64,000 bases of DNA from Candidatus Nitrosocosmicus oleophilus (GTDB taxonomy: Archaea > Thermoproteota > Nitrososphaeria > Nitrososphaerales > Nitrososphaeraceae). Shown piece after piece: positions 1 through 64,000 of this stretch; position 1 is the first letter of the stretch, and every line of letters starts with the position of its first letter. The translations under genes were made by a program, and so were the position numbers. The notes below the pieces were generated by a model. That model ran no database searches, was not told where the DNA came from, and worked only from the letters and a program-made list of their open reading frames with translations. The stretch lies in NCBI RefSeq assembly GCF_000802205.1, contig NZ_CP012850.1, forward strand, positions 1,922,001-1,986,000. Reading direction: 5' to 3'.

Positions 1-884
1 GGCACTCTACCAGCACCATGTACTACCAGATCAACTTCCAGTGTTTTTGGCAATTTGTAGTCTGTTGGGGAATTTGCTACTGAAGAATAGTGTACGACTA
101 ATTTACCTTTTCTTTCTGCTGAAGGAGAAGTTATTTTATCTATTTTCTCAACCTTGGTTTCCAATCGGACATCTATACCAATATTTTTGCTCTTCTGCAC
201 CAGTAGACTAACGAGGTCGGAGTCAAAGTGCTCTAAGGGTTGTTTTCCACGATGAAAAATTGTGATCTTTTTGACACCGGAGCGAGCTGCAATGTGTGCA
301 AACTCAAAAGATATGTACCCGCCACCAATGAATGCAATATTATCAGGTAGTCTATAACTTTCAAGATCCAAAAATTGATCACTTGTGATTACATTCTCTA
401 AACCTGGGAAACCTAAATTAACGGGACTTGCTCCAGTTGCTATTAAGATGTATTTTCCTTTTATAATATCATTACCTGTATCTTCATCCGTCTCATTGAA
501 TCTTACTTTAATTGCATCTTTATCAATAAATTTGGCTTTTCCATGAATAGGGACAATTCCAGCTTTGACGTAACTGTCTTCCCTTTGTTTTGGAAAAGGC
601 TCAGTAAACGTTCTCTTAAAGTTTATCAAGTCACGCCAATTCAAATGAACTTTATCTATATCGCTTATGCTTTTGTTTTCAAGTCTATGATTTGCATCAA
701 TTGTTTTTGCTGCCTCAACAAGAACTTTTTTAGGCTCACAACCACGCAAAGCACAAGTACCACCAAATGGTTTGGAATCTATAATGGCAACTTTTAGTCC
801 CTTAGAGCGGCAATTTGTTGCTACGGTAGTGCCTGCTGTTCCTGTTCCTATTACAACTAAATCATATGTGGTTCTATTGTCCAA
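1..884 (-). CDS. Pyridine nucleotide-disulfide oxidoreductase (Lpd/MerA-like), 3' end beyond window
   Basis: FAD-dependent oxidoreductase of the dihydrolipoamide dehydrogenase/mercuric reductase class, read from a TTG codon at 884 that directly follows two stop codons. The N-terminus has a Rossmann FAD motif (GTGTAGTT near residue 12) and the redox pair in GGTCALRGCEPKK (Cys-x4-Cys). A second dinucleotide-binding motif (FIGGGYISFEF) appears around residue 180. Members transfer electrons between NAD(P)H and a disulfide or metal through FAD. The substrate cannot be told from this part. About 294 codons are visible, so the C-terminal dimerisation domain lies off the left edge. The start rests on position only. 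Confidence 0.85.
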   Translation of the reverse strand, partial: MDNRTTYDLVVIGTGTAGTTVATNCRSKGLKVAIIDSKPFGGTCALRGCEPKKVLVEAAKTIDANHRLENKSISDIDKVHLNWRDLINFKRTFTEPFPKQREDSYVKAGIVPIHGKAKFIDKDAIKVRFNETDEDTGNDIIKGKYILIATGASPVNLGFPGLENVITSDQFLDLESYRLPDNIAFIGGGYISFEFAHIAARSGVKKITIFHRGKQPLEHFDSDLVSLLVQKSKNIGIDVRLETKVEKIDKITSPSAERKGKLVVHYSSVANSPTDYKLPKTLEVDLVVHGAGRV

Positions 885-1249
885 TTATTACTCAATCCTA
901 AATAAATCAAAAAAAGCAAACTCCTTTAAAAGTTTGAGGTTTGACCGATGTTGCTACTCATGTTATCAATTTGCATCACCTGAGTTGATATGCAATTTTT
1001 CTTTTGGATTTAATAGAACCTCTATCATTGAATTTTTATCAAATAATCATATCATATTATGGTGTGTTATCCAGACTCCGATACTTTAGCTGAACCTTTC
1101 CTTGCCATAATCCTAAGAAGATCGAAGAGAATTGAAAAGATTGTTCCAAGCACTCCATTACATGTTAGAATGGGTTAATAGCAAAAACCCTGTCCAATTT
1201 GGATTAGTAGGACCCAATAATTATGTAAATATGAAAAAATAAAGTCCTT
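885..1249. other. Intergenic region, nothing recognised
   Basis: The AT-rich leader of the divergent flavoprotein gene. No RNA gene, repeat or conserved reading frame was seen on either strand. Confidence 0.4.
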
Positions 1250-1318
1250 TTGATATATGGTTTCCTAACCTATCATTATTACCTTTACAAAAGTGACAGG
1301 AATACCATTCTGCAAAAA

Positions 1319-1534
1319 ATGGAGAAAAGGAACAACAAAAGTGCAACAGTGGATTCTATAGCGTCAAAAACTTTTGAAATAAAATCTGAAATCAAAAAGT
1401 TATTAATTTTTTTTGGCTTCCTTCTGGCAATTATTGTCCTTATCCACCAAATGGACGTGATCTGGCTTCATATGTGTTATGCATGGTTGAATATGAAGCC
1501 TATAAAACACCCTGCAAAAGTTTTTATCTACTAA
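1319..1534 (+). CDS. Possible small single-pass membrane protein
   Basis: A 71-codon frame from an ATG at 1319 (the frame is open back to 1250). It has a charged N-terminal half followed by one hydrophobic segment (LLIFFGFLLAIIVLI). I recognise no family. It is kept because the charge and hydrophobicity layout is that of a real membrane peptide and it lies upstream of a secreted-protein gene on the same strand. It could be a chance frame in AT-rich DNA. Confidence 0.3.
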   Translation: MEKRNNKSATVDSIASKTFEIKSEIKKLLIFFGFLLAIIVLIHQMDVIWLHMCYAWLNMKPIKHPAKVFIY

Positions 1535-1633
1535 TGATAAGATCATGTTATCAGGTCATACTATTCCTTATTTAGGCACATACAAAAGGAAATTATTAAG
1601 ATTAATTTTACTACGATTATATTTTATTTAATT

Positions 1634-2791
1634 TTGTTTATATCTGTGGGTGCCTTCTCAGCCACCTCTAATCATAAATCAGTCAATGCATTATCTTCTC
1701 CTTCATTTGAATTGCAGGAAATGATAAACGAAAATCATGATTGGTTTCAAACTTATGGTAATAGCGATCTTAATTTAAAAAACAACTACACCGACATATT
1801 AGCTGTAAATTATCTTAGCGACGGTGAAACCCTAAATGCCACTCTTTGGTTGAACGCCGGCATTAGTAATTATACGGACTTTAGCTACAAAAAACCCCTT
1901 AACAAAGTGAGTTATGGAATGCTTATAGATGCTGATTCTAATTCCGAGACAGGATATAGAGGGGCAGATTATGATTTCTATGTGGAATTAACGGGTGGTC
2001 ATCTAAGTGCCTATATATACCAACTTTCATCAACAGGCGGTTACAAATTGATCGGGTCAAATACAAATTTTACGGAAGTTTATGATGAGTCTGGTGCATA
2101 CCTGGGTTCTGTTGACTTTACATTAGATCTAGATACGATAAATAATCCTGGCAATTATAATCTACTATTCTATTCTGCAGAGTCATTAGGGTCTAACGAA
2201 GTGAGACAATTTACGAATTGGGTTAGTATTCCGCCACCTACATTACAGGTAACAACATCTCCAGAGGATATTTCGATCAGACAGGGAGAAAATATGATGG
2301 TTCCTGCTAGAATAAAATCTAGCACTGGATTTTCAAACGACGTGGTTAACATTACTCTATCAGGAGATAAAAATAGTGAATATGCCATAGCCTCTGGGTT
2401 TAACTCTAGTGAAATAGTTGTAAATGTAGAAAGAATTCAACCTCCATTGTTTAAAATTGATATTCCTAAAGAGACTCCATTGGGCATTTACTCGATTCCC
2501 TTGATTGTTACTATAAGAGAACCTTCTGAGGCCGTAATAACAAAACCAATAAGCGTGGATTCGTATGGGGGAAAGGTGGACCCAGAAGTTGAAATCTCGA
2601 AGAAGTATCCTACTGTAGGTTATTTGACTAAACCAATAAACTTGACCGTCACTGTAATAGCTCCAAAGACCATTAACGATCATTTTAAGGAGTTTTGGGG
2701 GACATATGGGTCATTTATAGGGATTTTTGCCGGCGCTTTCATAGGTGCTTTTGCTAAGGTGTTGTTTGACAAAAGAAAAAAAGAAAGTTAG
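1634..2791 (+). CDS. Secreted surface protein with C-terminal membrane anchor
   Basis: About 385 residues, no family recognised. It starts with a hydrophobic export segment ending in SVGAFSATS, has a long beta-rich extracellular part with many N-x-S/T sequons, and ends with one membrane helix (FIGIFAGAFIGAFAKVL) followed by a basic RKKES tail. This is a type I surface-anchor layout. Residues 30-200 contain acidic stretches (DADSNSETGYRGADYD) that could bind calcium. The TTG at 1634 is only the first conventional start. The same frame is open back to 1541, and the upstream codons encode a more complete basic-plus-hydrophobic signal (KINFTTIIFYLILF) without any ATG, GTG or TTG, so the real start may be a rare codon or may have been lost. 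Confidence 0.7.
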   Translation: MFISVGAFSATSNHKSVNALSSPSFELQEMINENHDWFQTYGNSDLNLKNNYTDILAVNYLSDGETLNATLWLNAGISNYTDFSYKKPLNKVSYGMLIDADSNSETGYRGADYDFYVELTGGHLSAYIYQLSSTGGYKLIGSNTNFTEVYDESGAYLGSVDFTLDLDTINNPGNYNLLFYSAESLGSNEVRQFTNWVSIPPPTLQVTTSPEDISIRQGENMMVPARIKSSTGFSNDVVNITLSGDKNSEYAIASGFNSSEIVVNVERIQPPLFKIDIPKETPLGIYSIPLIVTIREPSEAVITKPISVDSYGGKVDPEVEISKKYPTVGYLTKPINLTVTVIAPKTINDHFKEFWGTYGSFIGIFAGAFIGAFAKVLFDKRKKES

Positions 2792-2989
2792 ATCGTTATG
2801 AGCATTATCTATACTTTATTTTCTTCTATTATGTATGAAATGGAGATACAGGTTCTACTTACCGATTTGTCTTAAAGAAAAATGAGAAATGGGAGAATTT
2901 GTGCAATAGCGATCGAATACTCCCTAATTACAAAATGATTCCTAGAAAGTTCGGGTTCTACGTAAGTAACAGATGGGTCCATTCCAAAC

Positions 2990-3571
2990 CTACTTTTTTA
3001 GTTTGTTTAATAAATTCTCCTTTACGTTGGGCCATTCTTCTTTAATAATACTATAACAGGCCGTATCTCTTATCCTCCCATTTCTCATTATCTTATGATT
3101 ACGTAAGATCCCATCTTGTTTTCCACCAATTCTTTCGATTGCTTTTCTTGATACTTGATTTAGAACATCAGTTCTTATTTCTACTGCGATGCAGTGTAGC
3201 TTTTCAAATGCATATTGCAGCATCAAAAATTTGGCCTCAGTATTTACGGAAGACCTGCGATAAGATTTTGCAATCCAAGTGTGGCCTATTTCTACCCTAT
3301 AATTTTGGTGATCAATATTAAAAAATCGGGTTGTCCCCACTATGATTTTCAAATCCTTGTCGACTATAATGAATGGCAAACTACTATTATCATGTTTAAT
3401 CATATTCTGCAAATAAATGGACATTTCTTCAATGCTGGGAAATGATGTGAATGGGTTTTTCCAAATTTCTCCGTCAGCAGCTGCACTACATAAACCATTC
3501 AAATCATCAGGCGTGGGCGGGCGGAGTACTATATGACTGTACTCCATAGTTATTTCATGGATTTCAAGCAT
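2990..3571 (-). CDS. GNAT family N-acetyltransferase (RimJ/RimL-like)
   Basis: A 193-residue protein with the layout of RimJ/RimL-type acetyltransferases, which move an acetyl group from acetyl-CoA to an amine, often a protein N-terminus. Visible family features are the opening LRPPTPDDLNGL, the central IVGTTRFFNID and EIGHTWIAKSYRRSSVNTEA (the acetyl-CoA loop region), and the late VLNQVSRKAIERIGGKQDG segment typical of this subfamily. An internal ATG nine codons in (MEYSHIVLRPP) is an equally good start. It stands alone, convergent with the upstream surface-protein gene. The substrate is unknown. Confidence 0.85.
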   Translation of the reverse strand: MLEIHEITMEYSHIVLRPPTPDDLNGLCSAAADGEIWKNPFTSFPSIEEMSIYLQNMIKHDNSSLPFIIVDKDLKIIVGTTRFFNIDHQNYRVEIGHTWIAKSYRRSSVNTEAKFLMLQYAFEKLHCIAVEIRTDVLNQVSRKAIERIGGKQDGILRNHKIMRNGRIRDTACYSIIKEEWPNVKENLLNKLKK

Positions 3572-4248
3572 ATATCAAACAAGATGAGTAATCCATCACT
3601 GCTTAATTAAATCGGAGGTTTTTAACCTTATGATCTATTTCATAACAATTATCTCTCTGTAGGTCTTGTATTGTAAGTTAGTAACATCAGATATTTGATG
3701 AATCGCAAAGTCTGAAGAACGTCTAACTCACTTGGGCTATTCAGAGTATTTTATGACCATGTCGTGAATTTTTTGGGCGAAAACGAGGTTTTATTTTGAA
3801 TGATATCGATGTGTCCGTATAGAAAGGTTATGAATCTCAATCGAAATGAAGATATGAAACCAATAATGAATTTTATGATATTGGTCTATGATAGGTAGAA
3901 GGTTGATTCTCGAATTGCTATTTCTTATATGAATCTTCATAGAGTGCGCGGATAGATACATGCTATGGATATTGTGTGTGTGCTAATTTGGCCATGTCTT
4001 AGTATATCTGGACTCTGAAAAAGGACTCTGGTAGTGTATCTTTGTAAAGAGACTTAGTGACGGAATAAAGCGTTCAAGATTTTTTGTTTGCGGACTTAAT
4101 CCTACTAGATCTTTCATTTATCATTAACAGTGCTGTATCGCGCCTCTATCTAACAAATACATCCAATTATTTTCGTAGGCTGAACAAAATCCATAGAAAC
4201 AGTATTATATTTATTACTTTACAGTCTACGTAATTGGGATAGAGAAGA
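3572..4248. other. Long intergenic region (677 bp), no gene recognised
   Basis: Lies between the acetyltransferase and Nudix genes, which diverge from it. I see no coding frame, tRNA or clear RNA fold. A weak box C/D-like pair (TTGATGA near 3695 and CTGA shortly after) is too close-spaced to call a guide RNA. It probably contains both promoters. Confidence 0.4.
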
Positions 4249-4674
4249 GTGACGATAGAGCTATCAGTGGGTGCAATAATAAGATATCAATCTGTTGAAT
4301 TCAATAGAGATCATTCAGAATTTCTACTGTTAAGAAATAAACGTGGATTTTGGGGATTTCCTCAAGGCCACAAAGAAAGAGGGGAAAATGAAATTCAGAC
4401 ATTACAGAGAGAAGTACAGGAAGAAACCGGAATTATTGATCTAGACATACACCAGTACATCGGCAAGATTCAGTACAAATATTTTAGAGCTGATGGAATT
4501 CGATCAGAGAAGGAAGTTAAATTTTATTTTGCAACTACTCCAGTTAGAGAAGTTGTCATATCAAACGAGCACGAAGGTTTCAAATGGACAACATATCAAG
4601 ATGCGCTTTCTCTTTTAGATCACCGTCAACTGAAATCCATAATACTAAAAGGTAGAAGACGAGGCCTTTATTGA
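4249..4674 (+). CDS. Nudix hydrolase (diadenosine tetraphosphatase type)
   Basis: A 141-residue protein from a GTG start. It has a complete Nudix box beginning GHKERGENE and running to REVQEETGI (pattern G-x5-E-x7-REuxEExGu), which binds the metal that assists pyrophosphate hydrolysis. The short size, the SVGAIIRY start and the WTTYQDALSLL tail fit the bis(5'-nucleosyl)-tetraphosphatase group, which removes Ap4A-type alarmones, but other nucleoside-diphosphate-linked substrates are possible. It is followed after about 100 bp by the radical SAM gene on the same strand. Confidence 0.85.
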   Translation: MTIELSVGAIIRYQSVEFNRDHSEFLLLRNKRGFWGFPQGHKERGENEIQTLQREVQEETGIIDLDIHQYIGKIQYKYFRADGIRSEKEVKFYFATTPVREVVISNEHEGFKWTTYQDALSLLDHRQLKSIILKGRRRGLY

Positions 4675-4777
4675 TGGACTTATTTACAAAGTTGCAGTCC
4701 TACTCTGCATACTCTAAATGCTATGAAAATAATTTTATACCTACGTTTTATTAATAGAAGCGGATATAGATTAAAAA

Positions 4778-6352
4778 ATGGTTGCTGGAAAAAGAATTGT
4801 GCTAACTGCCGATCGTAGTTTGATGACCAACTATAGAGGTAATTTTCTTTATGGGTTCATTGCATGTGGGCCATACGAACTTGTTCCTGAATTTGTTTTT
4901 GATAAACTTTTTTGCCCAAGTGTTGAAACTGATAAGAATACTGGCGAAATCAAAGTTGCCCAATGTGGCTTACGTCGTATCGAAAGTGCACTAATTCGAG
5001 AATACGATAAAAGTGAGGTATTTCTAGCCCATCCGGAAATGTTAGAAAAATGTATTGGACCACAAACCAAAGTTGTAGGAATAAATGTCATGGACCCGTT
5101 AGGAATGGCTCCGGTTACCACGACGATGTCACCTGAAAAATTATCTTATGTGGCAATGAAATTTAAAAAAATGTGCGCTTCAATCATTCAATTAAAAAAG
5201 AAATATGATTTTAAAGTTGTTGTTGGAGGTAATGGGTCTTGGGAATTAGCCAAACCTGAAAGGATGAAAATTCACGGAATTGATACCGTAGTTATAGGTG
5301 AGGCAGATGAGTTAGCATTGGATTTGTTCCATGACTTAGAAGCTGGGGACGCACCCGAACTCCTTCATACATTTGTGCGCAATATAGAAAATATTCCCGT
5401 TATCCGTGGACCCACTATCAACTCATTAATTGAAGCGATGAGAGGTTGTGGACGCGGTTGTGATTTTTGTGACGTCAATAAAAGATCTAAAAAAGACATT
5501 CCATTAGAGAGATTGCAAGAAGAAGCTAAAATAAACATAAAATATGGTTTCGATTCAATCTGGCTGCAGTCCGATGAGATGTTACTTTATGGTTGCGATA
5601 ACAAAGATTTTGTTCCAAACCAAGATGCGATTCTAGGAGTCTGGAAGGGTCTCAAATCGATAGGAGCCAATTTCGTCGGTACTACACACATGACTTTGTC
5701 CGCCGTTGCTTCATCACCAGATCTGATAAAAAATATATCGCAGGTTAATGATATGGAAAACAATGGTCGCTGGCTTGCAACCAACCTCGGAGTTGAAACT
5801 GTTGCCCCGCGAATGGTAAAAAAACACCTTGGAGTAAAAACGAGACCTTTCCAACCAGAAGAATGGGGATCAGTTGTAAGAGAGGGATGCAAAATACTCA
5901 ATCAGAATCATTGGTTTCCAGCATTAACATTAATAATTGGATGGCCTGATGAAACACCCGATGAGACTCAATATACTATTGATTTGATCCAGGATTTCAG
6001 ACAAATGAATATGAGGGGATTGGTCGCTCCATTGTTGTATCAGGATTTCTCTGAGAAAAATTCAATGCACTTTGGAAATTTAAACGAATCACAATTTGCA
6101 CTCTTTTGGACATGTTGGCAACATAATCTTAGGGTAATAAGCGATATTATACCCATAATTATTCGTAACAAATCTTACGGACCTGCGATGAAGGTATTCA
6201 TGGCAATGCTTATAAAATTTGGAACATGGGCCATCATGAGATATTTACGTGGGCTTTCTAAAGGCTTATTTGAAGGCAGACCTGCTGAAGATATTGTTGC
6301 AAAGTATGTGAGACCGCGTTCTGTCACCGCTCCCATGCCTCCAAAATTATGA
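4778..6352 (+). CDS. B12-binding-domain radical SAM protein
   Basis: A 524-residue enzyme. Residues 1-200 form a cobalamin-binding-like Rossmann domain (VVGINVMDPLG, VVVGGNGSWELAKP, IDTVVIGEADELA). The radical SAM cluster motif is C224-x3-C228-x2-C231 (CGRGCDFC), followed by a TIM-barrel segment and LIIGWPDETPDET. The last 90 residues are hydrophobic and basic, suggesting membrane association. Such enzymes use a [4Fe-4S] cluster and S-adenosylmethionine to make radicals on unreactive carbons. Its size, the LTADRSLMTNYRG opening and the archaeal source resemble the archaeal tetraether-lipid radical SAM enzymes (GDGT ring synthases GrsA/GrsB). That is inference, since many other radical SAM reactions share this layout. 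It appears monocistronic. Confidence 0.85.
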   Translation: MVAGKRIVLTADRSLMTNYRGNFLYGFIACGPYELVPEFVFDKLFCPSVETDKNTGEIKVAQCGLRRIESALIREYDKSEVFLAHPEMLEKCIGPQTKVVGINVMDPLGMAPVTTTMSPEKLSYVAMKFKKMCASIIQLKKKYDFKVVVGGNGSWELAKPERMKIHGIDTVVIGEADELALDLFHDLEAGDAPELLHTFVRNIENIPVIRGPTINSLIEAMRGCGRGCDFCDVNKRSKKDIPLERLQEEAKINIKYGFDSIWLQSDEMLLYGCDNKDFVPNQDAILGVWKGLKSIGANFVGTTHMTLSAVASSPDLIKNISQVNDMENNGRWLATNLGVETVAPRMVKKHLGVKTRPFQPEEWGSVVREGCKILNQNHWFPALTLIIGWPDETPDETQYTIDLIQDFRQMNMRGLVAPLLYQDFSEKNSMHFGNLNESQFALFWTCWQHNLRVISDIIPIIIRNKSYGPAMKVFMAMLIKFGTWAIMRYLRGLSKGLFEGRPAEDIVAKYVRPRSVTAPMPPKL

Positions 6353-6464
6353 AAAAGTACGAGTTTATTTTACAACTATAATCTTATGCTTCGATCATAG
6401 CTAGGGTTTTAATGAAAAATATGAGTAGTGGTTAATAGAATTGAACCGAGAGGGGGCACCAAGT

Positions 6465-6800
6465 CTATTGTGATGAGCTAATTTGATTTAGGGCTGCATC
6501 AGCAATGGTGTCTCTCTTAGGTGTAATGACGATAAAATAGTTCTTATCAGCTCTTTCCATGACATTGACCAATTTGTGTTTTTTTACCGATATATCAAAT
6601 TCGTACATTCCATGCTCAAGATTCCCTTTTGTATAAATCATGAGTAATGTTTCTCCCGATAAAGGGGTAATCGGGACCATCGAAAAAACGTATCCCTTGT
6701 AAGAACTAATTGGTAGGATTTGTTTCATATAGGGGGCCACAGAAACCAAATATATTAAAACATCTTCGATGGTTTCGAACTCTTCAAATTCAAATTTCAT
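6465..6800 (-). CDS. Conserved-looking hypothetical protein, 111 aa
   Basis: A small soluble protein of alternating acidic and hydrophobic segments without Cys clusters or membrane helices (starts MKFEFEEFETIEDVLIYL). I recognise no family. It lies 47 bp downstream of the ferredoxin-NADP reductase-like gene on the same strand, so the two may be co-transcribed. The frame is intact and codon use looks like its neighbours. Confidence 0.6.
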   Translation of the reverse strand: MKFEFEEFETIEDVLIYLVSVAPYMKQILPISSYKGYVFSMVPITPLSGETLLMIYTKGNLEHGMYEFDISVKKHKLVNVMERADKNYFIVITPKRDTIADAALNQISSSQ

Positions 6801-6847
6801 TTAAATTAACTATCTGAAAGTAGGTTAAATAAACTTTATAAAAAAGT

Positions 6848-7690
6848 TTATCCATATGATTCGAATTTGACGTCAAATGTGCCATCCTTTCTCTTGTTCC
6901 TTTCAGTTACAAAACCCTTTGGTACTAGGGAATCCAAAACACCATCTACGGTGCCCTGCCACCCGCACACATAGAATGATGTATTTTGCGGCGTGATTTT
7001 CTCACCCACGAGTTCTTCCAACGGTGATTTATCCTTTCCTGGCTTGGGGCGTAGGAATGTTTCTACTCTGCCCTTATGTCCGTTCCATGATCTATTGAAC
7101 CATTCCTGGGGTCTGCTGATACTTGCCCGATATCTAAAGTTCCATTCATTACTTCCACTTTCTAAACTCTGTTCTTCCAGCTCGGTTAATAACTCCCTAT
7201 AACTCAGCTCATCGACATAGCTAGCTCCGTGAAGTACTACGATTTGCCTCTTAGTCCCCTTTGATTTCAGGTGCAGCGAGTATGATATAAAAGGGGCTAA
7301 ACCAGTTCCACCTCCAATCAAGACTAATCTCCTATCATCTGGACTGCCATCGGGCATTTTTTCATTAATTGTAAAAATACCCGTAGGCTTTACCCAATTA
7401 ATCTCATCACCTTCCCTCTTATCAAATAACTGAGTTGTGAGCCTTCCGGGCAGTGGTTTTTTAACCCATCGTACCACAAGCTCAAAGTGTTTTTTTTGTT
7501 CTGGAGGTGAGGCGATTGAATATGCTCTCCTTATTATCTTACCTTCATTAGGAACATTCAAACCCAAGGTAACAAACTGACCTGGTTTAAAGTCTGGGAC
7601 TTGGCCCTCGTTTGGTTTAATATGAAATATCGCAAGGTCTTCCTTTAAAACCCTGATATATGAAACTGTTGCCTTATTGTCTACTACCAT
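6848..7690 (-). CDS. Ferredoxin-NADP reductase-like flavoprotein
   Basis: A 280-residue member of the ferredoxin-NADP(+) reductase superfamily. The FAD-binding signature RAYS is at residues 55-58, after a GQFVTLGL strand. The pyridine-nucleotide pocket GGGTGLAPF starts at 126, and the C-terminal YVCGWQGTVDGVL motif near 240 contacts the nicotinamide. The family moves electrons between NAD(P)H and ferredoxin or flavodoxin. Because the complex I cluster in this window lacks the NADH-oxidising NuoEFG module, a ferredoxin-linked reductase is a plausible partner in the cell; this is inference. No iron-sulfur domain is fused. Confidence 0.85.
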   Translation of the reverse strand: MVVDNKATVSYIRVLKEDLAIFHIKPNEGQVPDFKPGQFVTLGLNVPNEGKIIRRAYSIASPPEQKKHFELVVRWVKKPLPGRLTTQLFDKREGDEINWVKPTGIFTINEKMPDGSPDDRRLVLIGGGTGLAPFISYSLHLKSKGTKRQIVVLHGASYVDELSYRELLTELEEQSLESGSNEWNFRYRASISRPQEWFNRSWNGHKGRVETFLRPKPGKDKSPLEELVGEKITPQNTSFYVCGWQGTVDGVLDSLVPKGFVTERNKRKDGTFDVKFESYG

Positions 7691-7878
7691 AATATTCTCT
7701 GTTTTGAGCCAAGTTAGTTAAATATTTTGTTCTAATTATTTTTAAAGCAATATTGCCTTCTCTTCCGATTTAGTGATTATGATGCCCAAAATGATTTTGT
7801 TATGACAACATTTGAATCAGATTGAATTTTGTAGTTTACGAACCAATGAAATTCCGTCTAACGCATACCCAAGCAGAG

Positions 7879-7998
7879 TTAGTTGAACTTTTTAATTATA
7901 TTATAGTAAGGAGAACCTTTGTGCCTCTCAATGCATTTTTGACAAATGGATTTATCGCCGTATTTCTTGTGACAAGGGCAATCGCAAATCAAATTCAT
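7879..7998 (-). CDS. Cysteine-rich microprotein (39 aa), likely zinc binding
   Basis: An ATG at 7998 opens a 39-codon frame ending TAA at 7879. The peptide starts MNLICDCPCHKKYGD and continues SICQKCIERHKGS. The metal-ligand pattern is C-x-C-x-C-H followed by C-x2-C-x3-H, dense enough to bind one or two zinc ions or a small iron-sulfur centre. Chance frames in such AT-rich DNA rarely hold five Cys and two His in this spacing. It sits alone in a roughly 550-bp gap. The function is unknown; small zinc fingers in archaea often bind nucleic acid or ribosomes. Confidence 0.6.
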   Translation of the reverse strand: MNLICDCPCHKKYGDKSICQKCIERHKGSPYYNIIKKFN

Positions 7999-8248
7999 GT
8001 TGGATGCCAAATAATACTGTATGAGGGTTTGATGAAACATATAAATCGTTTTATATTATTTATGCGAAAGCATAAAAATCAAAAATGACGGATATAACAC
8101 CTCGATAGTATTTTATACTTATTTCTTGACAATTCTTTTATTCAAAAGTAATAGACACGGTATAAAAATTAGATTGATGGGCTACTCGATCTCTTTTTTT
8201 ATTAAGGAGCCTATCAGAATTACTATATAGTATAAGTACTTTTTGAAT

Positions 8249-8857
8249 ATGACCGAAAGTTTGACCGAATCTATGCGCTCGTTTATTTCAAAGTCTGTTA
8301 TTTCTCCAGCGTCCTGTAAGAAATTTTTGGCTTCTGATGGTATATCGTCTAACAATCTGTTGCTCAAGGATCAAACAGGAAAAGTATTACTTAATTGCAA
8401 GAATGTTAATGCCTTAAAAGACAAAATAGACGGGATAGGTATTTCTTTTGCCATAACTAAGAATCTAGATGAGTATCAGTTTCTGCTATGCAATTACATT
8501 CCCGTTCTGCCTGATCACGATGTCTTCAAGCTAAAATTTCAAAAAATGCGCTTACTAATTACTATGTTCATAAATAAATTGGTCGATGTCCTACTTCAAC
8601 CTAATATAAGGGCCAAAGACTTGATTGACTTGAACAAACACGGCAATGCTATACTGTTAGAGGTTTCTGAATTAACGCATGAATACCGTGAAAGGGATAA
8701 AGACGACACGGTCAAATACGTTCTTAATCAGAAAAACATCGATACAATAAATCTCAATATGGATTATTTCACAAAATTTAACACTACTGAAATCCAAATT
8801 AATAAGATCCTGTTGTCTATTTATGGATATGAGACAGATGAACCAGCCGTTGAGTGA
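8249..8857 (+). CDS. Hypothetical protein, about 202 aa
   Basis: Starts at the ATG at 8249 (MTESLTESMRSFISK), two codons inside a TTG alternative. It is soluble with mixed alpha/beta character. The first half (to about residue 75) carries GKVLLNCKNVNALKDKIDG, followed by a helical region rich in Leu and Lys (DLIDLNKHGNAILLEVSEL). I recognise no domain. It is convergent with the peroxiredoxin gene, ending 5 bp before that gene's stop codon. Confidence 0.6.
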   Translation: MTESLTESMRSFISKSVISPASCKKFLASDGISSNNLLLKDQTGKVLLNCKNVNALKDKIDGIGISFAITKNLDEYQFLLCNYIPVLPDHDVFKLKFQKMRLLITMFINKLVDVLLQPNIRAKDLIDLNKHGNAILLEVSELTHEYRERDKDDTVKYVLNQKNIDTINLNMDYFTKFNTTEIQINKILLSIYGYETDEPAVE

Positions 8858-8862
8858 ACTCG

Positions 8863-9354
8863 TCATAAATCTTTAAAAAATTCAAGAACTTCCTTGCTGT
8901 GACCTCTTGGTTTAACACTCGAATATATTTTGGCAATTCTTCCGCTTTGATCAATCAAAAAAGTTGACCTATTAACTCCATAGTATTCCTTTCCCATGAA
9001 TTTTTTGAGCCCGTACACCCCGTAAGCCTTTGAAATTTCATTGTTGGGATCAGATGCAAGCATATAAGGGATATTCATCTTTTCTCTGAATTTTGTATGA
9101 GAATCGTTAGAATCCGAACTGATTCCAATTATTTCGATCCCCTGTTGTTCAAATAAAGCATTATCTCGAGTAAATTCCTCGGCCTCTATGGTACAACCAG
9201 GTGTAAAATCCTTTGGATAAAAGTAAATAACTATCTTTTTGTGCCCTAACATGTTTGAGAGTTTGAATTTATTACCCTTTGAATCCTGATACTCAAAGTC
9301 GAAAGGTTTGTCACCCTCTTTAACTTGGATTTCATAGTCTTTTTGATTTGTCAT
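8863..9354 (-). CDS. bcp: Peroxiredoxin, BCP/PrxQ family, one-cysteine form
   Basis: A 163-residue thioredoxin-fold peroxidase that reduces hydrogen peroxide and organic hydroperoxides. The peroxidatic cysteine is C54 in the motif YFYPKDFTPGCTIEAEEF. The second cysteine that most BCP/PrxQ enzymes carry five residues later is replaced (glutamate/alanine region), and no other Cys occurs in the protein, so it must be regenerated by an external thiol. The NRSTFLIDQSGRI segment near the C-terminus is typical. The next gene in the same direction is a thioredoxin-fold protein, a possible reductant. Confidence 0.9.
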   Translation of the reverse strand: MTNQKDYEIQVKEGDKPFDFEYQDSKGNKFKLSNMLGHKKIVIYFYPKDFTPGCTIEAEEFTRDNALFEQQGIEIIGISSDSNDSHTKFREKMNIPYMLASDPNNEISKAYGVYGLKKFMGKEYYGVNRSTFLIDQSGRIAKIYSSVKPRGHSKEVLEFFKDL

Positions 9355-9458
9355 ATTGTACTGTTAGCACACTAAAAAATACATGTTTGTTTTCATTCTG
9401 GCTCTTTGTTAACCATGCATCTCAACCTTGTGCTTATCATGGTATATGTTTTTGTTTA

Positions 9459-10520
9459 TTAACCAAATACAAACGTGTAAAAATAGAAATTATCAGTCTT
9501 TGGCAATATTTCTAGGGTATGGATTTCAGGACTAGGAGTCTTGACTATATTCATCATATGTGGCCATGTGATTTCAAAAAAACTCGATCTACTATCTTTT
9601 TTTCCATGATAGCCTATTTGTTTATCAGTTAAGTATTTGCCATCTAACTTCATATCAGCTATTGCAGGCTTATCATCGGTGCTACCAACAATCACGTTTA
9701 CATTTGATGCCATATTGTACTTGAAGATTATTGCGGGGTGAATTTCTTTGTTGTCAAATGATGCTACTATACCCTCTTTATCCCATCTCCACTTGCCCCT
9801 TAAATATACGGTATTATCCATCACTGTTTGGGGCTCGGTAAATACATTATATTCATTAATTTTAGCTTTTTGATTATTTCCAAACCTTCTGATACGTGAG
9901 TACCCTACACAGATCTCAGGGGCCATGCCGTCAAAATGCATTCCGTATATCTTAGTCACTTCATTTTGTTCCTTATTGTTCTGTTGTTCTTTGTCATTTT
10001 GAGTGAGATCATTGTCTAGTTCTGATTTTCCGTCTTTCTTGTCCTGCAGCAACTCTGGATCAGAGAATGGGAGATCAAGTAAATCGGTCAAGGCTTCTTC
10101 AAAATCATCAAAGGTTCCATACCCAGGATGTTCGTACCTAACAAACCCATCCCTATCTATTAATATGTGCTTGGGCCAGTACGAATTCCCATATGCTTCC
10201 CAAGTCTTGTTGTTGTTATCATATCCGGTTACATCCTCATCCACTCCAAACTCCTTTAGTGCCCTTCCGATATTAGCGATATTTTTGGCAAACTCATATT
10301 CAGCCGAATGAATCCCAAATACCACCAAACCCTTATCCGCATATTTCTCCTTAATCTTTTTTATTGTTGGAATGGTTCTTAAGCAAAAAATGCAAGTATA
10401 TGTCCAAAAATCTAAAAGTACTACCTTACCTTTTAGGTCCTTTATGCTATGCATTGCGTTATCGTTCCAATTCTTGATGTCTTTGAACTCTGGCGCTAAT
10501 ACGGCAGGTATAATATTCAT
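9459..10520 (-). CDS. Thioredoxin-fold protein with DipZ-type C-terminal domain
   Basis: A 353-residue protein with two parts. Residues 1-150 form a redoxin/TlpA-like thioredoxin domain with the active-site pair C43-x2-C46 in WTYTCIFCLRTIP. A low-complexity Asn/Gln/Glu linker (about 165-190) leads to a beta-rich domain (YLRGKWRWDKEG; final NFYFYTFVFG) that resembles the C-terminal domain of DipZ-type thiol-disulfide interchange proteins. The CcdA-like membrane domain of DipZ is missing and no signal peptide is visible, so a cytoplasmic location is likely. It is upstream of and parallel to the one-Cys peroxiredoxin. Confidence 0.8.
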   Translation of the reverse strand: MNIIPAVLAPEFKDIKNWNDNAMHSIKDLKGKVVLLDFWTYTCIFCLRTIPTIKKIKEKYADKGLVVFGIHSAEYEFAKNIANIGRALKEFGVDEDVTGYDNNNKTWEAYGNSYWPKHILIDRDGFVRYEHPGYGTFDDFEEALTDLLDLPFSDPELLQDKKDGKSELDNDLTQNDKEQQNNKEQNEVTKIYGMHFDGMAPEICVGYSRIRRFGNNQKAKINEYNVFTEPQTVMDNTVYLRGKWRWDKEGIVASFDNKEIHPAIIFKYNMASNVNVIVGSTDDKPAIADMKLDGKYLTDKQIGYHGKKDSRSSFFEITWPHMMNIVKTPSPEIHTLEILPKTDNFYFYTFVFG

Positions 10521-10596
10521 CTAAAGACTATTTTATCCAATGTAATTTATGTCTGTTTTCTAGTCATTACGCTATTTTTTTAAAGTCATATCAAAT

Positions 10597-10680
10597 GCGG
10601 GAGATGGGATTTGAACCCACGAACCCCTGAGGGATAAGGCCCTCAACCTTACGCCTTTGGCCAAGCTGGGCGACTCCCGC
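10597..10680 (-). tRNA. tRNA-Leu (anticodon GAG)
   Basis: 84 nt that fold as a class II tRNA. The acceptor arms GCGGGAG/CTCCCGC pair perfectly, and the anticodon stem TAAGG/CCTTA encloses the loop TTGAGGG with anticodon GAG (reads CUC/CUU). A long variable arm has a CCC/GGG stem, and the T-loop GGGTTCAAATCCC is canonical. No intron is visible and the 3' CCA is not encoded. It is transcribed away from the rpoN operon. Confidence 0.95.
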
Positions 10681-10778
10681 TTTTGACTTTTTATTATTTG
10701 AGGGATAATTTGAATATTCCCACTGAGATAGTCATGCTATTTGAATGATTTTTATTATGGAGATCATTTTTTTATATC

Positions 10779-11015
10779 ATGCTTGTTCCAGTAAGATGCT
10801 TTACATGTGGAAAACTGATAGCTAATATATATAATGAATATTTAACCCAATTAAAACAAGGAGAAGAACCAAATAAGGTTATGGATTCTTTGAAAATTAC
10901 ACGATACTGTTGTAGAAGAATGTTCGTTTCTAGCGTAGAGACTATATATCAGGTCATTCCCTATTATGAAGCTTTGAGGAAACGACGGGCGGAGATACAA
11001 TCTGAAATGGAATGA
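10779..11015 (+). CDS. rpoN: DNA-directed RNA polymerase subunit N
   Basis: A 78-residue archaeal RpoN (homologue of eukaryotic Rpb10). It shows the zinc-binding CFTCG motif at residues 7-11 and the paired cysteines in TRYCCRRMF near 43-47, the hallmark of this subunit. It helps assemble the D/L/N/P platform of archaeal RNA polymerase. It is the first gene of a tight co-directional block and ends 6 bp before the enolase start. Confidence 0.97.
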   Translation: MLVPVRCFTCGKLIANIYNEYLTQLKQGEEPNKVMDSLKITRYCCRRMFVSSVETIYQVIPYYEALRKRRAEIQSEME

Positions 11016-11021
11016 TAAAGA

Positions 11022-12275
11022 TTGCCTAAAATCACTTTAATTGAGGAAAGGCTAGTTTTCAATAGCCGAGGAGATAAAACGATCGAAATCGATGTACTAT
11101 CTGACAACAAATATCGAGGTCGGGCCTGTGCTCCATCGGGTGCTAGTGTTGGTATGTATGAGGCACAAAGCTTTGTCAAAAATGATCCGGAATTAACCCT
11201 TGAAAATTTTAGAAATTTAAAGAGTAAGTTTATTGATGTTGACAGCGCAGACCTGAAAAGTCTGCATGATGCAATTAAAACACTGGATCCTTCTGATAAT
11301 TATTCAAATATTGGGGGTGCGGTGGCTTACGCTCTTACTTTAGCAAGCGTAGATTCGGCTGCAAAAGCCATGAATGTTCCATTCTACAAAGTCTTGAACC
11401 CCAAATTGGATAAGATTAGTTTCCCGTACCCTTTAGGAAATGTCCTAGGGGGAGGTGCTCATGCTGGGCCGGGAACCCCAGACTTGCAGGAGTTCTTGAT
11501 TTGTCCTGTAAAGTCACAATCGATCATCGAAGCAATATCTTTGAATTCGAGTATTCATAAAGAAGTAAAAAAAAGTATCGAAAAAATCGATAGTAGATTT
11601 ACTTATGGAAAAGGAGACGAAGGAGGATGGGCACCTTCTATTGTAAATGATCGTGCCATTGAGTTAGTGGAAAACGCAATTATCAGCTGTGGTTATGATC
11701 CAAAAAAGGAGATTAGAATGGGCATAGACTTTGCAAGCTCCTCATTATGGGATAATAATAAGAAGGTATATGACTACAAGCGTGAGGGCGTCACAAGAAC
11801 AACAGAGGAGCAGATAGAGTACGTTAACAGATTGATCCGTGACTACAACCTCATATATGCCGAAGATCCATTACATGAAGAGGATTTTGAGAATATGTCA
11901 ATCGTAACTCAAGGTAATCCTAGGTGTCTTGTTACAGGCGATGACTTGCTGGTTACTAATACAAATAGAGCAAAAGTTGCTGCTAAAAAAAAGGCATGTT
12001 CTGGAGCAATTCTGAAGGTAAATCAAGCAGGTACTTTATATGATGCAATGTTATTTGCGGAAGAATGCAACAACAATAACATCAAAATCATTACTTCTCA
12101 TAGATCGGGTGAATCAGTTGACAGTCATATTTCTCATATTTCTATCGCTACAAATTCACTAATGATAAAAACTGGTGTTGTAGGGGGAGAAAGAATTTCC
12201 AAATTAAATGAATTATTAAGAGTTTCAGAGTATGGTTTAATAGAAGGAATGGCTAAATGGAGCAATATATCATGA
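11022..12275 (+). CDS. eno: Enolase (phosphopyruvate hydratase)
   Basis: A 417-residue glycolytic/gluconeogenic enzyme interconverting 2-phosphoglycerate and phosphoenolpyruvate. Recognisable family parts are SRGDKTIEIDV at the start, GAVAYALTLASVD, the GDEGGWAPS loop near 200, the metal and active-site strand IYAEDPLHEEDFE, VTGDDLLVTN, LKVNQAGTLYDA and the SHRSGESVDSHISH end motif. It starts at TTG 11022, immediately after rpoN. Its stop overlaps the rpsB start in the sequence ATGA, indicating translational coupling. The rpoN-eno-rpsB order is a common archaeal arrangement. Confidence 0.95.
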   Translation: MPKITLIEERLVFNSRGDKTIEIDVLSDNKYRGRACAPSGASVGMYEAQSFVKNDPELTLENFRNLKSKFIDVDSADLKSLHDAIKTLDPSDNYSNIGGAVAYALTLASVDSAAKAMNVPFYKVLNPKLDKISFPYPLGNVLGGGAHAGPGTPDLQEFLICPVKSQSIIEAISLNSSIHKEVKKSIEKIDSRFTYGKGDEGGWAPSIVNDRAIELVENAIISCGYDPKKEIRMGIDFASSSLWDNNKKVYDYKREGVTRTTEEQIEYVNRLIRDYNLIYAEDPLHEEDFENMSIVTQGNPRCLVTGDDLLVTNTNRAKVAAKKKACSGAILKVNQAGTLYDAMLFAEECNNNNIKIITSHRSGESVDSHISHISIATNSLMIKTGVVGGERISKLNELLRVSEYGLIEGMAKWSNIS

Positions 12276-13114
12276 ATATGAATACTGATGAATTGGATTC
12301 TCCTAATAATTCTGATAATGAACAATTAGATAAAACTGTTAATGATGCTACCCCTAAAACTGAGGAAGAAGATTCAAACAATACCACTGGCATCGCAGAT
12401 GAATCTCCTGAAGATTACGGGAATTCCGAACAAATTGAACAAACTAGTATAAGCGATGAGGATTCGAACAGTTCGTCAGATATGGTAGAACAATCAGAAT
12501 CATTGGAGGATCCTAATAACTTAGAGAAAATGATATTGTCAACTGGGATCAGGGTTGGAACCCCAATCAAAACTAAATTTATGACATCATTCATAACTCG
12601 TGCTAATCCAGAAGGATTGTATATCCTAGATATTAGTAAAACGCTGGCCCGAATTGACGTTGCAGCCAAATTTATAGGTAGAACGAATATCGCAAATGTT
12701 GCAGTAACATCTGCAAGGGAGTACGGGAAAACACCAATAGAAAAATTTTGTGAATTAACAGGTGCTCGTGGTATATTTGGGAGATTTATGCCTGGTACAT
12801 TTACGAATCCTTCGTTACCAAAATATCTGGAGCCCGAAATAGTAATAGTCACAGATCCGCAGGCTGACGAGCAGGCAGTATTGGAAGCAACAAGAGCTGG
12901 GGTCCCTGTAATCGCATTATCAAATAGTGACAATATTACCTCTAAAGTTGATCTTGTAATTCCATCAAATAATAGGGGTAGAAAAGCACTAGCTACTGTT
13001 TATTGGCTCTTAACAAAAGAAGTCCTCAAAAAGCAAGGAAAGATAAAATCTGATTCTGAGATGCCATTGACAATAGATGATTTCGAGGCTAAACTGGTTG
13101 AAGAATTGATTTAA
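12272..13114 (+). CDS. rpsB: 30S ribosomal protein S2 with acidic N-terminal extension
   Basis: From the ATG at 12272 (overlapping the enolase stop as ATGA) the protein has 280 residues. The canonical archaeal S2 starts only around residue 88 (STGIRVGTPIKTKFMTSF) and continues with IDVAAKFIGR, RFMPGTFTNPSL, VIVTDPQADEQAV and GVPVIALSNSDN. The first 85 or so residues are an added low-complexity tail rich in Asp, Glu, Asn and Ser, unlike the basic tails usual in ribosomal proteins. S2 binds the back of the small subunit and takes part in initiation. The extension is predicted disordered; its role is unknown. Confidence 0.95.
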   Translation: MNMNTDELDSPNNSDNEQLDKTVNDATPKTEEEDSNNTTGIADESPEDYGNSEQIEQTSISDEDSNSSSDMVEQSESLEDPNNLEKMILSTGIRVGTPIKTKFMTSFITRANPEGLYILDISKTLARIDVAAKFIGRTNIANVAVTSAREYGKTPIEKFCELTGARGIFGRFMPGTFTNPSLPKYLEPEIVIVTDPQADEQAVLEATRAGVPVIALSNSDNITSKVDLVIPSNNRGRKALATVYWLLTKEVLKKQGKIKSDSEMPLTIDDFEAKLVEELI

Positions 13115-13121
13115 TTAAATA

Positions 13122-13985
13122 TTGACACGTGAACATAACTTTAGTGGAGTTTTTTATCCTAAAGATTATGGGCAATTAAATGCTTCAATTCAGAGCTTTT
13201 TTTCGCTTTTGAATTCCTCTTCTGTAGATAGCAAATTCTTACAAATGGTAAATGAATACATTCGAGATAAGAAAATTCTGAGTTTCATAGTCCCACATGG
13301 TTCTTACGATTACTCTGGATATGTGTCTGCGTTCACTTATTACCTGATAGACAAGATAGAATGCCAAAATTTCATAATACTATCATCCGATCATCGTGGA
13401 ACGAGTCCAGGCATCTCCGTGTTGGAGCAAGGTACTTGGAATACTCCTTTGGGGCCAGCACAAATCAACAAGACCATGGCACATAATTTGATAAAGAAAA
13501 GTGATGCCGGTTTTGTAGAAATAGATTCTTTATCATTTGAAATTGATTACACAATTGAAACACAGCTACCATTTATCCAAGTGCTAAAGAAGGATAATTT
13601 CACATTCTTGCCTATACTTCAAAGAAAACAGGACAAAAAGACATGCGTACAGTTGGCAAAGGTATTGGCAAGCATCATACCCCAAGATGAAAAAGTTATA
13701 CTATTATCTAGCACTAACTTTACTCACTATCTAGGTTATGAGGAATGCTATGCTATTGATAAGAAACTGATATCGGAGATTTCGAAGATGGACCTCGACT
13801 CATTTTATGATAACTTAAAGAACTATTTTCGATATGTTTGTGGATATGGCTGTGTAGCTACTGCTATAGAATTTTCAAAATTATTCGGAAATCTTGATGT
13901 TATTTTGTTAAAACATCTAACAAGTGGTGATATTGATGACAAAAAGGATTCAGTCGTGGGTTATTCGTCGATTCTGATACTTTAG
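13122..13985 (+). CDS. MEMO family protein
   Basis: A 287-residue MEMO1/AmmeMemoRadiSam-B family protein, a fold related to extradiol dioxygenases that binds metal. Family segments are FIVPHGSYDYSGYVSAF, ILSSDHRGTSPGISV, LGPAQINKTM, the STNFTHYLGYEE strand and CGYGCVATAIEF. It starts with TTG 7 bp after rpsB and lies directly before mevalonate kinase. MEMO genes sit beside mevalonate genes in many archaea, but the reaction is not established. Cell location: cytoplasm. Confidence 0.9.
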   Translation: MTREHNFSGVFYPKDYGQLNASIQSFFSLLNSSSVDSKFLQMVNEYIRDKKILSFIVPHGSYDYSGYVSAFTYYLIDKIECQNFIILSSDHRGTSPGISVLEQGTWNTPLGPAQINKTMAHNLIKKSDAGFVEIDSLSFEIDYTIETQLPFIQVLKKDNFTFLPILQRKQDKKTCVQLAKVLASIIPQDEKVILLSSTNFTHYLGYEECYAIDKKLISEISKMDLDSFYDNLKNYFRYVCGYGCVATAIEFSKLFGNLDVILLKHLTSGDIDDKKDSVVGYSSILIL

Positions 13986-14032
13986 AGGGCTTGAGGATGA
14001 GTATGAGGATAAGCAGAAGGAGGGGAGTTTGA

Positions 14033-15073
14033 TTGAATTCAAATACTACCACTTTTGGACGCCAAATAGAAGCAATAGCACCAGGGAAGGTGATCCTCTT
14101 TGGAGAGCACTTTGTGGTTTATGGATATCCATCTTTAATCGCGTCAATAGATAAGTTATTCAAGGTAAAAGTAGATTTCTCTCCATCTACAACCGATGAA
14201 ATCAAAATTGAATCAAATCTAGGTTTTAGAGCCACTATTAAAAACTCGGTGCTATACTTTCCAGTTGGTCAAGATAGTGTGCATAATGAAATTATCAAAA
14301 AGCTTTATGGGGTTATCCAATATCTTGTCACACAGATAAACCTTGATTATAGATCAAAGTATAGTATTATGATTAGTTTAGATTCTGAAATTCCACTAGG
14401 AGGAGGACTTGGATCTTCTTCAGCTTTTTGTGTTGCATTAACAGGTGCTCTTTACCATTATTTAGATAACATGGTCAACAAGGATAAGGTTTGTTATGAG
14501 TCTATTAACGCGGAGAAGGTACTCAATAGGGATACTTCGGGAGCAGATTGTAGTATTTGCACATTTGGAGGGTTGGGTCATTTCGACAAATTAAATGGTT
14601 TTAAAAGGATCTCAATAGATTTTAGTGATTATCGGTTTCTGATAATCGATAGTGGGGTTTCCCATGATACATTTTCTATGGTTAAGAAGGTAGCCAAAAT
14701 CAGAAATAACTTTCCTAATGATTTTGATAACTTATGTAATAAGTATGGAGATATTTATAATCAAGCCCTCAATTTCCTTGAGCAAAAAAAGGTTGGTGAT
14801 ATCGGTGTACTCTTAAATAGAAATCACGAATTGTTAGTCAGTCTTTCGTTGTCTAATCCAATACTAGATAAGATAATTAATATTTGTAATTCAGGGGGTT
14901 CATTGGGAACAAAAATTACTGGGTCTGGGGGTGGCGGCTCTGTCTTGTCTCTCCTACATAAGGATGATATTTCAGTTATCAAAAATATCTTGAAAAGATT
15001 AGATTTGTTAAATCTAAAATATTTTTTTGCAAAAATTGATCAAGAGGGGCTGAGGATCGTTTGTGATGACTAG
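14033..15073 (+). CDS. mvk: Mevalonate kinase
   Basis: A 346-residue GHMP kinase phosphorylating mevalonate, the first committed kinase of isoprenoid lipid synthesis. The GHMP motifs are present: the N-terminal APGKVILFGEHFVVYGYPSL, the glycine-rich ATP loop PLGGGLGSSSAF near 125, and the C-terminal TGSGGGGSVLSL. It starts at TTG 14033. It is followed by isopentenyl phosphate kinase rather than phosphomevalonate kinase or diphosphomevalonate decarboxylase, consistent with the archaeal mevalonate route through isopentenyl phosphate. Confidence 0.93.
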   Translation: MNSNTTTFGRQIEAIAPGKVILFGEHFVVYGYPSLIASIDKLFKVKVDFSPSTTDEIKIESNLGFRATIKNSVLYFPVGQDSVHNEIIKKLYGVIQYLVTQINLDYRSKYSIMISLDSEIPLGGGLGSSSAFCVALTGALYHYLDNMVNKDKVCYESINAEKVLNRDTSGADCSICTFGGLGHFDKLNGFKRISIDFSDYRFLIIDSGVSHDTFSMVKKVAKIRNNFPNDFDNLCNKYGDIYNQALNFLEQKKVGDIGVLLNRNHELLVSLSLSNPILDKIINICNSGGSLGTKITGSGGGGSVLSLLHKDDISVIKNILKRLDLLNLKYFFAKIDQEGLRIVCDD

Positions 15074-15170
15074 ATACCATAGCACATTTGTCGATAGAAT
15101 CTATATCCTAAAACATTTTATTTAATCACATAATTAATAATATCTTGAGATTTCACTAGTGTAATACGTC

Positions 15171-15986
15171 TTGATATCTAGTAATTTAATAATCATAAAG
15201 TTAGGCGGATCCGTAGTTACATTCAAAGAAAAACCTTTAACCCCAAACTACGAGGGGATCGATAATATATTAAAAGTAATAGGTGAGATAAAGAAAAATT
15301 TTAAGATTATTATTGTACATGGTGGCGGCTCTTTTGGTCACTTTTGGTCTGTAAAATATGATATGCATACCAAGTCATACCCATATTCCGATCAAGGTGT
15401 ATCTGTGGTCCATGAATCTATGATAAAACTAAATCATATAATTATCAAAAAATTCATAGAATCCAATCTTAAACCTTATTCGATCCAACCATCCGCATTC
15501 GTATTTAACGGTGCAGCGGACCCTACTAGGATACATAATATCCTTGATATGACCACTGGGAATGAGCTTATACCAATTACGTTTGGAGATGTGATACATA
15601 CCTCTGGAAATAATTTTTCAATTCTTTCTGGGGATACAATAATGTCCATGTTGTGCACAGAATTACATCCACAGTTTTCTATTTTCACCACTAATGTAGA
15701 TGGATTATACGACGATATGAGTAAAGGGGAAATAGTTAGGGAGATTCGAGTGGGCAAAACAGATATCAACAATATTTTCTTGAAAGGTGAGACAGAAAAA
15801 GAAAACCCTGAGACTTCTTTTGATGTTACAGGAGGCATGAAACGAAAGATAACTGAATCTATTCAAATTGCAAAATCAGGTACTTCAACATATTTAATCA
15901 ATGGTTTCCATCCAGAAAGGATTTTAGATATAATTCATGATCGTAAATACATTGGCACATGTATAAGAATGGGGTCTGGGAGTTAA
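15171..15986 (+). CDS. ipk: Isopentenyl phosphate kinase
   Basis: A 271-residue amino-acid-kinase-fold enzyme that phosphorylates isopentenyl phosphate to isopentenyl diphosphate. Visible are IIKLGGSVVTFKE, the catalytic-histidine loop HGGGSFGHFW (the His separating IPK from other family members), SGDTIMSML, FTTNVDGLYDD and DVTGGMKRKI. A 97-bp AT-rich gap precedes it, and the sequence ahead (TTTTATTTAATCAC near 15116-15130) could hold its own promoter. Its presence argues for the alternative archaeal mevalonate pathway in this organism. Confidence 0.93.
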   Translation: MISSNLIIIKLGGSVVTFKEKPLTPNYEGIDNILKVIGEIKKNFKIIIVHGGGSFGHFWSVKYDMHTKSYPYSDQGVSVVHESMIKLNHIIIKKFIESNLKPYSIQPSAFVFNGAADPTRIHNILDMTTGNELIPITFGDVIHTSGNNFSILSGDTIMSMLCTELHPQFSIFTTNVDGLYDDMSKGEIVREIRVGKTDINNIFLKGETEKENPETSFDVTGGMKRKITESIQIAKSGTSTYLINGFHPERILDIIHDRKYIGTCIRMGSGS

Positions 15987-16025
15987 CAATAAAATGAAAT
16001 ATTCAAGTCTAGGAGGGAATTAGGT

Positions 16026-17144
16026 ATGACCGAAGAAAATCCTTCCATCTCAGAGAAACAAATTGAATTGATAAAGAAAAGGAAGAAAGAAGGAATAGAC
16101 ATTCCTTTAAAAGAAGAGGTTCAGGGCAAGGAAAATACAACCCTTTTGGAGGATGTTTATTTGGTCCATAATGCACTACCTGAAATTGATTTCGAGAATA
16201 TAAGGTTAAATACAGTTTTCCTTGGTAGGAACTTTTCTGCTCCAATTATCATTGACTCTATGACTGGTGGTACTGATGAAGCACTAGTCATAAACAAGAG
16301 ACTAGGCCAAATAGCTGAGAAATACGGATTGGCAATGGGGCTTGGAAGCCAGAGGGCTGGACTAAAAAGTGACAAACTTGTTAAGAGTTATGCTGTTGCT
16401 CGGACCGTTGCCCCAAATGCTTTTTTGATTGCAAACATAGGTGGAGCCCAACTTGCTGAAGGATTGTCAATAGATGACGTCAAAAAAATCATAAAAATGA
16501 TTGATGCTGATGCATTGGCCATACACTTAAACCCACTTCAAGAACTAATTCAGCCAGAGGGGGAACCACATTTTAAGGGCGTTCTACAAAAAATAACTAC
16601 TCTAGTACAAGAAATAGATATTCCTGTCATAGTCAAAGAAGTAGGCTCTGGAGTTTCTCCTGAGGTTGCCCTCAAACTTCAAGGTGCTGGGGTAAAGGCC
16701 ATTAACGTGGCAGGATCTGGAGGTACGAGCTGGGCCGGAATTGAAAAAATAAGAGCGGATAATGTCAACAGTTACATAAAATCTAATTTGGGTAATCTTT
16801 TTTGGGACTGGGGTATTCCAACTGCTCTATGCGTATTATTGGCTTCAAGATCAATAGAAATCCCCGTGATTGCTTCAGGCGGACTCCGCAATGGCCTAGA
16901 AATTGCCAAGTGCTTGATGCTTGGAGCTAAAATGTGTGCAATGGCATTTCCTTTTTTAAGGAAGGCCGCAGAATCTGAATATGAGTTAGACCAATTTACG
17001 CAGCTGATATTGGCACAGCTGAGAGGCACGATGTTCTTACTAGGGTCACCTGATATTGATTCCTTGGTGAATACAAGATATATATTGAAAGATAAATTAG
17101 CAAGTATGTTGAATAGTTATGAGTTCAGAGGACATAAAAACTGA
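16026..17144 (+). CDS. fni: Type 2 isopentenyl-diphosphate delta-isomerase
   Basis: A 372-residue FMN- and NAD(P)H-dependent isomerase (IDI2) converting isopentenyl to dimethylallyl diphosphate. Diagnostic stretches are SMTGGTDEALVINKRLGQIA, GLGSQRAGL, NIGGAQLAEG, HLNPLQELIQPEGE, NVAGSGGTSWAGIE and ASGGLRNGLEIAKCL, which bind FMN and substrate. A GGAGG-like ribosome site (CTAGGAGGGAATTAGGT) ends close before the ATG. The 3' end overlaps the GGPP synthase start by 26 bp, suggesting coupled translation. Confidence 0.95.
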   Translation: MTEENPSISEKQIELIKKRKKEGIDIPLKEEVQGKENTTLLEDVYLVHNALPEIDFENIRLNTVFLGRNFSAPIIIDSMTGGTDEALVINKRLGQIAEKYGLAMGLGSQRAGLKSDKLVKSYAVARTVAPNAFLIANIGGAQLAEGLSIDDVKKIIKMIDADALAIHLNPLQELIQPEGEPHFKGVLQKITTLVQEIDIPVIVKEVGSGVSPEVALKLQGAGVKAINVAGSGGTSWAGIEKIRADNVNSYIKSNLGNLFWDWGIPTALCVLLASRSIEIPVIASGGLRNGLEIAKCLMLGAKMCAMAFPFLRKAAESEYELDQFTQLILAQLRGTMFLLGSPDIDSLVNTRYILKDKLASMLNSYEFRGHKN

Positions 17145-18126
17145 AATCAATTTTGTTGCTTCTAAAATAAATCAATTTATTCTCAATAATATTTCCGGTG
17201 AGCCTTTTGGTTTGTATACGGCCTCCCTGCATTACATTAAGAGCGGGGGGAAGAGGCTGAGACCTTTTATGACCATTAAATCAAGCGAACTTCTAAATGG
17301 GAGTCTAGAATCTTCACTTCCAGCTGCCACCTCTGTGGAATTGGTTCATAATTTTACATTAGTTCACGACGACATAATGGATAATGATAACGTTAGGCAT
17401 AATGTAACAACAGTACATCGACAATTTGGAATTCCTTTGGCAATTTTAGCAGGAGATGTCCTTTTTTCAAAAGCATTTCAAGTAATATCTATTTATGGAA
17501 AGAAGGTTGGACTCAATCAATCTGTCCTTTTAAGGATGGTTGATTTGCTATCAACCTCGTGTATAGATGTTTGCGAAGGACAGGCTTTGGATATACAAAT
17601 GGCTCAAGACGATGAATTTTCATCTACAGATTTATACATCAAAATGATTGAAAAAAAAACCGCCGCACTATTTAGAGTCTCATGCGAATTAGGTACTCTA
17701 TCCTCACCCGACTTTACCGAAAAAGACTTGGAAAATATGTCTGGCTACGGGAAAAAAATCGGCATTGCATTTCAACTCATTGATGATCTAATTGGAATTC
17801 ATGGCGATTCCAAAGTAACTGGCAAATTTGTAGGAAATGATATACGAGAGGGAAAAAAAACTCTACCCATTTTATTAGCTTTTCAGAATTTGAAATCTAC
17901 AGATAAGGATTTATTAAGACACCTGTTTGGAAGTAAGAATGCGAAAGATTCTGAAATTGCAGAGATGGTAAATAAGATTGCTGAAATTAGGGTAGATAGG
18001 GAAGTTCGTGACATTGCAAACAGTTATGCTAAGGAAGCATTCGAGACATTGAAAAGTTATGACCGATCTCCTGCATTAATTTCGTTAGAAAATTCTGCAA
18101 AATACATTGTAGAGCGGAGTTTATAG
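17119..18126 (+). CDS. Geranylgeranyl diphosphate synthase (polyprenyl synthetase)
   Basis: A 335-residue trans-prenyltransferase that condenses isopentenyl diphosphate with allylic diphosphates to make the C20 chains of archaeal lipids. The first aspartate-rich motif is LVHDDIMDND (D84, D85, D88). The second is QLIDDLIG (D222, D223). The GGKRLRP substrate motif is near 43-49. Chain length cannot be proven from sequence alone, but GGPP is the expected product in an archaeon. It starts inside the fni gene and is followed 6 bp later by gltX. Confidence 0.93.
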   Translation: MSSEDIKTEINFVASKINQFILNNISGEPFGLYTASLHYIKSGGKRLRPFMTIKSSELLNGSLESSLPAATSVELVHNFTLVHDDIMDNDNVRHNVTTVHRQFGIPLAILAGDVLFSKAFQVISIYGKKVGLNQSVLLRMVDLLSTSCIDVCEGQALDIQMAQDDEFSSTDLYIKMIEKKTAALFRVSCELGTLSSPDFTEKDLENMSGYGKKIGIAFQLIDDLIGIHGDSKVTGKFVGNDIREGKKTLPILLAFQNLKSTDKDLLRHLFGSKNAKDSEIAEMVNKIAEIRVDREVRDIANSYAKEAFETLKSYDRSPALISLENSAKYIVERSL

Positions 18127-18132
18127 TTCAAA

Positions 18133-19977
18133 ATGATTACTGATCAGAAATTTGTCAACACTGTTAAATTAATAGCTTTGAAAAATGCGCTGGAGTTTAA
18201 CAACACGATAAGAATCGACGTTGTAATTTCAAAGATTTTTTCAATTTCTAAAGAAATGGGAGCAAGTATTAACATAAAAGATTTGGTTCCAGAAATAAAA
18301 GAAATTACTAGTGAACTAGGATCTCTGCCAGTTAATGAAAAAAAGACTCTATACGACTCTATAACTTTGGAAAATAATCATTATTTAAAGGACCACAAAG
18401 ATGATACGGGAACAACCAATAATATCCAAAAGGATCTGGAAAACAAAAAGAAATCAACCTCGGCCGGTAATGATATCGAATTTGAACTCCCAAATCTGGA
18501 AGGGGCTGTCCAAGGTAAAGTAATAACAAGATTTCCTCCTGAGCCAAATGGCTACCCTCATATAGGTCATGCTAAAGCTGCGGTAATTGATGAAGAATAT
18601 GCTAGAAAATATGGGGGAAAGCTGATTTTGCGATATGATGATACTAACCCTCAAAAAGAAAAAATTGAATATTACAGTGCTATAAAAGATGGTCTCGATT
18701 GGCTTCAAGTAAAGCCAGATGAGATAAAGAATACATCTGATGATATTGTTAAAATTTATGAATATGGTAAGGAGCTAATTAGAAAAAATTTTGCATATGT
18801 TTGCTCGTGTTCACCAGAAGTTATAAAGCGTAACCGCCTAAATGCGATTGCGTGTAAATGTACGAATAATTCGATCGAAAATACCTTGTCAGAATTTGAA
18901 AATATGATCTCAGGAAAATACAACCAAAACCAAGCAATCCTGAGGTACAGAGGAGATATGACCAGTCTAAATACCGCGATGCGGGATCCGACTCTTTTTA
19001 GGGTTATAAAAGATGGTCATCACCCTAAGGTTGGTTCCAAATATTCGTTATGGCCCACTTATGATTTTGCTGCTCCTATAGAAGATAGCCTGGACGGCGT
19101 TACTCATGCATTTAGGACTAAAGAATACGAATTACGAAATGAATTATATTTTTCCATATTGGATAATTTATCTTTAAGGAAACCAAGGCTGATTGAATTC
19201 TCTAGGTTGGAATTTGAAGGGATTCCAGTTTCCAAAAGAAAAATTACACCCTTAATTGAACAGGGGATAATAAAGAATTGGGATGATCCTAGATTGCCTA
19301 CACTGATGGGATTAAGGAGACGTGGTATCCTACCAGAAGCTATAAGAAAATTCGTTCTGTCACTCAGTATTACACTGTCAGAAACGAAACCCTCAATGGA
19401 AATACTGGAATCATTCAATAGGAAAATGCTGGACTCCAAAGCCCAAAGGCTCTTTTTTGTCAAGAGTCCAGTCATAGTGAACATAGATGGTCTTAATGTC
19501 GATACAGTTGAGATTAGAAATCATCCTACTCTTGATATGGGCAAAAGAAAGGTGCGGGTAGGAAATATAATTTATATATCTAACGATGATGCAATTAAAC
19601 TAAAAATCGGAGATACATTAAGATTAATGGACTTATGCAACATAGAAATCTTGTCAATTGAAAAAAATCTCATTAAGGATGAAACCAACGAAAATGAGCC
19701 TAATATTGTTATTAATGCAAAAAATAAGGGAAATGAAATTTCTCATCATATGCCAAAGATTCAGTGGGTTTCTAAATCCAACTCCCAAAATTATAAGATT
19801 TTGAGACCATTACCCCTATACAATGGGGACAATTACAATGAAAATAATTTGATAGTGGATTGCGGATTATCTGAATCCTATATATCAAAACTTGAGCTAG
19901 GAACTGTCATTCAATTTGTTAGATATGGATTTTGTAAGATTGATGATAAATCTACTGCAATATTTACACATAGGTGA
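18133..19977 (+). CDS. gltX: Glutamyl-tRNA synthetase, archaeal type
   Basis: A 614-residue class I aminoacyl-tRNA synthetase. It has an N-terminal domain of about 110 residues before the catalytic core. The ATP motif is PNGYPHIGHAKAA (HIGH) near residue 140, and the second motif is VSKRKI (KMSKS-type) near 375. The C-terminal half is the beta-barrel anticodon domain of the GlnRS-like archaeal group. Archaeal GluRS is usually non-discriminating and feeds transamidation to Gln-tRNA. It is co-directional with the isoprenoid genes and ends 9 bp before the next start. Confidence 0.95.
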   Translation: MITDQKFVNTVKLIALKNALEFNNTIRIDVVISKIFSISKEMGASINIKDLVPEIKEITSELGSLPVNEKKTLYDSITLENNHYLKDHKDDTGTTNNIQKDLENKKKSTSAGNDIEFELPNLEGAVQGKVITRFPPEPNGYPHIGHAKAAVIDEEYARKYGGKLILRYDDTNPQKEKIEYYSAIKDGLDWLQVKPDEIKNTSDDIVKIYEYGKELIRKNFAYVCSCSPEVIKRNRLNAIACKCTNNSIENTLSEFENMISGKYNQNQAILRYRGDMTSLNTAMRDPTLFRVIKDGHHPKVGSKYSLWPTYDFAAPIEDSLDGVTHAFRTKEYELRNELYFSILDNLSLRKPRLIEFSRLEFEGIPVSKRKITPLIEQGIIKNWDDPRLPTLMGLRRRGILPEAIRKFVLSLSITLSETKPSMEILESFNRKMLDSKAQRLFFVKSPVIVNIDGLNVDTVEIRNHPTLDMGKRKVRVGNIIYISNDDAIKLKIGDTLRLMDLCNIEILSIEKNLIKDETNENEPNIVINAKNKGNEISHHMPKIQWVSKSNSQNYKILRPLPLYNGDNYNENNLIVDCGLSESYISKLELGTVIQFVRYGFCKIDDKSTAIFTHR

Positions 19978-19986
19978 ACTAAAAAA

Positions 19987-20856
19987 ATGAAAATAGCAAG
20001 GATTAGGTTGAAAAATTCAGTAGAAACATATGGAATTGTCTCTGAAGATGGTACGAAAATAATTACCAAGGAACAGATACAGGAAAAGACTGGAGTCCCT
20101 ATCCCACCTCGAATCAAAGAATTCTTGTTTGGTGGTTGGCTGGAAGAAGTAAATTCTGTTGGAGCTAACCTTACTTTTGATTTACCATTAAACGAAGTTG
20201 ATCTGTTGGCCCCACTTCCAAATCCACCTAAAATTATTTGTTTAGCTTTTAATTACTACGATCATGCTCGGGATGCAGGATTGACTCCTTCTGAAGAACC
20301 TGTGATATTCTTAAAACCAAGAACAGCATTAAATTCACCTCATGGAAATGTCATCTCCCCTTCGTATGTAAAGCGACTAGATTATGAAGCCGAAATAGCC
20401 GTCATTATTGGAAAACAAGTCAAAAAAGTTTCTGAAGAAAACTCTCTAGATGCTGTATTTGGTTACATGATATTCCATGATGTTTCTGCTCGAGATATCC
20501 AGTTTAGAGATAAACAATTCACACGAGGAAAAAGCATTGATACATTTGCTCCATGTGGTCCTTGGATAACTACTAGGGATGAAATTCAAGATCCTCAAAA
20601 ACTACGCATTACAACCAAAGTAAATGGTGAAATAAGGCAAAATTCGTCAAGTAGTAATATGGTTATCCCAATTAGGAAAATAATATCTTCTTTGAGTGAA
20701 CTTATAACAATCGAACCTGGGGACATCATTTCTACAGGTACTCCAGCCGGAGTAGCCATGTCAATGAAAGAACCTAGGTATTTGAAACATGATGACACGG
20801 TAGAGATTACTATAGAGGGATTGGGAACGATCAGGAATCGGATCTTGTTTAATTAG
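19987..20856 (+). CDS. Fumarylacetoacetate hydrolase family protein
   Basis: A 289-residue FAH-superfamily enzyme. The metal-binding DYEAEIAVIIGK segment (acidic pair EAE) and VFGYMIFHDVSARDIQ are typical, as are GKSIDTFAPCGPWI and DIISTGTPAGVAM. Relatives hydrolyse or decarboxylate 2-oxo acids and acylpyruvates, including oxaloacetate tautomerases; the substrate cannot be chosen here. It is the last gene of the rpoN-to-FAH block. Confidence 0.9.
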   Translation: MKIARIRLKNSVETYGIVSEDGTKIITKEQIQEKTGVPIPPRIKEFLFGGWLEEVNSVGANLTFDLPLNEVDLLAPLPNPPKIICLAFNYYDHARDAGLTPSEEPVIFLKPRTALNSPHGNVISPSYVKRLDYEAEIAVIIGKQVKKVSEENSLDAVFGYMIFHDVSARDIQFRDKQFTRGKSIDTFAPCGPWITTRDEIQDPQKLRITTKVNGEIRQNSSSSNMVIPIRKIISSLSELITIEPGDIISTGTPAGVAMSMKEPRYLKHDDTVEITIEGLGTIRNRILFN

Positions 20857-20944
20857 TATTAGTATAGATAATAGCTGATTTTATGGATGATATGCGACGC
20901 AATCTGGTGTGATTATGTGTCGCTATAGCCCGTTGCATTAGGAT

Positions 20945-21208
20945 CTAAGGTTTTTTGTGTAAAGCCCTTTTTAATTCATTTTCCAATAACTGGCAATATT
21001 GTTTGTAGGTTTCTACCAATTGTTCTCTGATATTTGCTAATTGCATTGACTGGTTGAGAGTTTGTACGCAACTCTCAAGTGTTCTCTCAGAAGCGAATAG
21101 TTCCATATCCAGTTTAAATTTCTTTACTAGATCTCTCTGCTCATCACTGATTTCTTCAATTGACCTGATAATTGACTCAATATTATCATTTAATCGCCCT
21201 GTCTCCAT
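20945..21208 (-). CDS. Hypothetical coiled-coil protein, 87 aa
   Basis: The ATG at 21208 is preferred over an upstream start at 21256 because GAGG lies about 9 nt before it. The product (METGRLNDNIESIIRSIEE...) is almost wholly helical and rich in Glu, Gln and Leu with heptad-like spacing, ending KRALHKKP. I recognise no family. It is convergent with the FAH gene. Confidence 0.6.
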   Translation of the reverse strand: METGRLNDNIESIIRSIEEISDEQRDLVKKFKLDMELFASERTLESCVQTLNQSMQLANIREQLVETYKQYCQLLENELKRALHKKP

Positions 21209-21457
21209 TTGGTCATCCTCATTGGGGTTTTTTCGCAAGAATATCAAACTAAACACTGGTTGTGCGCATATTTGTTATTTATTTGTTAGAATGTCGGCCT
21301 CAAGAAGCAATTAGCGATAAAATCAAGAGTCCTTTGGTACTTTTAGAGTTATACAAAAGAGGTTCTAGCTGAGCGCAAACTTATAATGCTTGCTATACAC
21401 TGAGCCCTATGCTAATATTATTGGAATACCTGCATTTTAGGGATAACGACCCACTGG

Positions 21458-21848
21458 TTGATTTCCGATGATGGAAGAAACACGTTGTATGGTCTGGTAA
21501 AAGATAAGGAGGGCAATGATTCTGGAAACTCTGCCAGGAGCAGTATCAAACAGATATTTTTGGTACTGGATAACGTATCAATACACAAGTCAAACAAGGT
21601 AAAAGAAAAGATAGCCAAATACCATCCAAGAATACAATTAGTAATTCTTCCAACAAGATCTCCTGAACTAAATCTGATAGGGTAGGATGGTTATGTTTAG
21701 CAGACAGGCAATAAACAATTCTACATTTGAAGATGATTCAGAAATAGGCAATGTCGTATTTCTGACTGGACATGCTTTTATACCAAAGCATAGATTCAAA
21801 GCTACCATAATCGGTTTACAGGTAGAAAGCATCAATTTGTTTACATGA
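21458..21848 (+). pseudogene. Remnant of an IS630-type transposase
   Basis: A 75-codon piece carries the C-terminal half of a DDE superfamily endonuclease: LVLDNVSIHKSNKVKEKI (catalytic Asp) and ILPTRSPELNLIG (catalytic Glu in the usual SPELNPIE setting). A stop at 21683 and a +1 shift separate it from the tail reading in another frame to 21848. The N-terminal domain is missing or unrecognisable, so the element is dead. No terminal repeats could be placed. Confidence 0.6.
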
Positions 21849-21850
21849 CC

Positions 21851-21951
21851 TAAACACCATCAGAATCTCCTCCATCTCTATTCTACTAGTCCAAACACCA
21901 TCAGAATCCTCTCAAACCATAATTTATCTCTCATCCAAACCTGTCAGAATC
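21851..21951. repeat. Three spaced copies of a 17-nt motif
   Basis: AAACACCATCAGAATC-like units start near 21852, 21893 and 21937, with 41-44 bp spacing. The first two match fully; the third has two changes (CTG for CAC-type bases). The spacers are pyrimidine-rich and unrelated to each other. There are too few and too irregular copies for a CRISPR. Confidence 0.5.
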
Positions 21952-22050
21952 TCATCCCTTCAGAGTCCATGCATAGTTACCCGACAAACTTTATGGAAAA
22001 GAGTTTATTTTCTTTATAAGTAGAATTCCATATGAAAAAATGTAATAAAT

Positions 22051-22302
22051 GTGGGAAAAAGAATACCAAGCGAAATTAAAAACAAGGTCCTTGACAGTTG
22101 GCTTTTTGACATACCGAGTAATATGATCGCTACCTGTAATGGAATAGGTATGGTAGTGTATTTAGAATTTTTGAGTCTTTTAAATCCAAAATTCCAGACA
22201 TAGATGTGTTAAGAGCAGTTGCTGTAATGATAAAACAAGAAGGCTTGAGTCTAAATGACGTGGCAACAGTGCCTGGTTTTCCAATTTTTGGGTCCTGCTA
22301 AC
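22051..22302 (+). pseudogene. Remnant of a helix-turn-helix (transposase-associated) gene
   Basis: From a GTG at 22051 the reading IPSEIKNKVLDSWLFDIP continues to IGM, then needs a frame change to resume as SVFRIFESFKSKIP and DIDVLRAVAVMIKQEGLSLN. That wording resembles DNA-binding proteins common in soil thaumarchaea, which pair a helix-turn-helix with a DVDALRELAVMLKKEGLSP-like region. The frameshift and the absence of the rest make it non-functional. The family assignment is from memory of the pattern. Confidence 0.5.
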
Positions 22303-22683
22303 TTGAGTGTCTGACCATCGACAATGTAGAATTAATTCTGTATATTACGGACAGACTCTGCCTAACTGCCGCAATTTGAGTACACTTTCTGACCCCATTT
22401 TTCCAAATTCCTTGTTGCATGCTCTTTAAGTGAAAAAGAGGAAGAAAATTTCGTCAAGTTAACAGTGCTCATTTTCGATGATGCTCGCAAACATAACTTA
22501 GTAATATAAAAGCAGCCTAGAAATTTATTCGATACCAGCATAGTCAAATATGTCGACATTATTGTAAAGTCGCATAGAACAACCAAGTTATGACAATTTA
22601 TTAACAACCAAGAGATCTTAAGAAATACTACCTAAGACAGGGAAATGTGTATAATACCCCTCTGAGACAAAGTAATTTAGTTA
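22303..22683. other. Intergenic region with probable gene debris
   Basis: No intact gene. It continues the decayed transposon area. A short charged reading (KEEENFVKLTVLIFDDARKH, about 22435-22500) looks protein-like but has no start or end. The promoter of the following reductase gene must lie in the last 100 bp. Confidence 0.4.
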
Positions 22684-23880
22684 TTGAAATTTGACATAGC
22701 TATTGTAGGAGGAGGACCAGCAGGATTGTCTGCTGCATATTCTGCATCTAAACATGGTGCTAAGGTAATCCTCATTGAAAAGGATCCTTCGTTTGGACAT
22801 AATGTTAGGACCAGCGGTGTCACTTGGATAAAGGAGATTGAAAAATTCGAAATCTCAAGGGAATACTATAATCCTATCAAGAATTTTTCCTTTGTCTCTC
22901 CAACCAATCAAATTATGATTTCTGGCAATTTTAATTCTGCATGTGTTCTGGATGTCAGAAAGACCTATCAATATTTAGCATCTAGAGCAGCCAGCGAAGG
23001 TAGTACTTTGCTGGTAAAAAGTCAAGTCATTGACGTTAAGAAAAATTTACAGGGACATTCAAGTATTTTGAAAGTCAACTCTCCCAGTGGGCCATTGGAT
23101 GTGGAGGCAACTTTAATTATAGATGCATCGGGCTTTACCAGTTTTGTATCCCGGAAATTAGGCTACGTTGAATCGTGGAAAAGATACGGCATAGGTGCAG
23201 AATATGAGTGCTATTGTGATAATGTGGATAACGAAACTTTATGCCTAATGGTCGGGCAGATTTATTCTGAGGCTGGTTATGCATGGGTTTTTCCATTATC
23301 TAAAAATCGCCTACGAATAGGAGTAGGCATTGGGAAACCAAATTCAAGCACCGATCCACTTGTTAAATTAAACCAAATCATGAAAAATCGCTTACCTCCA
23401 TTAGATACCCTAGGAAAAATTCAGCCCTTGGAGCTTCATTACGGTATGATTCCAAATGAAGGATTGCGTACAACCAGTGTTTTCGATGGCTTAATCATGG
23501 TTGGAGATACTGTGGGTCAGGCAAATCCGTTAGTACTGGAAGGAATAAGATATGCTATAGAATTTGGACGTTTGGCTGGGAGGGTAGGAGCCGAATCATT
23601 GCAATATAATTCATCTAGAGATTCACTATTGCCTTATGAAGTAGCAAACAAGAATCTCCTCGAAAAGAAAATAAAATCAGCATTAAAAGTTCAGTCAAGG
23701 TGGCTTGGTTTATCTGACTCCGAATGGCATAAAGAAATTGAAATAATAAAGGAATTATCAATAGATGAGTTTTTGGATTTTATCAAGTCAGATTTTACTT
23801 ATAGCAAAATGGCTAAATTGGCTTTCAACCATCCTAAAATGATGGTTAAGCAATTGTTTAACCTAGTATTAAAAAAATAG
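22684..23880 (+). CDS. Geranylgeranyl reductase family flavoprotein
   Basis: A 398-residue FAD enzyme that saturates geranylgeranyl chains of archaeal ether lipids or of quinone side chains. The N-terminal FAD motif is IVGGGPAGLSAAYSASKHGA, with IEKDPSFG after it. The characteristic substrate-pocket strand reads EAGYAWVFPL, and the GDTVGQANPLVLEGIRYAIE motif binds the FAD diphosphate. It starts at TTG 22684. It lies 43 bp upstream of nuoA on the same strand, so menaquinone side-chain reduction is a possible role besides lipid saturation. Confidence 0.88.
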   Translation: MKFDIAIVGGGPAGLSAAYSASKHGAKVILIEKDPSFGHNVRTSGVTWIKEIEKFEISREYYNPIKNFSFVSPTNQIMISGNFNSACVLDVRKTYQYLASRAASEGSTLLVKSQVIDVKKNLQGHSSILKVNSPSGPLDVEATLIIDASGFTSFVSRKLGYVESWKRYGIGAEYECYCDNVDNETLCLMVGQIYSEAGYAWVFPLSKNRLRIGVGIGKPNSSTDPLVKLNQIMKNRLPPLDTLGKIQPLELHYGMIPNEGLRTTSVFDGLIMVGDTVGQANPLVLEGIRYAIEFGRLAGRVGAESLQYNSSRDSLLPYEVANKNLLEKKIKSALKVQSRWLGLSDSEWHKEIEIIKELSIDEFLDFIKSDFTYSKMAKLAFNHPKMMVKQLFNLVLKK

Positions 23881-23923
23881 GTTCTTTTGAGAATATCAAA
23901 TAAGAAGATATAAATATCTTAAA

Positions 23924-24316
23924 TTGTCAGCCACATTTAATTTGGCAGGAGAAACCGCTACACAATTTCTTCCAATATTATATTTATTTGGATTTGGAAT
24001 TTTAGCTGGGGTACCCGCAATAATCATGTCTCGGTTGTTTATGACTAGAAGGAGGTATAATCCAGTAAAATTCCTTCCAATGGAATGTGGTCAAGTCCCT
24101 TCAGGCGAAGGACGATCTCATTTCATGATGCAGTATTATTCTTATATCCTGATGTTTGTCGTCTTCGATGTAATGTCTATTTTTCTGTACGCGTGGGGTG
24201 TTACCTTTTTTTCAATCCCTAAGGAAGCGACTTTGCCGATGATAGGATTTCTGGGTGTGATGTTTGCTGCGATGGGGTACGCATTATTTTTGGCAGGGAG
24301 AAAAGGAATTTGGTAG
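23924..24316 (+). CDS. nuoA: NADH-quinone oxidoreductase subunit A
   Basis: A 130-residue membrane subunit of complex I with three predicted helices. It contains the conserved FLPMECGQVPSGEGR loop (the Cys loop near the quinone channel), the YYSYILMFVVFDVMSIFLYAW helix region and a last helix ending GRKGIW. It starts at TTG 23924 and is the first gene of an 11-gene complex I cluster. Confidence 0.93.
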   Translation: MSATFNLAGETATQFLPILYLFGFGILAGVPAIIMSRLFMTRRRYNPVKFLPMECGQVPSGEGRSHFMMQYYSYILMFVVFDVMSIFLYAWGVTFFSIPKEATLPMIGFLGVMFAAMGYALFLAGRKGIW

Positions 24317-24377
24317 TCATATTAAACCCAATAGATATTAATAACTTGGATTGTAATTATCTAACAAGTGTAGAGGT

Positions 24378-24893
24378 ATGATAAAGGATCTCGTTAACCC
24401 TACCAATTTTAATCTTCTAGTGTCAAACATAGGTGATGTTTTGGTCAAAGCTTTGGATGCACCTTTAGGATATGTAATTAACTGGGGTCGCGTCTGGTCA
24501 TTATGGCCCGTTCACTTGGAAACGGCTTGTTGTAGTGTAGAATTCGGCGCTGTTTCAAGTCCGCGCTATGACGCCGAACGATTTGGGATACTGGAAGCTT
24601 TTGGTTCATTAAGACAATGTGATCTAATAGTAGTTCAGGGTACCGTAACTAGGAAAATGGCACCTAGGCTTAGGATGGTTTATGATCAGATGCCAGAGCC
24701 AAAATATGTTATCGCCATGGGAGCTTGTGCAATAACAGGTGGTCTATATCTGGATTCATACAATGTTTTGCCTGGGATTGATAGCATTGTGCCAGTAGAT
24801 GTTTATGTTCCAGGATGTCCTCCTAGACCTGAAACGTTAATTCAAGGTACCATGTTGTTGCAAGAAAAAATCAAAAGGTCGAAAGTTAAATAA
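24378..24893 (+). CDS. nuoB: NADH-quinone oxidoreductase subunit B
   Basis: A 171-residue subunit that carries the terminal N2 [4Fe-4S] cluster next to the quinone site. The cysteine ligands are visible as ETACCSVEF (tandem Cys), MGACAITGG and VPGCPPRPE. It is about 60 bp after nuoA, and the stop codon region overlaps the nuoC start. Confidence 0.96.
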   Translation: MIKDLVNPTNFNLLVSNIGDVLVKALDAPLGYVINWGRVWSLWPVHLETACCSVEFGAVSSPRYDAERFGILEAFGSLRQCDLIVVQGTVTRKMAPRLRMVYDQMPEPKYVIAMGACAITGGLYLDSYNVLPGIDSIVPVDVYVPGCPPRPETLIQGTMLLQEKIKRSKVK

Positions 24894-25423
24894 TGGAAAA
24901 AAACAATACCGAAAATAATCAAACGAACCTGATCGAGGTAAAAGAAGAAAAGAGTAATTTACTATCTAGTAGTCTTATTAATTCTATTACTACTAATTTT
25001 GGAGATCAAGTTAAACTCGTATATAAAAAAGAAAACAGATCCAAGATATTGGTGAGTCCAGAAAATCTTGTAGAAACAGCATTATATTTAAGAAATAATC
25101 ATGGATTTGATCATGCTGAATCAGCTTCGGGCACTGACTATCCAGCTGACAATCAAATTGAAATTAATTATCATTTAGGTTCGTATAGCAATACCGATTA
25201 TTATCCCTACATTTTAGTGCTATCAACTAGAGTTGATCGAACCGATCCTAAATCAAACAGCTTGATAAATATATTTCCGAGTGTTGAATACCATGAACGT
25301 GAAACATATGAAATGCTGGGTGTGTTTTTTTTGGGACATCCACGTAATGAACGCTTTATTTTACCCGAAGATTGGGCAGATATGCCACCTCTCAGAAAGG
25401 ATTTTCGCATAAAGGGGAGATGA
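24893..25423 (+). CDS. nuoC: NADH-quinone oxidoreductase subunit C
   Basis: A 176-residue hydrophilic 30-kDa-type subunit of the Q module. An acidic/Asn-rich N-terminal tail of about 25 residues precedes the core. The signature YHERETYEMLGVFFLGHP is followed by RFILPEDWADMPPLRKDF. It is separate from NuoD, unlike the fused form of some bacteria. It starts at the last base of nuoB. Confidence 0.95.
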   Translation: MEKNNTENNQTNLIEVKEEKSNLLSSSLINSITTNFGDQVKLVYKKENRSKILVSPENLVETALYLRNNHGFDHAESASGTDYPADNQIEINYHLGSYSNTDYYPYILVLSTRVDRTDPKSNSLINIFPSVEYHERETYEMLGVFFLGHPRNERFILPEDWADMPPLRKDFRIKGR

Positions 25424-25430
25424 TAGTGGA

Positions 25431-26591
25431 ATGAGCAGTCTGCAAGAAAAAATCGACGAGGCAAAGAAATTATCACTTCAAATAACAAAGGAAACTGAAG
25501 ATGATAGATTGATGACTCTGAGTGTTGGTCCACAGCATCCAGGGTCCGGCCATTTCAGATTTACTATTAAGGTTGATGGAGACTATATCGTATTCGTAGA
25601 TCCTGACCCTGGATATGTTCACAGGGGACATGAAAAGATGTGCGAATATCGAAATCACTTTCAAAATATACCTCATTTGGAGCGTCCCGTGATTCATGAT
25701 TCTTGTAACATTACTTATGCATACAGTTTGGCCGTGGAGGATCTTGTGGGCATTACCGTTCCTAGAAGGGGTCAATTTATTAGGGCACTTGCATCTGAAC
25801 TTAGTAGACTTTCATATACATTGTATTGGTTAGCAATTTATGGAATATTTCTAGGACATTCTACGATGTTCATGTGGCCTGCTGGAGATAGAGAATTACT
25901 TATCGATCTATTGGAGCGTTTAAGTGGTGCAAGAGTAACTAATGCATTCAATATTCCAGGTGGAGTCAGAAATGATATTCCTTATAATTTTAAAGAAAAA
26001 TGTCTAGCCCAGGTCAATTATTTTGAGACTAGGCTCAAAGAATATGAGGATATTTTTTATAACAATCCTTTGCTAAGACAGAGGACTGAGGGTGTTGGAA
26101 TATTGACTAAAGAAGATGCGATCAAACTGGGGGTAACTGGATCTGTCTTGAGGGCATCAGGAGTACCATTTGATGTTAGGAAAGTGGAACCTTATGACGT
26201 CTATGATGAAATTGAATTTAAGGTTCAATACATGAAAACATGTGACTCTTTTGCTAGAGCTTATGTACCTGTACTTGATATGAGAGAGTCATGTCACATT
26301 ATTAGACAATTGTTAGATAAGATGCCGGATTCAGGAGATGTAAGAGAAAAACTGCAATTTAATATTAAAAGCTCCCCGGGCGAAACGTACAAACGGGTGG
26401 AATCAGGAAGAGGCGCGTTGGGATATCACGTAGTGAGTGATGGGACACCCAGACCATATAGAGTAAAGGCATCGGTAGGTTCCTTTAGGAATTTACTCGC
26501 TTTACCTTTCTTGTTAACTGGTTCGAAATTAGGGGATATGCCTGCAATATATTGGTCTTTGAATTATTGGCCGGTGGAGGCTGACAGATAA
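25431..26591 (+). CDS. nuoD: NADH-quinone oxidoreductase subunit D
   Basis: A 386-residue 49-kDa-type subunit that forms the quinone-binding cavity with NuoB. Visible are the VGPQHPGSGHFRF loop (quinone-site His), DPDPGYVHRGHEKMCEYR, FNIPGGVRNDIP and the C-terminal GDMPAIYWSLNYWPVEADR. The nickel-binding Cys pairs of related hydrogenases are absent, as expected for complex I. The stop overlaps the nuoH start (ATAATGG). Confidence 0.96.
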   Translation: MSSLQEKIDEAKKLSLQITKETEDDRLMTLSVGPQHPGSGHFRFTIKVDGDYIVFVDPDPGYVHRGHEKMCEYRNHFQNIPHLERPVIHDSCNITYAYSLAVEDLVGITVPRRGQFIRALASELSRLSYTLYWLAIYGIFLGHSTMFMWPAGDRELLIDLLERLSGARVTNAFNIPGGVRNDIPYNFKEKCLAQVNYFETRLKEYEDIFYNNPLLRQRTEGVGILTKEDAIKLGVTGSVLRASGVPFDVRKVEPYDVYDEIEFKVQYMKTCDSFARAYVPVLDMRESCHIIRQLLDKMPDSGDVREKLQFNIKSSPGETYKRVESGRGALGYHVVSDGTPRPYRVKASVGSFRNLLALPFLLTGSKLGDMPAIYWSLNYWPVEADR

Positions 26592-27892
26592 TGGCTTCTC
26601 TGACTCCAGATTTTAGATTCGGGAATTTCGTAGCTAGTATTGTTTGGGTTTTATTTGTAGTCTTAGCTTTAGTTACCGTACTTATTCTCCCAATAATCTT
26701 TTTTACTCTATTCTATATTCCTCTGCCCGTAGTTGACGGGCAAGTCTTGACACCGTACCTGTTCTTCTCGATGATGGTCGATCCGTCTAGGACACTTCCT
26801 ATTCTTCAATTTTTTATGCATACGACTCTCTTTAAGGCAGCAGTTTTTCCGGGCTTTGTATTTGCAGCTCTGATAGCAGCGGTCACGATATTTGTAGAGC
26901 GGAAATTGCTGGCTAAGATGCAGCTACGTGTAGGGCCACTATATGCTGGCAAAGTTGAAGGTATATTCCAATTACTGGCTGATGGACTGAAGCTTCTGAC
27001 CAAGGAGATTATAGTACCATCGGGAGCTGATAAGCCCATATTCTGGTTAGCTCCAATAATGTTCGTAGCTACTGCAGCTGCGGTAGTTGCACTGATTCCG
27101 GTAGCTCCAGGTTGGGTAGTCGCTGATGTTGACGTAGGGCTAATCGCTGTCTTTGCAATACTCGGCTTTTTCCCGTTGATTGCGTTATTATTTTCATGGG
27201 CAAGTAACAGTAAATACCCGTTCATTGGTGGACTGAGGGCCCTCCATCAAATGATTGCCTTTGAAATACCATTTTTCTTGTCGGCATTGCCGGTCGTTTT
27301 ACTATCATCGTCTCTTAATCTCACCGAGATTGCGAGATCGCAGTATATGATCTGGAATATATTTTTGCTGCCGATTAACGCTTTTGTTTTCTTTATATCT
27401 TCTCTGGCTGAATTAGAAAGGATTCCATTTGATTTGCCCGAGGCTGAAAGTGAAATAGTTGCAGGCTGGTTAACTGAGACTACTGGGATGATTTATGGAC
27501 TCATCCAGCTTGGTAGTTATTTGAAACTATACGCCCTTGCAGGTTTGTTTGTAATTCTCTTTTTAGGTGGATGGTATGGACCACAAATATTTCCTCCTGA
27601 ATTAATTCCTGGAGCTCATGAATCTAACTTACCATTGTTGCAAATGCTAGCCTTAGATGGAGTATACAATGCTATTACGGTAAACAGCGTATTCTGGTTT
27701 TTGATAAAAACAATTTTCATCATCTTTCTGATGTTAGTTATTAGAGGTATCAATCCGAGAATTAGAATTGATATTTTACTTCACACAGGATGGTACAAGC
27801 TAATAGTTTTAACATTCATAAATCTGTTTGTTGTTTTGATGTTGATTTACGGTGGAATTATTGGACCGGAGGGAGTGATTTCGATAAGGTGA
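26591..27892 (+). CDS. nuoH: NADH-quinone oxidoreductase subunit H
   Basis: A 433-residue membrane subunit with about nine helices linking the Q module to the proton pumps. Conserved parts include ERKLLAKMQLRVGPLYAGK, GLKLLTKEIIVPSGADKP, FEIPFFLSALPV and ERIPFDLPEAESEIVAGW, whose charged residues form the quinone-entry channel. It is longer than the roughly 330-residue bacterial form because of an N-terminal extra helix and insertions. Its stop overlaps the nuoI GTG start in the sequence GTGA. Confidence 0.95.
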   Translation: MASLTPDFRFGNFVASIVWVLFVVLALVTVLILPIIFFTLFYIPLPVVDGQVLTPYLFFSMMVDPSRTLPILQFFMHTTLFKAAVFPGFVFAALIAAVTIFVERKLLAKMQLRVGPLYAGKVEGIFQLLADGLKLLTKEIIVPSGADKPIFWLAPIMFVATAAAVVALIPVAPGWVVADVDVGLIAVFAILGFFPLIALLFSWASNSKYPFIGGLRALHQMIAFEIPFFLSALPVVLLSSSLNLTEIARSQYMIWNIFLLPINAFVFFISSLAELERIPFDLPEAESEIVAGWLTETTGMIYGLIQLGSYLKLYALAGLFVILFLGGWYGPQIFPPELIPGAHESNLPLLQMLALDGVYNAITVNSVFWFLIKTIFIIFLMLVIRGINPRIRIDILLHTGWYKLIVLTFINLFVVLMLIYGGIIGPEGVISIR

Positions 27893-28389
27893 ACACTGCA
27901 ACAGGATTCATAAAAGCGCTGGAGTCTGGAACTAAGCATTTAGTTTTAAAAAGATTTACATTTCGTTATCCCCAGGAAAAGTTGAAATTTGTGGGTGACG
28001 GGTACCAATTTGACCCTAAGAAAGGAGTCGGGATTGCGGGGACCAGAGGTAGACATATTTTATTTCATGACAAATGTACCGGTTGTCAACTTTGCGCTAT
28101 AGCTTGCGAGGGGATAGCAGAAGCAATCACTATGGTAAAAGTCGATGAACAGTGGAAGCAAAATAAGAAATCCATAATGCCTCAAATAGATTATGGAAAA
28201 TGTGTTTTCTGTGGTTTGTGTGTCGATGCGTGCCCCTTTTATGCTTTATATATGACAAATGACTATGAGTTGTCTTCTTTCACCAAATCTCATTTGATAT
28301 ACACACCGTCCCAGTTGGCTGTAAAACCAAAATATGATGGCGAGGTCGAAATAAAAATAGGCTCACGAGGTGCATATCATGGTAGATAG
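27889..28389 (+). CDS. nuoI: NADH-quinone oxidoreductase subunit I
   Basis: A 166-residue ferredoxin-like subunit. GTG 27889 is chosen as start because it overlaps the nuoH stop (GTGA) and gives the family length; the frame is open further upstream, but that part only duplicates nuoH sequence in another frame. Two 4Fe-4S motifs are present: CTGCQLCAIACEG and CVFCGLCVDACPF. It carries electrons toward the NuoB cluster and is probably the entry point for electrons in this NuoEFG-less complex. Confidence 0.95.
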   Translation: MNTATGFIKALESGTKHLVLKRFTFRYPQEKLKFVGDGYQFDPKKGVGIAGTRGRHILFHDKCTGCQLCAIACEGIAEAITMVKVDEQWKQNKKSIMPQIDYGKCVFCGLCVDACPFYALYMTNDYELSSFTKSHLIYTPSQLAVKPKYDGEVEIKIGSRGAYHGR

Positions 28390-28900
28390 TATTTTCATAG
28401 GTCTATCTGTTATCACCATTGGATCAGCTATCTTATCTCTTGAAAGCCGCGAGTTATTGTACGGAGGTATAGCATTGGCAGTTTCGATGCTTGGGATCGC
28501 AGGCTACTTCATCATTTTAGACGCACCATTTGTTGCAATGTTCCAAATCGCAGTATACGTAGGTGCAGTTGCGGTTCTTATCATATTTACAGTAATGCTA
28601 GTACGGGCTCCAAATACTATAACCAAAAAAGAAACCAGGAAAAGAAAGATAGCTGGTATTCTGCTTGGGCTGGCCTTCCTTATTTTAGCTGGATCCATAT
28701 TAGGAAACTCTGCTGCAACCCAGCTGAAATTTAATGATACGGTTCCAATATTTGATGTACAGGCAATAGGAAAAGAATTATTAACGTACTACTCACCGGT
28801 ATTGTTAGTATTGGCATTAACGCTGGCTGCAGCTGTAATAGGCGCTCTGGCCTTGGCACGCAGAGAGGATATTGAGGAAAGAAATGAACCAACCAACTGA
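28379..28900 (+). CDS. nuoJ: NADH-quinone oxidoreductase subunit J
   Basis: A 173-residue five-helix membrane subunit. ATG 28379 is preferred over a GTG at 28370 because GAGG lies at a suitable distance before it. The conserved segment is FVAMFQIAVYVGAVAVLIIF, the helix with the pi-bulge of the family, followed by TVMLVRAP. It overlaps the nuoI end and the nuoK start. Confidence 0.92.
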   Translation: MVDSIFIGLSVITIGSAILSLESRELLYGGIALAVSMLGIAGYFIILDAPFVAMFQIAVYVGAVAVLIIFTVMLVRAPNTITKKETRKRKIAGILLGLAFLILAGSILGNSAATQLKFNDTVPIFDVQAIGKELLTYYSPVLLVLALTLAAAVIGALALARREDIEERNEPTN

Positions 28901-29186
28901 TTTTCTATATATAGCTGTAATCCTCATATCTATTGGAATTTATGGATTAGTTGTAAAAAGAAATGCACTGCGGTTGATATTTTCTATTGAGTTAATTGCA
29001 AATGCTGTAAATCTGGTACTTATTGCATTTTCAAGAATGCTGCCTAGTCCTCAGGGACAAGTCTTTGTACTATTCTCAATAGCAATATCTGCAGCAGAGG
29101 TTGCAGTAGGCTTGGGAATTATTATCATAGCATATAGGTTCTACAAAGATATAGATATTACTGAATATAAGAACCTAAAGAATTAA
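28884..29186 (+). CDS. nuoK: NADH-quinone oxidoreductase subunit K
   Basis: A 100-residue, three-helix antiporter-related (MnhC-like) subunit. ATG 28884 follows a GAGGAAAG ribosome site and lies inside the end of nuoJ. The membrane glutamates used in proton coupling are visible in SIELIANAVNLVLIAF and ISAAEVAVGLGIIII. A 96-bp gap follows, the largest within the cluster. Confidence 0.94.
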   Translation: MNQPTDFLYIAVILISIGIYGLVVKRNALRLIFSIELIANAVNLVLIAFSRMLPSPQGQVFVLFSIAISAAEVAVGLGIIIIAYRFYKDIDITEYKNLKN

Positions 29187-29222
29187 TTTTACTCAACAAC
29201 TATTTTTTTGAAAATTCAACCG

Positions 29223-29235
29223 TATAATATATAAA
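29223..29235 (+). promoter_or_regulatory. Possible internal TATA element upstream of nuoM
   Basis: TATAATATATAAA in the only long gap of the complex I cluster, about 50 bp before nuoM. It fits an archaeal TATA box and could give the three antiporter-like subunits (nuoM, L, N) their own transcript. There is no experimental support. Confidence 0.4.
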
Positions 29236-29282
29236 GGAAGTCAATGTCGTTGAGGTAGGGGTATTCGGAGCAAGAGATGTAG

Positions 29283-31070
29283 ATGGTGGATTCTTCCTAT
29301 TATCTTATGGTGGCAACATTTATGCCCTTGATATTATCTCCGGTAGTGTATTTTTTGGGAAAACGAAAGGGAATAAACATTACAACGTGGTTGACTTTTG
29401 GAACTTTAGCTATCTCAACTGTGCTAGTGATTATTCCATGTATAGGTCTCGGTTCTGGAGGATCGTATCAAGAAGTCTTTGATTGGAGTCAATTAGGTCA
29501 TTTCGGGTTAAAATTAGATGGTTTGAGCATTCCTTTTGCTATTACGATTTATTTGTTATCAACTATTATTGTGATTTATTCAAAGCCATATATGATCAGA
29601 AAAATTCTTCTTCAGTATGAACAGCTAAAGAGTTCCTCTAATCTGGAAATGAATGATGCTGAAAGCGAATTGTATTCTAATAAGGACGGGAAATCTTTCT
29701 CTTCTTTGGTCTTATCGACCGATCAAAAGTCCTATCTAAATAGTCAGCTGGGCCTGTATTATTCTCTTTATCTTGTGTTTGCAATGGGTATGCTTGGTAC
29801 TGTTTTGGCTACCAATTTGTTTGAATTTTATGTATTTTTTGAACTGATGTTAGTTCCTTCATTCTTTTTGATTGCATTTTTTGGATACGGAAACAAAAAA
29901 AGAACTTCATTAATGTTCTTTTTCTGGGCCCATGTCGGCGCCGTTATCTTATTGTTGGGATTAATGGCAATGGGATTTCTGACTGGTGGATTTGATTATG
30001 ATACAGTTAGGGCAAACGCATCCCAAATTCCACAAGCATGGATTGCTGTAATTGTTGCGGCGCTTATTATTGGATTTGGTGTAAAACTAGCTGCTTTTCT
30101 TGTCCACGTTTGGTTACCAGATACATACACTGACGCACCCACTCCAATTTCAGTGCTAATATCATCAGCAATGACTGGAATAGGAGCCTATGGTTTGATT
30201 AGAATATGGATTGAACTGTTATCAGGTCCTGGAAACTATACTGATTATAGTATTTACATAACCATTTGGGGAGTTGCTACAATGATATATGGAGGTGCCA
30301 TGGCTCTAATGCAAAAAGATATCAAAAGAGTTTTGGCATATTCTAGCATAAGTTCAATGGGGTATCTTCTTTTTGGTATAGGCTCAGAAAGTGTCCTTGG
30401 CCTTAGTGGTGCAATCTTTATGTATGTTACCCATGCTTTAGGTAAGGGTCTGTTGTTCATGATGGCAGGTTCAGTTATCTTGCAAACAGGAACAAGAAAT
30501 ATGGATAAATTAGGTGGATTGGGAGGAAAAATGCCGTATACTGCTGTATTTGCAATGATCGGTGGATTAACTATCATAGGTGTACCAATAACAAGTGGTT
30601 TTATGTCTGAGTGGGTCCTCTTTAATGGAGCCTTACAAGATGCGGTAGTTAACTGGAGCGCTGTAAAGGCTGTCTCATTTGCTTTGGCTATTACTACCAC
30701 GATATTGACCTCTGCTTATATATTGTGGATGTACAAAAGAATCTTCTATGGCATTACTCCAGAAACATTAAAAAACGTACGTGATTCGAGTAAGTATGTT
30801 TTAGTAACCATGGGAATTTTGGCTTCATTAACGTTGGTTCTGGGATTATATCCCGATTTATTTTATAAACCCATTATAGGGTATGTTGAAAGTTTGTATC
30901 CTGATTCCGATGTGCTTATACCAGTAAAGATCACCCCTGGAACAGGACAAGTAAATGATGAACCTACAAACACTACGCAGGCTAGTAATGTTGCTTTTTC
31001 AGGCGGAACTGACTACCCGAGGACATATCCTTTAGCTAAAAGCCAAGTGGATCATCCAACCACTTTTTAG
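29283..31070 (+). CDS. nuoM: NADH-quinone oxidoreductase subunit M
   Basis: A 595-residue antiporter-like proton-pumping subunit with about 14 helices. Core motifs include FEFYVFFELMLVPSFFLI (the key Glu), AAFLVHVWLPDTYTDAPTP, DIKRVLAYSSISSMGYLLFG and YVTHALGKGLLFM. Oddities are a hydrophilic Ser/Asp/Glu-rich insertion of about 45 residues around positions 108-150 and a polar C-terminal tail of some 50 residues, which make it longer than the usual 490-510 residues. Confidence 0.94.
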   Translation: MVDSSYYLMVATFMPLILSPVVYFLGKRKGINITTWLTFGTLAISTVLVIIPCIGLGSGGSYQEVFDWSQLGHFGLKLDGLSIPFAITIYLLSTIIVIYSKPYMIRKILLQYEQLKSSSNLEMNDAESELYSNKDGKSFSSLVLSTDQKSYLNSQLGLYYSLYLVFAMGMLGTVLATNLFEFYVFFELMLVPSFFLIAFFGYGNKKRTSLMFFFWAHVGAVILLLGLMAMGFLTGGFDYDTVRANASQIPQAWIAVIVAALIIGFGVKLAAFLVHVWLPDTYTDAPTPISVLISSAMTGIGAYGLIRIWIELLSGPGNYTDYSIYITIWGVATMIYGGAMALMQKDIKRVLAYSSISSMGYLLFGIGSESVLGLSGAIFMYVTHALGKGLLFMMAGSVILQTGTRNMDKLGGLGGKMPYTAVFAMIGGLTIIGVPITSGFMSEWVLFNGALQDAVVNWSAVKAVSFALAITTTILTSAYILWMYKRIFYGITPETLKNVRDSSKYVLVTMGILASLTLVLGLYPDLFYKPIIGYVESLYPDSDVLIPVKITPGTGQVNDEPTNTTQASNVAFSGGTDYPRTYPLAKSQVDHPTTF

Positions 31071-31080
31071 GTGAATAGCG

Positions 31081-33195
31081 GTGGTTGAAGTTATAGGTTT
31101 TGAAGGAATAGGTGTAAATGCATGGTTAATCTGGATGACTCCATTTATAGGAGCTGCACTAATTCCAATTCTAAGAAAAAAGAGTGAAAAAATCAAAGGC
31201 TACGTTGCTGTCGCTTTTTCAGTTATTAGTGCCCTTTTGGCTTTGAGTATACTTCCATTAGGCTTATCAAATGGCGAGATTCATAGCCAAATTCCTTGGT
31301 TTTCTGCCCTAAATATAGACGCAGGTGTATTAGCTGATCCCCTTGCCATAATCATGAGTAATTTGGTTGCTTGGATTTCGGTGGCAATTTTTGTTTATTC
31401 TGTTTCCTATATGCACGGACAAAAATCACTTATAAGATATTGGTTCTTTATGTTGTTTTTCATCGGATCGATGCAACTAATTGTGTTATCTGACAATTTG
31501 TTGATGGTATTTTTCGGCTGGGAAGGTGTGGGACTTGCATCTTATGCCCTAATAGGATTTTGGTATACCGATAGAAAGAAAGATTATGTTGGCAGAGAGG
31601 GACATACTGCTTGGGGAATACCTCAGTGGACATCACCAACACATGCGGGGATAAAAGCATTCTTACTTAACAGGGCAGGGGATGTCATGATGCTGTCTGG
31701 AATGTTTATGATCTTTATGTATTCTGGTACTTTTGGCTTTAGAGAGTTGTTAGCCGATCAAACTTGGGCTCATGTGATGATGCAACAAAATCTGTTGGTG
31801 CCGGCGGCGGTTTTAATATTTGGCGGAGCCATTGGCAAATCAGCTCAGTTTCCACTGAATGAATGGTTATTGGAGGCTATGACAGGACCTACATCTGTAT
31901 CTGCTCTTATTCATGCAGCTACAATGGTAAAGGCAGGAGTATTTCTTGTTGCTAGGATAGGTCCTCTATTTTTTGCCCTATCTGTATTTAATATGAATCA
32001 GTTCTTTGAAATTGTTACCTGGGTTGGAGCGATAACTGCTTTGTTGCTAGCTACTCAAGCGATAGTCAATCCTGAAATAAAAAAAGTCCTGGCTTATTCT
32101 ACCGGGTCTCAGATTGGATACATGATGATGGCTTTGGGAATTGCAGGGCTATCAACAAACTTTGTTGATGGATATACTGCAGGATTCTTTCATCTAATTA
32201 GCCATGCACTGTTTAAAGCTTCATTGTTCATGGCGGCGGGTGCAATATTACATACCGTACATTCTAGATTCATGAACGATATGGGCGGGCTAAAAAAGAA
32301 TATGAGAAAAACCTATATTTTCTTCTTGTTGGCGAGCTTGTCTTTAGCTAGTGCTCCTTTAATCACGCTTGGTTTCTGGAGTAAAGACGCAATTTTTGCT
32401 TCCATTCTTGAATCTAACTATGAATTCTCATCTTACGTCTTCTTGATTGCTGTTACAGTGGCTATCATGACATCCTTTTACACCTTCAGGATGGTCGGCC
32501 TTGTATTTTTCGGAAAACCCAGCCAAAATGTTGTCAATATCGAAAACAAAGGTCATCGTATACGTGAAGTGGATAAGATGATGTGGCTGCCATTTGCCGC
32601 TTTAGCAATAGCATCAATTGGATTCGGTGTTGTGGGCTTTGCATTTGAGGGTCAACTACATGATATCTTTTCAACCTATCTTGCAAGTTACTTTGGAATT
32701 AATGAGGGTGGAGTGGTACCATTAGGAGGAACAGAAGCCGTACAGAGCTCACCCGAATTAGCCGAATCAGGCGCAGCTACTGTTGAAGGGTCAAAACAAG
32801 ATGCTTTAGAACTCAATCCACTTGCTGTTGTTTCCTCAGTAGCAGCATTTGGTGTAGGCGGATTTCTAGGATACTTGTTTTACATCAAGAGAATCGGGGA
32901 CCCGGAGAAAATCAGCGACAACGTCGTCTCCAAGGCATTATGGAAGTTCCTATACAACCGATGGTATCTTAATTCAATCCTTTATTGGATAGGCGTAGTG
33001 ATACCATTGGCGGCCTACAGACGAATTTATAAGTATTTTGAAAACATCTTAATGTATGGAATTAATCCTTCCGTTCAACAATCAATGGTGATGATGTCAA
33101 AAGTGGCAAAGGTAGTGCAAACAGGTAACGTACAGACTTATCTTTATGTATTTGCAGCTGGTATAATTATAATTACCATGCTGTTATTGAGTTAA
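31081..33195 (+). CDS. nuoL: NADH-quinone oxidoreductase subunit L
   Basis: A 704-residue, largest proton-pumping subunit. It contains DNLLMVFFGWEGVGLASYALIGFW, FPLNEWLLEAMTGPTSVSALIHAATMVKAG, KKVLAYSTGSQIGYMM and HLISHALFKASLFM. The C-terminal part holds a soluble stretch (about 555-590) followed by the lateral helix region that braces the pumps. It starts at GTG 31081, 10 bp after nuoM. Confidence 0.95.
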   Translation: MVEVIGFEGIGVNAWLIWMTPFIGAALIPILRKKSEKIKGYVAVAFSVISALLALSILPLGLSNGEIHSQIPWFSALNIDAGVLADPLAIIMSNLVAWISVAIFVYSVSYMHGQKSLIRYWFFMLFFIGSMQLIVLSDNLLMVFFGWEGVGLASYALIGFWYTDRKKDYVGREGHTAWGIPQWTSPTHAGIKAFLLNRAGDVMMLSGMFMIFMYSGTFGFRELLADQTWAHVMMQQNLLVPAAVLIFGGAIGKSAQFPLNEWLLEAMTGPTSVSALIHAATMVKAGVFLVARIGPLFFALSVFNMNQFFEIVTWVGAITALLLATQAIVNPEIKKVLAYSTGSQIGYMMMALGIAGLSTNFVDGYTAGFFHLISHALFKASLFMAAGAILHTVHSRFMNDMGGLKKNMRKTYIFFLLASLSLASAPLITLGFWSKDAIFASILESNYEFSSYVFLIAVTVAIMTSFYTFRMVGLVFFGKPSQNVVNIENKGHRIREVDKMMWLPFAALAIASIGFGVVGFAFEGQLHDIFSTYLASYFGINEGGVVPLGGTEAVQSSPELAESGAATVEGSKQDALELNPLAVVSSVAAFGVGGFLGYLFYIKRIGDPEKISDNVVSKALWKFLYNRWYLNSILYWIGVVIPLAAYRRIYKYFENILMYGINPSVQQSMVMMSKVAKVVQTGNVQTYLYVFAAGIIIITMLLLS

Positions 33196-33212
33196 GGAGA
33201 GAATGAGTAACG

Positions 33213-34712
33213 ATGATTGATATAATGTCTACCCCTGCTTTAGTAACCATCATCTTGGGGAGCGTAGCTCTGTTAATTCCAATAATAGATGCCTTAAATA
33301 AAGAGCGAGGCTCAAAGAATAAAGTTTATAGTGCAATAGCCTTCGGAGCTCTAGCCCTGGCTCTTATTGTTGTGATATACAGGATATTTTCCGGGGAGAA
33401 TCTTCCCGCGATGTCCTTAGCAAACAGTGGAGCCATAGGGGACGATATTTTTGGTGCATTCTTTTCTATTGCGTTTCTTATAGTTTCCATTATGGTTACC
33501 GTTTCTTCATGGAGTTACATGAAAAAACGAAGCAATCATGCTGCATACTATTCTTTGATATTATTATCAAGCATTGGTATGATCCTCATAGGCTATTCAA
33601 CTGATTTTGTAATGTTACTAGTTGCTTGGGAACTAATGTCTATCCCTACCTATGCATTGGCTGCTTTTAATAAAAAAGATCCAATATCAAACGAGGCTTC
33701 AATCAAATACTTTTTGTTTGGAGCTTTATCGTCGGCAATCATTGTTTTAGCAATGGGAATTGTATATGGATTAACTGGCACTACAAACATTTACGATTCT
33801 ATTGTTGCAATGTCGCATTTGAACGCAGATTTGGTCCCGTTTGCGTTGCTGGCAGTAGGACTTTTTATTGCTGGATTTGGATTCAAAATGGGACTAGTTC
33901 CATTTCACATGTGGTTGCCTGATACATATTCTGGGGCTCCAACTACGATTGCTACCCTTCTTGCTGCTGGAACAAAAAAAGCTGGATTTGCGGCTGCCAT
34001 CAGGGTCATAGTTATCGGTATGATAGCGCTTAATGTCCACTGGACATTTACCCTTGCAATAATAGCCATTTTTACTATGACGCTCGGAAATCTGGGAGCT
34101 CTGACTCAAAAAAGTATACCAAGAATCCTTGCGTACTCCAGTATTGCTCAGGCCGGGTATATTCTGATCGGACTTGCAGTTGCTCCATACTCTGACTATG
34201 GTTTAGATGCCTCTTTGTTACAAATCATGAATCATGCAGTAATGAAATCTGCTGCATTTATTGCAGCGGCAGGTGTAATTATAACTCTGGCGGCGTATAC
34301 AATCGAAAAGTATAAAGGACTAGGATATAGGATGCCTATCACAGCCTTTGTGTTTGCAATATCGCTGCTTGCACTTGCCGGAGTCCCTCCACTGAGTGGT
34401 TTTTGGGGTAAATATTTGATATTCGGAGCTGCTATAGATAGTGGTCAAGTAGTATGGTGGGGACCTTATCTTGCAATAGCTGGTATTCTAAACAGTGCAT
34501 TATCTTTGGGGTATTACGCTTGGATCATAAGGAAAATGTACATGGAAGAGGGCGAAAATAGGGTAAGACAGAAGGAACCAAAACCGATAGTTGCTGTATT
34601 GTTATTTGCATTAGGATTCATGATCATCTTTGGTATCTGGTACGGACCATTACTTGACTTAGCGTCAATGGCTGTACCTAATGATTTGATTCATCTGTTA
34701 GGTGCAAACTAA
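33213..34712 (+). CDS. nuoN: NADH-quinone oxidoreductase subunit N
   Basis: A 499-residue, third antiporter-like subunit. Recognisable are FVMLLVAWELMSIPTYALAAF, the segment FKMGLVPFHMWLPDTYSGAP, IPRILAYSSIAQAGYILIG and MNHAVMKSAAF. It is the last gene of nuoABCDHIJKMLN. An upstream in-frame ATG at 33225 is also possible. No nuoE, nuoF or nuoG follows. Confidence 0.95.
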   Translation: MIDIMSTPALVTIILGSVALLIPIIDALNKERGSKNKVYSAIAFGALALALIVVIYRIFSGENLPAMSLANSGAIGDDIFGAFFSIAFLIVSIMVTVSSWSYMKKRSNHAAYYSLILLSSIGMILIGYSTDFVMLLVAWELMSIPTYALAAFNKKDPISNEASIKYFLFGALSSAIIVLAMGIVYGLTGTTNIYDSIVAMSHLNADLVPFALLAVGLFIAGFGFKMGLVPFHMWLPDTYSGAPTTIATLLAAGTKKAGFAAAIRVIVIGMIALNVHWTFTLAIIAIFTMTLGNLGALTQKSIPRILAYSSIAQAGYILIGLAVAPYSDYGLDASLLQIMNHAVMKSAAFIAAAGVIITLAAYTIEKYKGLGYRMPITAFVFAISLLALAGVPPLSGFWGKYLIFGAAIDSGQVVWWGPYLAIAGILNSALSLGYYAWIIRKMYMEEGENRVRQKEPKPIVAVLLFALGFMIIFGIWYGPLLDLASMAVPNDLIHLLGAN

Positions 34713-35030
34713 CATCTCTATTTTTCTATCCCTATCATTTTCTATTCTAGACCATATTTACTCTCTCCCTGATCCCTAATCTTGAATTCTCCCAAAATCC
34801 AGATTTTATTATGTTACACTCTCTGGAACTGTTAATATAGGCAGAATTTCTTGAATTATCAAACTCGATTTAAATATTGATTAGAGTACAATTTCTAATA
34901 AAAATCTAGTTACCATTGGTAGAAAAAATACTTTAAAGACTCAATTATCGATATGATTAAGAACTCAAATGCTAATCTCCAGGGTACGTTGGAGTATTGG
35001 TTTTTAAGCTATAATTAGTCTTTTTTTAAG
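34713..35030. other. Intergenic region between convergent nuoN and UDG genes
   Basis: Pyrimidine-rich in its first 90 bases (CTATTTTTCTATCCC-type runs) and with AGTCTTTTTTTAAG at the far end, near the UDG stop. These T-tracts are reasonable archaeal termination sites for both genes. No gene is seen. Confidence 0.45.
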
Positions 35031-35624
35031 CTAGGTTGGAAAAAATTTATCTATTCCCTGATCTTGAGTGTTGACTATTTTTGCAAGTTTTTGGATGTCT
35101 TCAAAGAAGATTTCTTTTAATTTGTTATTGTATATAGTAGCCGCTGGATGATATGTTATGAAGTATCTCAATGGTGGGCGATTAACTATTTGCCCCCTAT
35201 ACGGTGTCATGTGTTTTAGTCCAAGTAGTGACTTTAACGCTGTAGCACCTAATATACAAATGATTTTGGGTGAAATTATATCAATTTCTTTTTTAAGATA
35301 TTCTCTAGTGCATATTCCAATTTCTTCATCTGTCGGAACCCTATTGCTAGGAGGCCTGCATTTGACTACATTAGTGATGTAAATTTCTTTTCTTTCTATT
35401 CGTGCGTTGATTAGTGCTTGATCAAGAATTTTGCCCGCACTCCCCACAAAGGGACTACCGGTTTCATCTTCGTTTTTCCCTGGAGCTTCGCCTATCACTA
35501 TTATTTTTTTGCTAATATTGCCATTACCTGGAACTGCATTCTTCCTTGTTAATGACAGTCCGCACAAGACACAACGGATGATGTCATTCTTTATTGATTC
35601 TAATGATTCATTCTGAGAACTCAA
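35031..35624 (-). CDS. udg: Uracil-DNA glycosylase, family 4
   Basis: A 197-residue iron-sulfur glycosylase removing uracil from DNA. Motif A is GEAPGKNEDETGSPFVGSAG (residues 45-64) and motif B contains YHPAATIYN near 157. The [4Fe-4S] ligands fit C18, C21, C105 and C123 (C-x2-C...C-x17-C). Family 4 enzymes are the usual repair UDGs of archaea and act in base excision repair. The gene stands alone, convergent with the complex I cluster. Confidence 0.93.
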   Translation of the reverse strand: MSSQNESLESIKNDIIRCVLCGLSLTRKNAVPGNGNISKKIIVIGEAPGKNEDETGSPFVGSAGKILDQALINARIERKEIYITNVVKCRPPSNRVPTDEEIGICTREYLKKEIDIISPKIICILGATALKSLLGLKHMTPYRGQIVNRPPLRYFITYHPAATIYNNKLKEIFFEDIQKLAKIVNTQDQGIDKFFPT

Positions 35625-35664
35625 GGTGGGAAAAAGTATTTAAGAAGAAGGAATTTTTCTAGAA

Positions 35665-35919
35665 TCAATACTTTGATTCAGTTACTGATTCAGAGGATAA
35701 TCCGCCAGTGCTATTTTGAGTATCTTCTCCCGGAGATGAGGAATTAACTATCAAGTTTGCAGGACTCGATGTAGAGTTTGTAATTGCTGCACTTACTGAT
35801 TCAGAGGATAATCCACCAGTGCTATTAGTTATGTTGGTATTGTTAGATTGAGCAAACACCGGCGGTAGTCCAATGATTAATATCGGCAAAATAAGAATAA
35901 CCAATCTAGAATTTTTCAT
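35665..35919 (-). CDS. Small secreted Asn/Ser-rich protein with internal repeat
   Basis: The ATG at 35919 gives an 84-residue protein (an upstream in-frame start adds a non-signal-like segment). A clear signal peptide (MKNSRLVILILPILIIGLPP) ends at VFAQ, followed by a mature part of about 60 residues made of NST sequons. The 11-residue unit NSTGGLSSESV occurs twice, encoded by a 34-bp direct DNA repeat. It is probably glycosylated and extracellular. No family is recognised. Confidence 0.65.
   Translation of the reverse strand: MKNSRLVILILPILIIGLPPVFAQSNNTNITNSTGGLSSESVSAAITNSTSSPANLIVNSSSPGEDTQNSTGGLSSESVTESKY
35682..35826. repeat. 34-bp direct repeat inside the secreted protein gene
   Basis: The two copies, 35682-35715 and 35793-35826, differ at one base (CCG/CCA, silent). 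They begin TTACTGATTCAG on the plus strand and are offset by 111 bp (37 codons), so the frame is kept. This indicates a recent internal duplication. Confidence 0.8.
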
Positions 35920-36003
35920 ATCATTTTCTATAATTTTGTAATATAAAATAATTTCGTAAGATTTGTTTAGGACCATGTAAATTCTAAACCACTCAAACAT
36001 CAT

Positions 36004-36406
36004 ATAAAATCCACTATCTTTTTTGATAAACTTGTGTAGTCATTAGAATATTTTTTCTGTTTATCGCAATTGGAAATATTTATCATATTTGCATCAAACA
36101 AATAAACGAAACCAGCCAATCTGTAGATCGATTCCCTTCATAGATAGGATTATGCGACTATAAATGTAGGTATGGGTTAAAATAGTAATACAAAGAATTA
36201 ACTTGTGGTCTGTGAATATTAAAAAACAATATGACTTTGATCTGATATATTTTGTGATAATTTTAGGTTTTAACGACCAATTTAATCAATATTTTATATC
36301 CTAAAGTTTAAAACATGTATATCCATGCTTATCATATCGTTAACTTAGTGATTATTACATTAGAAACGATAAAATGAAGGTCACGCATTATAATAAGAAC
36401 TAAAAT
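36004..36406. other. Intergenic region with divergent promoters
   Basis: A 403-bp AT-rich space between the secreted-protein gene and the divergent TFB gene. Several TATA-like runs are present (for example CATTATAATAAG about 10-20 bp before TFB), but none can be singled out. No gene or RNA fold was recognised. Confidence 0.4.
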
Positions 36407-37369
36407 GTGGTGGAAAAAAACAAATTGAATCAAAAATTAATTAATTCGTATTTATCAGTATTATGTCCTTTATGTAGTAAGCACACTAATATGATTACCG
36501 ATCAGAATTCTGGTGAATTGATTTGTACTGCCTGTGGAAGTGTCATAATTGATAATACTGAAACAACAAGGTCTGGATGGACTTCTTCAAACATTCAGGA
36601 ATTGGATTTCAGGGACCGAACCGGAGCACCAACTTCTCTGGCCAAATACGATCGTGGACTCTCTACTGTTATAGGTAAGATAGATAAAGATGCATCTGGC
36701 CGTCAAATTGACCTAGCAATGAAAAGTAGAGTAGGTCGCTGGAGAACTTGGGATGCTAGATCACAAACAAACGATTCTTCAAAGAGGAATCTTCAATCTG
36801 CGTTTATTCAGTTGTACACGCTGAAAGACCTACTGGGTTTGCCCGAATCAGCAATAGAAAAAATTGCTTATCTATATAGGAAAATACAGGAACGGAAATT
36901 AATTAAAGGAAGGACGATAAAGGGTGCCTTGGCTGTCGCTTCTTACATTGCATGCAGAGAATTAGGGATTCCAAGAACCCTAAAGGAAATTGCAAGAATC
37001 TCTAATCTCAAGGAAAAAGAAATAGCAAGAATTTACAGGAAGGTAATGTTTGAACTAGATCTCAAAATCCCTCAAGTCGACGCACTGAAAGAAATCATCA
37101 AGATAGGAAATATTTGCGGTATTTCGGAGAGATCGAAAAGACGTGCGATAAAAATGATGATGACTGTAATGAAAACAGAGATTTCTGCAGGGAAAAATCC
37201 GAGGGGTTTAGCTGGGGCTGTTCTTTACCTGTCATGTAAGGAATACGATGAGGAAATTACTCAAAACAAGATTGCAGAGATTGCAGGAGTAACTGAAGTT
37301 ACTTTAAGGCATGACTTGGACATAATATCAGAGCTGATTAAGACTTTCCCAAGTAAAACGAATACCTAA
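36407..37369 (+). CDS. tfb: Transcription initiation factor B (TFB)
   Basis: A 320-residue archaeal homologue of TFIIB that binds TATA/BRE-bound TBP and recruits RNA polymerase. An N-terminal zinc ribbon has C20, C23, C40 and C43 (CPLCSK...CTACGSV). The B-reader segment contains WTSSNIQELDFRDRTGAP. Two cyclin folds follow (SAFIQLYTLKDLLGLPESA and RGLAGAVLYLSCKEYDEE). GTG 36407 is used; an overlapping ATG at 36405 is out of frame. Thaumarchaea often encode several TFBs, so this may be one of a set. Confidence 0.95.
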   Translation: MVEKNKLNQKLINSYLSVLCPLCSKHTNMITDQNSGELICTACGSVIIDNTETTRSGWTSSNIQELDFRDRTGAPTSLAKYDRGLSTVIGKIDKDASGRQIDLAMKSRVGRWRTWDARSQTNDSSKRNLQSAFIQLYTLKDLLGLPESAIEKIAYLYRKIQERKLIKGRTIKGALAVASYIACRELGIPRTLKEIARISNLKEKEIARIYRKVMFELDLKIPQVDALKEIIKIGNICGISERSKRRAIKMMMTVMKTEISAGKNPRGLAGAVLYLSCKEYDEEITQNKIAEIAGVTEVTLRHDLDIISELIKTFPSKTNT

Positions 37370-37375
37370 CTATAT

Positions 37376-37624
37376 CTAGTCTTTTTTTACAAATCTGTAA
37401 TCTCTTCCATAATCAATAAAATTATAAAATTTTTCTTCTGATACTTTATTTAATACCGTAATCTTGTCATGATTATCTAGTATTATTCTTATTGAGAGTA
37501 AACCCGCATAGATTTTTTCGTCTTGAAAGATAAATATGGAATTGAGTAACATGTGTAGAATTTCTAAGACAAATAGGTACTTTTTAAAATAAATAATTTT
37601 CAGATAAACTACCATATTCTTCAT
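37376..37624 (-). CDS. Hypothetical protein, up to 82 aa
   Basis: The frame is convergent with TFB, with only 6 bp between the stop codons. The N-terminal half is hydrophobic; the C-terminal half is charged (VLNKVSEEKFYNFIDYGRDY). An internal ATG at 37552 (MLLNSIFIFQDEK) would give 58 residues and looks more natural. No family is recognised; the tight packing against TFB is the main reason to keep it. Confidence 0.45.
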   Translation of the reverse strand: MKNMVVYLKIIYFKKYLFVLEILHMLLNSIFIFQDEKIYAGLLSIRIILDNHDKITVLNKVSEEKFYNFIDYGRDYRFVKKD

Positions 37625-38365
37625 GTTACAACCGGGGACATTTGATGGTTTATTATTTCTTTGATTTTTTAAACTACTAGATCAAAATCAAATCATTTCT
37701 TGAGTAGTGTTTTTTATCAAAAGATAGGGGAGCTATTATCAGCCAATTCCGTGTTTGGCCTTTCTCCCCTACCACAATAATGAACCGGTGAACGGAATAG
37801 AAACCCGGAACATCCTTTTGTATATTATGATGTCTAACATTTTATTTAACCTATATGTAATTTTAACAAACTGGGGTTTAGCTTCGTGCACATTGGGGGA
37901 ATATATTCTATCTCTAGAAATCCAATTATCAGGGACATATCATCTAATATTGGTTTTGAAGTAGTTACCATCGAAAGATGTATCTCCTATTTATTGATTA
38001 TGTTCTACAATATATTCAAGTAAATTAAAAGAGATATAGATTAAATAGGGAACTATTGTTAGATCAAAACATCACTTTTAGAACAACAAAACGATAAAGT
38101 CATTTTATTCAATAGCGTTGTAATCATTACTTAAAAAATGTTGTATGAAGTAATTTAGACTTAAGTCCATAGTTATACTCTTGGAAATAAAACTATCTGT
38201 TCCGCGAATCAATCTTGAATGGGGATGATTTTCATTCCCCTCAAACGCATTATATGATTGTGCTACGGAAGGATCTAAACTCCATTGTGAGACTAGCTAT
38301 ACGAACCAAACAGTTCTTAATTTGTTTGTAAATTAGATATCTTGTCTTATTTGTCTCCTAAGGTA
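37625..38365. other. Long intergenic region (741 bp), no clear gene
   Basis: AT-rich. An imperfect hairpin sits near 38218-38245 (GGGGATGA...TCATTCCCC with one bulge), possibly a structured transcript end or small RNA. Plus-strand frames here lack codon bias or family resemblance and were not called. Confidence 0.4.
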
Positions 38366-38509
38366 TTATATTGAGGCAGTCCATTGACCAATTCTTTCGC
38401 ATTTAGGGCACTGTCTTCTTTTAATAAATTGCTCTACGGTTTCGTTATTTTCTGGTTCAATTATAATCTGTTCCCCACAATAACATTTCATCATCTCAAG
38501 CATATACAT
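38366..38509 (-). CDS. Zinc-ribbon microprotein, 47 aa
   Basis: The ATG at 38509 opens a 47-codon frame ending TAA at 38366. The sequence reads MKCYCGEQIIIEP, then an acidic/polar stretch, then RRQCPKCERIGQW. The C-x-C and C-x2-C knuckles separated by about 23 residues form a minimal zinc ribbon. Two shorter in-frame ATGs (codons 3, 6 and 7 region) are also possible starts. Such free-standing ribbons are common in thaumarchaea, but the role here is unknown. Confidence 0.6.
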   Translation of the reverse strand: MYMLEMMKCYCGEQIIIEPENNETVEQFIKRRQCPKCERIGQWTASI

Positions 38510-38847
38510 AGCCAAGCTTCCTTAGTATTATAGGTTTATTTCAAGATTATCATCTTTTAGATTAAAAATATAAGTGATATACTACATAGACACCAAGTAA
38601 TAAAGAGGTTGTAGGAATATGAACCAACTACTCTAACAATCCGAGATCATCATATTTTGAAGACGATGCAATAATTTGACAACTTAGGAAACCATATGTA
38701 TTCCTGAATCGGCTTATGCCATTTTGGATTTAAAATGCATGTTTTGTAATAATGCGTGAATCACGATAGGGTTAATAAAGTAATTATATATCTTATTATA
38801 TTTTGTTGATCTTCTATATATGAACAGCAGATTGTCAAACGAATATA
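38510..38847. other. Intergenic region (338 bp)
   Basis: It separates two divergent small genes. TATA-like runs (TATATCTTATTATATTTT, around 38785-38803) sit about 45 bp before the 47-aa acidic gene and could be its promoter. Nothing else is seen. Confidence 0.4.
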
Positions 38848-38991
38848 ATGAAAATCTCGAGGAATCTCAAGAGAACCAAAAAAATTGGTTCTGCAGAGAA
38901 AGATCCAAAAACAACTGGTCCGTCTGAAAACCTTCGAGAAGAAGCACTCGAAGAAACCGATGCAGAAAATACAGATAAGGAACCAGCTTAA
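38848..38991 (+). CDS. Possible small charged protein, 47 aa
   Basis: The ATG at 38848 starts MKISRNLKRTKKIGSAEK, a basic N-terminal third, and changes to a strongly acidic tail (EEALEETDAENTDKEPA). It ends just before a run of T residues typical of an archaeal terminator. The charge layout and tidy terminator support a real gene, but no homologue is known to me. It is probably intrinsically disordered. Confidence 0.4.
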   Translation: MKISRNLKRTKKIGSAEKDPKTTGPSENLREEALEETDAENTDKEPA

Positions 38992-39004
38992 TCTTTTTTT
39001 TCTT
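38992..39004 (+). terminator. T-tract terminator
   Basis: TCTTTTTTTTCTT directly after the stop codon of the 47-aa charged protein gene. Archaeal RNA polymerase stops at such U-rich tracts without a hairpin. Confidence 0.45.
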
Positions 39005-39474
39005 AAAACACTACGATATTATTCTTCCCTATCGATAATTGGCAAATATAACCTTGAATTGTAAAGTAGCGATACCAATATAAATTGCTTCATTGAATGA
39101 CCTTTCTCAATAGATAAAACTACGTTGATTGACGAGGCTTTAATATACTTTATTTGTCAAGAACATAACTTGACTAGATGAACTGTGGATTTAAACCGGG
39201 ATTTGATAGCCGGACTAAATTCTCTAAAATGTTATTTGTTATTTGTTATTCGGTTCAAGTAATATAATAGTATGAATTTTCAATTGGAGACCGATGGCGC
39301 AAATTTGCTATGTTTTTTATTTATTATGCAGTTACAATGCAAAATCGTGATACTATTACATGTATCAAATATAAACAGTGCAAGGTCAAATGTTCAAACA
39401 AGAAAGGTTAAACACAACAGATTTAAATTAACCGCTTATGCTCTTTTTAAAGATAAGAAATTTTTAACTTAGAC
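39005..39474. other. Intergenic region before threonine dehydratase
   Basis: A 470-bp AT-rich region. A short tandem TTATTTG repeat (about 39230-39248) and a TTTTTAAAG element about 25-30 bp before the ilvA start, a fair TATA candidate, are the only items noted. Confidence 0.4.
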
Positions 39475-40680
39475 TTGAATAAGATTAAAGAGGCACAGGA
39501 GCTACTAACAAGATATGACATCAGAAGGACAGATCTGATAAAATCTGCAACGTTTTCCAAGTTAAATGGTAACAATGTATATCTGAAACTTGAATGCCTT
39601 CAGAAAACAGGGTCCTTTAAAGTTAGAGGAGCGATGGTAAAAATTCATAACTTGTCAGATGATTTAAAAAAGAATGGGGTAATAGCCGCTTCGGCAGGAA
39701 ATCATGCTCAAGCAGTTGCTTTTGCTTCTAAAATTCACGATATTCCATGTACTATTGTTATGCCCAAAAATGCATCCCCTAGTAAAATTGTTGCTACAAA
39801 GTCATATGACGCCAAAGTAATTTTGGAGGGAGACAGTTATGATGAGTCTGCTAGTTACGTCAAAGATTTTGCAGAAAAGGAAAATAAAACTATTATTCCT
39901 GCTTTTGAAGATTCAGACATAATTTCGGGTCAGGGAACAATTGGATTGGAAATTATGGAAGAATTAGAAGAAGTAGATGAGGTGTATGTTCCTATAGGAG
40001 GAGGTGGTTTGATTGCTGGAATATCGATTGCGATAAAGTCAATCAACCAGAAAGTCAAAATTATTGGTGTTGAATCTACTGCCTTTCCGACTATGAAAAA
40101 ATCAATTACTGCAAATAAGATAACAAAGGCAAAAGAAGGCTATACAATTGCTGATGGGATATCTATCAAAACTCCTGGTAAACTTACTTTTGAAATTGTA
40201 AAAAAGCACGTTGATAGTATTGTATTGATAAATGATAATGAAATCGTAAAGACGATGTTTTTATTGATGGAACGATCAAAAATCGTATCGGAACCTGCTG
40301 GCGCAGCTGCTCTTGCATACCTTAATTCAAAGAAGAAAAGTAAGGAACAAGGTAAGAATTTGGTCTCCATCATTTCTGGTGGAAATGTAGACATGTATCT
40401 ATTGGGACAAATTGTTGCAAAAGGGTTGATGCAAACAGGCAGATTATTGAAAATATTTGTAGATCTTAACGACAAACCTGGAGCCTTGAAAAAAATTGTT
40501 GACGAAATATCAAAGGCTAGTGTGAATATCGTCGAAGTAGAACATGATCGGCTTAGTTCAAATGTTCCTGCTGGTACTGCAGGTGTATACTTGAGCTTAG
40601 AGTTAGAGAACAAAAACCAAGCCAATACACTATTAGATTTATTTAGGAAAGAAAAAATAAATTTTGAAATAGTACACTAG
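39475..40680 (+). CDS. ilvA: Threonine ammonia-lyase (threonine dehydratase)
   Basis: A 401-residue PLP enzyme converting threonine to 2-oxobutanoate for isoleucine synthesis or catabolism. The PLP lysine is K49 in KTGSFKVRGA. The glycine-rich phosphate loop is VPIGGGGLIAGI, and ASAGNHAQAVAFA and IISGGNVDM are also typical. The last 75 residues form an ACT regulatory domain (KIFVDLNDKPGALKKIVDEI), suggesting amino-acid feedback control. It starts at TTG 39475. Confidence 0.93.
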   Translation: MNKIKEAQELLTRYDIRRTDLIKSATFSKLNGNNVYLKLECLQKTGSFKVRGAMVKIHNLSDDLKKNGVIAASAGNHAQAVAFASKIHDIPCTIVMPKNASPSKIVATKSYDAKVILEGDSYDESASYVKDFAEKENKTIIPAFEDSDIISGQGTIGLEIMEELEEVDEVYVPIGGGGLIAGISIAIKSINQKVKIIGVESTAFPTMKKSITANKITKAKEGYTIADGISIKTPGKLTFEIVKKHVDSIVLINDNEIVKTMFLLMERSKIVSEPAGAAALAYLNSKKKSKEQGKNLVSIISGGNVDMYLLGQIVAKGLMQTGRLLKIFVDLNDKPGALKKIVDEISKASVNIVEVEHDRLSSNVPAGTAGVYLSLELENKNQANTLLDLFRKEKINFEIVH

Positions 40681-40745
40681 AGCTAATCATCCTGCACTTG
40701 TTACGCTTACTTTGTCTACTCAAAAAAAGAAAATATTAGACGCAC

Positions 40746-41541
40746 CTAAATTAATACCGTTCCTCCATCTATGACAATGGTATTTCCAGTAGCATAGGAG
40801 AAATTATCATCGGCGAGGCTTGCAGCAATACTTGCGACTTCGCTAGCTTTACCCCATCTTTTCATCGGTGATCCCAGAGCGGCCTTTATAATTATTTGTT
40901 CTGTCACTGAATCTAGTGTAGCGGGTGTAGCAATATTACCTAAAGCAAGGGTATAGGCTCTGATACCAAATCTGCTATATTCCTTGGCGATGCATTTTGT
41001 CAATGTTATATTTCCCGATTTGGCAATGGAATATGGAAAACCCCCCACACGACCGGAAATAGCCGGGGTTGAGGAAATATTGATAATTACTCCACCACCC
41101 TCTCTACCTCCTATTATGTTACTACCATGATTCATATTTGATGAATTTTGCATCATAATTGGTAGGACAGCCCGGCAAAGTCTCATCGAGCCAAACAAAT
41201 CTACCTCAATTATCTTTTCCAACTCCTCATCCGATCCCTCATGTATTTGCTTGTTCCATATTTTAGCGTCATATGCATACCCCGCATTATTTATCAGGAT
41301 GTCAATTTTCTGATATCTGTTTAAAACGGCTTTGATAAATGTTTCTACACTTGATCCATCAGTGATATCTACTTCGAGGGCTAGAGTTGTACCTTTTAAC
41401 CTTGTAGCAGCTGCCTTCGATTGGCCTAAATTACGAGAACAAACTATGACTATAGCCCCTCTCTGAAAATTCCTTTGCTATTTCAAAACCAATCCCTTTA
41501 CTCGAACCAGTAACTATGACTACTCTATCTAAAAGTGACAT
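40746..41541 (-). pseudogene. Short-chain dehydrogenase/reductase gene with one frameshift
   Basis: From the ATG at 41541 the frame gives a Rossmann start (VVIVTGSSKGIGFEIAKEF) and is then lost after SERG. Reading resumes one frame over as IVIVCSRNLG and runs to the end with ILINNAG, the catalytic YSIAKSGNITLTK (Tyr-x3-Lys) and VIDGGTVLI. The break is at a run of four C (41456-41459 on the plus strand); one extra base would restore a normal SDR of about 264 residues. This may be a true lesion or an indel error. Confidence 0.8.
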
Positions 41542-41787
41542 TCCATTACTATTAGCAAATATAATATTTATATTCGATACCCTACCAGTTTCTCAAATAA
41601 CAAAAACCATAGTCTCTGATAAATAAGAATAAAGTCTATTAAAATAAAACGACTTCAGAATAAAAACAATCATGTTCAATTATACGGTTTTACTACAATC
41701 CATTGTGAACCTTTGTTTTAGGGAGGCAATGATGAGCTTGTAGTCTAGAATCCAAAGAAATAAGATTTGGGAAGATCTTTCAACCAA

Positions 41788-42795
41788 CTAATCTTTTGAA
41801 GGGGACTCGATATCTGAATTATTAAATATGTCCTCTTTGTTAAAAATCCATTCTTTACGCTTAAAAAAAATCAATAACAAAATCGAAATTAATGCCATAG
41901 TGACTAGCACGACGAACATACCTTGTGGGATATCACCTAATTTTGTCAAGTCCAATCCGTTCATTCCATATATTCCTGTTAAAAGTGTCAATGGTAAGAG
42001 TATTACACTAAAAACGGTTAGAATTCGCATTGTATCGTTAAGTTGTAACGATATATTCGCAATGTATAGATCTCGCGTTGAATTTATTGTGTCTCTATAC
42101 GATTCTACTAATTCTATAAGTTGCCCTATGTCATCATATGCTATTTGTAGATACTTTATATCACTATCTTGGTCTTGCATGTGTGTTAGAAAATTTATGA
42201 CGTCTCTTGTATACCAAAAATGCCTCCTTATTATGATGGTTTGCTTTGCCACCATATCCAAATAACTAAGCGTATTTTTAGAAGGTTTTTTGTATAAGGA
42301 TTTTTGTTCAAAATCTGTAATAGTAAGCTCAATTGAAGTTAATAGTTGTTCATACCTTGATATTATTTCATCTATAAGAGTATAGTAAAGTGCACTAATA
42401 TTTGATGTTAACAATTTTTGGTTCTTCTTTTCAAGGGTATCTTTGATGGTTGAAAATATATTAACTTCAGATGAATGCAGAGTAATTATCCAATTCTGAC
42501 CGACATAAATATAGATGCCCTCTATTAGCAATTGTTTGATGGTCTTAAATCGAATATCTAAAATAATGCTAAAGATGTAATTATCAAGCATTCTTATTTG
42601 AGGCCTTTTGGTTTTTTGACCAATCAGTCTTATACTGTCTTCATCTAGATCATATTCTTTTGCAATAGATTGAAGATCATCGGCCGAAGGATCACTAATA
42701 TCGATCCATAATTTGTTTGATTGTAGATCTGATTCCCCTTCCTGCTCAGTTCTTATTCCATTAGAATTATAGTATATTTGTTGCTTAGTTTTCAA
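41788..42795 (-). CDS. corA: CorA-type divalent cation transporter
   Basis: A 335-residue member of the CorA family of magnesium/cobalt channels. It has a long cytoplasmic alpha/beta funnel and helix (residues 1-270), then two C-terminal membrane helices with the selectivity motif YGMNG between them. The last 15 residues are charged (NKEDIFNNSDIESPSKD). It starts at TTG 42795. TATA-like runs lie 15-35 bp upstream on the minus strand. Confidence 0.92.
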   Translation of the reverse strand: MKTKQQIYYNSNGIRTEQEGESDLQSNKLWIDISDPSADDLQSIAKEYDLDEDSIRLIGQKTKRPQIRMLDNYIFSIILDIRFKTIKQLLIEGIYIYVGQNWIITLHSSEVNIFSTIKDTLEKKNQKLLTSNISALYYTLIDEIISRYEQLLTSIELTITDFEQKSLYKKPSKNTLSYLDMVAKQTIIIRRHFWYTRDVINFLTHMQDQDSDIKYLQIAYDDIGQLIELVESYRDTINSTRDLYIANISLQLNDTMRILTVFSVILLPLTLLTGIYGMNGLDLTKLGDIPQGMFVVLVTMALISILLLIFFKRKEWIFNKEDIFNNSDIESPSKD

Positions 42796-43035
42796 TTAAT
42801 TAGTTTCTGATTATAAAGGGATATAAACATCTGATATTAGTATGTCGTCTCTTTATTTGATTCTGCGAACTTAATGATTAATTATTACTCAAAGATACAT
42901 TTTTCAGTCATAATTATCAAAAGAAGTCGAAATTCTTTATTATTAGATATTGGTCATTCACTTTATTATTATTTACTGAGGCTCTAATAGATGTAATGTC
43001 AAAACAATGTTCCTTTTAGAATAAAATAGGTTACT

Positions 43036-43158
43036 TTGCAAGCTGGAGTGTTTTCACAAGAGACATCCCAAAAACGTACCACCACAAGGAAAGAGGATTT
43101 CAAAGATCATATCGCTTACGATCCGAATAAAGGCTGGATCAGAAACCCCGTGTGTTAG
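43036..43158 (+). CDS. Possible 40-aa protein
   Basis: A TTG-start frame with a hydrophilic reading (FKDHIAYDPNKGWIRNPVC). The aromatic/charged text looks coding-like, but the start is weak and the family unknown. It could be the tail of a lost gene. Confidence 0.25.
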   Translation: MQAGVFSQETSQKRTTTRKEDFKDHIAYDPNKGWIRNPVC

Positions 43159-43449
43159 GTAGCACTAGAGCCAAAAAACAGCCAGATTCTAATAGTATTA
43201 CTATTAGAAGAAAGGAAAAAGTTTGTAGGAAGAAAGTTCACACATTTGTATTCATATCCTACTATAACGTTACTTGTGTTGAACTTGTGAAAAGGATATT
43301 GCTTTGGTGGTACTCCCGGGATATAAACCTCGAAGAAAAAAAAGTAAATACCAAATTTCAAATCCCAATGTCATTAATAATTAATAAAATCTAAATAGCT
43401 GGAACAGTCACTATTATCTATTTATAGTTTTTGGCATAACAAACTATCA

Positions 43450-43659
43450 GTGAACAAAATAAATTTTATCATGATGTTATGTTTAGGGATAGGGATAGGG
43501 GTTATCGCATCAACTGATTTAATGATGACATTTGTGTTAGCACAACAGAACATGTCAATGGAAATGCCTAATGCTCCAAATGGAATGAAGAATATGTCGA
43601 TGTCATTAAACGATTTAAGAAATACAACTATCGGTATGGACAATACACCTTTTAGTTAA
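43450..43659 (+). CDS. Small secreted Met/Asn-rich protein, 69 aa
   Basis: A GTG start at 43450. A signal peptide (MLCLGIGIGVIASTDLMMTF) ends at VLAQQ, followed by about 37 residues unusually rich in methionine (NMSMEMPNAPNGMKNMSMS). Met-rich exported peptides often bind copper(I), which would suit a copper-dependent ammonia oxidiser, but that is speculation. Two NMS and NTT sequons suggest glycosylation. Confidence 0.5.
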   Translation: MNKINFIMMLCLGIGIGVIASTDLMMTFVLAQQNMSMEMPNAPNGMKNMSMSLNDLRNTTIGMDNTPFS

Positions 43660-43917
43660 GAGATCTGTATATAGTAAACGTAGTCTCACAATTAGGTACA
43701 ATTGTATTAGTTAGTTCATGAATGCATTCTCAGTTTGTTAATATTCGTTACTACTACAAAAAGATAGATTAGGTAGATGGTGTTCGATTTTTAACAAATA
43801 AATATTACTTAATGCATTAGCCCATAACGCAGAATTTTGTGCCTTTTTAGATATTTCTATTAAATTTTACTTGAAAATTACAGTTGCTCTCCTTTAAATT
43901 GCATCTTAGAATGATCT

Positions 43918-44930
43918 AGAATTTTTGCTTTGTTGCATAATTCCTTATTCTCCGGTTATCATCATGATCATCATGTTATATTCTTCTAAAAATGTTATAC
44001 AATGATACTTTTATCATGATCTCCTTTACCATGTTTTGAAACCTGTTTGCTGATGTGTATTCACCAAACATTCTCTTTATAGCTGAGAACACAGTTTCAG
44101 ATATCCATCTCTGTCCGTATTTTCTTTTTGTCTTCCATTTCAACAGATCCTTTGCTTGTAACTTTACTTCGTTGTTCCTTAACCTATTGTTTTTAGGAGA
44201 AACAATAGAGTTCCTTCTTACCTTTATACCTGGATTGATCTTTTTGTCCTCAAGATACACAAAGTTTGGATTTGAATCATAGGCTCCATCAGCTAGTACC
44301 GATTTTATCTTTACAGTGTTTGGTTCTCTCGAATCCAAAACATGATTGACTAGTTTCTTTAGCATTTTCCCATCATGTACCTTCTCATCTGTCACTTCCA
44401 AAGCAATGATTTTCCTGGTCTTTATGTCTACAGCAACGTGGATCTTGAGATATCCTTTTCTATTTTGTGTATTCCATTTCTCATCCATCTACTGACCTCT
44501 GTTAGTAATCTTGATACCTGTACTGTCTATTGATATTATTAGGTCATCATCGTCATCCATCTTGTCTCTTTTAATATCGATGTTTAGCTTGTTGATTCGT
44601 TTACAGATGTGACCATAACTTGGTGGATTAGCAGGTAACCTTTTTCCTGTGGCCTTAATTATACCTTGGGTTTGTCTGTATGGTAGGTGAAATAAATAGC
44701 GAATGTAACCAATGGCCAAGATGAAAGAATCTGGAAATACAAATGGTTTACCCTTTTTGTTTATATTCATATTCTCTATCTCTGAACCCCAACCATCAAG
44801 GAAATCATACGAGAAGAGGATCTCACCGCGTTGAACTAATGAGCGATTGTAAGAGGGCCAGTCTATCACAAATAATCAATCTGTTCATTCCAGCTAAATA
44901 TGTTGAGTTAGGCGACAAAGCAAGAATTTT
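43918..44930. mobile_element. IS5-like insertion sequence, copy 1 (transposase broken)
   Basis: The 997-bp element spans 43926-44922, flanked by the 8-bp target duplication AGAATTTT (43918-43925 and 44923-44930). The ends are imperfect inverted repeats, TGCTTTGTTGCATAA at the left and, read inward from the right, TGCTTTGTCGCCTAA. It matches copy 2 (61759-62755) base for base in length and encodes the same protein except for one stop codon. An 8-bp duplication with an IS5-type DDE transposase fits the ISH1-like subgroup of IS5. Confidence 0.9.
43976..44869 (-). pseudogene. IS5-like transposase with amber stop at codon 127
   Basis: Reads from the ATG at 44869 to TAG at 44489-44491, where the intact copy has TGG (W127), and resumes in the same frame at MDEKWNTQNRKG to 43976. 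The first DDE aspartate (SIDSTGIK) lies before the stop; the second (LADGAYDS) and the glutamate (SETVFSAIKRMFGE) lie after it. No other protein difference from the 297-residue intact copy is seen, so the mutation is very recent. The intact copy could act in trans on these ends. Confidence 0.92.
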
Positions 44931-45122
44931 CATAAACGTTAAATTTCTGATTTGAGGGATATCTGATTACCGAATAAACATAGTAATACAAATCAATTCA
45001 TTTTCGCATACTCCATCAAAAAAAGGGAAATTAATACCTAATTGCATCTTTGGACTTAATTCAAAAATACTACTAGGAGGTTAATTGAATTTATCCAACC
45101 GCTTTGATCAGAAATGAGATTA

Positions 45123-45161
45123 TCTTGAAATATAGTCTTGAAATATAGTCTTGAAATATAG
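45123..45161. repeat. Three perfect tandem copies of a 13-bp unit
   Basis: The unit TCTTGAAATATAG is repeated three times without mismatch (starts 45123, 45136 and 45149). It lies in a noncoding stretch between the IS and a small hypothetical gene. It was possibly made by slippage; copy number may vary among strains. Confidence 0.9.
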
Positions 45162-45225
45162 TAATAAAAAAACCGTCTAATCCAAAACCAACCGATTAAA
45201 TAAGAATCAGGATGAGAAGGGAATT

Positions 45226-45513
45226 CTACTTGGTTGCATATTCCCTCATTTCAGAGATCATTGAATGATTATAAATATCCGATGTGGAATTGGTCAGGCA
45301 GTTTACCATTGATACATTTATACCCATATCTGGAGTACATTTGTACATCGTCGTTTGTGCTTCAACTGGATTCTGATGCGAAAGTTCGATGATACTAAAT
45401 GTTAGGAATACAAAAAATAGCATCAGACCTAATTTACAAATTGGAGGATTCGTCAATACAATTATTGGAAAAGGCCCATCCTCTTGATTTCTACCCTTAA
45501 ATATAAGATGCAT
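45226..45513 (-). CDS. Hypothetical membrane or secreted protein, up to 95 aa
   Basis: One hydrophobic segment (LGLMLFFVFLTFSIIEL) is followed by an exported-looking tail with two cysteines (YKCTPDMG, MVNCLTNSTSD) that could form a disulfide, and NVS/NST sequons. The N-terminal 28 residues before the helix may be an over-long start. It is unrecognised. It lies in the IS-rich area. Confidence 0.45.
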   Translation of the reverse strand: MHLIFKGRNQEDGPFPIIVLTNPPICKLGLMLFFVFLTFSIIELSHQNPVEAQTTMYKCTPDMGINVSMVNCLTNSTSDIYNHSMISEMREYATK

Positions 45514-45930
45514 AACAAACTATGTTAATTAGGACAGATTCATTGACAAATCTAACGAGCCGTCAAGGTGTGATCTTGATATACACAACTCGAACTAATT
45601 TGAAACTTGTGTCTATTTTGAACAGTCATATCAGGGGGAACAGATAAAGTTCGATATGTAAACCCGTTGGCAGTTGGATGACATGGTTGGTATGAAGGAC
45701 AGAAAATATTTACTCTTGCATTTAACTAAGAAACTATTTGCAAAGAATCGATTCAACAAATATAGACAAGATTTATCTGATATAGTGTAACTATTCAAAA
45801 AAATTGGTCCTAGGACATATCGAATCAATGAGTTGCCTTTGCTTAAAAAGAATCTTTCTTGTTTTGGATTTTTATAGTGCACACATAAATATAGATTACA
45901 TTTGTCCTGTACAAACCTATCTTTCTCAAT
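45514..45930. other. Intergenic region (417 bp)
   Basis: No credible gene. A minus-strand frame at 45631-45882 lacks a plausible start context and reads as random hydrophobic/polar sequence, so it is not called. Confidence 0.4.
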
Positions 45931-46302
45931 TTATTTATCGGAATACTTTTCTTTCAAATTTTTAATAAATTGATGGTAATCCTCCTTGGACATTTCTACC
46001 CCCAAAAGTTTCTCAAGGATTTTCTCTTTTCTTTCTTCACCTATTCTGTCTTGAGGAAAAGCCACGGCAAACAAAATCATCAGGCCACCAATCTGCCTTG
46101 ACAATTACAAGAATTCAGATTGCCAGTTCTCCATAGTTTGCCTAATGAATTAATTCCAAAAAAGATTCATAGCAACCGGTTGATCATGTTCATTCTGTTC
46201 TGATACAAATTGATTAAATGTAGTAATTCCCTGTATTAGCCATGTTACGGCAAGAAACATATTAGTAACATACAGATAGCCTCGCTTTTTGAATTCTCTC
46301 AT
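45931..46302 (-). pseudogene. DUF6766-like small membrane protein gene with two in-frame stops
   Basis: A single frame from the ATG at 46302 to TAA at 45931 gives about 123 codons interrupted by TAA at 46150-46152 and TAA at 46105-46107. The text reads MREFKKRGYLYVTNMFLAV, then FNQFVSEQNEHDQP, the family-like TMENWQSEFL, and a second helix GGLMILFAVAFPQ with a charged coiled tail (EERKEKILEKLLGVEMSKED). The ENWQSEF motif between two helices and the PQ-S/D end resemble DUF6766 membrane proteins. The frame is kept but twice stopped, which is decay rather than sequencing slippage. Confidence 0.65.
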
Positions 46303-46476
46303 GTAAAATAATTATCAACTTTATTAAAATACCATATTATGAAAATTTATATAGACGCGATAATTCCTTTTTTAAAAATACTTAATTGGATTAATATATC
46401 AATTGAACAACAAAAAAATCAAAAAAAATCATTGACATACAAAAAGTATTTATGATTGTCCCTCTGGAGTCTATCG

Positions 46477-46920
46477 TTATCTCAATCCTAAAGCATCCTT
46501 CAAATCTATCTCATGATCTTGTTCTTGAGCAATAATTCCTCTTAATACTTCTGATAAAGCATATTCACCTGCTTCCTCAGCCTGTCGGATTCTTTCCCTA
46601 TAGTTTCTGATGGTTTCTTGTTCTGCACGAAGGTCAATTTCCAACATTTCTTTTGGATTTTCAGAAGGTTTTGCTTCTTCACTCTTCATTGTGGGAGTCC
46701 CACCCAAATAATCGATTTGTTTTGCAACCTTCAATGCATGTTCTAATTCATCAGATGCATGCTTCTCTAATTGTTCTGCAATATTTCCATATTCTGCACC
46801 CTTTAGGGTAGAACTAAATACTACGTACTGAATAATTGCTTTGTATTCTCTGGCTAGATCCTGATTTAATCCGTTAATAATTGACTCTTTTCCTGGAGAT
46901 GGAATATTTTCGCTATTCAC
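46477..46920 (-). CDS. Ferritin-like protein (bacterioferritin/Dps-type)
   Basis: A 147-residue four-helix protein. Metal ligands can be read at E25 (LAREYKAIIQY), E58-E60/H61 (DELEHAL), the Glu-rich third helix (RAEQETIRNYRERI) and E133/H136 (AQEQDHEIDL). Such proteins oxidise and store iron or handle peroxide. GTG 46920 is used. An AAATAATATAAAC element (46938-46950) lies 18-30 bp upstream on the coding strand, fitting a leaderless archaeal promoter. Confidence 0.85.
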   Translation of the reverse strand: MNSENIPSPGKESIINGLNQDLAREYKAIIQYVVFSSTLKGAEYGNIAEQLEKHASDELEHALKVAKQIDYLGGTPTMKSEEAKPSENPKEMLEIDLRAEQETIRNYRERIRQAEEAGEYALSEVLRGIIAQEQDHEIDLKDALGLR

Positions 46921-46937
46921 GAATCACTATGGATTAC

Positions 46938-46950
46938 AAATAATATAAAC
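46938..46950 (-). promoter_or_regulatory. TATA element of the ferritin-like gene
   Basis: On the minus strand GTTTATATTATTT, centred about 25 bp before the GTG start: the spacing expected when transcription begins at or near the start codon. Confidence 0.5.
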
Positions 46951-47258
46951 ATCATATGACTCAAAAGTAAATAATATGACCTTTTTATTTTTTCTGCATT
47001 ATTTGAATGGATTTTCTATATCTAAATGGAGGAGTCAATGACTGAATTTAAAGTTACTTAATGGCGTGGATAAGCAACCTGGCCGTTATATTTTATTTGT
47101 TTTTATCTAATAAAAAGCAAAATCCGCAAACAAGGTTTATAAAAAAATAAGGCTAAACAATTCAATTTAGCTAAATTTAGGATCATACAGTTTGTAGACC
47201 GTCATAATTTTCTCCATTTATTCACATTGTTCATATGAAGATGAGTCATTTTTAAAAG
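46951..47258. other. Intergenic region (about 310 bp)
   Basis: AT-rich spacer upstream of the ferritin-like gene. Nothing was recognised. Confidence 0.35.
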
Positions 47259-47462
47259 TTATCCAAAAATACCATTTTCAGTCTTAGGATTTTCGAGACC
47301 ATCAGAATTAAGACTATTAAACATGAATTGAATATGTCCCTTTCTAACCCCTTGGTGGTTGGATAAAAAGAAATCTCCGTCGTATGCATACTTAGTGTCA
47401 ATGGCAATAGTAACATATATGCTAGACGAAATGTATGACCTTTTCTGACTCCTAACGTTCAT
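47259..47462 (-). CDS. Doubtful 67-aa protein
   Basis: A hydrophilic reading (TIAIDTKYAYDGDFFLSNHQ, then GVRKGHIQFMFNSL) with no Cys cluster or membrane helix. The middle looks protein-like, but start, family and promoter are unclear. It could be a gene fragment. Confidence 0.3.
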   Translation of the reverse strand: MNVRSQKRSYISSSIYVTIAIDTKYAYDGDFFLSNHQGVRKGHIQFMFNSLNSDGLENPKTENGIFG

Positions 47463-48011
47463 GTTTTGTCTTTAATAGTATATAATCGACCTCCATCACT
47501 TTTTCGAGTCAAAAATCAACGATAGTGCGACATATTATCAATTATCTGATCTTGTATAGTTAAATTTTCAGTTCTTTGAATAAATCGATATGATTGTACA
47601 TGCTCTTACTAATTTTCGTGGGGGTGACTGTAACAATCAGAAGCAGATGCAGATATCAGAGAGGATTAATAAATCAATAACTCTTAGATTAATGCGATCT
47701 TAATACCAAACAATGTAACCGTACTAATCATTCGTTCCTCTTGACTTCTAGTCAAGCTAAATAGCCTTATTAAAATAATTGATTTTTTGGTTTCACAAAT
47801 GGTAAATTTTTAAGATGAATTTCTGGGTGATCTTCGTTTGGAATATTTTAAAGTAGTTCTGTAGATCTGGAGTGAATTTCTATACTAGTTTAATCATAGC
47901 ATAAATTTTATCTGTCAAAGAGGAAGGAATAAGATTAATCAGTCTATAAAGCTGAACTAATATCTTAATAGTATATATTAAATCTAGATGAATGATCCAG
48001 TGTAAAAATTA
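47463..48011. other. Intergenic region with a small hairpin
   Basis: 549 bp with no gene. CTTGACT-TCT-AGTCAAG (47740-47756) is a perfect 7-bp hairpin or operator-like dyad. AGTATATATTAAAT (about 47970-47983) is a good TATA candidate 30-40 bp before the CDF transporter. Confidence 0.45.
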
Positions 48012-48953
48012 ATGGTAGGTGGAGGTTCGAAAAGAGCAGTATACGCTGCTTTATTTGGAAACTTGGGAATTGCAATATCCAAGCTTATTGCTGCACTCCT
48101 AACTGGTAGTACTTCCATGTGGGCAGAGACCTATCATTCATTCTCAGACACTTTTAATCAAGTATTGTTATTGATAGGAATTAGAACTAGTAAAAAGCAA
48201 GTTTCTGAAAAACATCCTTTTGGACATGGAAAAGAACAGTTTTTTTGGTCTTTTGTTGTAGCCACGCTTATCTTTGGTATATCTGGAGTAATGTCATTAG
48301 AGCAAGGATTTAGTTCATTATTTGGCGGAGTACCTCACCAGTTAGAAAATTTATCGATTACTTATGTAATTTTGGCAATATCATTTGTTTTTGAAGCAAA
48401 TGCTCTCCGAATAGCATTTGGAATATTCAAGAAAGGAATAGAAGAGAGAGGTGAAAAATTGAATTTTTCCACAGTTATCATAGAATTCAAAGAAAGTAAG
48501 GATACATCTGTCTTGACGGTTATGGTGGAAGATTCGGCAGCCATCTTAGGTATAATTATTGCTGGTACAGCCGTATATCTTTCAGATATCACCGGAAATA
48601 CCGCATACGATGCAATAGGCTCTCTCTTAATTGGAGTAGTGTTAATGATTTTTGCATTCTTTTTGGCTAGAGAAAACAAGGATTTGCTTATAGGAGAAGC
48701 AATGTCTAGAAGAGATTATACGGCTATCTACAAGGTAGTTTCGAAAATTCCTCAAGTAAACAAAATAATTTCAGTTCGAACTATGCATTTTGCGCCTGAG
48801 GATGTACTCATAGCACTAGAGGTAAGTTTGGTCGATGATTTGAATACGGATGCGATTGAATTAGTAATTGATGATATCGAAAATAAAGTTAAACAAGTAA
48901 TTCCTTATGCCATATCTTCAAAGATATATGTGGAAGTCGAAAGAGCCAAGTAA
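48012..48953 (+). CDS. Cation diffusion facilitator family transporter
   Basis: A 313-residue CDF (cation efflux) protein exporting Zn2+, Fe2+, Mn2+ or similar in exchange for protons. Helix 1-2 carries GNLGIAISKLIAALLTGSTSM and the metal-site helix AETYHSFSDTFNQVLLLIGI; then comes HPFGHGKEQFFWSFVVATL. Helix 5 is VEDSAAILGIIIAG, and there is a C-terminal cytoplasmic domain (IISVRTMHFAPEDVLIALEV). The first metal-site residues (H-x3-D) are present. The metal cannot be assigned from sequence alone. Confidence 0.92.
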   Translation: MVGGGSKRAVYAALFGNLGIAISKLIAALLTGSTSMWAETYHSFSDTFNQVLLLIGIRTSKKQVSEKHPFGHGKEQFFWSFVVATLIFGISGVMSLEQGFSSLFGGVPHQLENLSITYVILAISFVFEANALRIAFGIFKKGIEERGEKLNFSTVIIEFKESKDTSVLTVMVEDSAAILGIIIAGTAVYLSDITGNTAYDAIGSLLIGVVLMIFAFFLARENKDLLIGEAMSRRDYTAIYKVVSKIPQVNKIISVRTMHFAPEDVLIALEVSLVDDLNTDAIELVIDDIENKVKQVIPYAISSKIYVEVERAK

Positions 48954-50115
48954 TGTACGCAAAGATGGAGATATAGTGGATAATTTTGATCAAAGTATAA
49001 GGAAAAGAACAAAAAGATTCGACATTCTTATTTTCGCTATTAGTTTACGGACCCTTATTATTATGCTCTATTTACTTTGATTTAGTAACAAATATTAAAT
49101 GATTTGGAAACTCGGCTGGTGAAATTATGAATTGTAAATCATAACCTTCATAAAAGATTGGAATTAGTGAAGCAAATCAGATGGAGATATCAAAATAGAT
49201 TAAAAATTATGGCCAATCTTAAAATTATCTTAGAATGGTTAAATCTGAAGTATCGTTGGCTAGTCGGAATCGTGTGACGGCTGTTCCTGAAATTTCAATA
49301 CCTTGTCGATGACTTGTTTAATTAATATATTAAATTCGCAATTAATCTTTCAATCTAAAAAACCGAGACAGATACTTTCTAAAATACTATATTATTTAAG
49401 TATAGTTAAACGCATAAAATTTAATACCGGTTGATTTCTAAAATTGACACATGTTATTCAAATTTTGAGCATACGTACATAGGTTTTTACTTCCATGGAA
49501 TATTCAACACATCCAAAAATAACAGAGAATCGATCCAACTAAAGATTAGAAATAAAGTGATTAATTGAATATGATATAAGTAATAGTTGAACTAGCAAAA
49601 AATCTGACCTAAATTATGTCGAATTGTATTTTGTTCTCCGAGTGTTAGGTTTTACATATAGGAAATAACGAAAAATCGTTTTCTATCATCGTAAAAATAT
49701 TTATGTTTAGCATAAACAATTCATTATAGAATTGAAGCCACAATTATCAGAAAGAAAAAAAATAAAAAGTAACTGTTTGGATCACTTTAACGAACCTTGA
49801 TCGTTAGTACTCTGATAGATTAACACAGAAATAATTGCTTTCTAAATAATTCATTGCGTTATTTACAACACGATAGTTCTTCTTGAGCTGGCCGTATCGT
49901 CATATTTGAAGAATTGCATAGTTTAATACTTCTTAGCCCCCAGGACTGAAAATGCAATAAGTATCATAAAATCTATTTAATCAGTCCAAATTCAAATCGC
50001 GCTATAAGTTGCAGGATCAATCAATTGTGTGAGACATACAATTGAAGTGCCAACTTGAATCATCGAGCAAAATGCTATGTATTTTATACTATCTTTTACA
50101 CAGTTAAAGTAGTAA
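48954..50115. other. Very long intergenic region (1162 bp)
   Basis: The longest clean gap in the central region. No frame above about 25 residues looks coding. A 25-codon frame (MVKSEVSLASRNRVTAVPEI, from about 49233) is the only protein-like text and may be debris. It may hold regulatory sequence or an unrecognised RNA upstream of the histidine kinase. Confidence 0.4.
50081..50090 (+). promoter_or_regulatory. TATA element of the histidine kinase gene
   Basis: ATTTTATACT, centred 30 bp before the ATG at 50116, matches the position expected for a leaderless archaeal transcript. Confidence 0.45.
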
Positions 50116-52545
50116 ATGGACGGAAGAGATGATTTTCTTAAGGCAACAAATGATTTAGTTGACCAAGAATCATTTTCGTCCCAACCGTCAGATAGGCGAA
50201 ATGACGAAGTAGGAATAGAAGAACAACAAGAAAAGAAAACGATAGCAACTAGAATTGTTTATGGCGAAGAGATAGTACTAATAGCTGAAAAATTTGTTAG
50301 GACCTGTAAAAGGGATCTCAATATATGTATTAATAAAAACATGCCCTCTGTAATTGTCAATTTCCCTGCAATTACAAGATTTTATGAAGTATTGCACCGA
50401 AACTCCGTAAAGATAAGAATAGTTACAGAAATAACTTCAGACAACTTGGGATATTGGAATCAGAACAACTACAAATATGGAATTGAAATAAAACATTTAT
50501 CAGACATCAACGGTAACTTTGCAATCTCTGATGATAGCGAGTATCTTGCATCGACAGTAATACATGAAAGTAAACCGCTATCAGAAATGATACACAGCAA
50601 CGTAAAAGAGATTGTAGAGCAAAATAAATTGGTATTTGAAACCTTTTGGAAAAACGCAATACCCGTAGAACAGAAGATAAAAGAAATCGAAAGGAGAAGA
50701 TTACCAATTCAAACCTACCTCATAGAGGATAGTGCTGAAGCTCTTGCTTATGCACAAAATTTTATTGAGAACGCTGATACAGGTTTTTCAAATTCAACGT
50801 CTATAGGGTATTTCAAATTACTTGCACAAAACCAAACTCTTCTTCAAGCATATTTGAATCACCTTTCAAAGAATAAAGAAGGAAAAGTAAAAGGCGGTAT
50901 ACGTTGGGTTACTTATATAGACAACAAAAAGGACGATTTAAAATTAATAAAAAAATTTCTTGATATGAATATTGAAATAAAACATGTCAGAAGCCTGCCA
51001 CCGTTGTACTTCTCAGTGTCGCGTAAACAATGTGTTACCACTATAGAAGATTTAAAAAATGGAGAGATGTTTCAGAGAATTGTTCATAGCTCGGAGCCAC
51101 TTTACATAACGCATTATCAGAAAGTATTTGATGAACTGTGGGAAACAGGTATAGATGCTAGAGAAAGAATAAGACAGGTAGAAACTGGTGCTACCGTACA
51201 GGCTACAAGAATCATTGAAAATCCGTTAATAACAAAACAATACTTTATAGATTTGGTACGATATGCGAAAGAAGAAATTCTGATACTCTTCCCTTCATTA
51301 AACGCAGTAAAAAGAGAAGTTACAATGGGTATTATTGATTTACTGAAAAAAAGGATCACTGAAAATATTCGAATTAGAATTCTATCTCCTGTAAACGAAA
51401 ATATCAGAGAATTATTATTTTCAAAGAATATAAAAGGCAAATATGAATTTAAGGAAAACATTCTTAGTAGAGAGATTAGAAAGCAGGAGAATTTGATATC
51501 TACAATTGTAATCGTAGATCGAAAATATGTCTTAGCCACAGAACTAAAGGATGATTCTCAAGAATTATTTGAAGAGGCTATAGGAGTCTCAACATATTCA
51601 ACAAGTAAGCCTACTGTCTTATCCTACATATCAATATTTGAAAGCCTCTGGGATCAAACGGAAATGTTTGATAATCTGAAATTAGCCAATGAAAAACTTA
51701 TACAGAGTGAACAATTAGAAAGAGAATTCATTAACACAGCAGCTCATGAGCTAAGAACCCCCACCCAAGCCGTGATGGGATATGCGGAATTATACAAGGA
51801 AGTATTTGACAACCTGTTAGAAAATACAAAAGTGACATCCGATGATGAATTAAGAAGGATTATTAATCATCTCAAAGAACACTTTGATGCTATATCTCGA
51901 AATTCCAATAGATTAGACGAATTAATAAATAATCTATTGGATGTAGCAAGAATTGAGTCAAATAGAATAAACAGTTTACAGATACGTAAAGAAAATTTAG
52001 ACATAGTTAAGGTAATAAATGATATAATTAACACAGAACTTGAACAAAAAATCAAAAATAAGAATATTGAAATTAACTTTATAAAAGAATACATCAATGA
52101 GCATTGTTGGACATATGCCGATAAATCAAGACTAAATCAGATAACTAATAACATAGTGGGTAATGCAATAAATTTTACAGGTCAAAATGGTAAGATTGAC
52201 ATCATAATCACAGAAAATGTATGTCATATGAATAAATTAGATGTAGAAAATAAGAATACTATTGTAGATAATATGAGAGGTAACAATGAATTGAACATAG
52301 AAGGGAATAAATTAAGGGAACAAATCCTTGTTGGTATATCTGATAATGGTAAAGGAATTTCCCCACATATCATGCCTAAATTATTTGAAAAATTTATTAC
52401 AAGTTCTGACACAGGAACAGGTCTTGGACTATACATTACTCGGAATTTAATTGAAGCCATGGGTGGTCGAATATGGGCATTTAACAATAATGACGGAATA
52501 GGTTCTACGTTTGTATTTAGTTTACCTAAGGCAGATACAAAATAA
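50116..52545 (+). CDS. Soluble histidine kinase with three tandem sensor modules
   Basis: An 809-residue two-component sensor without membrane helices or PAS motifs. Residues 540-620 are the dimerisation/phosphoacceptor domain with H544 in NTAAHELRTPTQAV. Residues 650-805 are the ATPase, with the N box IVGNAINFT, DNGKGISPH, FEKFITSS and TGLGLYIT. The N-terminal 530 residues hold three related units (about 40-195, 196-355 and 356-525), each ending in an F-x3-W helix: FETFWKNAIPVEQKIKEIE, FDELWETGIDARERIRQVE, FESLWDQTEMF. Each unit resembles the PLD-like effector domain seen in TrmB-type regulators (inference). No response regulator gene is adjacent. Confidence 0.9.
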   Translation: MDGRDDFLKATNDLVDQESFSSQPSDRRNDEVGIEEQQEKKTIATRIVYGEEIVLIAEKFVRTCKRDLNICINKNMPSVIVNFPAITRFYEVLHRNSVKIRIVTEITSDNLGYWNQNNYKYGIEIKHLSDINGNFAISDDSEYLASTVIHESKPLSEMIHSNVKEIVEQNKLVFETFWKNAIPVEQKIKEIERRRLPIQTYLIEDSAEALAYAQNFIENADTGFSNSTSIGYFKLLAQNQTLLQAYLNHLSKNKEGKVKGGIRWVTYIDNKKDDLKLIKKFLDMNIEIKHVRSLPPLYFSVSRKQCVTTIEDLKNGEMFQRIVHSSEPLYITHYQKVFDELWETGIDARERIRQVETGATVQATRIIENPLITKQYFIDLVRYAKEEILILFPSLNAVKREVTMGIIDLLKKRITENIRIRILSPVNENIRELLFSKNIKGKYEFKENILSREIRKQENLISTIVIVDRKYVLATELKDDSQELFEEAIGVSTYSTSKPTVLSYISIFESLWDQTEMFDNLKLANEKLIQSEQLEREFINTAAHELRTPTQAVMGYAELYKEVFDNLLENTKVTSDDELRRIINHLKEHFDAISRNSNRLDELINNLLDVARIESNRINSLQIRKENLDIVKVINDIINTELEQKIKNKNIEINFIKEYINEHCWTYADKSRLNQITNNIVGNAINFTGQNGKIDIIITENVCHMNKLDVENKNTIVDNMRGNNELNIEGNKLREQILVGISDNGKGISPHIMPKLFEKFITSSDTGTGLGLYITRNLIEAMGGRIWAFNNNDGIGSTFVFSLPKADTK

Positions 52546-52684
52546 TAATTAGAAATAAAAAGACTTACTAAGATATTCGATTATTCCTATTTATATTGTT
52601 TTTATCTTAAAACTTTTTTCTTGGCAAATGATGTAATATCCAAGTACTTAAGCCCCCATACTGTCTCTACGATAAAATGAAATC

Positions 52685-53902
52685 CTAATTTGTTATTCTT
52701 TCTTGAGATATTTTCTTAGAGGCATTCTGTTTTTCTAATATGTTTTCGTAAATCAAATAATGTTGTCTTGCAATAGTATTCCAATCGAGATTCCGTTTAA
52801 ATTCCTTGACATTAGTTTCAAATTTTTTATAGTTTTTTTCGAGTTTAACAAATGCTTTCTGAAAAGAATAAGGTGTTCTACTGGATACTATGCCTAGACC
52901 AAATTGTGTAAACTCCTTGAAAAAATCTAAGTTTGAAGAGATAAAGGGCTTCCCGTGACCTAAACCATCAAACATTATACCAGATCCAGAAGATACCTTA
53001 TAGGGTAGGAATGTGGCATCACTCGAAATGAATAGTAGTGACAATTCTTCCTCTGTAAGATATTGTTTGCCTAAGTTAATAATTTGATCATTAATTTTGC
53101 TATTCTTTAGATCTAAGTCAGCACCTTCTGTATTGTAAAAGTTTTTTGAGTAATTAACAACTAATTTCCAGTTCAGTGGCATCCTCATATTCTTTATTAT
53201 GTCCCATCCCTTTGTAGATGTAAAGAAGCCTTGCGCCAAAGCCAATCTACCCGTTTGAGGTAATCCTAATTTTTTCCTTGCCTCTTTCTGTGTTGTGTCA
53301 ATAGTTGTTGGCCAAGGAGTAGAACCATGATATACAATGTTAGTTCCGGGGATCAAAGATTTCATATGATTAGAAAAAACTATTCCGTACGCACTTTTCG
53401 ACATTATTTGTTTGTTAATTCGATGCAATGATGAGTAATTGATTAGTTGCTTCCAATATTTGTATAATAAATTCAGCCTCATCCAATCCTTGCTGTTACC
53501 ATTCTTTGTATCTATTAGCTGCATCCATTGTTTGAAACACATGGATGTATGAAACGTAGTAACAATTGGAACAGTACATTTATCATAAAATTTATCTAGT
53601 CCAGTATTTGTTAGGAAAGGCAATAATGGGTTTAAATTAAACCCATATAGTCCATGTTCATGTTGAATATGTACTATATCCGGCTTGTACTCTTGTGTTA
53701 TACTTTGTAATATTTCTGAATTTTGTTTATTAAATGGTGATATGCCATGGTAATCTCCTGTTCCGTGAAGATCCGATACAACTCTAACTTCTAAGTTAAT
53801 TAACCGTAAAGACTTAACTAAGTTATATGTGAAGCGACCAACACCGCCATGCATTGGAGGGTATTCAGTGCTTACCATCATAATTTTCAAATTTGGATGC
53901 AA
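52685..53902 (-). CDS. Glycosyltransferase family 4 protein
   Basis: A 405-residue GT-B fold sugar transferase. The N-terminal domain starts KIMMVSTEYPPMHGGVGRFT, the usual acceptor-side glycine loop. DIVHIQHEHGLYGF follows, and the C-terminal donor-binding part has SGSGIMFDGLGHGKPFISS with a conserved Gly/Lys-Pro loop. It transfers a sugar from a nucleotide or lipid carrier, in archaea mostly for protein N-glycans, exopolysaccharide or glycolipids. It is isolated, with no other glycan genes nearby, and convergent with the histidine kinase. Confidence 0.88.
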   Translation of the reverse strand: MHPNLKIMMVSTEYPPMHGGVGRFTYNLVKSLRLINLEVRVVSDLHGTGDYHGISPFNKQNSEILQSITQEYKPDIVHIQHEHGLYGFNLNPLLPFLTNTGLDKFYDKCTVPIVTTFHTSMCFKQWMQLIDTKNGNSKDWMRLNLLYKYWKQLINYSSLHRINKQIMSKSAYGIVFSNHMKSLIPGTNIVYHGSTPWPTTIDTTQKEARKKLGLPQTGRLALAQGFFTSTKGWDIIKNMRMPLNWKLVVNYSKNFYNTEGADLDLKNSKINDQIINLGKQYLTEEELSLLFISSDATFLPYKVSSGSGIMFDGLGHGKPFISSNLDFFKEFTQFGLGIVSSRTPYSFQKAFVKLEKNYKKFETNVKEFKRNLDWNTIARQHYLIYENILEKQNASKKISQERITN

Positions 53903-54279
53903 AATTTAACGCGATAGATATTGTATATAATAGTTAAAATATATCTAGGATTGTCATTTTCCAACGATTTTACAGTATTACAATCATTGTATTGCAAGCA
54001 TCAAATCATAGATATCGTTATAAACCTGGCTCTATGAATATCATTTTTGTGAAAACTATTAAATAGTCATAAACAACGTTACTTATTTTTCTGAATATAG
54101 TATTTGATTGTTTATCAAAAAATATTATTGAGAAAGAAATACATAACCATGGCCGATTAGTTTACAGACTGCGCCTATGTAAAAAGACGAGATGCTTTTA
54201 TTTTTAACATACAGTTTTACCTTATAGACTTATCCATATTTCTTAATAATCTATAATAGATTATTAAATAGTAAAAGTT
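53903..54279. other. Intergenic region with divergent promoters
   Basis: 377 bp between the glycosyltransferase and the small acidic protein. It holds the palindrome listed separately. Otherwise it is AT-rich with no gene. Confidence 0.4.
54244..54266. promoter_or_regulatory. Perfect 11-bp inverted repeat, possible operator
   Basis: TAATAATCTAT-A-ATAGATTATTA, perfect dyad symmetry around one base, ending 13 bp before the ATG at 54280. It overlaps where a leaderless TATA box would sit, so a bound dimeric repressor would block initiation. Confidence 0.5.
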
Positions 54280-54480
54280 ATGCAAAACTATGATGATGAT
54301 ATGACCAAAGAAATAGAGAGAGATGCAAAAACAACTGCTGACGAAGCAAAAGAAACACTTGACGAAGCAGGAGATAAAATTAAAGCGGAAGCAATAGCTG
54401 TCGGAAACAATTTAAAAGATCCCGATAGAGATTTAGACACGGAATATGACAAGGAAAAGATAAAGAAAGATTTTACATAA
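54280..54480 (+). CDS. Small acidic helical protein, 66 aa
   Basis: A charged, Cys-free, helix-forming protein (KEIERDAKTTADEAKETLDE, later DKIKAEAIAVGNNLKDPDRD). The A/K/E/D pattern resembles small stress proteins of the CsbD or LEA-like kind, but no family motif is certain. The palindromic site before it suggests regulated expression. Confidence 0.65.
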   Translation: MQNYDDDMTKEIERDAKTTADEAKETLDEAGDKIKAEAIAVGNNLKDPDRDLDTEYDKEKIKKDFT

Positions 54481-54866
54481 TTGCATACTTTTTCCTCCGT
54501 AGTTAAATCGCTTTTTTTACTAATTACTAAGCCATTCGTCTATATCATATACAAAAATATTTCGATTCAACAATGAAAATGTGCGTTTCCTCTGGTTAGA
54601 TGATCAACATCGCTGCGTTTCAACAATTAAAGCAGTCACAATACCAACCTAACCATAGAGCCCACTAAAGAATATTTGAGTTTTAAGAATGGAATTCGAA
54701 ATACTCCGTTAATTAAATCAGAATTCTATTGGTCAGGTTGCCATCAAAAGGCCCCAATTGGTGGTCATAACCTCTATATCCCAATTCATCACAAAATTAT
54801 TTCTATCGAACGGAATTGGCAGCCAGCCTTTTTGTCTAAACATAATCAGGTTCTTTAATATGTGAT
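54481..54866. other. Intergenic region (386 bp)
   Basis: T-rich just after the preceding stop (CTTTTTTTACTAATTAC near 54510-54525, a possible terminator). A 60-codon frame at 54676-54858 has no promoter, signal or family and was not called. Confidence 0.4.
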
Positions 54867-54876
54867 CTATTTATAG
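54867..54876 (+). promoter_or_regulatory. TATA element of the secreted protein gene
   Basis: CTATTTATAG, 22-31 bp before the ATG at 54898: a good position for a leaderless archaeal transcript. Confidence 0.5.
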
Positions 54877-54897
54877 TTTGCACAATAAATTTGTACA

Positions 54898-55338
54898 ATG
54901 TCAAAAACAAACATGTCGCTATTTGGAATAGTTCTAGCAACTATATTTTCAATGACTCTAGCATTACAACCGGTCAATGCCGAACCCCTGACTATGGATA
55001 TTAATAAAGCTAAAGATCCGGGTCCTGGATTTGGTACTGATAAATTAGGTACACTTACCGTTGATGCTAAAAACAATACCTTAGATGTTTCTGCAAATCT
55101 AACTGTTACTCCGAAACAAGACAAGGTTTTTGAAGGTTGGTTAGTTGATGGCGATGGTTCCAATTATAAATTGAGTTTGGGTGTAGTAGATGGAAACAAT
55201 TTAAAGTTTTCTGAGAATATGGTCAACCCTTACACATATACACAATTTATCATAACTGAGGAGCCAATCAGTGATGCCGATCCAAATGCTGCCGGAACAT
55301 TCGGGGGAGCTGAATTACAGCCTCCTTTCGGACAATAA
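54898..55338 (+). CDS. Secreted beta-rich protein, 146 aa
   Basis: A signal peptide (FGIVLATIFSMTLALQPVNA) is cleaved near residue 28. The mature part has alternating short strands (KLGTLTVDAKNNTLDVSANL, FEGWLVDGDGSNYKLSLGVV, YTQFIITEEPISDADPNAAG) resembling the extracellular domain of anti-sigma-K/RskA-like proteins or CHRD-type modules; that comparison is loose. It has no anchor, so it is probably released or bound at the S-layer. A run of T follows the stop. Confidence 0.75.
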   Translation: MSKTNMSLFGIVLATIFSMTLALQPVNAEPLTMDINKAKDPGPGFGTDKLGTLTVDAKNNTLDVSANLTVTPKQDKVFEGWLVDGDGSNYKLSLGVVDGNNLKFSENMVNPYTYTQFIITEEPISDADPNAAGTFGGAELQPPFGQ

Positions 55339-55340
55339 TC

Positions 55341-55355
55341 TCTTTTTTTTCTTTT
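55341..55355 (+). terminator. T-tract terminator
   Basis: TCTTTTTTTTCTTTT starting two bases after the stop codon of the secreted protein gene. A typical archaeal U-tract terminator. Confidence 0.55.
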
Positions 55356-55791
55356 AGAAACTATTAATTAACCTGTCCACAGCAAGGCACTTTAACGATT
55401 GTATGTCGTATCTTGCTGAATGTTGACGATGAAACAACTACTCGTATATCCTTGTATTAATAAATCGAACAAACCACAGAATATTGCGTAAACTATTGTA
55501 GATGACATAACTTAGTATTTGAAAATTTGACTAGAATTTTTTGAGAAATAAAGATATAAGCGATCCTTTGATGAGTGTTGTTCTATTCATGGTAATTTTA
55601 TTGATACCTTATCTACGCTAGTAAGATCATCAATGATCAATGAATCGATATCATATATTGAGTTAATGAATTATTGTTTATTTTATATATCAAGAGAAAT
55701 ATTGGAGTCGAATACCCCGGTTTTTTAAGTTATGGTCATCTCGCTAGATTAATAATAAGAACTTATAACAGCTCCATAATTTTCTGTATAA
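55356..55791. other. Intergenic region (436 bp)
   Basis: AT-rich. No gene, repeat or RNA was recognised. Confidence 0.35.
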
Positions 55792-56178
55792 CTAGCCGCT
55801 CAGAGTCCCGTTATTTGTTGCTATTTTATCTGCACCGGGGATTTCAGACCATATTGCAGGATCTACTAGATTAATAATGTTTAGTATACCTATGAACATC
55901 ATAAATAAGATTATGGATATGAAACCCATTTTAGAGAATAATATTCCATTCTTGTCATCATTATTAAGATAATTAAAGCAAGCTAATGAAAATATTATTA
56001 CGATTACTACTGCAATGGTTACAAACAATGAACGATTGGGAAATTCGACTGGAGAGAACGATGAAATTGTAAGTAGTATCAAGAATCCACCAATGATAGT
56101 GGCATTGATCATTAGCGAATCTTTTGGATTAATATTCAAGTAGACATGACCTTTGGAGAGTCTCATACAACATTCCAT
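55792..56178 (-). CDS. Small membrane protein, three predicted helices
   Basis: 128 residues (or 124 from the internal ATG MRLSKGHVYLN). The hydrophobic segments are INATIIGGFLILLTISS, SLFVTIAVVIVIIFSLACF and MGFISIILFMMFIGILNI. The third is followed by an acidic/Asn tail. I recognise no family. It lies parallel to and downstream of the ferritin-like gene with a 138-bp gap. Confidence 0.6.
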   Translation of the reverse strand: MECCMRLSKGHVYLNINPKDSLMINATIIGGFLILLTISSFSPVEFPNRSLFVTIAVVIVIIFSLACFNYLNNDDKNGILFSKMGFISIILFMMFIGILNIINLVDPAIWSEIPGADKIATNNGTLSG

Positions 56179-56316
56179 CTAAATACCGAGAAATTTGTAT
56201 ATCAGTTTTGTATAATGATAAAATGATAGGCAAATATTTATCGGAAGTTAATGATTAAAAGCTGCATCGATGTTTACTCAATATCATTTCTTCATAAAAG
56301 CAACAGTAGAAAGGAG

Positions 56317-56775
56317 TTACGCAGATACGGCTGTTTTTGCCATACCAACACACTGAGAGAGATGCCTTTGTTCTTCTTTTAGGATGGATTTTACCGAACT
56401 TTGTGCCTTTTTATTGTCGAAGTTTGAGCAAATGGCTTGGAGGACCTCATAATGTGCTACCTCCCCTCCTTCTGCCAAACATAAGAATTCTAATGCTTCT
56501 GAGGTATCAGGTTTCTCTCCTAGGTATACTTTCATAATTTTGGCTGCTTTCTCCTCCGTTTCTTTGGCAGATTCTTCTACTTTGGCTATATCCAGTCTTA
56601 CTTCTTTGTCTTCAGAAAAAATACGAGCAACTTCTTGAATTTTTTCCTCATGAGTGCTTGCTTCTCCTTGAATTTCCTTTGCTTCATTTTTGGTCACAGA
56701 TTTTAATAATTTCATTTCTATCAATTCGTCCACTGCTTTTTGAGCTGCTCTCTCTAAGCCTAATACTTCACCCAA
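56317..56775 (-). CDS. Ferritin-like helical protein, N-terminus probably shifted
   Basis: 152 residues from a TTG, mostly long amphipathic helices (AKVEESAKETEEKAAKIMKV, FLCLAEGGEVAHYEVLQAI, LKEEQRHLSQCVGMAKTAV). Glu and His in the last two helices (E...H near EVAHYEV, EEQRHLSQ) suit a di-iron or DUF892-like ferritin fold. Just upstream in another frame is a natural start, MLQVPNKKENIE from the ATG at 56825. One extra T in the run 56788-56791 would fuse it to KLAKELGEVLG, giving a normal protein. The gene may therefore carry a frameshift, real or an error. Confidence 0.6.
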   Translation of the reverse strand: MGEVLGLERAAQKAVDELIEMKLLKSVTKNEAKEIQGEASTHEEKIQEVARIFSEDKEVRLDIAKVEESAKETEEKAAKIMKVYLGEKPDTSEALEFLCLAEGGEVAHYEVLQAICSNFDNKKAQSSVKSILKEEQRHLSQCVGMAKTAVSA

Positions 56776-56825
56776 TTCTTTTGCAAGTTTTCTATATTTT
56801 CTTTTTTATTTGGCACTTGTAACAT

Positions 56826-57623
56826 ATATGCATAATAACATAAATAACTCGGTAAAAGGTCAAGCATTCAATCTATTTAGTTAATGAATTATTGTTTACA
56901 TTTTGTACGTTTCCTGGTTTCAAAATTTGGAACGAAATTAAGTATCACAAATTATCTCGGTAAACTCATACAAGCAGTTTTGAATCATAATTGATTTGTA
57001 TCTTAATCTTACGGGAGCTAAATAATAGAAAAATAAATGTTATAGTTAGGTTTCTTTTTCTATTTTTGTTAATAGTATCAAAAAAGGTAACTAGGTTGAG
57101 CCATTAACTACACGTTTAGTCCCTTATACTAGATTTCTAGCAGCATTTGGAAGGCTTGGTTGGTTTCATTCAGTGCCTTTCCTAATCATTCAGTTACATA
57201 GTTCGTGGCTTCGCCTGTTTCATTTATTGCACTTTGTATGAATTCTCCTTTTTATTATTCATCTTAAGTGACATTTTATACAAAGGGTTTGACGCCGACA
57301 GTTCCATCTAAAAAAGTTAGAACTTTAACTAGATGAACTATATAATATGATTCATTCATTAAAACATTAACAGACCATCTAAGATTTTTACACTTTTAAA
57401 GCAAAATTGAGATAGGATTTAATTCATCGATCATATACGAAATAAATCTTTCCAATCTTATATAATATTTGATTGTTCTGTTGACAATAATGTTCCATAG
57501 ATCAGACTTAAATCTTTGTAAATTTCGGACCTATATTTGGATAATGAATGCACATATTACTAAACTTAACGACTACTCAGATCTGGAATATCAAGTGAGT
57601 GGTATGATCTATATAGTTCCTAA
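56826..57623. other. Long intergenic region (798 bp) with gene debris
   Basis: No intact gene. On the minus strand, 57125-57262 reads EFIQSAINETGEATNYVTE, a stop, then LGKALNETNQAFQMLLEI, like a fragment of a small helical protein. It has no start codon and one in-frame stop, so it is probably a relic. Confidence 0.4.
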
Positions 57624-58795
57624 CTATAGTTTGAATATTATTTTTGTTGCATCCTGTTCTTTGTTATCAAAAATCTCATAAGCTTTCGGGGCTTCATCAA
57701 GCTTCATCGTATGACTTATTATCTTTGTAGTATCTATTATGCCAGTTTCAATTAAATGTAGTAATTGTTCATTGTATTTCTTGACGGGACATTGGCCCAT
57801 TTTTATGGAGAGTTCTTTGTTCCACATCTGTCCAATAGGAAATTTGTCATAGGCTCAGGAGTAAGCTCATGGAACTGATACCGTGGAGAATTTTCTCGCA
57901 CTTTGATACATCCACTCAAACACTTGTATCGGATTAACAGGTTCATAAACAGGGTTTGAAACTGTTGAGTGATCATGGATGCCGCTGGAAGAACCTTTAT
58001 TAATCGATCCGGGTGTATGTCCAACAGCTTCAAACCCGACCGCATCAATGCACAGCACTCCCTTTCCTTTAGATTCTGTATGCAGTATTTCAACTGGATT
58101 GTCCTTATCAAAATTTATTATCTCAGCTCCTAGATCCTTTGTTTTTGAGAGGCGCTCATCAAGATGATCAATTGAAAATACTCGGGCAGCACCCCTTAGA
58201 AATGAACTCATAACCGCAGAATAACCTACAGGTCCGGCCCCAAAAACAGCTACATCATCACCCGGTTGTACATTTGCCATGTCGGCTCCAAAATACCCAG
58301 TTGGAAGTATATCGCTAAGAAATAATACTTGTTCATCTTTGGATATGCTATCAGGGACTTTGAGCGATGCAATAGTGTTTGCGAATGGAACCCTAACGTA
58401 CTCAGCTTGGCCTCCATCATAGCCACCTAACAACTGAGTATAACCAAAGGCAGCTCCCACTTCTTCTTTAGGGTTTGATCTGTCACATTGGGACCAAAAA
58501 CCCCGAGTACAAAACCATCACTGACCACAACTAATATTAAACGGGATTACAACTCTGTCTCCTTCTTTAATCTCATACACGGCCGGACCGACTTCCTAAC
58601 TACTCCCATAAATTCGTGACCCAAAGTTTGTCCTGGTTCCATTCCTGGAGTCACTCCATGATAAAGATGTAAATCAGAGCCACAAATCGCGGAAGATGTT
58701 ACCCTCAATATTATGTCTTCCCTATCTGTTATTCGAGGTTTGGGTTTGTCATCGATTCGGATATCCTTAGTGCCATGATATACTAGTGATTTCAC
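57624..58795 (-). pseudogene. Zinc-dependent alcohol/formaldehyde dehydrogenase, disrupted
   Basis: About 390 codons of a medium-chain zinc dehydrogenase. The N-terminus reads MKSLVYHGTKDIRIDD, ICGSDLHLYHG (catalytic zinc Cys) and LGHEFMGVV. A frameshift near 58606 is followed by AVYEIKEGDRVVIPFN. TGA then replaces a structural-zinc Cys (CGQ-stop-WFC), and the frame continues with GGYDGGQAEYVRVPFANT, the NAD motif VFGAGPVGYSA and VEILHTESKGKGV. Two more in-frame TGA codons follow (SVP-stop-AYS-stop-AYDKFPIGQM), at positions where relatives often have glycine, before the normal end KLDEAPKAYEIFDNKEQ. Four lesions mean it is dead. Confidence 0.88.
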
Positions 58796-60415
58796 ATTTC
58801 AAAAAGATTAACATAATATAAATTCGTAATTGATCTGGATATAATTTATTTGTGTTAAGCATATAAAAAGATAATATCACCGGTTTAATGACAGTCTATG
58901 GTAGTTTCAGAACATCTGTTGGAATAGAATCGGGCTTTGTGATTGCGACGTTAATCATTCAATATTAGTCGGCTGACAAGTCAGTTAAATCTATCTGTAA
59001 TTTTTTTTATTGCATAGATTGATACAAAATTAAGCCAATACGAAATATTTCAATAATCCTTCTGGCATCAGTTGATCCCACTTCATCACCCAGCGATGAA
59101 TCAATAACATGGAATAACTTTGAAACTTAATTTCTAATCTTAGTGGGACAAACCTTCTTAGAACTAGTGGAATAAAAGAATTCATAAGCCTCGATCTGCA
59201 TTTTCATTTCACTGTTTAAAAAGTCGTCATTTCTTATCAATCAAAATGTTAGTTCTGAAACGTCCCATTATGGATTTAGTGGATTTAACCTTTTCAAAAT
59301 AATAATCGGACCATAATATCACGATTTGTTAAAAAACGGTGAAATTTACGCTTAATCTTTTATATAATAAATATTATGAAAGGGATAATAATGCTGTAAA
59401 AATAGTTAATTTCCGTTCCATGGCTTTGTTGCACGCAAAAAATTGTAACTTACAACCATAAGTAAAATGCGGCTCATTATCGCAATTTTGAGAAACTCGA
59501 ATTTGGCTGAGATGTTATGGATTGAATCTGACATTAAATAAATACAATTTGATTCAAACATACTTGAATTTTAGAACTGACTTTTGAAATTTCAGAGATA
59601 TATTATTTCTAATTATCTAGAATAAAATGCTAGTCATTTCTCAACAAGTTTCTAACGAATCTAACAAATATTTTTTGGATTATTTTTCAAATGTCATTCG
59701 CTGGAATTTATGTGACTTTTTTTATTTTCGTGCTATTTGGTTACTTTGGAGGACGGTATCATAATAATATCAAATAGCATTTTCAATTTTGATATCAAAT
59801 TTATTGTGTAATGTGGTGAGTCAATAATTGGTTTGTACTTTGCTACTTAACGGGACCACGTTCATCTGGATAAATGTTTTAGATTTAGAGATTAAGCTTA
59901 GATTCGGATTAGTTCCCTTTGTTTTTCACAGGCTACCTTTTTGCTACGAATCTGAGAATGTACATCTGCATAGCTCTAACAACACCATAACTACTCTTAG
60001 GCAGATTTATGGATTCGAAGAGAAGTAATATCAATAAATTTACTATATACATATCCTACGGAGAGTTTCTTTATAGGGACTATACAATTTTTAAGAGCAG
60101 CATATTTTCTGTTTAAAGATGCTCAAAAAAAGATAGTGGTCAGACCTTTTCGTTGGACCAATCTAAAAGATACTTGATTCAATACGAAATATTCAAGTGA
60201 TATTCGCCTCTTTCCTTCATATCATAATAAAATAGAAATGTGAATATCAAGAAACAGTCCTTTTCTGTCAGATATGAGATCCAAGGTGCATTAATAGCTG
60301 CGTCAGGAATGCCAATGTGACTGCATAAGTTGTCAATCCCTCTTGGAAAACAACTAATAAACCTGGACCTAATTTGTACTAGATATTAATAACCTTTTTT
60401 GTATAATGTGAAGAT
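58796..60415. other. Very long non-coding region (1620 bp)
   Basis: The longest gene-free stretch in the window. Its frames are short and unlike proteins. At 59423-59433 GCTTTGTTGCA matches the terminal inverted repeat of the IS5-like element for 11 bp, a possible solo end. A minus-strand text near 59080-59110 (LGDEVGSTDARRIIEIF) may be debris. TAGATATTAATAA (60380-60392) could be the promoter of the next gene. Confidence 0.4.
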
Positions 60416-60601
60416 ATGAGTTTAGTTGGAGGAATAATTGTTTTGATAATAGGAATCATATTGTATGCAATAGCCGGAATGTTACCGCCCGTTGCTACAA
60501 GAATTGCCAGGATTCTGGGAATTGTTTTGGCAATCATAGGTGTAATCCTAATTGTACTTGCAGCTGTAGGAGTTGCATTTGGCATGACCATACCTATGTA
60601 A
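60416..60601 (+). CDS. Small two-helix membrane protein, 61 aa
   Basis: Almost entirely two hydrophobic helices (LVGGIIVLIIGIILYAIAG and GIVLAIIGVILIVLAAVGVA) joined by a short basic loop (ATRIARI). Glycine-rich helices of this kind occur in small stress-induced membrane proteins; no family is assigned with confidence. A TATA-like sequence lies about 30 bp upstream. Confidence 0.65.
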   Translation: MSLVGGIIVLIIGIILYAIAGMLPPVATRIARILGIVLAIIGVILIVLAAVGVAFGMTIPM

Positions 60602-60774
60602 CCTTTTTTAAATCAATTACATTCAATGATTTATTGGTTCAAATTTTCATTTTCTCGTGTAATCATGTAATCACCTACACCATGGTCATAGAAGTAGCTC
60701 CTGGAATAGAGGGCTTGATCCTATTAGTGTAACGATACTCGATTATAGAACATAGAAACATCTAGTCTAAGAAT

Positions 60775-61281
60775 TTATTGTTTCTTTGAGCCGAAAACAT
60801 GAATATATCTCATGATGATATTTATGATGACATATGATAATACTGAAGCGACTATAGAAGAAATTGTTGTCGCTTCTACTGCTGTATATTCCCATTTTAG
60901 AAGCTGAATCATGAGAATGAATCTTGTAATATTATTTACAATATCAAAAACAGAACTAGCAAACAGCATTTTGATCAGAATTTGTTTAAATTTTTGGAAA
61001 TTTAGTTTTCCAGTCAATCTCCTTGTATATTTTTGTTTGTTGTCTATGTGAAAGAGAATCGCAAAAACTGTTTTGTAAGTGAGATATCCAGCTATGACTG
61101 TCAATGCTGAATTTAATACAAAATCGACGGAATATTCAGCAGAAATGTGTGCAACGACTATACTAACCAGGAACCCGATTATCCCTGAAACTAATAAATT
61201 CTTGTTTAAGGAAAAGGTATTGTAATATTTCAGATAAGTATCTTTGAGGAACCTATTAATTTTATCAACTCTCCATTTCAC
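60775..61281 (-). CDS. Hypothetical membrane protein, 168 aa
   Basis: A basic N-terminal 28 residues, then about four membrane helices (LLVSGIIGFLVSIVVAHI, LNSALTVIAGYLTYKTVFAI, ILIKMLFASSVFDIVNNITR, IVASVLSYVIINIIMRY) separated by a positively charged loop (KQKYTRRLTGKLNFQKFK). The layout is like GtrA-type flippase-associated proteins, but no motif proves it. It stands alone. Confidence 0.65.
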   Translation of the reverse strand: MKWRVDKINRFLKDTYLKYYNTFSLNKNLLVSGIIGFLVSIVVAHISAEYSVDFVLNSALTVIAGYLTYKTVFAILFHIDNKQKYTRRLTGKLNFQKFKQILIKMLFASSVFDIVNNITRFILMIQLLKWEYTAVEATTISSIVASVLSYVIINIIMRYIHVFGSKKQ

Positions 61282-61750
61282 TTATTATCAAACGTATGTA
61301 AAATAATATATAAGGACATAGAATAATTATTTCATCAGTATAGATTGATTGCACCTTTTTTTAACATCATTAAATAGTAAACCCGCAATTTTTTTGGTAT
61401 GAAGAAAATAGTATTCTGTACTCGGTATTGAACCTTAATCTGGTTAGATACTGTTATCAAAATGCCCGTTCTTGATAGCGCACTGAAATTAATATTTTCT
61501 TTCCATTACCTTAGGAATTGTAGAATATTGGCCGTTCTTTTACTTAATAAATGCCACTCTTTTGCCTCGGGTAATAAACCAGAACACACCATTATCAGAA
61601 AATTCATAAATATACTCAAATTTAAAAGGACTCATCAGTGATACGGGCGATATTGTTGGGCTTGTGGTGACACGAGATATTATTTTCTACTCCGTATAAT
61701 TCTATTGCATGTTGTATAAGAACACATCTTGGTTGATTCTGAGATAAACC
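61282..61750. other. Intergenic region before IS copy 2
   Basis: 469 bp. A 31-codon minus-strand frame (61540-61635, MSPFKFEYIYEFSDNGVFWF then ITRGKRVAFIK) looks protein-like and could be a microprotein or a gene tail. Nothing else was recognised. Confidence 0.35.
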
Positions 61751-62763
61751 TAAATCTTTGCTTTGTTGCATAATTCCTTATTCTCCGGTTATCATCATGA
61801 TCATCATGTTATATTCTTCTAAAAATGTTATACAATGATACTTTTATCATGATCTCCTTTACCATGTTTTGAAACCTGTTTGCTGATGTGTATTCACCAA
61901 ACATTCTCTTTATAGCTGAGAACACAGTTTCAGATATCCATCTCTGTCCGTATTTTCTTTTTGTCTTCCATTTCAACAGATCCTTTGCTTGTAACTTTAC
62001 TTCGTTGTTCCTTAACCTATTGTTTTTAGGAGAAACAATAGAGTTCCTTCTTACCTTTATACCTGGATTGATCTTTTTGTCCTCAAGATACACAAAGTTT
62101 GGATTTGAATCATAGGCTCCATCAGCTAGTACCGATTTTATCTTTACAGTGTTTGGTTCTCTCGAATCCAAAACATGATTGACTAGTTTCTTTAGCATTT
62201 TCCCATCATGTACCTTCTCATCTGTCACTTCCAAAGCAATGATTTTCCTGGTCTTTATGTCTACAGCAACGTGGATCTTGAGATATCCTTTTCTATTTTG
62301 TGTATTCCATTTCTCATCCATCCACTGACCTCTGTTAGTAATCTTGATACCTGTACTGTCTATTGATATTATTAGGTCATCATCGTCATCCATCTTGTCT
62401 CTTTTAATATCGATGTTTAGCTTGTTGATTCGTTTACAGATGTGACCATAACTTGGTGGATTAGCAGGTAACCTTTTTCCTGTGGCCTTAATTATACCTT
62501 GGGTTTGTCTGTATGGTAGGTGAAATAAATAGCGAATGTAACCAATGGCCAAGATGAAAGAATCTGGAAATACAAATGGTTTACCCTTTTTGTTTATATT
62601 CATATTCTCTATCTCTGAACCCCAACCATCAAGGAAATCATACGAGAAGAGGATCTCACCGCGTTGAACTAATGAGCGATTGTAAGAGGGCCAGTCTATC
62701 ACAAATAATCAATCTGTTCATTCCAGCTAAATATGTTGAGTTAGGCGACAAAGCATAAATCTT
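61751..62763. mobile_element. IS5-like insertion sequence, copy 2 (intact)
   Basis: The 997-bp element spans 61759-62755, flanked by the 8-bp direct duplication TAAATCTT (61751-61758 and 62756-62763). The ends are the inverted repeats TGCTTTGTTGCATAA and its imperfect partner ending GACAAAGCA. The different target duplication from copy 1 shows two separate insertions rather than a segmental duplication. The transposase is uninterrupted, so the element may be active. Confidence 0.93.
61809..62702 (-). CDS. IS5-like family transposase (intact)
   Basis: 297 residues. The N-terminal domain has GYIRYLFHLPYRQTQGII and PPSYGHICKRIN. The RNase H-like DDE core has D114 in IISIDSTGIK, the second Asp in SVLADGAYDSNP and the Glu in WISETVFSAIKRMFGE. 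A poly-Asp stretch (MDDDDDLI) precedes the first catalytic residue. It cuts and joins the element ends. W127 (TGG) is the codon that is TAG in copy 1. A palindromic ATCATCATGATCATCATG-like stretch lies between the stop and the left end. Confidence 0.95.
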   Translation of the reverse strand: MIDWPSYNRSLVQRGEILFSYDFLDGWGSEIENMNINKKGKPFVFPDSFILAIGYIRYLFHLPYRQTQGIIKATGKRLPANPPSYGHICKRINKLNIDIKRDKMDDDDDLIISIDSTGIKITNRGQWMDEKWNTQNRKGYLKIHVAVDIKTRKIIALEVTDEKVHDGKMLKKLVNHVLDSREPNTVKIKSVLADGAYDSNPNFVYLEDKKINPGIKVRRNSIVSPKNNRLRNNEVKLQAKDLLKWKTKRKYGQRWISETVFSAIKRMFGEYTSANRFQNMVKEIMIKVSLYNIFRRI

Positions 62764-62860
62764 AATAAAAAAATAGCAGAAAAATAAAAAAGGTATATCA
62801 CTCCGGCCAAAAAAATTAGATAACCTAACTGCTTATTTATAATAAATTAGAAAATGTATT

Positions 62861-63181
62861 ATGACCAAAAATTCAAAAGGGTTTAAAGTACAAAAACTAA
62901 AAAATTCTATAAAATTTTACTTACCTCGAAAGGAGGGATATCTTGAAGTTGTAAAAAAGTTATCAAACGAGTTTGAAGGGATGACTCTAATAGAATTTGA
63001 TGGATATTTTGAAAATAAAATCGAACCCACTAAATATGTTCGGGTAGAAGTACATAAGAATAAGCTAACCGAGAAGGACTTGATAAAACAGGCAAACGAT
63101 CTCAGAAAAATTTTAAAGCAAAAAAGTATCGCTATAGAGATAAACAATGAAATGATTTTGGTGGAGGCTGATAATGGGTGA
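62861..63181 (+). CDS. Hypothetical protein, 106 aa
   Basis: A basic, Cys-free soluble protein with likely beta-alpha-beta order (KFYLPRKEGYLEVVKKLSNE, GMTLIEFDGYFENKIEP, KQKSIAIEINNEMILVEAD). No family is recognised. It lies about 100 bp beyond IS copy 2, so its original promoter may have been displaced by the insertion. Confidence 0.55.
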   Translation: MTKNSKGFKVQKLKNSIKFYLPRKEGYLEVVKKLSNEFEGMTLIEFDGYFENKIEPTKYVRVEVHKNKLTEKDLIKQANDLRKILKQKSIAIEINNEMILVEADNG

Positions 63182-63499
63182 TCTTCTTAAACATCCAGTC
63201 CTTTTGAGTGGTTAGTCCGGTATTATTTACTCCCAATCCAATTAATATGTAAAGTCAGTTTTGTGCATATACTTACCTTAACTTGACTATTTACATTCTT
63301 TATCATTTATCATCATGTTCGCTATGATAAATTATTACGATAATGGTCAATAAATCTAAATAATTCTCGATATTTTACAAGTTAATTGATCTAAATAGTA
63401 GTTGAAAAAGGTTCTTATGTTGTAGTACGTATTTCTATCTGGGTATTTCTTGAGATCATCACAAAAAAAGGAGGATCATGAAAGAATAAAATAATTATG
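63182..63499. other. Intergenic region (318 bp)
   Basis: It separates the convergent hypothetical and NAD synthetase genes. No gene was seen. Confidence 0.35.
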
Positions 63500-64000
63500 T
63501 TACTTTAGTTTAAATTTGCATCTTGGGATTGGCAACTCATGTTTGTGTCTATTGCTCTTTATCCACTCAATAACGATACTAACGTCTTTCTGATCCACGC
63601 CTATTATTTCAGGGAAAGAGGAATTTTTCAATGTCTTGTCAAAATTTATTTGACTTAGAATTTTATCAATGGTTTCATAAGATAATCCGATTTCGCCTTC
63701 GGCTGTCTGTCCCTTCCATAACCTTGCACTACTTTGTTTTTCAATAATATGCTGTGGAACCTCCATGTATCTGGCAATTTTTCTAACCTCTGTTTTATAG
63801 AGATCTGCAATTGGAAAAATATCAGCTCCTCCATCTCCGTATTTTGTAAAGTAACCAAGTTGCAATTCACTTTTGTCAGCAGTTCCCACCACTATGCCTC
63901 CACTAGCAGCAGCATAGTAGTACAGAATTGCCATCCTTAGCCTGACTAGGAAGTTGGCTCTTGCTAGCTTATTTCGGGGGAAGTTCTTTATTATATGATG
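63500..64000 (-). CDS. nadE: NAD(+) synthetase, 5' part beyond window
   Basis: The visible 166 codons (64000 falls on a codon boundary) are the C-terminal part of NadE, which amidates deamido-NAD with ammonia or glutamine nitrogen. Recognisable are ARANFLVRLRMAILYYYA, VVGTADKSELQLGYFTKYGD, GADIFPIADLYKTEVRKIA, the SARLWKGQTAEGEIGLSYET region and the basic end HKHELPIPRCKFK. The ATP-binding SGGxDS loop lies off the right edge. No glutaminase domain can be judged from this part. Confidence 0.93.
   Translation of the reverse strand, partial: HHIIKNFPRNKLARANFLVRLRMAILYYYAAASGGIVVGTADKSELQLGYFTKYGDGGADIFPIADLYKTEVRKIARYMEVPQHIIEKQSSARLWKGQTAEGEIGLSYETIDKILSQINFDKTLKNSSFPEIIGVDQKDVSIVIEWIKSNRHKHELPIPRCKFKLK

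Follow-up and report, generated by a model that had tools for sequence, protein, structure and literature searches.

Ammonia-oxidizing archaea have crenarchaeol as their marker lipid, and the isomer of crenarchaeol is one input of the TEX86 paleothermometer. One gene in a 64,000-nucleotide stretch of the Candidatus Nitrosocosmicus oleophilus genome (hereafter, the window, meaning the whole stretch that was analyzed) had been presented in a preliminary description as a candidate tetraether-lipid radical SAM enzyme like the archaeal GDGT ring synthases (Grs), and it raises the question of which Grs type it represents and whether it could close the cyclohexane ring of crenarchaeol. A 2022 review expected Thaumarchaeota to have a GrsA homolog plus another Grs, unidentified, for the C-11 cyclohexane ring (PMC9385802), and the gene for that ring was still termed unidentified in 2026 (PMC12909067). 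A characterized thaumarchaeal Grs was not found in the literature that we searched, mostly open-access journal papers.

The window gene is genuine and under strong purifying selection. Its open reading frame runs from an ATG to a stop codon with no internal stop (Table 1) and encodes 524 amino acids, in line with the roughly 520 residues first given for it; the opposite strand of the same interval holds many stops, and the source genome is a single contig of 3,430,706 bases. Compared with the closest congener, the gene has 148 of its 165 base differences at third codon positions and a dN/dS of about 0.013. A 99% identical ortholog occurs in a Candidatus Nitrosocosmicus record, and orthologs across ammonia-oxidizing archaea have identities of 74–98%. 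Across two families, 68 of the 79 ortholog loci keep the convergent downstream gene of 111 amino acids next to the Grs gene. Because the upstream NUDIX gene and the downstream FAD/NAD oxidoreductase gene are kept in Nitrososphaeraceae only, they provide no operon argument, and gene neighborhood was dropped as a functional clue, the only widely kept neighbor being the 111-amino-acid gene of no known family.

Table 1 Coordinates of the Grs-family gene, its predicted domains and residue changes, and associated genes (positions are those of the window).
Feature	Position	Strand	Basis or remark
Grs-family radical SAM protein, ammonia-oxidizer-specific clade	4778..6352	+	ORF and translation, searches, trees, AU tests; stop codon within the coordinates
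Predicted N-terminal Rossmann/B12-binding-like domain, residues 1-210	4778..5407	+	AlphaFold2 model; Foldseek matches MgmA, MiaB, TsrM
Predicted radical SAM core, residues 211-420	5408..6037	+	PF04055 at 219-404; model
CGRGCDFC, residues 224-231, putative ligands of a single [4Fe-4S] cluster	5447..5470	+	Cys invariance in 147 homologs
K239, replacing the Arg of almost every other Grs group	5492..5494	+	Clade-specific fixed change
Residues 340-343, E-T-V-A; E-T-G-S in other Grs groups	5795..5806	+	Alignment
Two long hydrophobic C-terminal helices (predicted), residues 437-497	6086..6268	+	Model, hydropathy
Convergent neighbor, 111 aa	6465-6800	-	No Pfam match
P0002-type paralog	Beyond the window, same genome		Second Grs gene

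An AlphaFold2 model of the protein, built from 44 aligned homologs, has a mean pLDDT of 90.7 and a pTM of 0.89. Pfam Radical_SAM scores 36.5 bits, above its cut-off of 29.5, and C224, C228 and C231, all within the cluster motif CGRGCDFC that had been pointed out at the start, are the sole invariant cysteines among 147 aligned family members. Because only the cysteines of this motif are invariant, the protein probably carries one [4Fe-4S] cluster. The C-terminus, which had been called hydrophobic and basic, is predicted to form helices at residues 437–462 and 469–497 with a GRAVY of 0.68 each, the second holding five K/R and zero D/E; in the model, these helices are likely a membrane anchor or a lipid channel. 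The same features are on record for GrsA, whose C-terminus is described as a pair of elongated hydrophobic helices and which most likely has a single cluster (PMC11186832).

The B12-like N-terminal domain of the preliminary description agrees with the predicted fold. As modeled, the N-terminal fold is B12-domain-like, and the best PDB matches of the model in Foldseek were the cobalamin enzyme MgmA followed by MiaB, AprD4, TokK and TsrM; a solved Grs structure was not met among the structure-search matches. The Pfam B12-binding profile, on the other hand, reached only E 0.18, far under its cut-off, the DxHxxG motif was absent from the first 200 residues in all 147 family members, and nothing in the sequence points to B12 binding. 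Many cobalamin-dependent radical SAM enzymes lack DxHxxG, however, and the protein may still bind cobalamin.

The GrsA and GrsB loci were matched in a 38-genome search, in a Sulfolobus-type genome (G071; 2,225,959 bp) that we take, from its length, to be S. acidocaldarius DSM 639. Two of its loci, one at 1,353.6 kb and the other at 199.4 kb, which we assume to be GrsA and GrsB, respectively, from locus-tag order, position and the roughly 30% identity between the two groups, match the window protein near full-length with E values of 1e-56 and 1e-69. The protein is about 28% identical to the verified GrsA and GrsB. Among NCBIfam models it comes nearest to the one for a B12-binding/radical SAM family, TIGR04013 (5.7e-14, under the model's cut-off), which is also the closest NCBIfam family for both the GrsA and the GrsB locus, and the Pfam and NCBIfam profiles of all three are alike in kind. 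We recognize the Grs family by full-length homology to GrsA and GrsB (at the loci so assigned), a single CX3CX2C cluster with no auxiliary cluster, and two long hydrophobic C-terminal helices, and the window protein has each of these. Judged by sequence, then, it is a member of the GDGT ring synthase family, as the preliminary description had proposed.

Two other identities were tried and rejected. The possibility that the protein would cluster with an unrelated family such as the methylthiotransferases, raised beforehand, did not materialize: the MiaB-type protein of the same genome is a separate gene that matches it at E 0.0015 over 71 residues, as opposed to the near full-length matches to GrsA and GrsB, and the MiaB/RimO model TIGR00089 scores 38.9 bits against a cut-off of 251. 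Nor is the protein Tes, since it has no match to 7tol at E values up to 1; the Tes of this genome is another gene (G000:C1:824100-825806; 7tol match 2.4e-127).

Trees of 111, 87 and 59 rows, none with an inferred root, agree in placing the window protein in a clade composed solely of ammonia-oxidizer-family sequences (support 100/100). Adjoining it are proteins 42–49% identical from Nitrosocaldus-type, N. gargensis-sized and related genomes, and this nearest-relative group also includes proteins from some families without amoA (L173, L175, L176 and L238). Next outward in the tree is a clade of the own-genome paralog P0002 and other homologs, and GrsA and GrsB lie beyond a branch with support of 100/100 in the 59-row tree and 100/99 in the 87-row tree. 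In AU tests on the 59-row tree, the grouping of the window clade with GrsA, from which it is a separate clade in the trees, was rejected (p 5.5e-7), as was its grouping with GrsB (p 1.5e-50). The stems of both ammonia-oxidizer clades are long in the same tree, at 0.47 and 0.63 changes per column. The subfamily question that had been left open thus receives a phylogenetic answer: as placed by these trees, the window gene is neither GrsA nor GrsB and has its own clade, restricted to ammonia oxidizers. Because the nearest relatives are found in thermophilic ammonia oxidizers and in non-ammonia-oxidizers, the window clade appears to have split off on the ammonia-oxidizer stem.

Two further observations came from the same sequence set. 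The closest relative beyond the ammonia-oxidizer clade is L238 (JACQPO010000111.1; 48–49% identity), from a groundwater MAG labeled Euryarchaeota. Nitrosocaldus-type genomes and related ones (L116, L117 and L118) have two different Grs genes in tandem, of which the downstream one falls in a divergent third group that some Nitrososphaeraceae (L119 and L120) also have.

We surveyed 300 genomes of the order, in which AmoA matches fell in four families only (f1, f2, f3 and f5) among the rows listed. By our own count, among the matches listed, 212 of the 223 genomes of these amoA-bearing families have an ortholog of the window gene, the remaining 11 being drafts that are 72–96% complete. The corresponding count for the other genomes of the order, again among the matches listed and with genomes beyond them assigned to families by genome numbering, is 0 of about 77. 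The strongest matches outside the amoA-bearing families (G399, G407 and G479; E 1e-136 to 1e-151, 44–47% identity) are placed outside the window clade by phylogeny, and beyond the order, in a 397-genome draw of the phylum, identity reaches at best 39–40% among the matches listed. The distribution of the window gene goes back to a single origin with vertical inheritance afterwards and therefore represents one event, not many independent correlations.

Crenarchaeol has been demonstrated solely in ammonia oxidizers (PMC12909067, 2026), and its producers include Nitrosocaldus and Nitrososphaera (PMC6805073). A comparison of gene presence with lipid profiles had been suggested, and a window-type gene is indeed present in the crenarchaeol-producing ammonia-oxidizing archaea. 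The P0002-type paralog has the same distribution pattern, so that presence in crenarchaeol producers with absence elsewhere holds for both genes, though few of the other genomes of the order have known lipids. Tes was found in the Grs-less genomes tested; within the order, several genomes have Tes but gave no Grs match under the thresholds applied (G280, G413, G431, G427, G422, G397, G405 and G408), and for these we predict ring-free GDGTs. In G260, Tes occurs twice, at sites some 8 kb from each other, and one copy carries an in-frame TGA (G260:C1:1063462-1065135 and 1071479-1073137).

Copy number, obtained from a family-profile search of genomes, followed a regular pattern in Nitrosopumilaceae, where complete single-contig genomes have two Grs genes, with the window type and the P0002 type represented once each; the P0002-type gene of one genome is in two separated pieces (G330), and the window-type match of another contains one TGA (G298). 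Nitrosocosmicus relatives also have two Grs genes, the third, weak match in the source genome being the MiaB-type protein, while five Grs genes were found in a genome that we take to be N. gargensis (G316) and six in one that is presumably a Nitrosocaldus (G179). The P0002 type has its own insertions and fixed changes, and against the Sulfolobus GrsA locus it scores slightly higher, and is slightly more identical, than the window protein. In G392, a second P0002-type copy (L143; G392:C1:2348700-2350900), 73% identical and carrying an in-frame TGA close to the 3′ end, accompanies an intact one elsewhere in the genome. Two Grs types per complete Nitrosopumilaceae genome fit a two-enzyme route to crenarchaeol, in which C-7 cyclopentanes and the cyclohexane ring are made separately.

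The window clade departs from the rest of the family at otherwise near-invariant positions, with the changes P62Q, K67R, G216S, R239K, D267E, G342V and S343A, of which K67R and D267E are common to the clade and its sister group. V occupies position 342 in 29 of 33 clade members and A position 343 in 24 of 33, and the clade is also fixed for K235 and W389, positions at which L predominates elsewhere, apart from the Y of GrsB at 389. Within the radical SAM core, the window clade is changed at five near-invariant positions, the P0002 type and GrsA at one each and GrsB at two, raw counts that come from groups of unequal size and depth. These core changes are suggestive of an altered pocket. The aligned Nitrosocaldus-family ortholog retains G342 and S343, and because this is a crenarchaeol-producing lineage, the changes at those two positions would not be needed for the cyclohexane ring.

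We propose that the product of the window gene is very probably a GDGT ring synthase, acting on Tes-made tetraether lipids to close rings in their biphytanyl chains. Beyond family, clade, distribution, copy number and predicted fold, we infer the lipid substrate, the ring closure and the division of labor. In the proposed mechanism, the CX3CX2C-bound [4Fe-4S] cluster would cleave SAM. The two C-terminal helices would keep a biphytanyl chain at the membrane, where the 5′-deoxyadenosyl radical would abstract H from one of its unactivated CH groups; once another H had been abstracted, two sp3 carbons could join. Tes would be the upstream enzyme, encoded in the same genome, and the window protein and the P0002-type paralog would together form the crenarchaeol route, one making the C-7 cyclopentanes and the other the cyclohexane ring.

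As to which of the two makes which ring, we slightly favor the window gene over the P0002 type for cyclohexane, with the P0002 type making the C-7 cyclopentanes, and hold this assignment tentatively. Nearly all ammonia oxidizers examined carry the window gene and no relative outside them does, and it is therefore one of two clear candidates for the cyclohexane enzyme; the two ring types needed (PMC9385802) match the two Grs types of each complete Nitrosopumilaceae genome, and both the split on the ammonia-oxidizer stem and the larger number of core changes point the same way. The P0002 type is nonetheless an equally good candidate, given its same distribution and its own insertions and fixed changes, the Nitrosocaldus-family ortholog keeps two of the residues that set the window clade apart, and the core-change counts are subject to the unequal sampling described above. 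The converse assignment, with the window protein as the GrsA-equivalent C-7 cyclopentane synthase and the P0002 type making the cyclohexane ring, is almost as likely. Family membership and the presence of cyclopentane rings in ammonia-oxidizer GDGTs argue for it, as does the occurrence of the sister group in non-ammonia-oxidizers, where crenarchaeol has never been demonstrated (PMC12909067); against it, the window clade does not group with GrsA in the AU test, and it is the P0002 type that is slightly closer to the Sulfolobus GrsA locus.

Because the clade stands apart from both verified enzymes, at low identity, its reaction could differ, and a published caution holds that remote homologs of Grs could be radical SAM proteins of other kinds (PMC8473941). 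A different radical reaction on tetraether lipids, such as cross-linking or chain modification, with all rings made by the P0002 type alone, would suit this distance and the precedent of Gms and Tes, radical SAM proteins for other lipid C–C couplings (PMC11186832), but we consider it unlikely: the closest characterized relatives are ring synthases, and Gms differs in architecture and has auxiliary clusters (PMC11186832), whereas only the three cluster cysteines are invariant here. A methylthiotransferase or cobalamin-dependent methyltransferase, to which MgmA and MiaB as best solved structural neighbors might point, is highly improbable, as the models for those families all score below their cut-offs, the MiaB-type protein is a separate and barely matching gene, the window protein lacks both the auxiliary-cluster Cys set and DxHxxG, and the Foldseek matches reflect the common B12-like plus radical SAM architecture.

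The boldest reading of the window gene is a scenario, offered as a possibility that we would not yet back at even odds, in which a thermophile ring synthase became the crenarchaeol cyclohexane enzyme on the ammonia-oxidizer stem through remodeling of its radical SAM pocket. If true, this would date the origin of the trait to that stem. The search for the cyclohexane enzyme within the Grs family narrows to two gene types per Nitrosopumilaceae genome, of which the window gene is one.

The Grs family of ammonia oxidizers was already known, because two clusters, GRS-A and GRS-X, had been reported in ammonia-oxidizing archaea (PMC11442133); a Grs gene of N. viennensis, NVIE_028400, has been named GrsA (PMC12542715). 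Like the genes of this study, GRS-A and GRS-X are present as two clusters per genome and are ubiquitous in ammonia oxidizers; one or the other most likely includes the window gene. That study covered mainly marine genomes, whereas ours includes soil and thermophilic families as well, and the window clade is here set outside GrsA and GrsB and found to be absent from the non-ammonia-oxidizers of the order. Thaumarchaeal Grs homologs had also been described as a group apart from the thermophile GrsA and GrsB (Zeng et al. 2019, as cited in PMC8473941), where, in the account given by the citing paper, the two ammonia-oxidizer types are not separated. What is new here is the placement, restriction, copy number and residue signature of the window clade.

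Among enzymes of known function, GrsA and GrsB resemble the window protein in near full-length homology, domain order, the single cluster motif and nearest NCBIfam family, and GrsA also in the long hydrophobic C-terminal helices described for it; they differ in their low identity, in falling in separate clades whose joint grouping with the window clade the AU tests reject, and in having nearly always R, G and S at positions 239, 342 and 343, where the window clade is changed. Tes/MJ0619 (7tol) is likewise a radical SAM enzyme that couples sp3 carbons of the same lipids, yet it is a separate gene in this genome and its structure is unmatched by the window protein. MgmA (9ccb) and MiaB (7mjv), the best solved matches, share the B12-binding-like N-terminal domain and the radical SAM core, but they transfer methyl or methylthio groups to protein or tRNA, are only 13–15% identical, and belong to families whose cut-offs the window protein does not reach.
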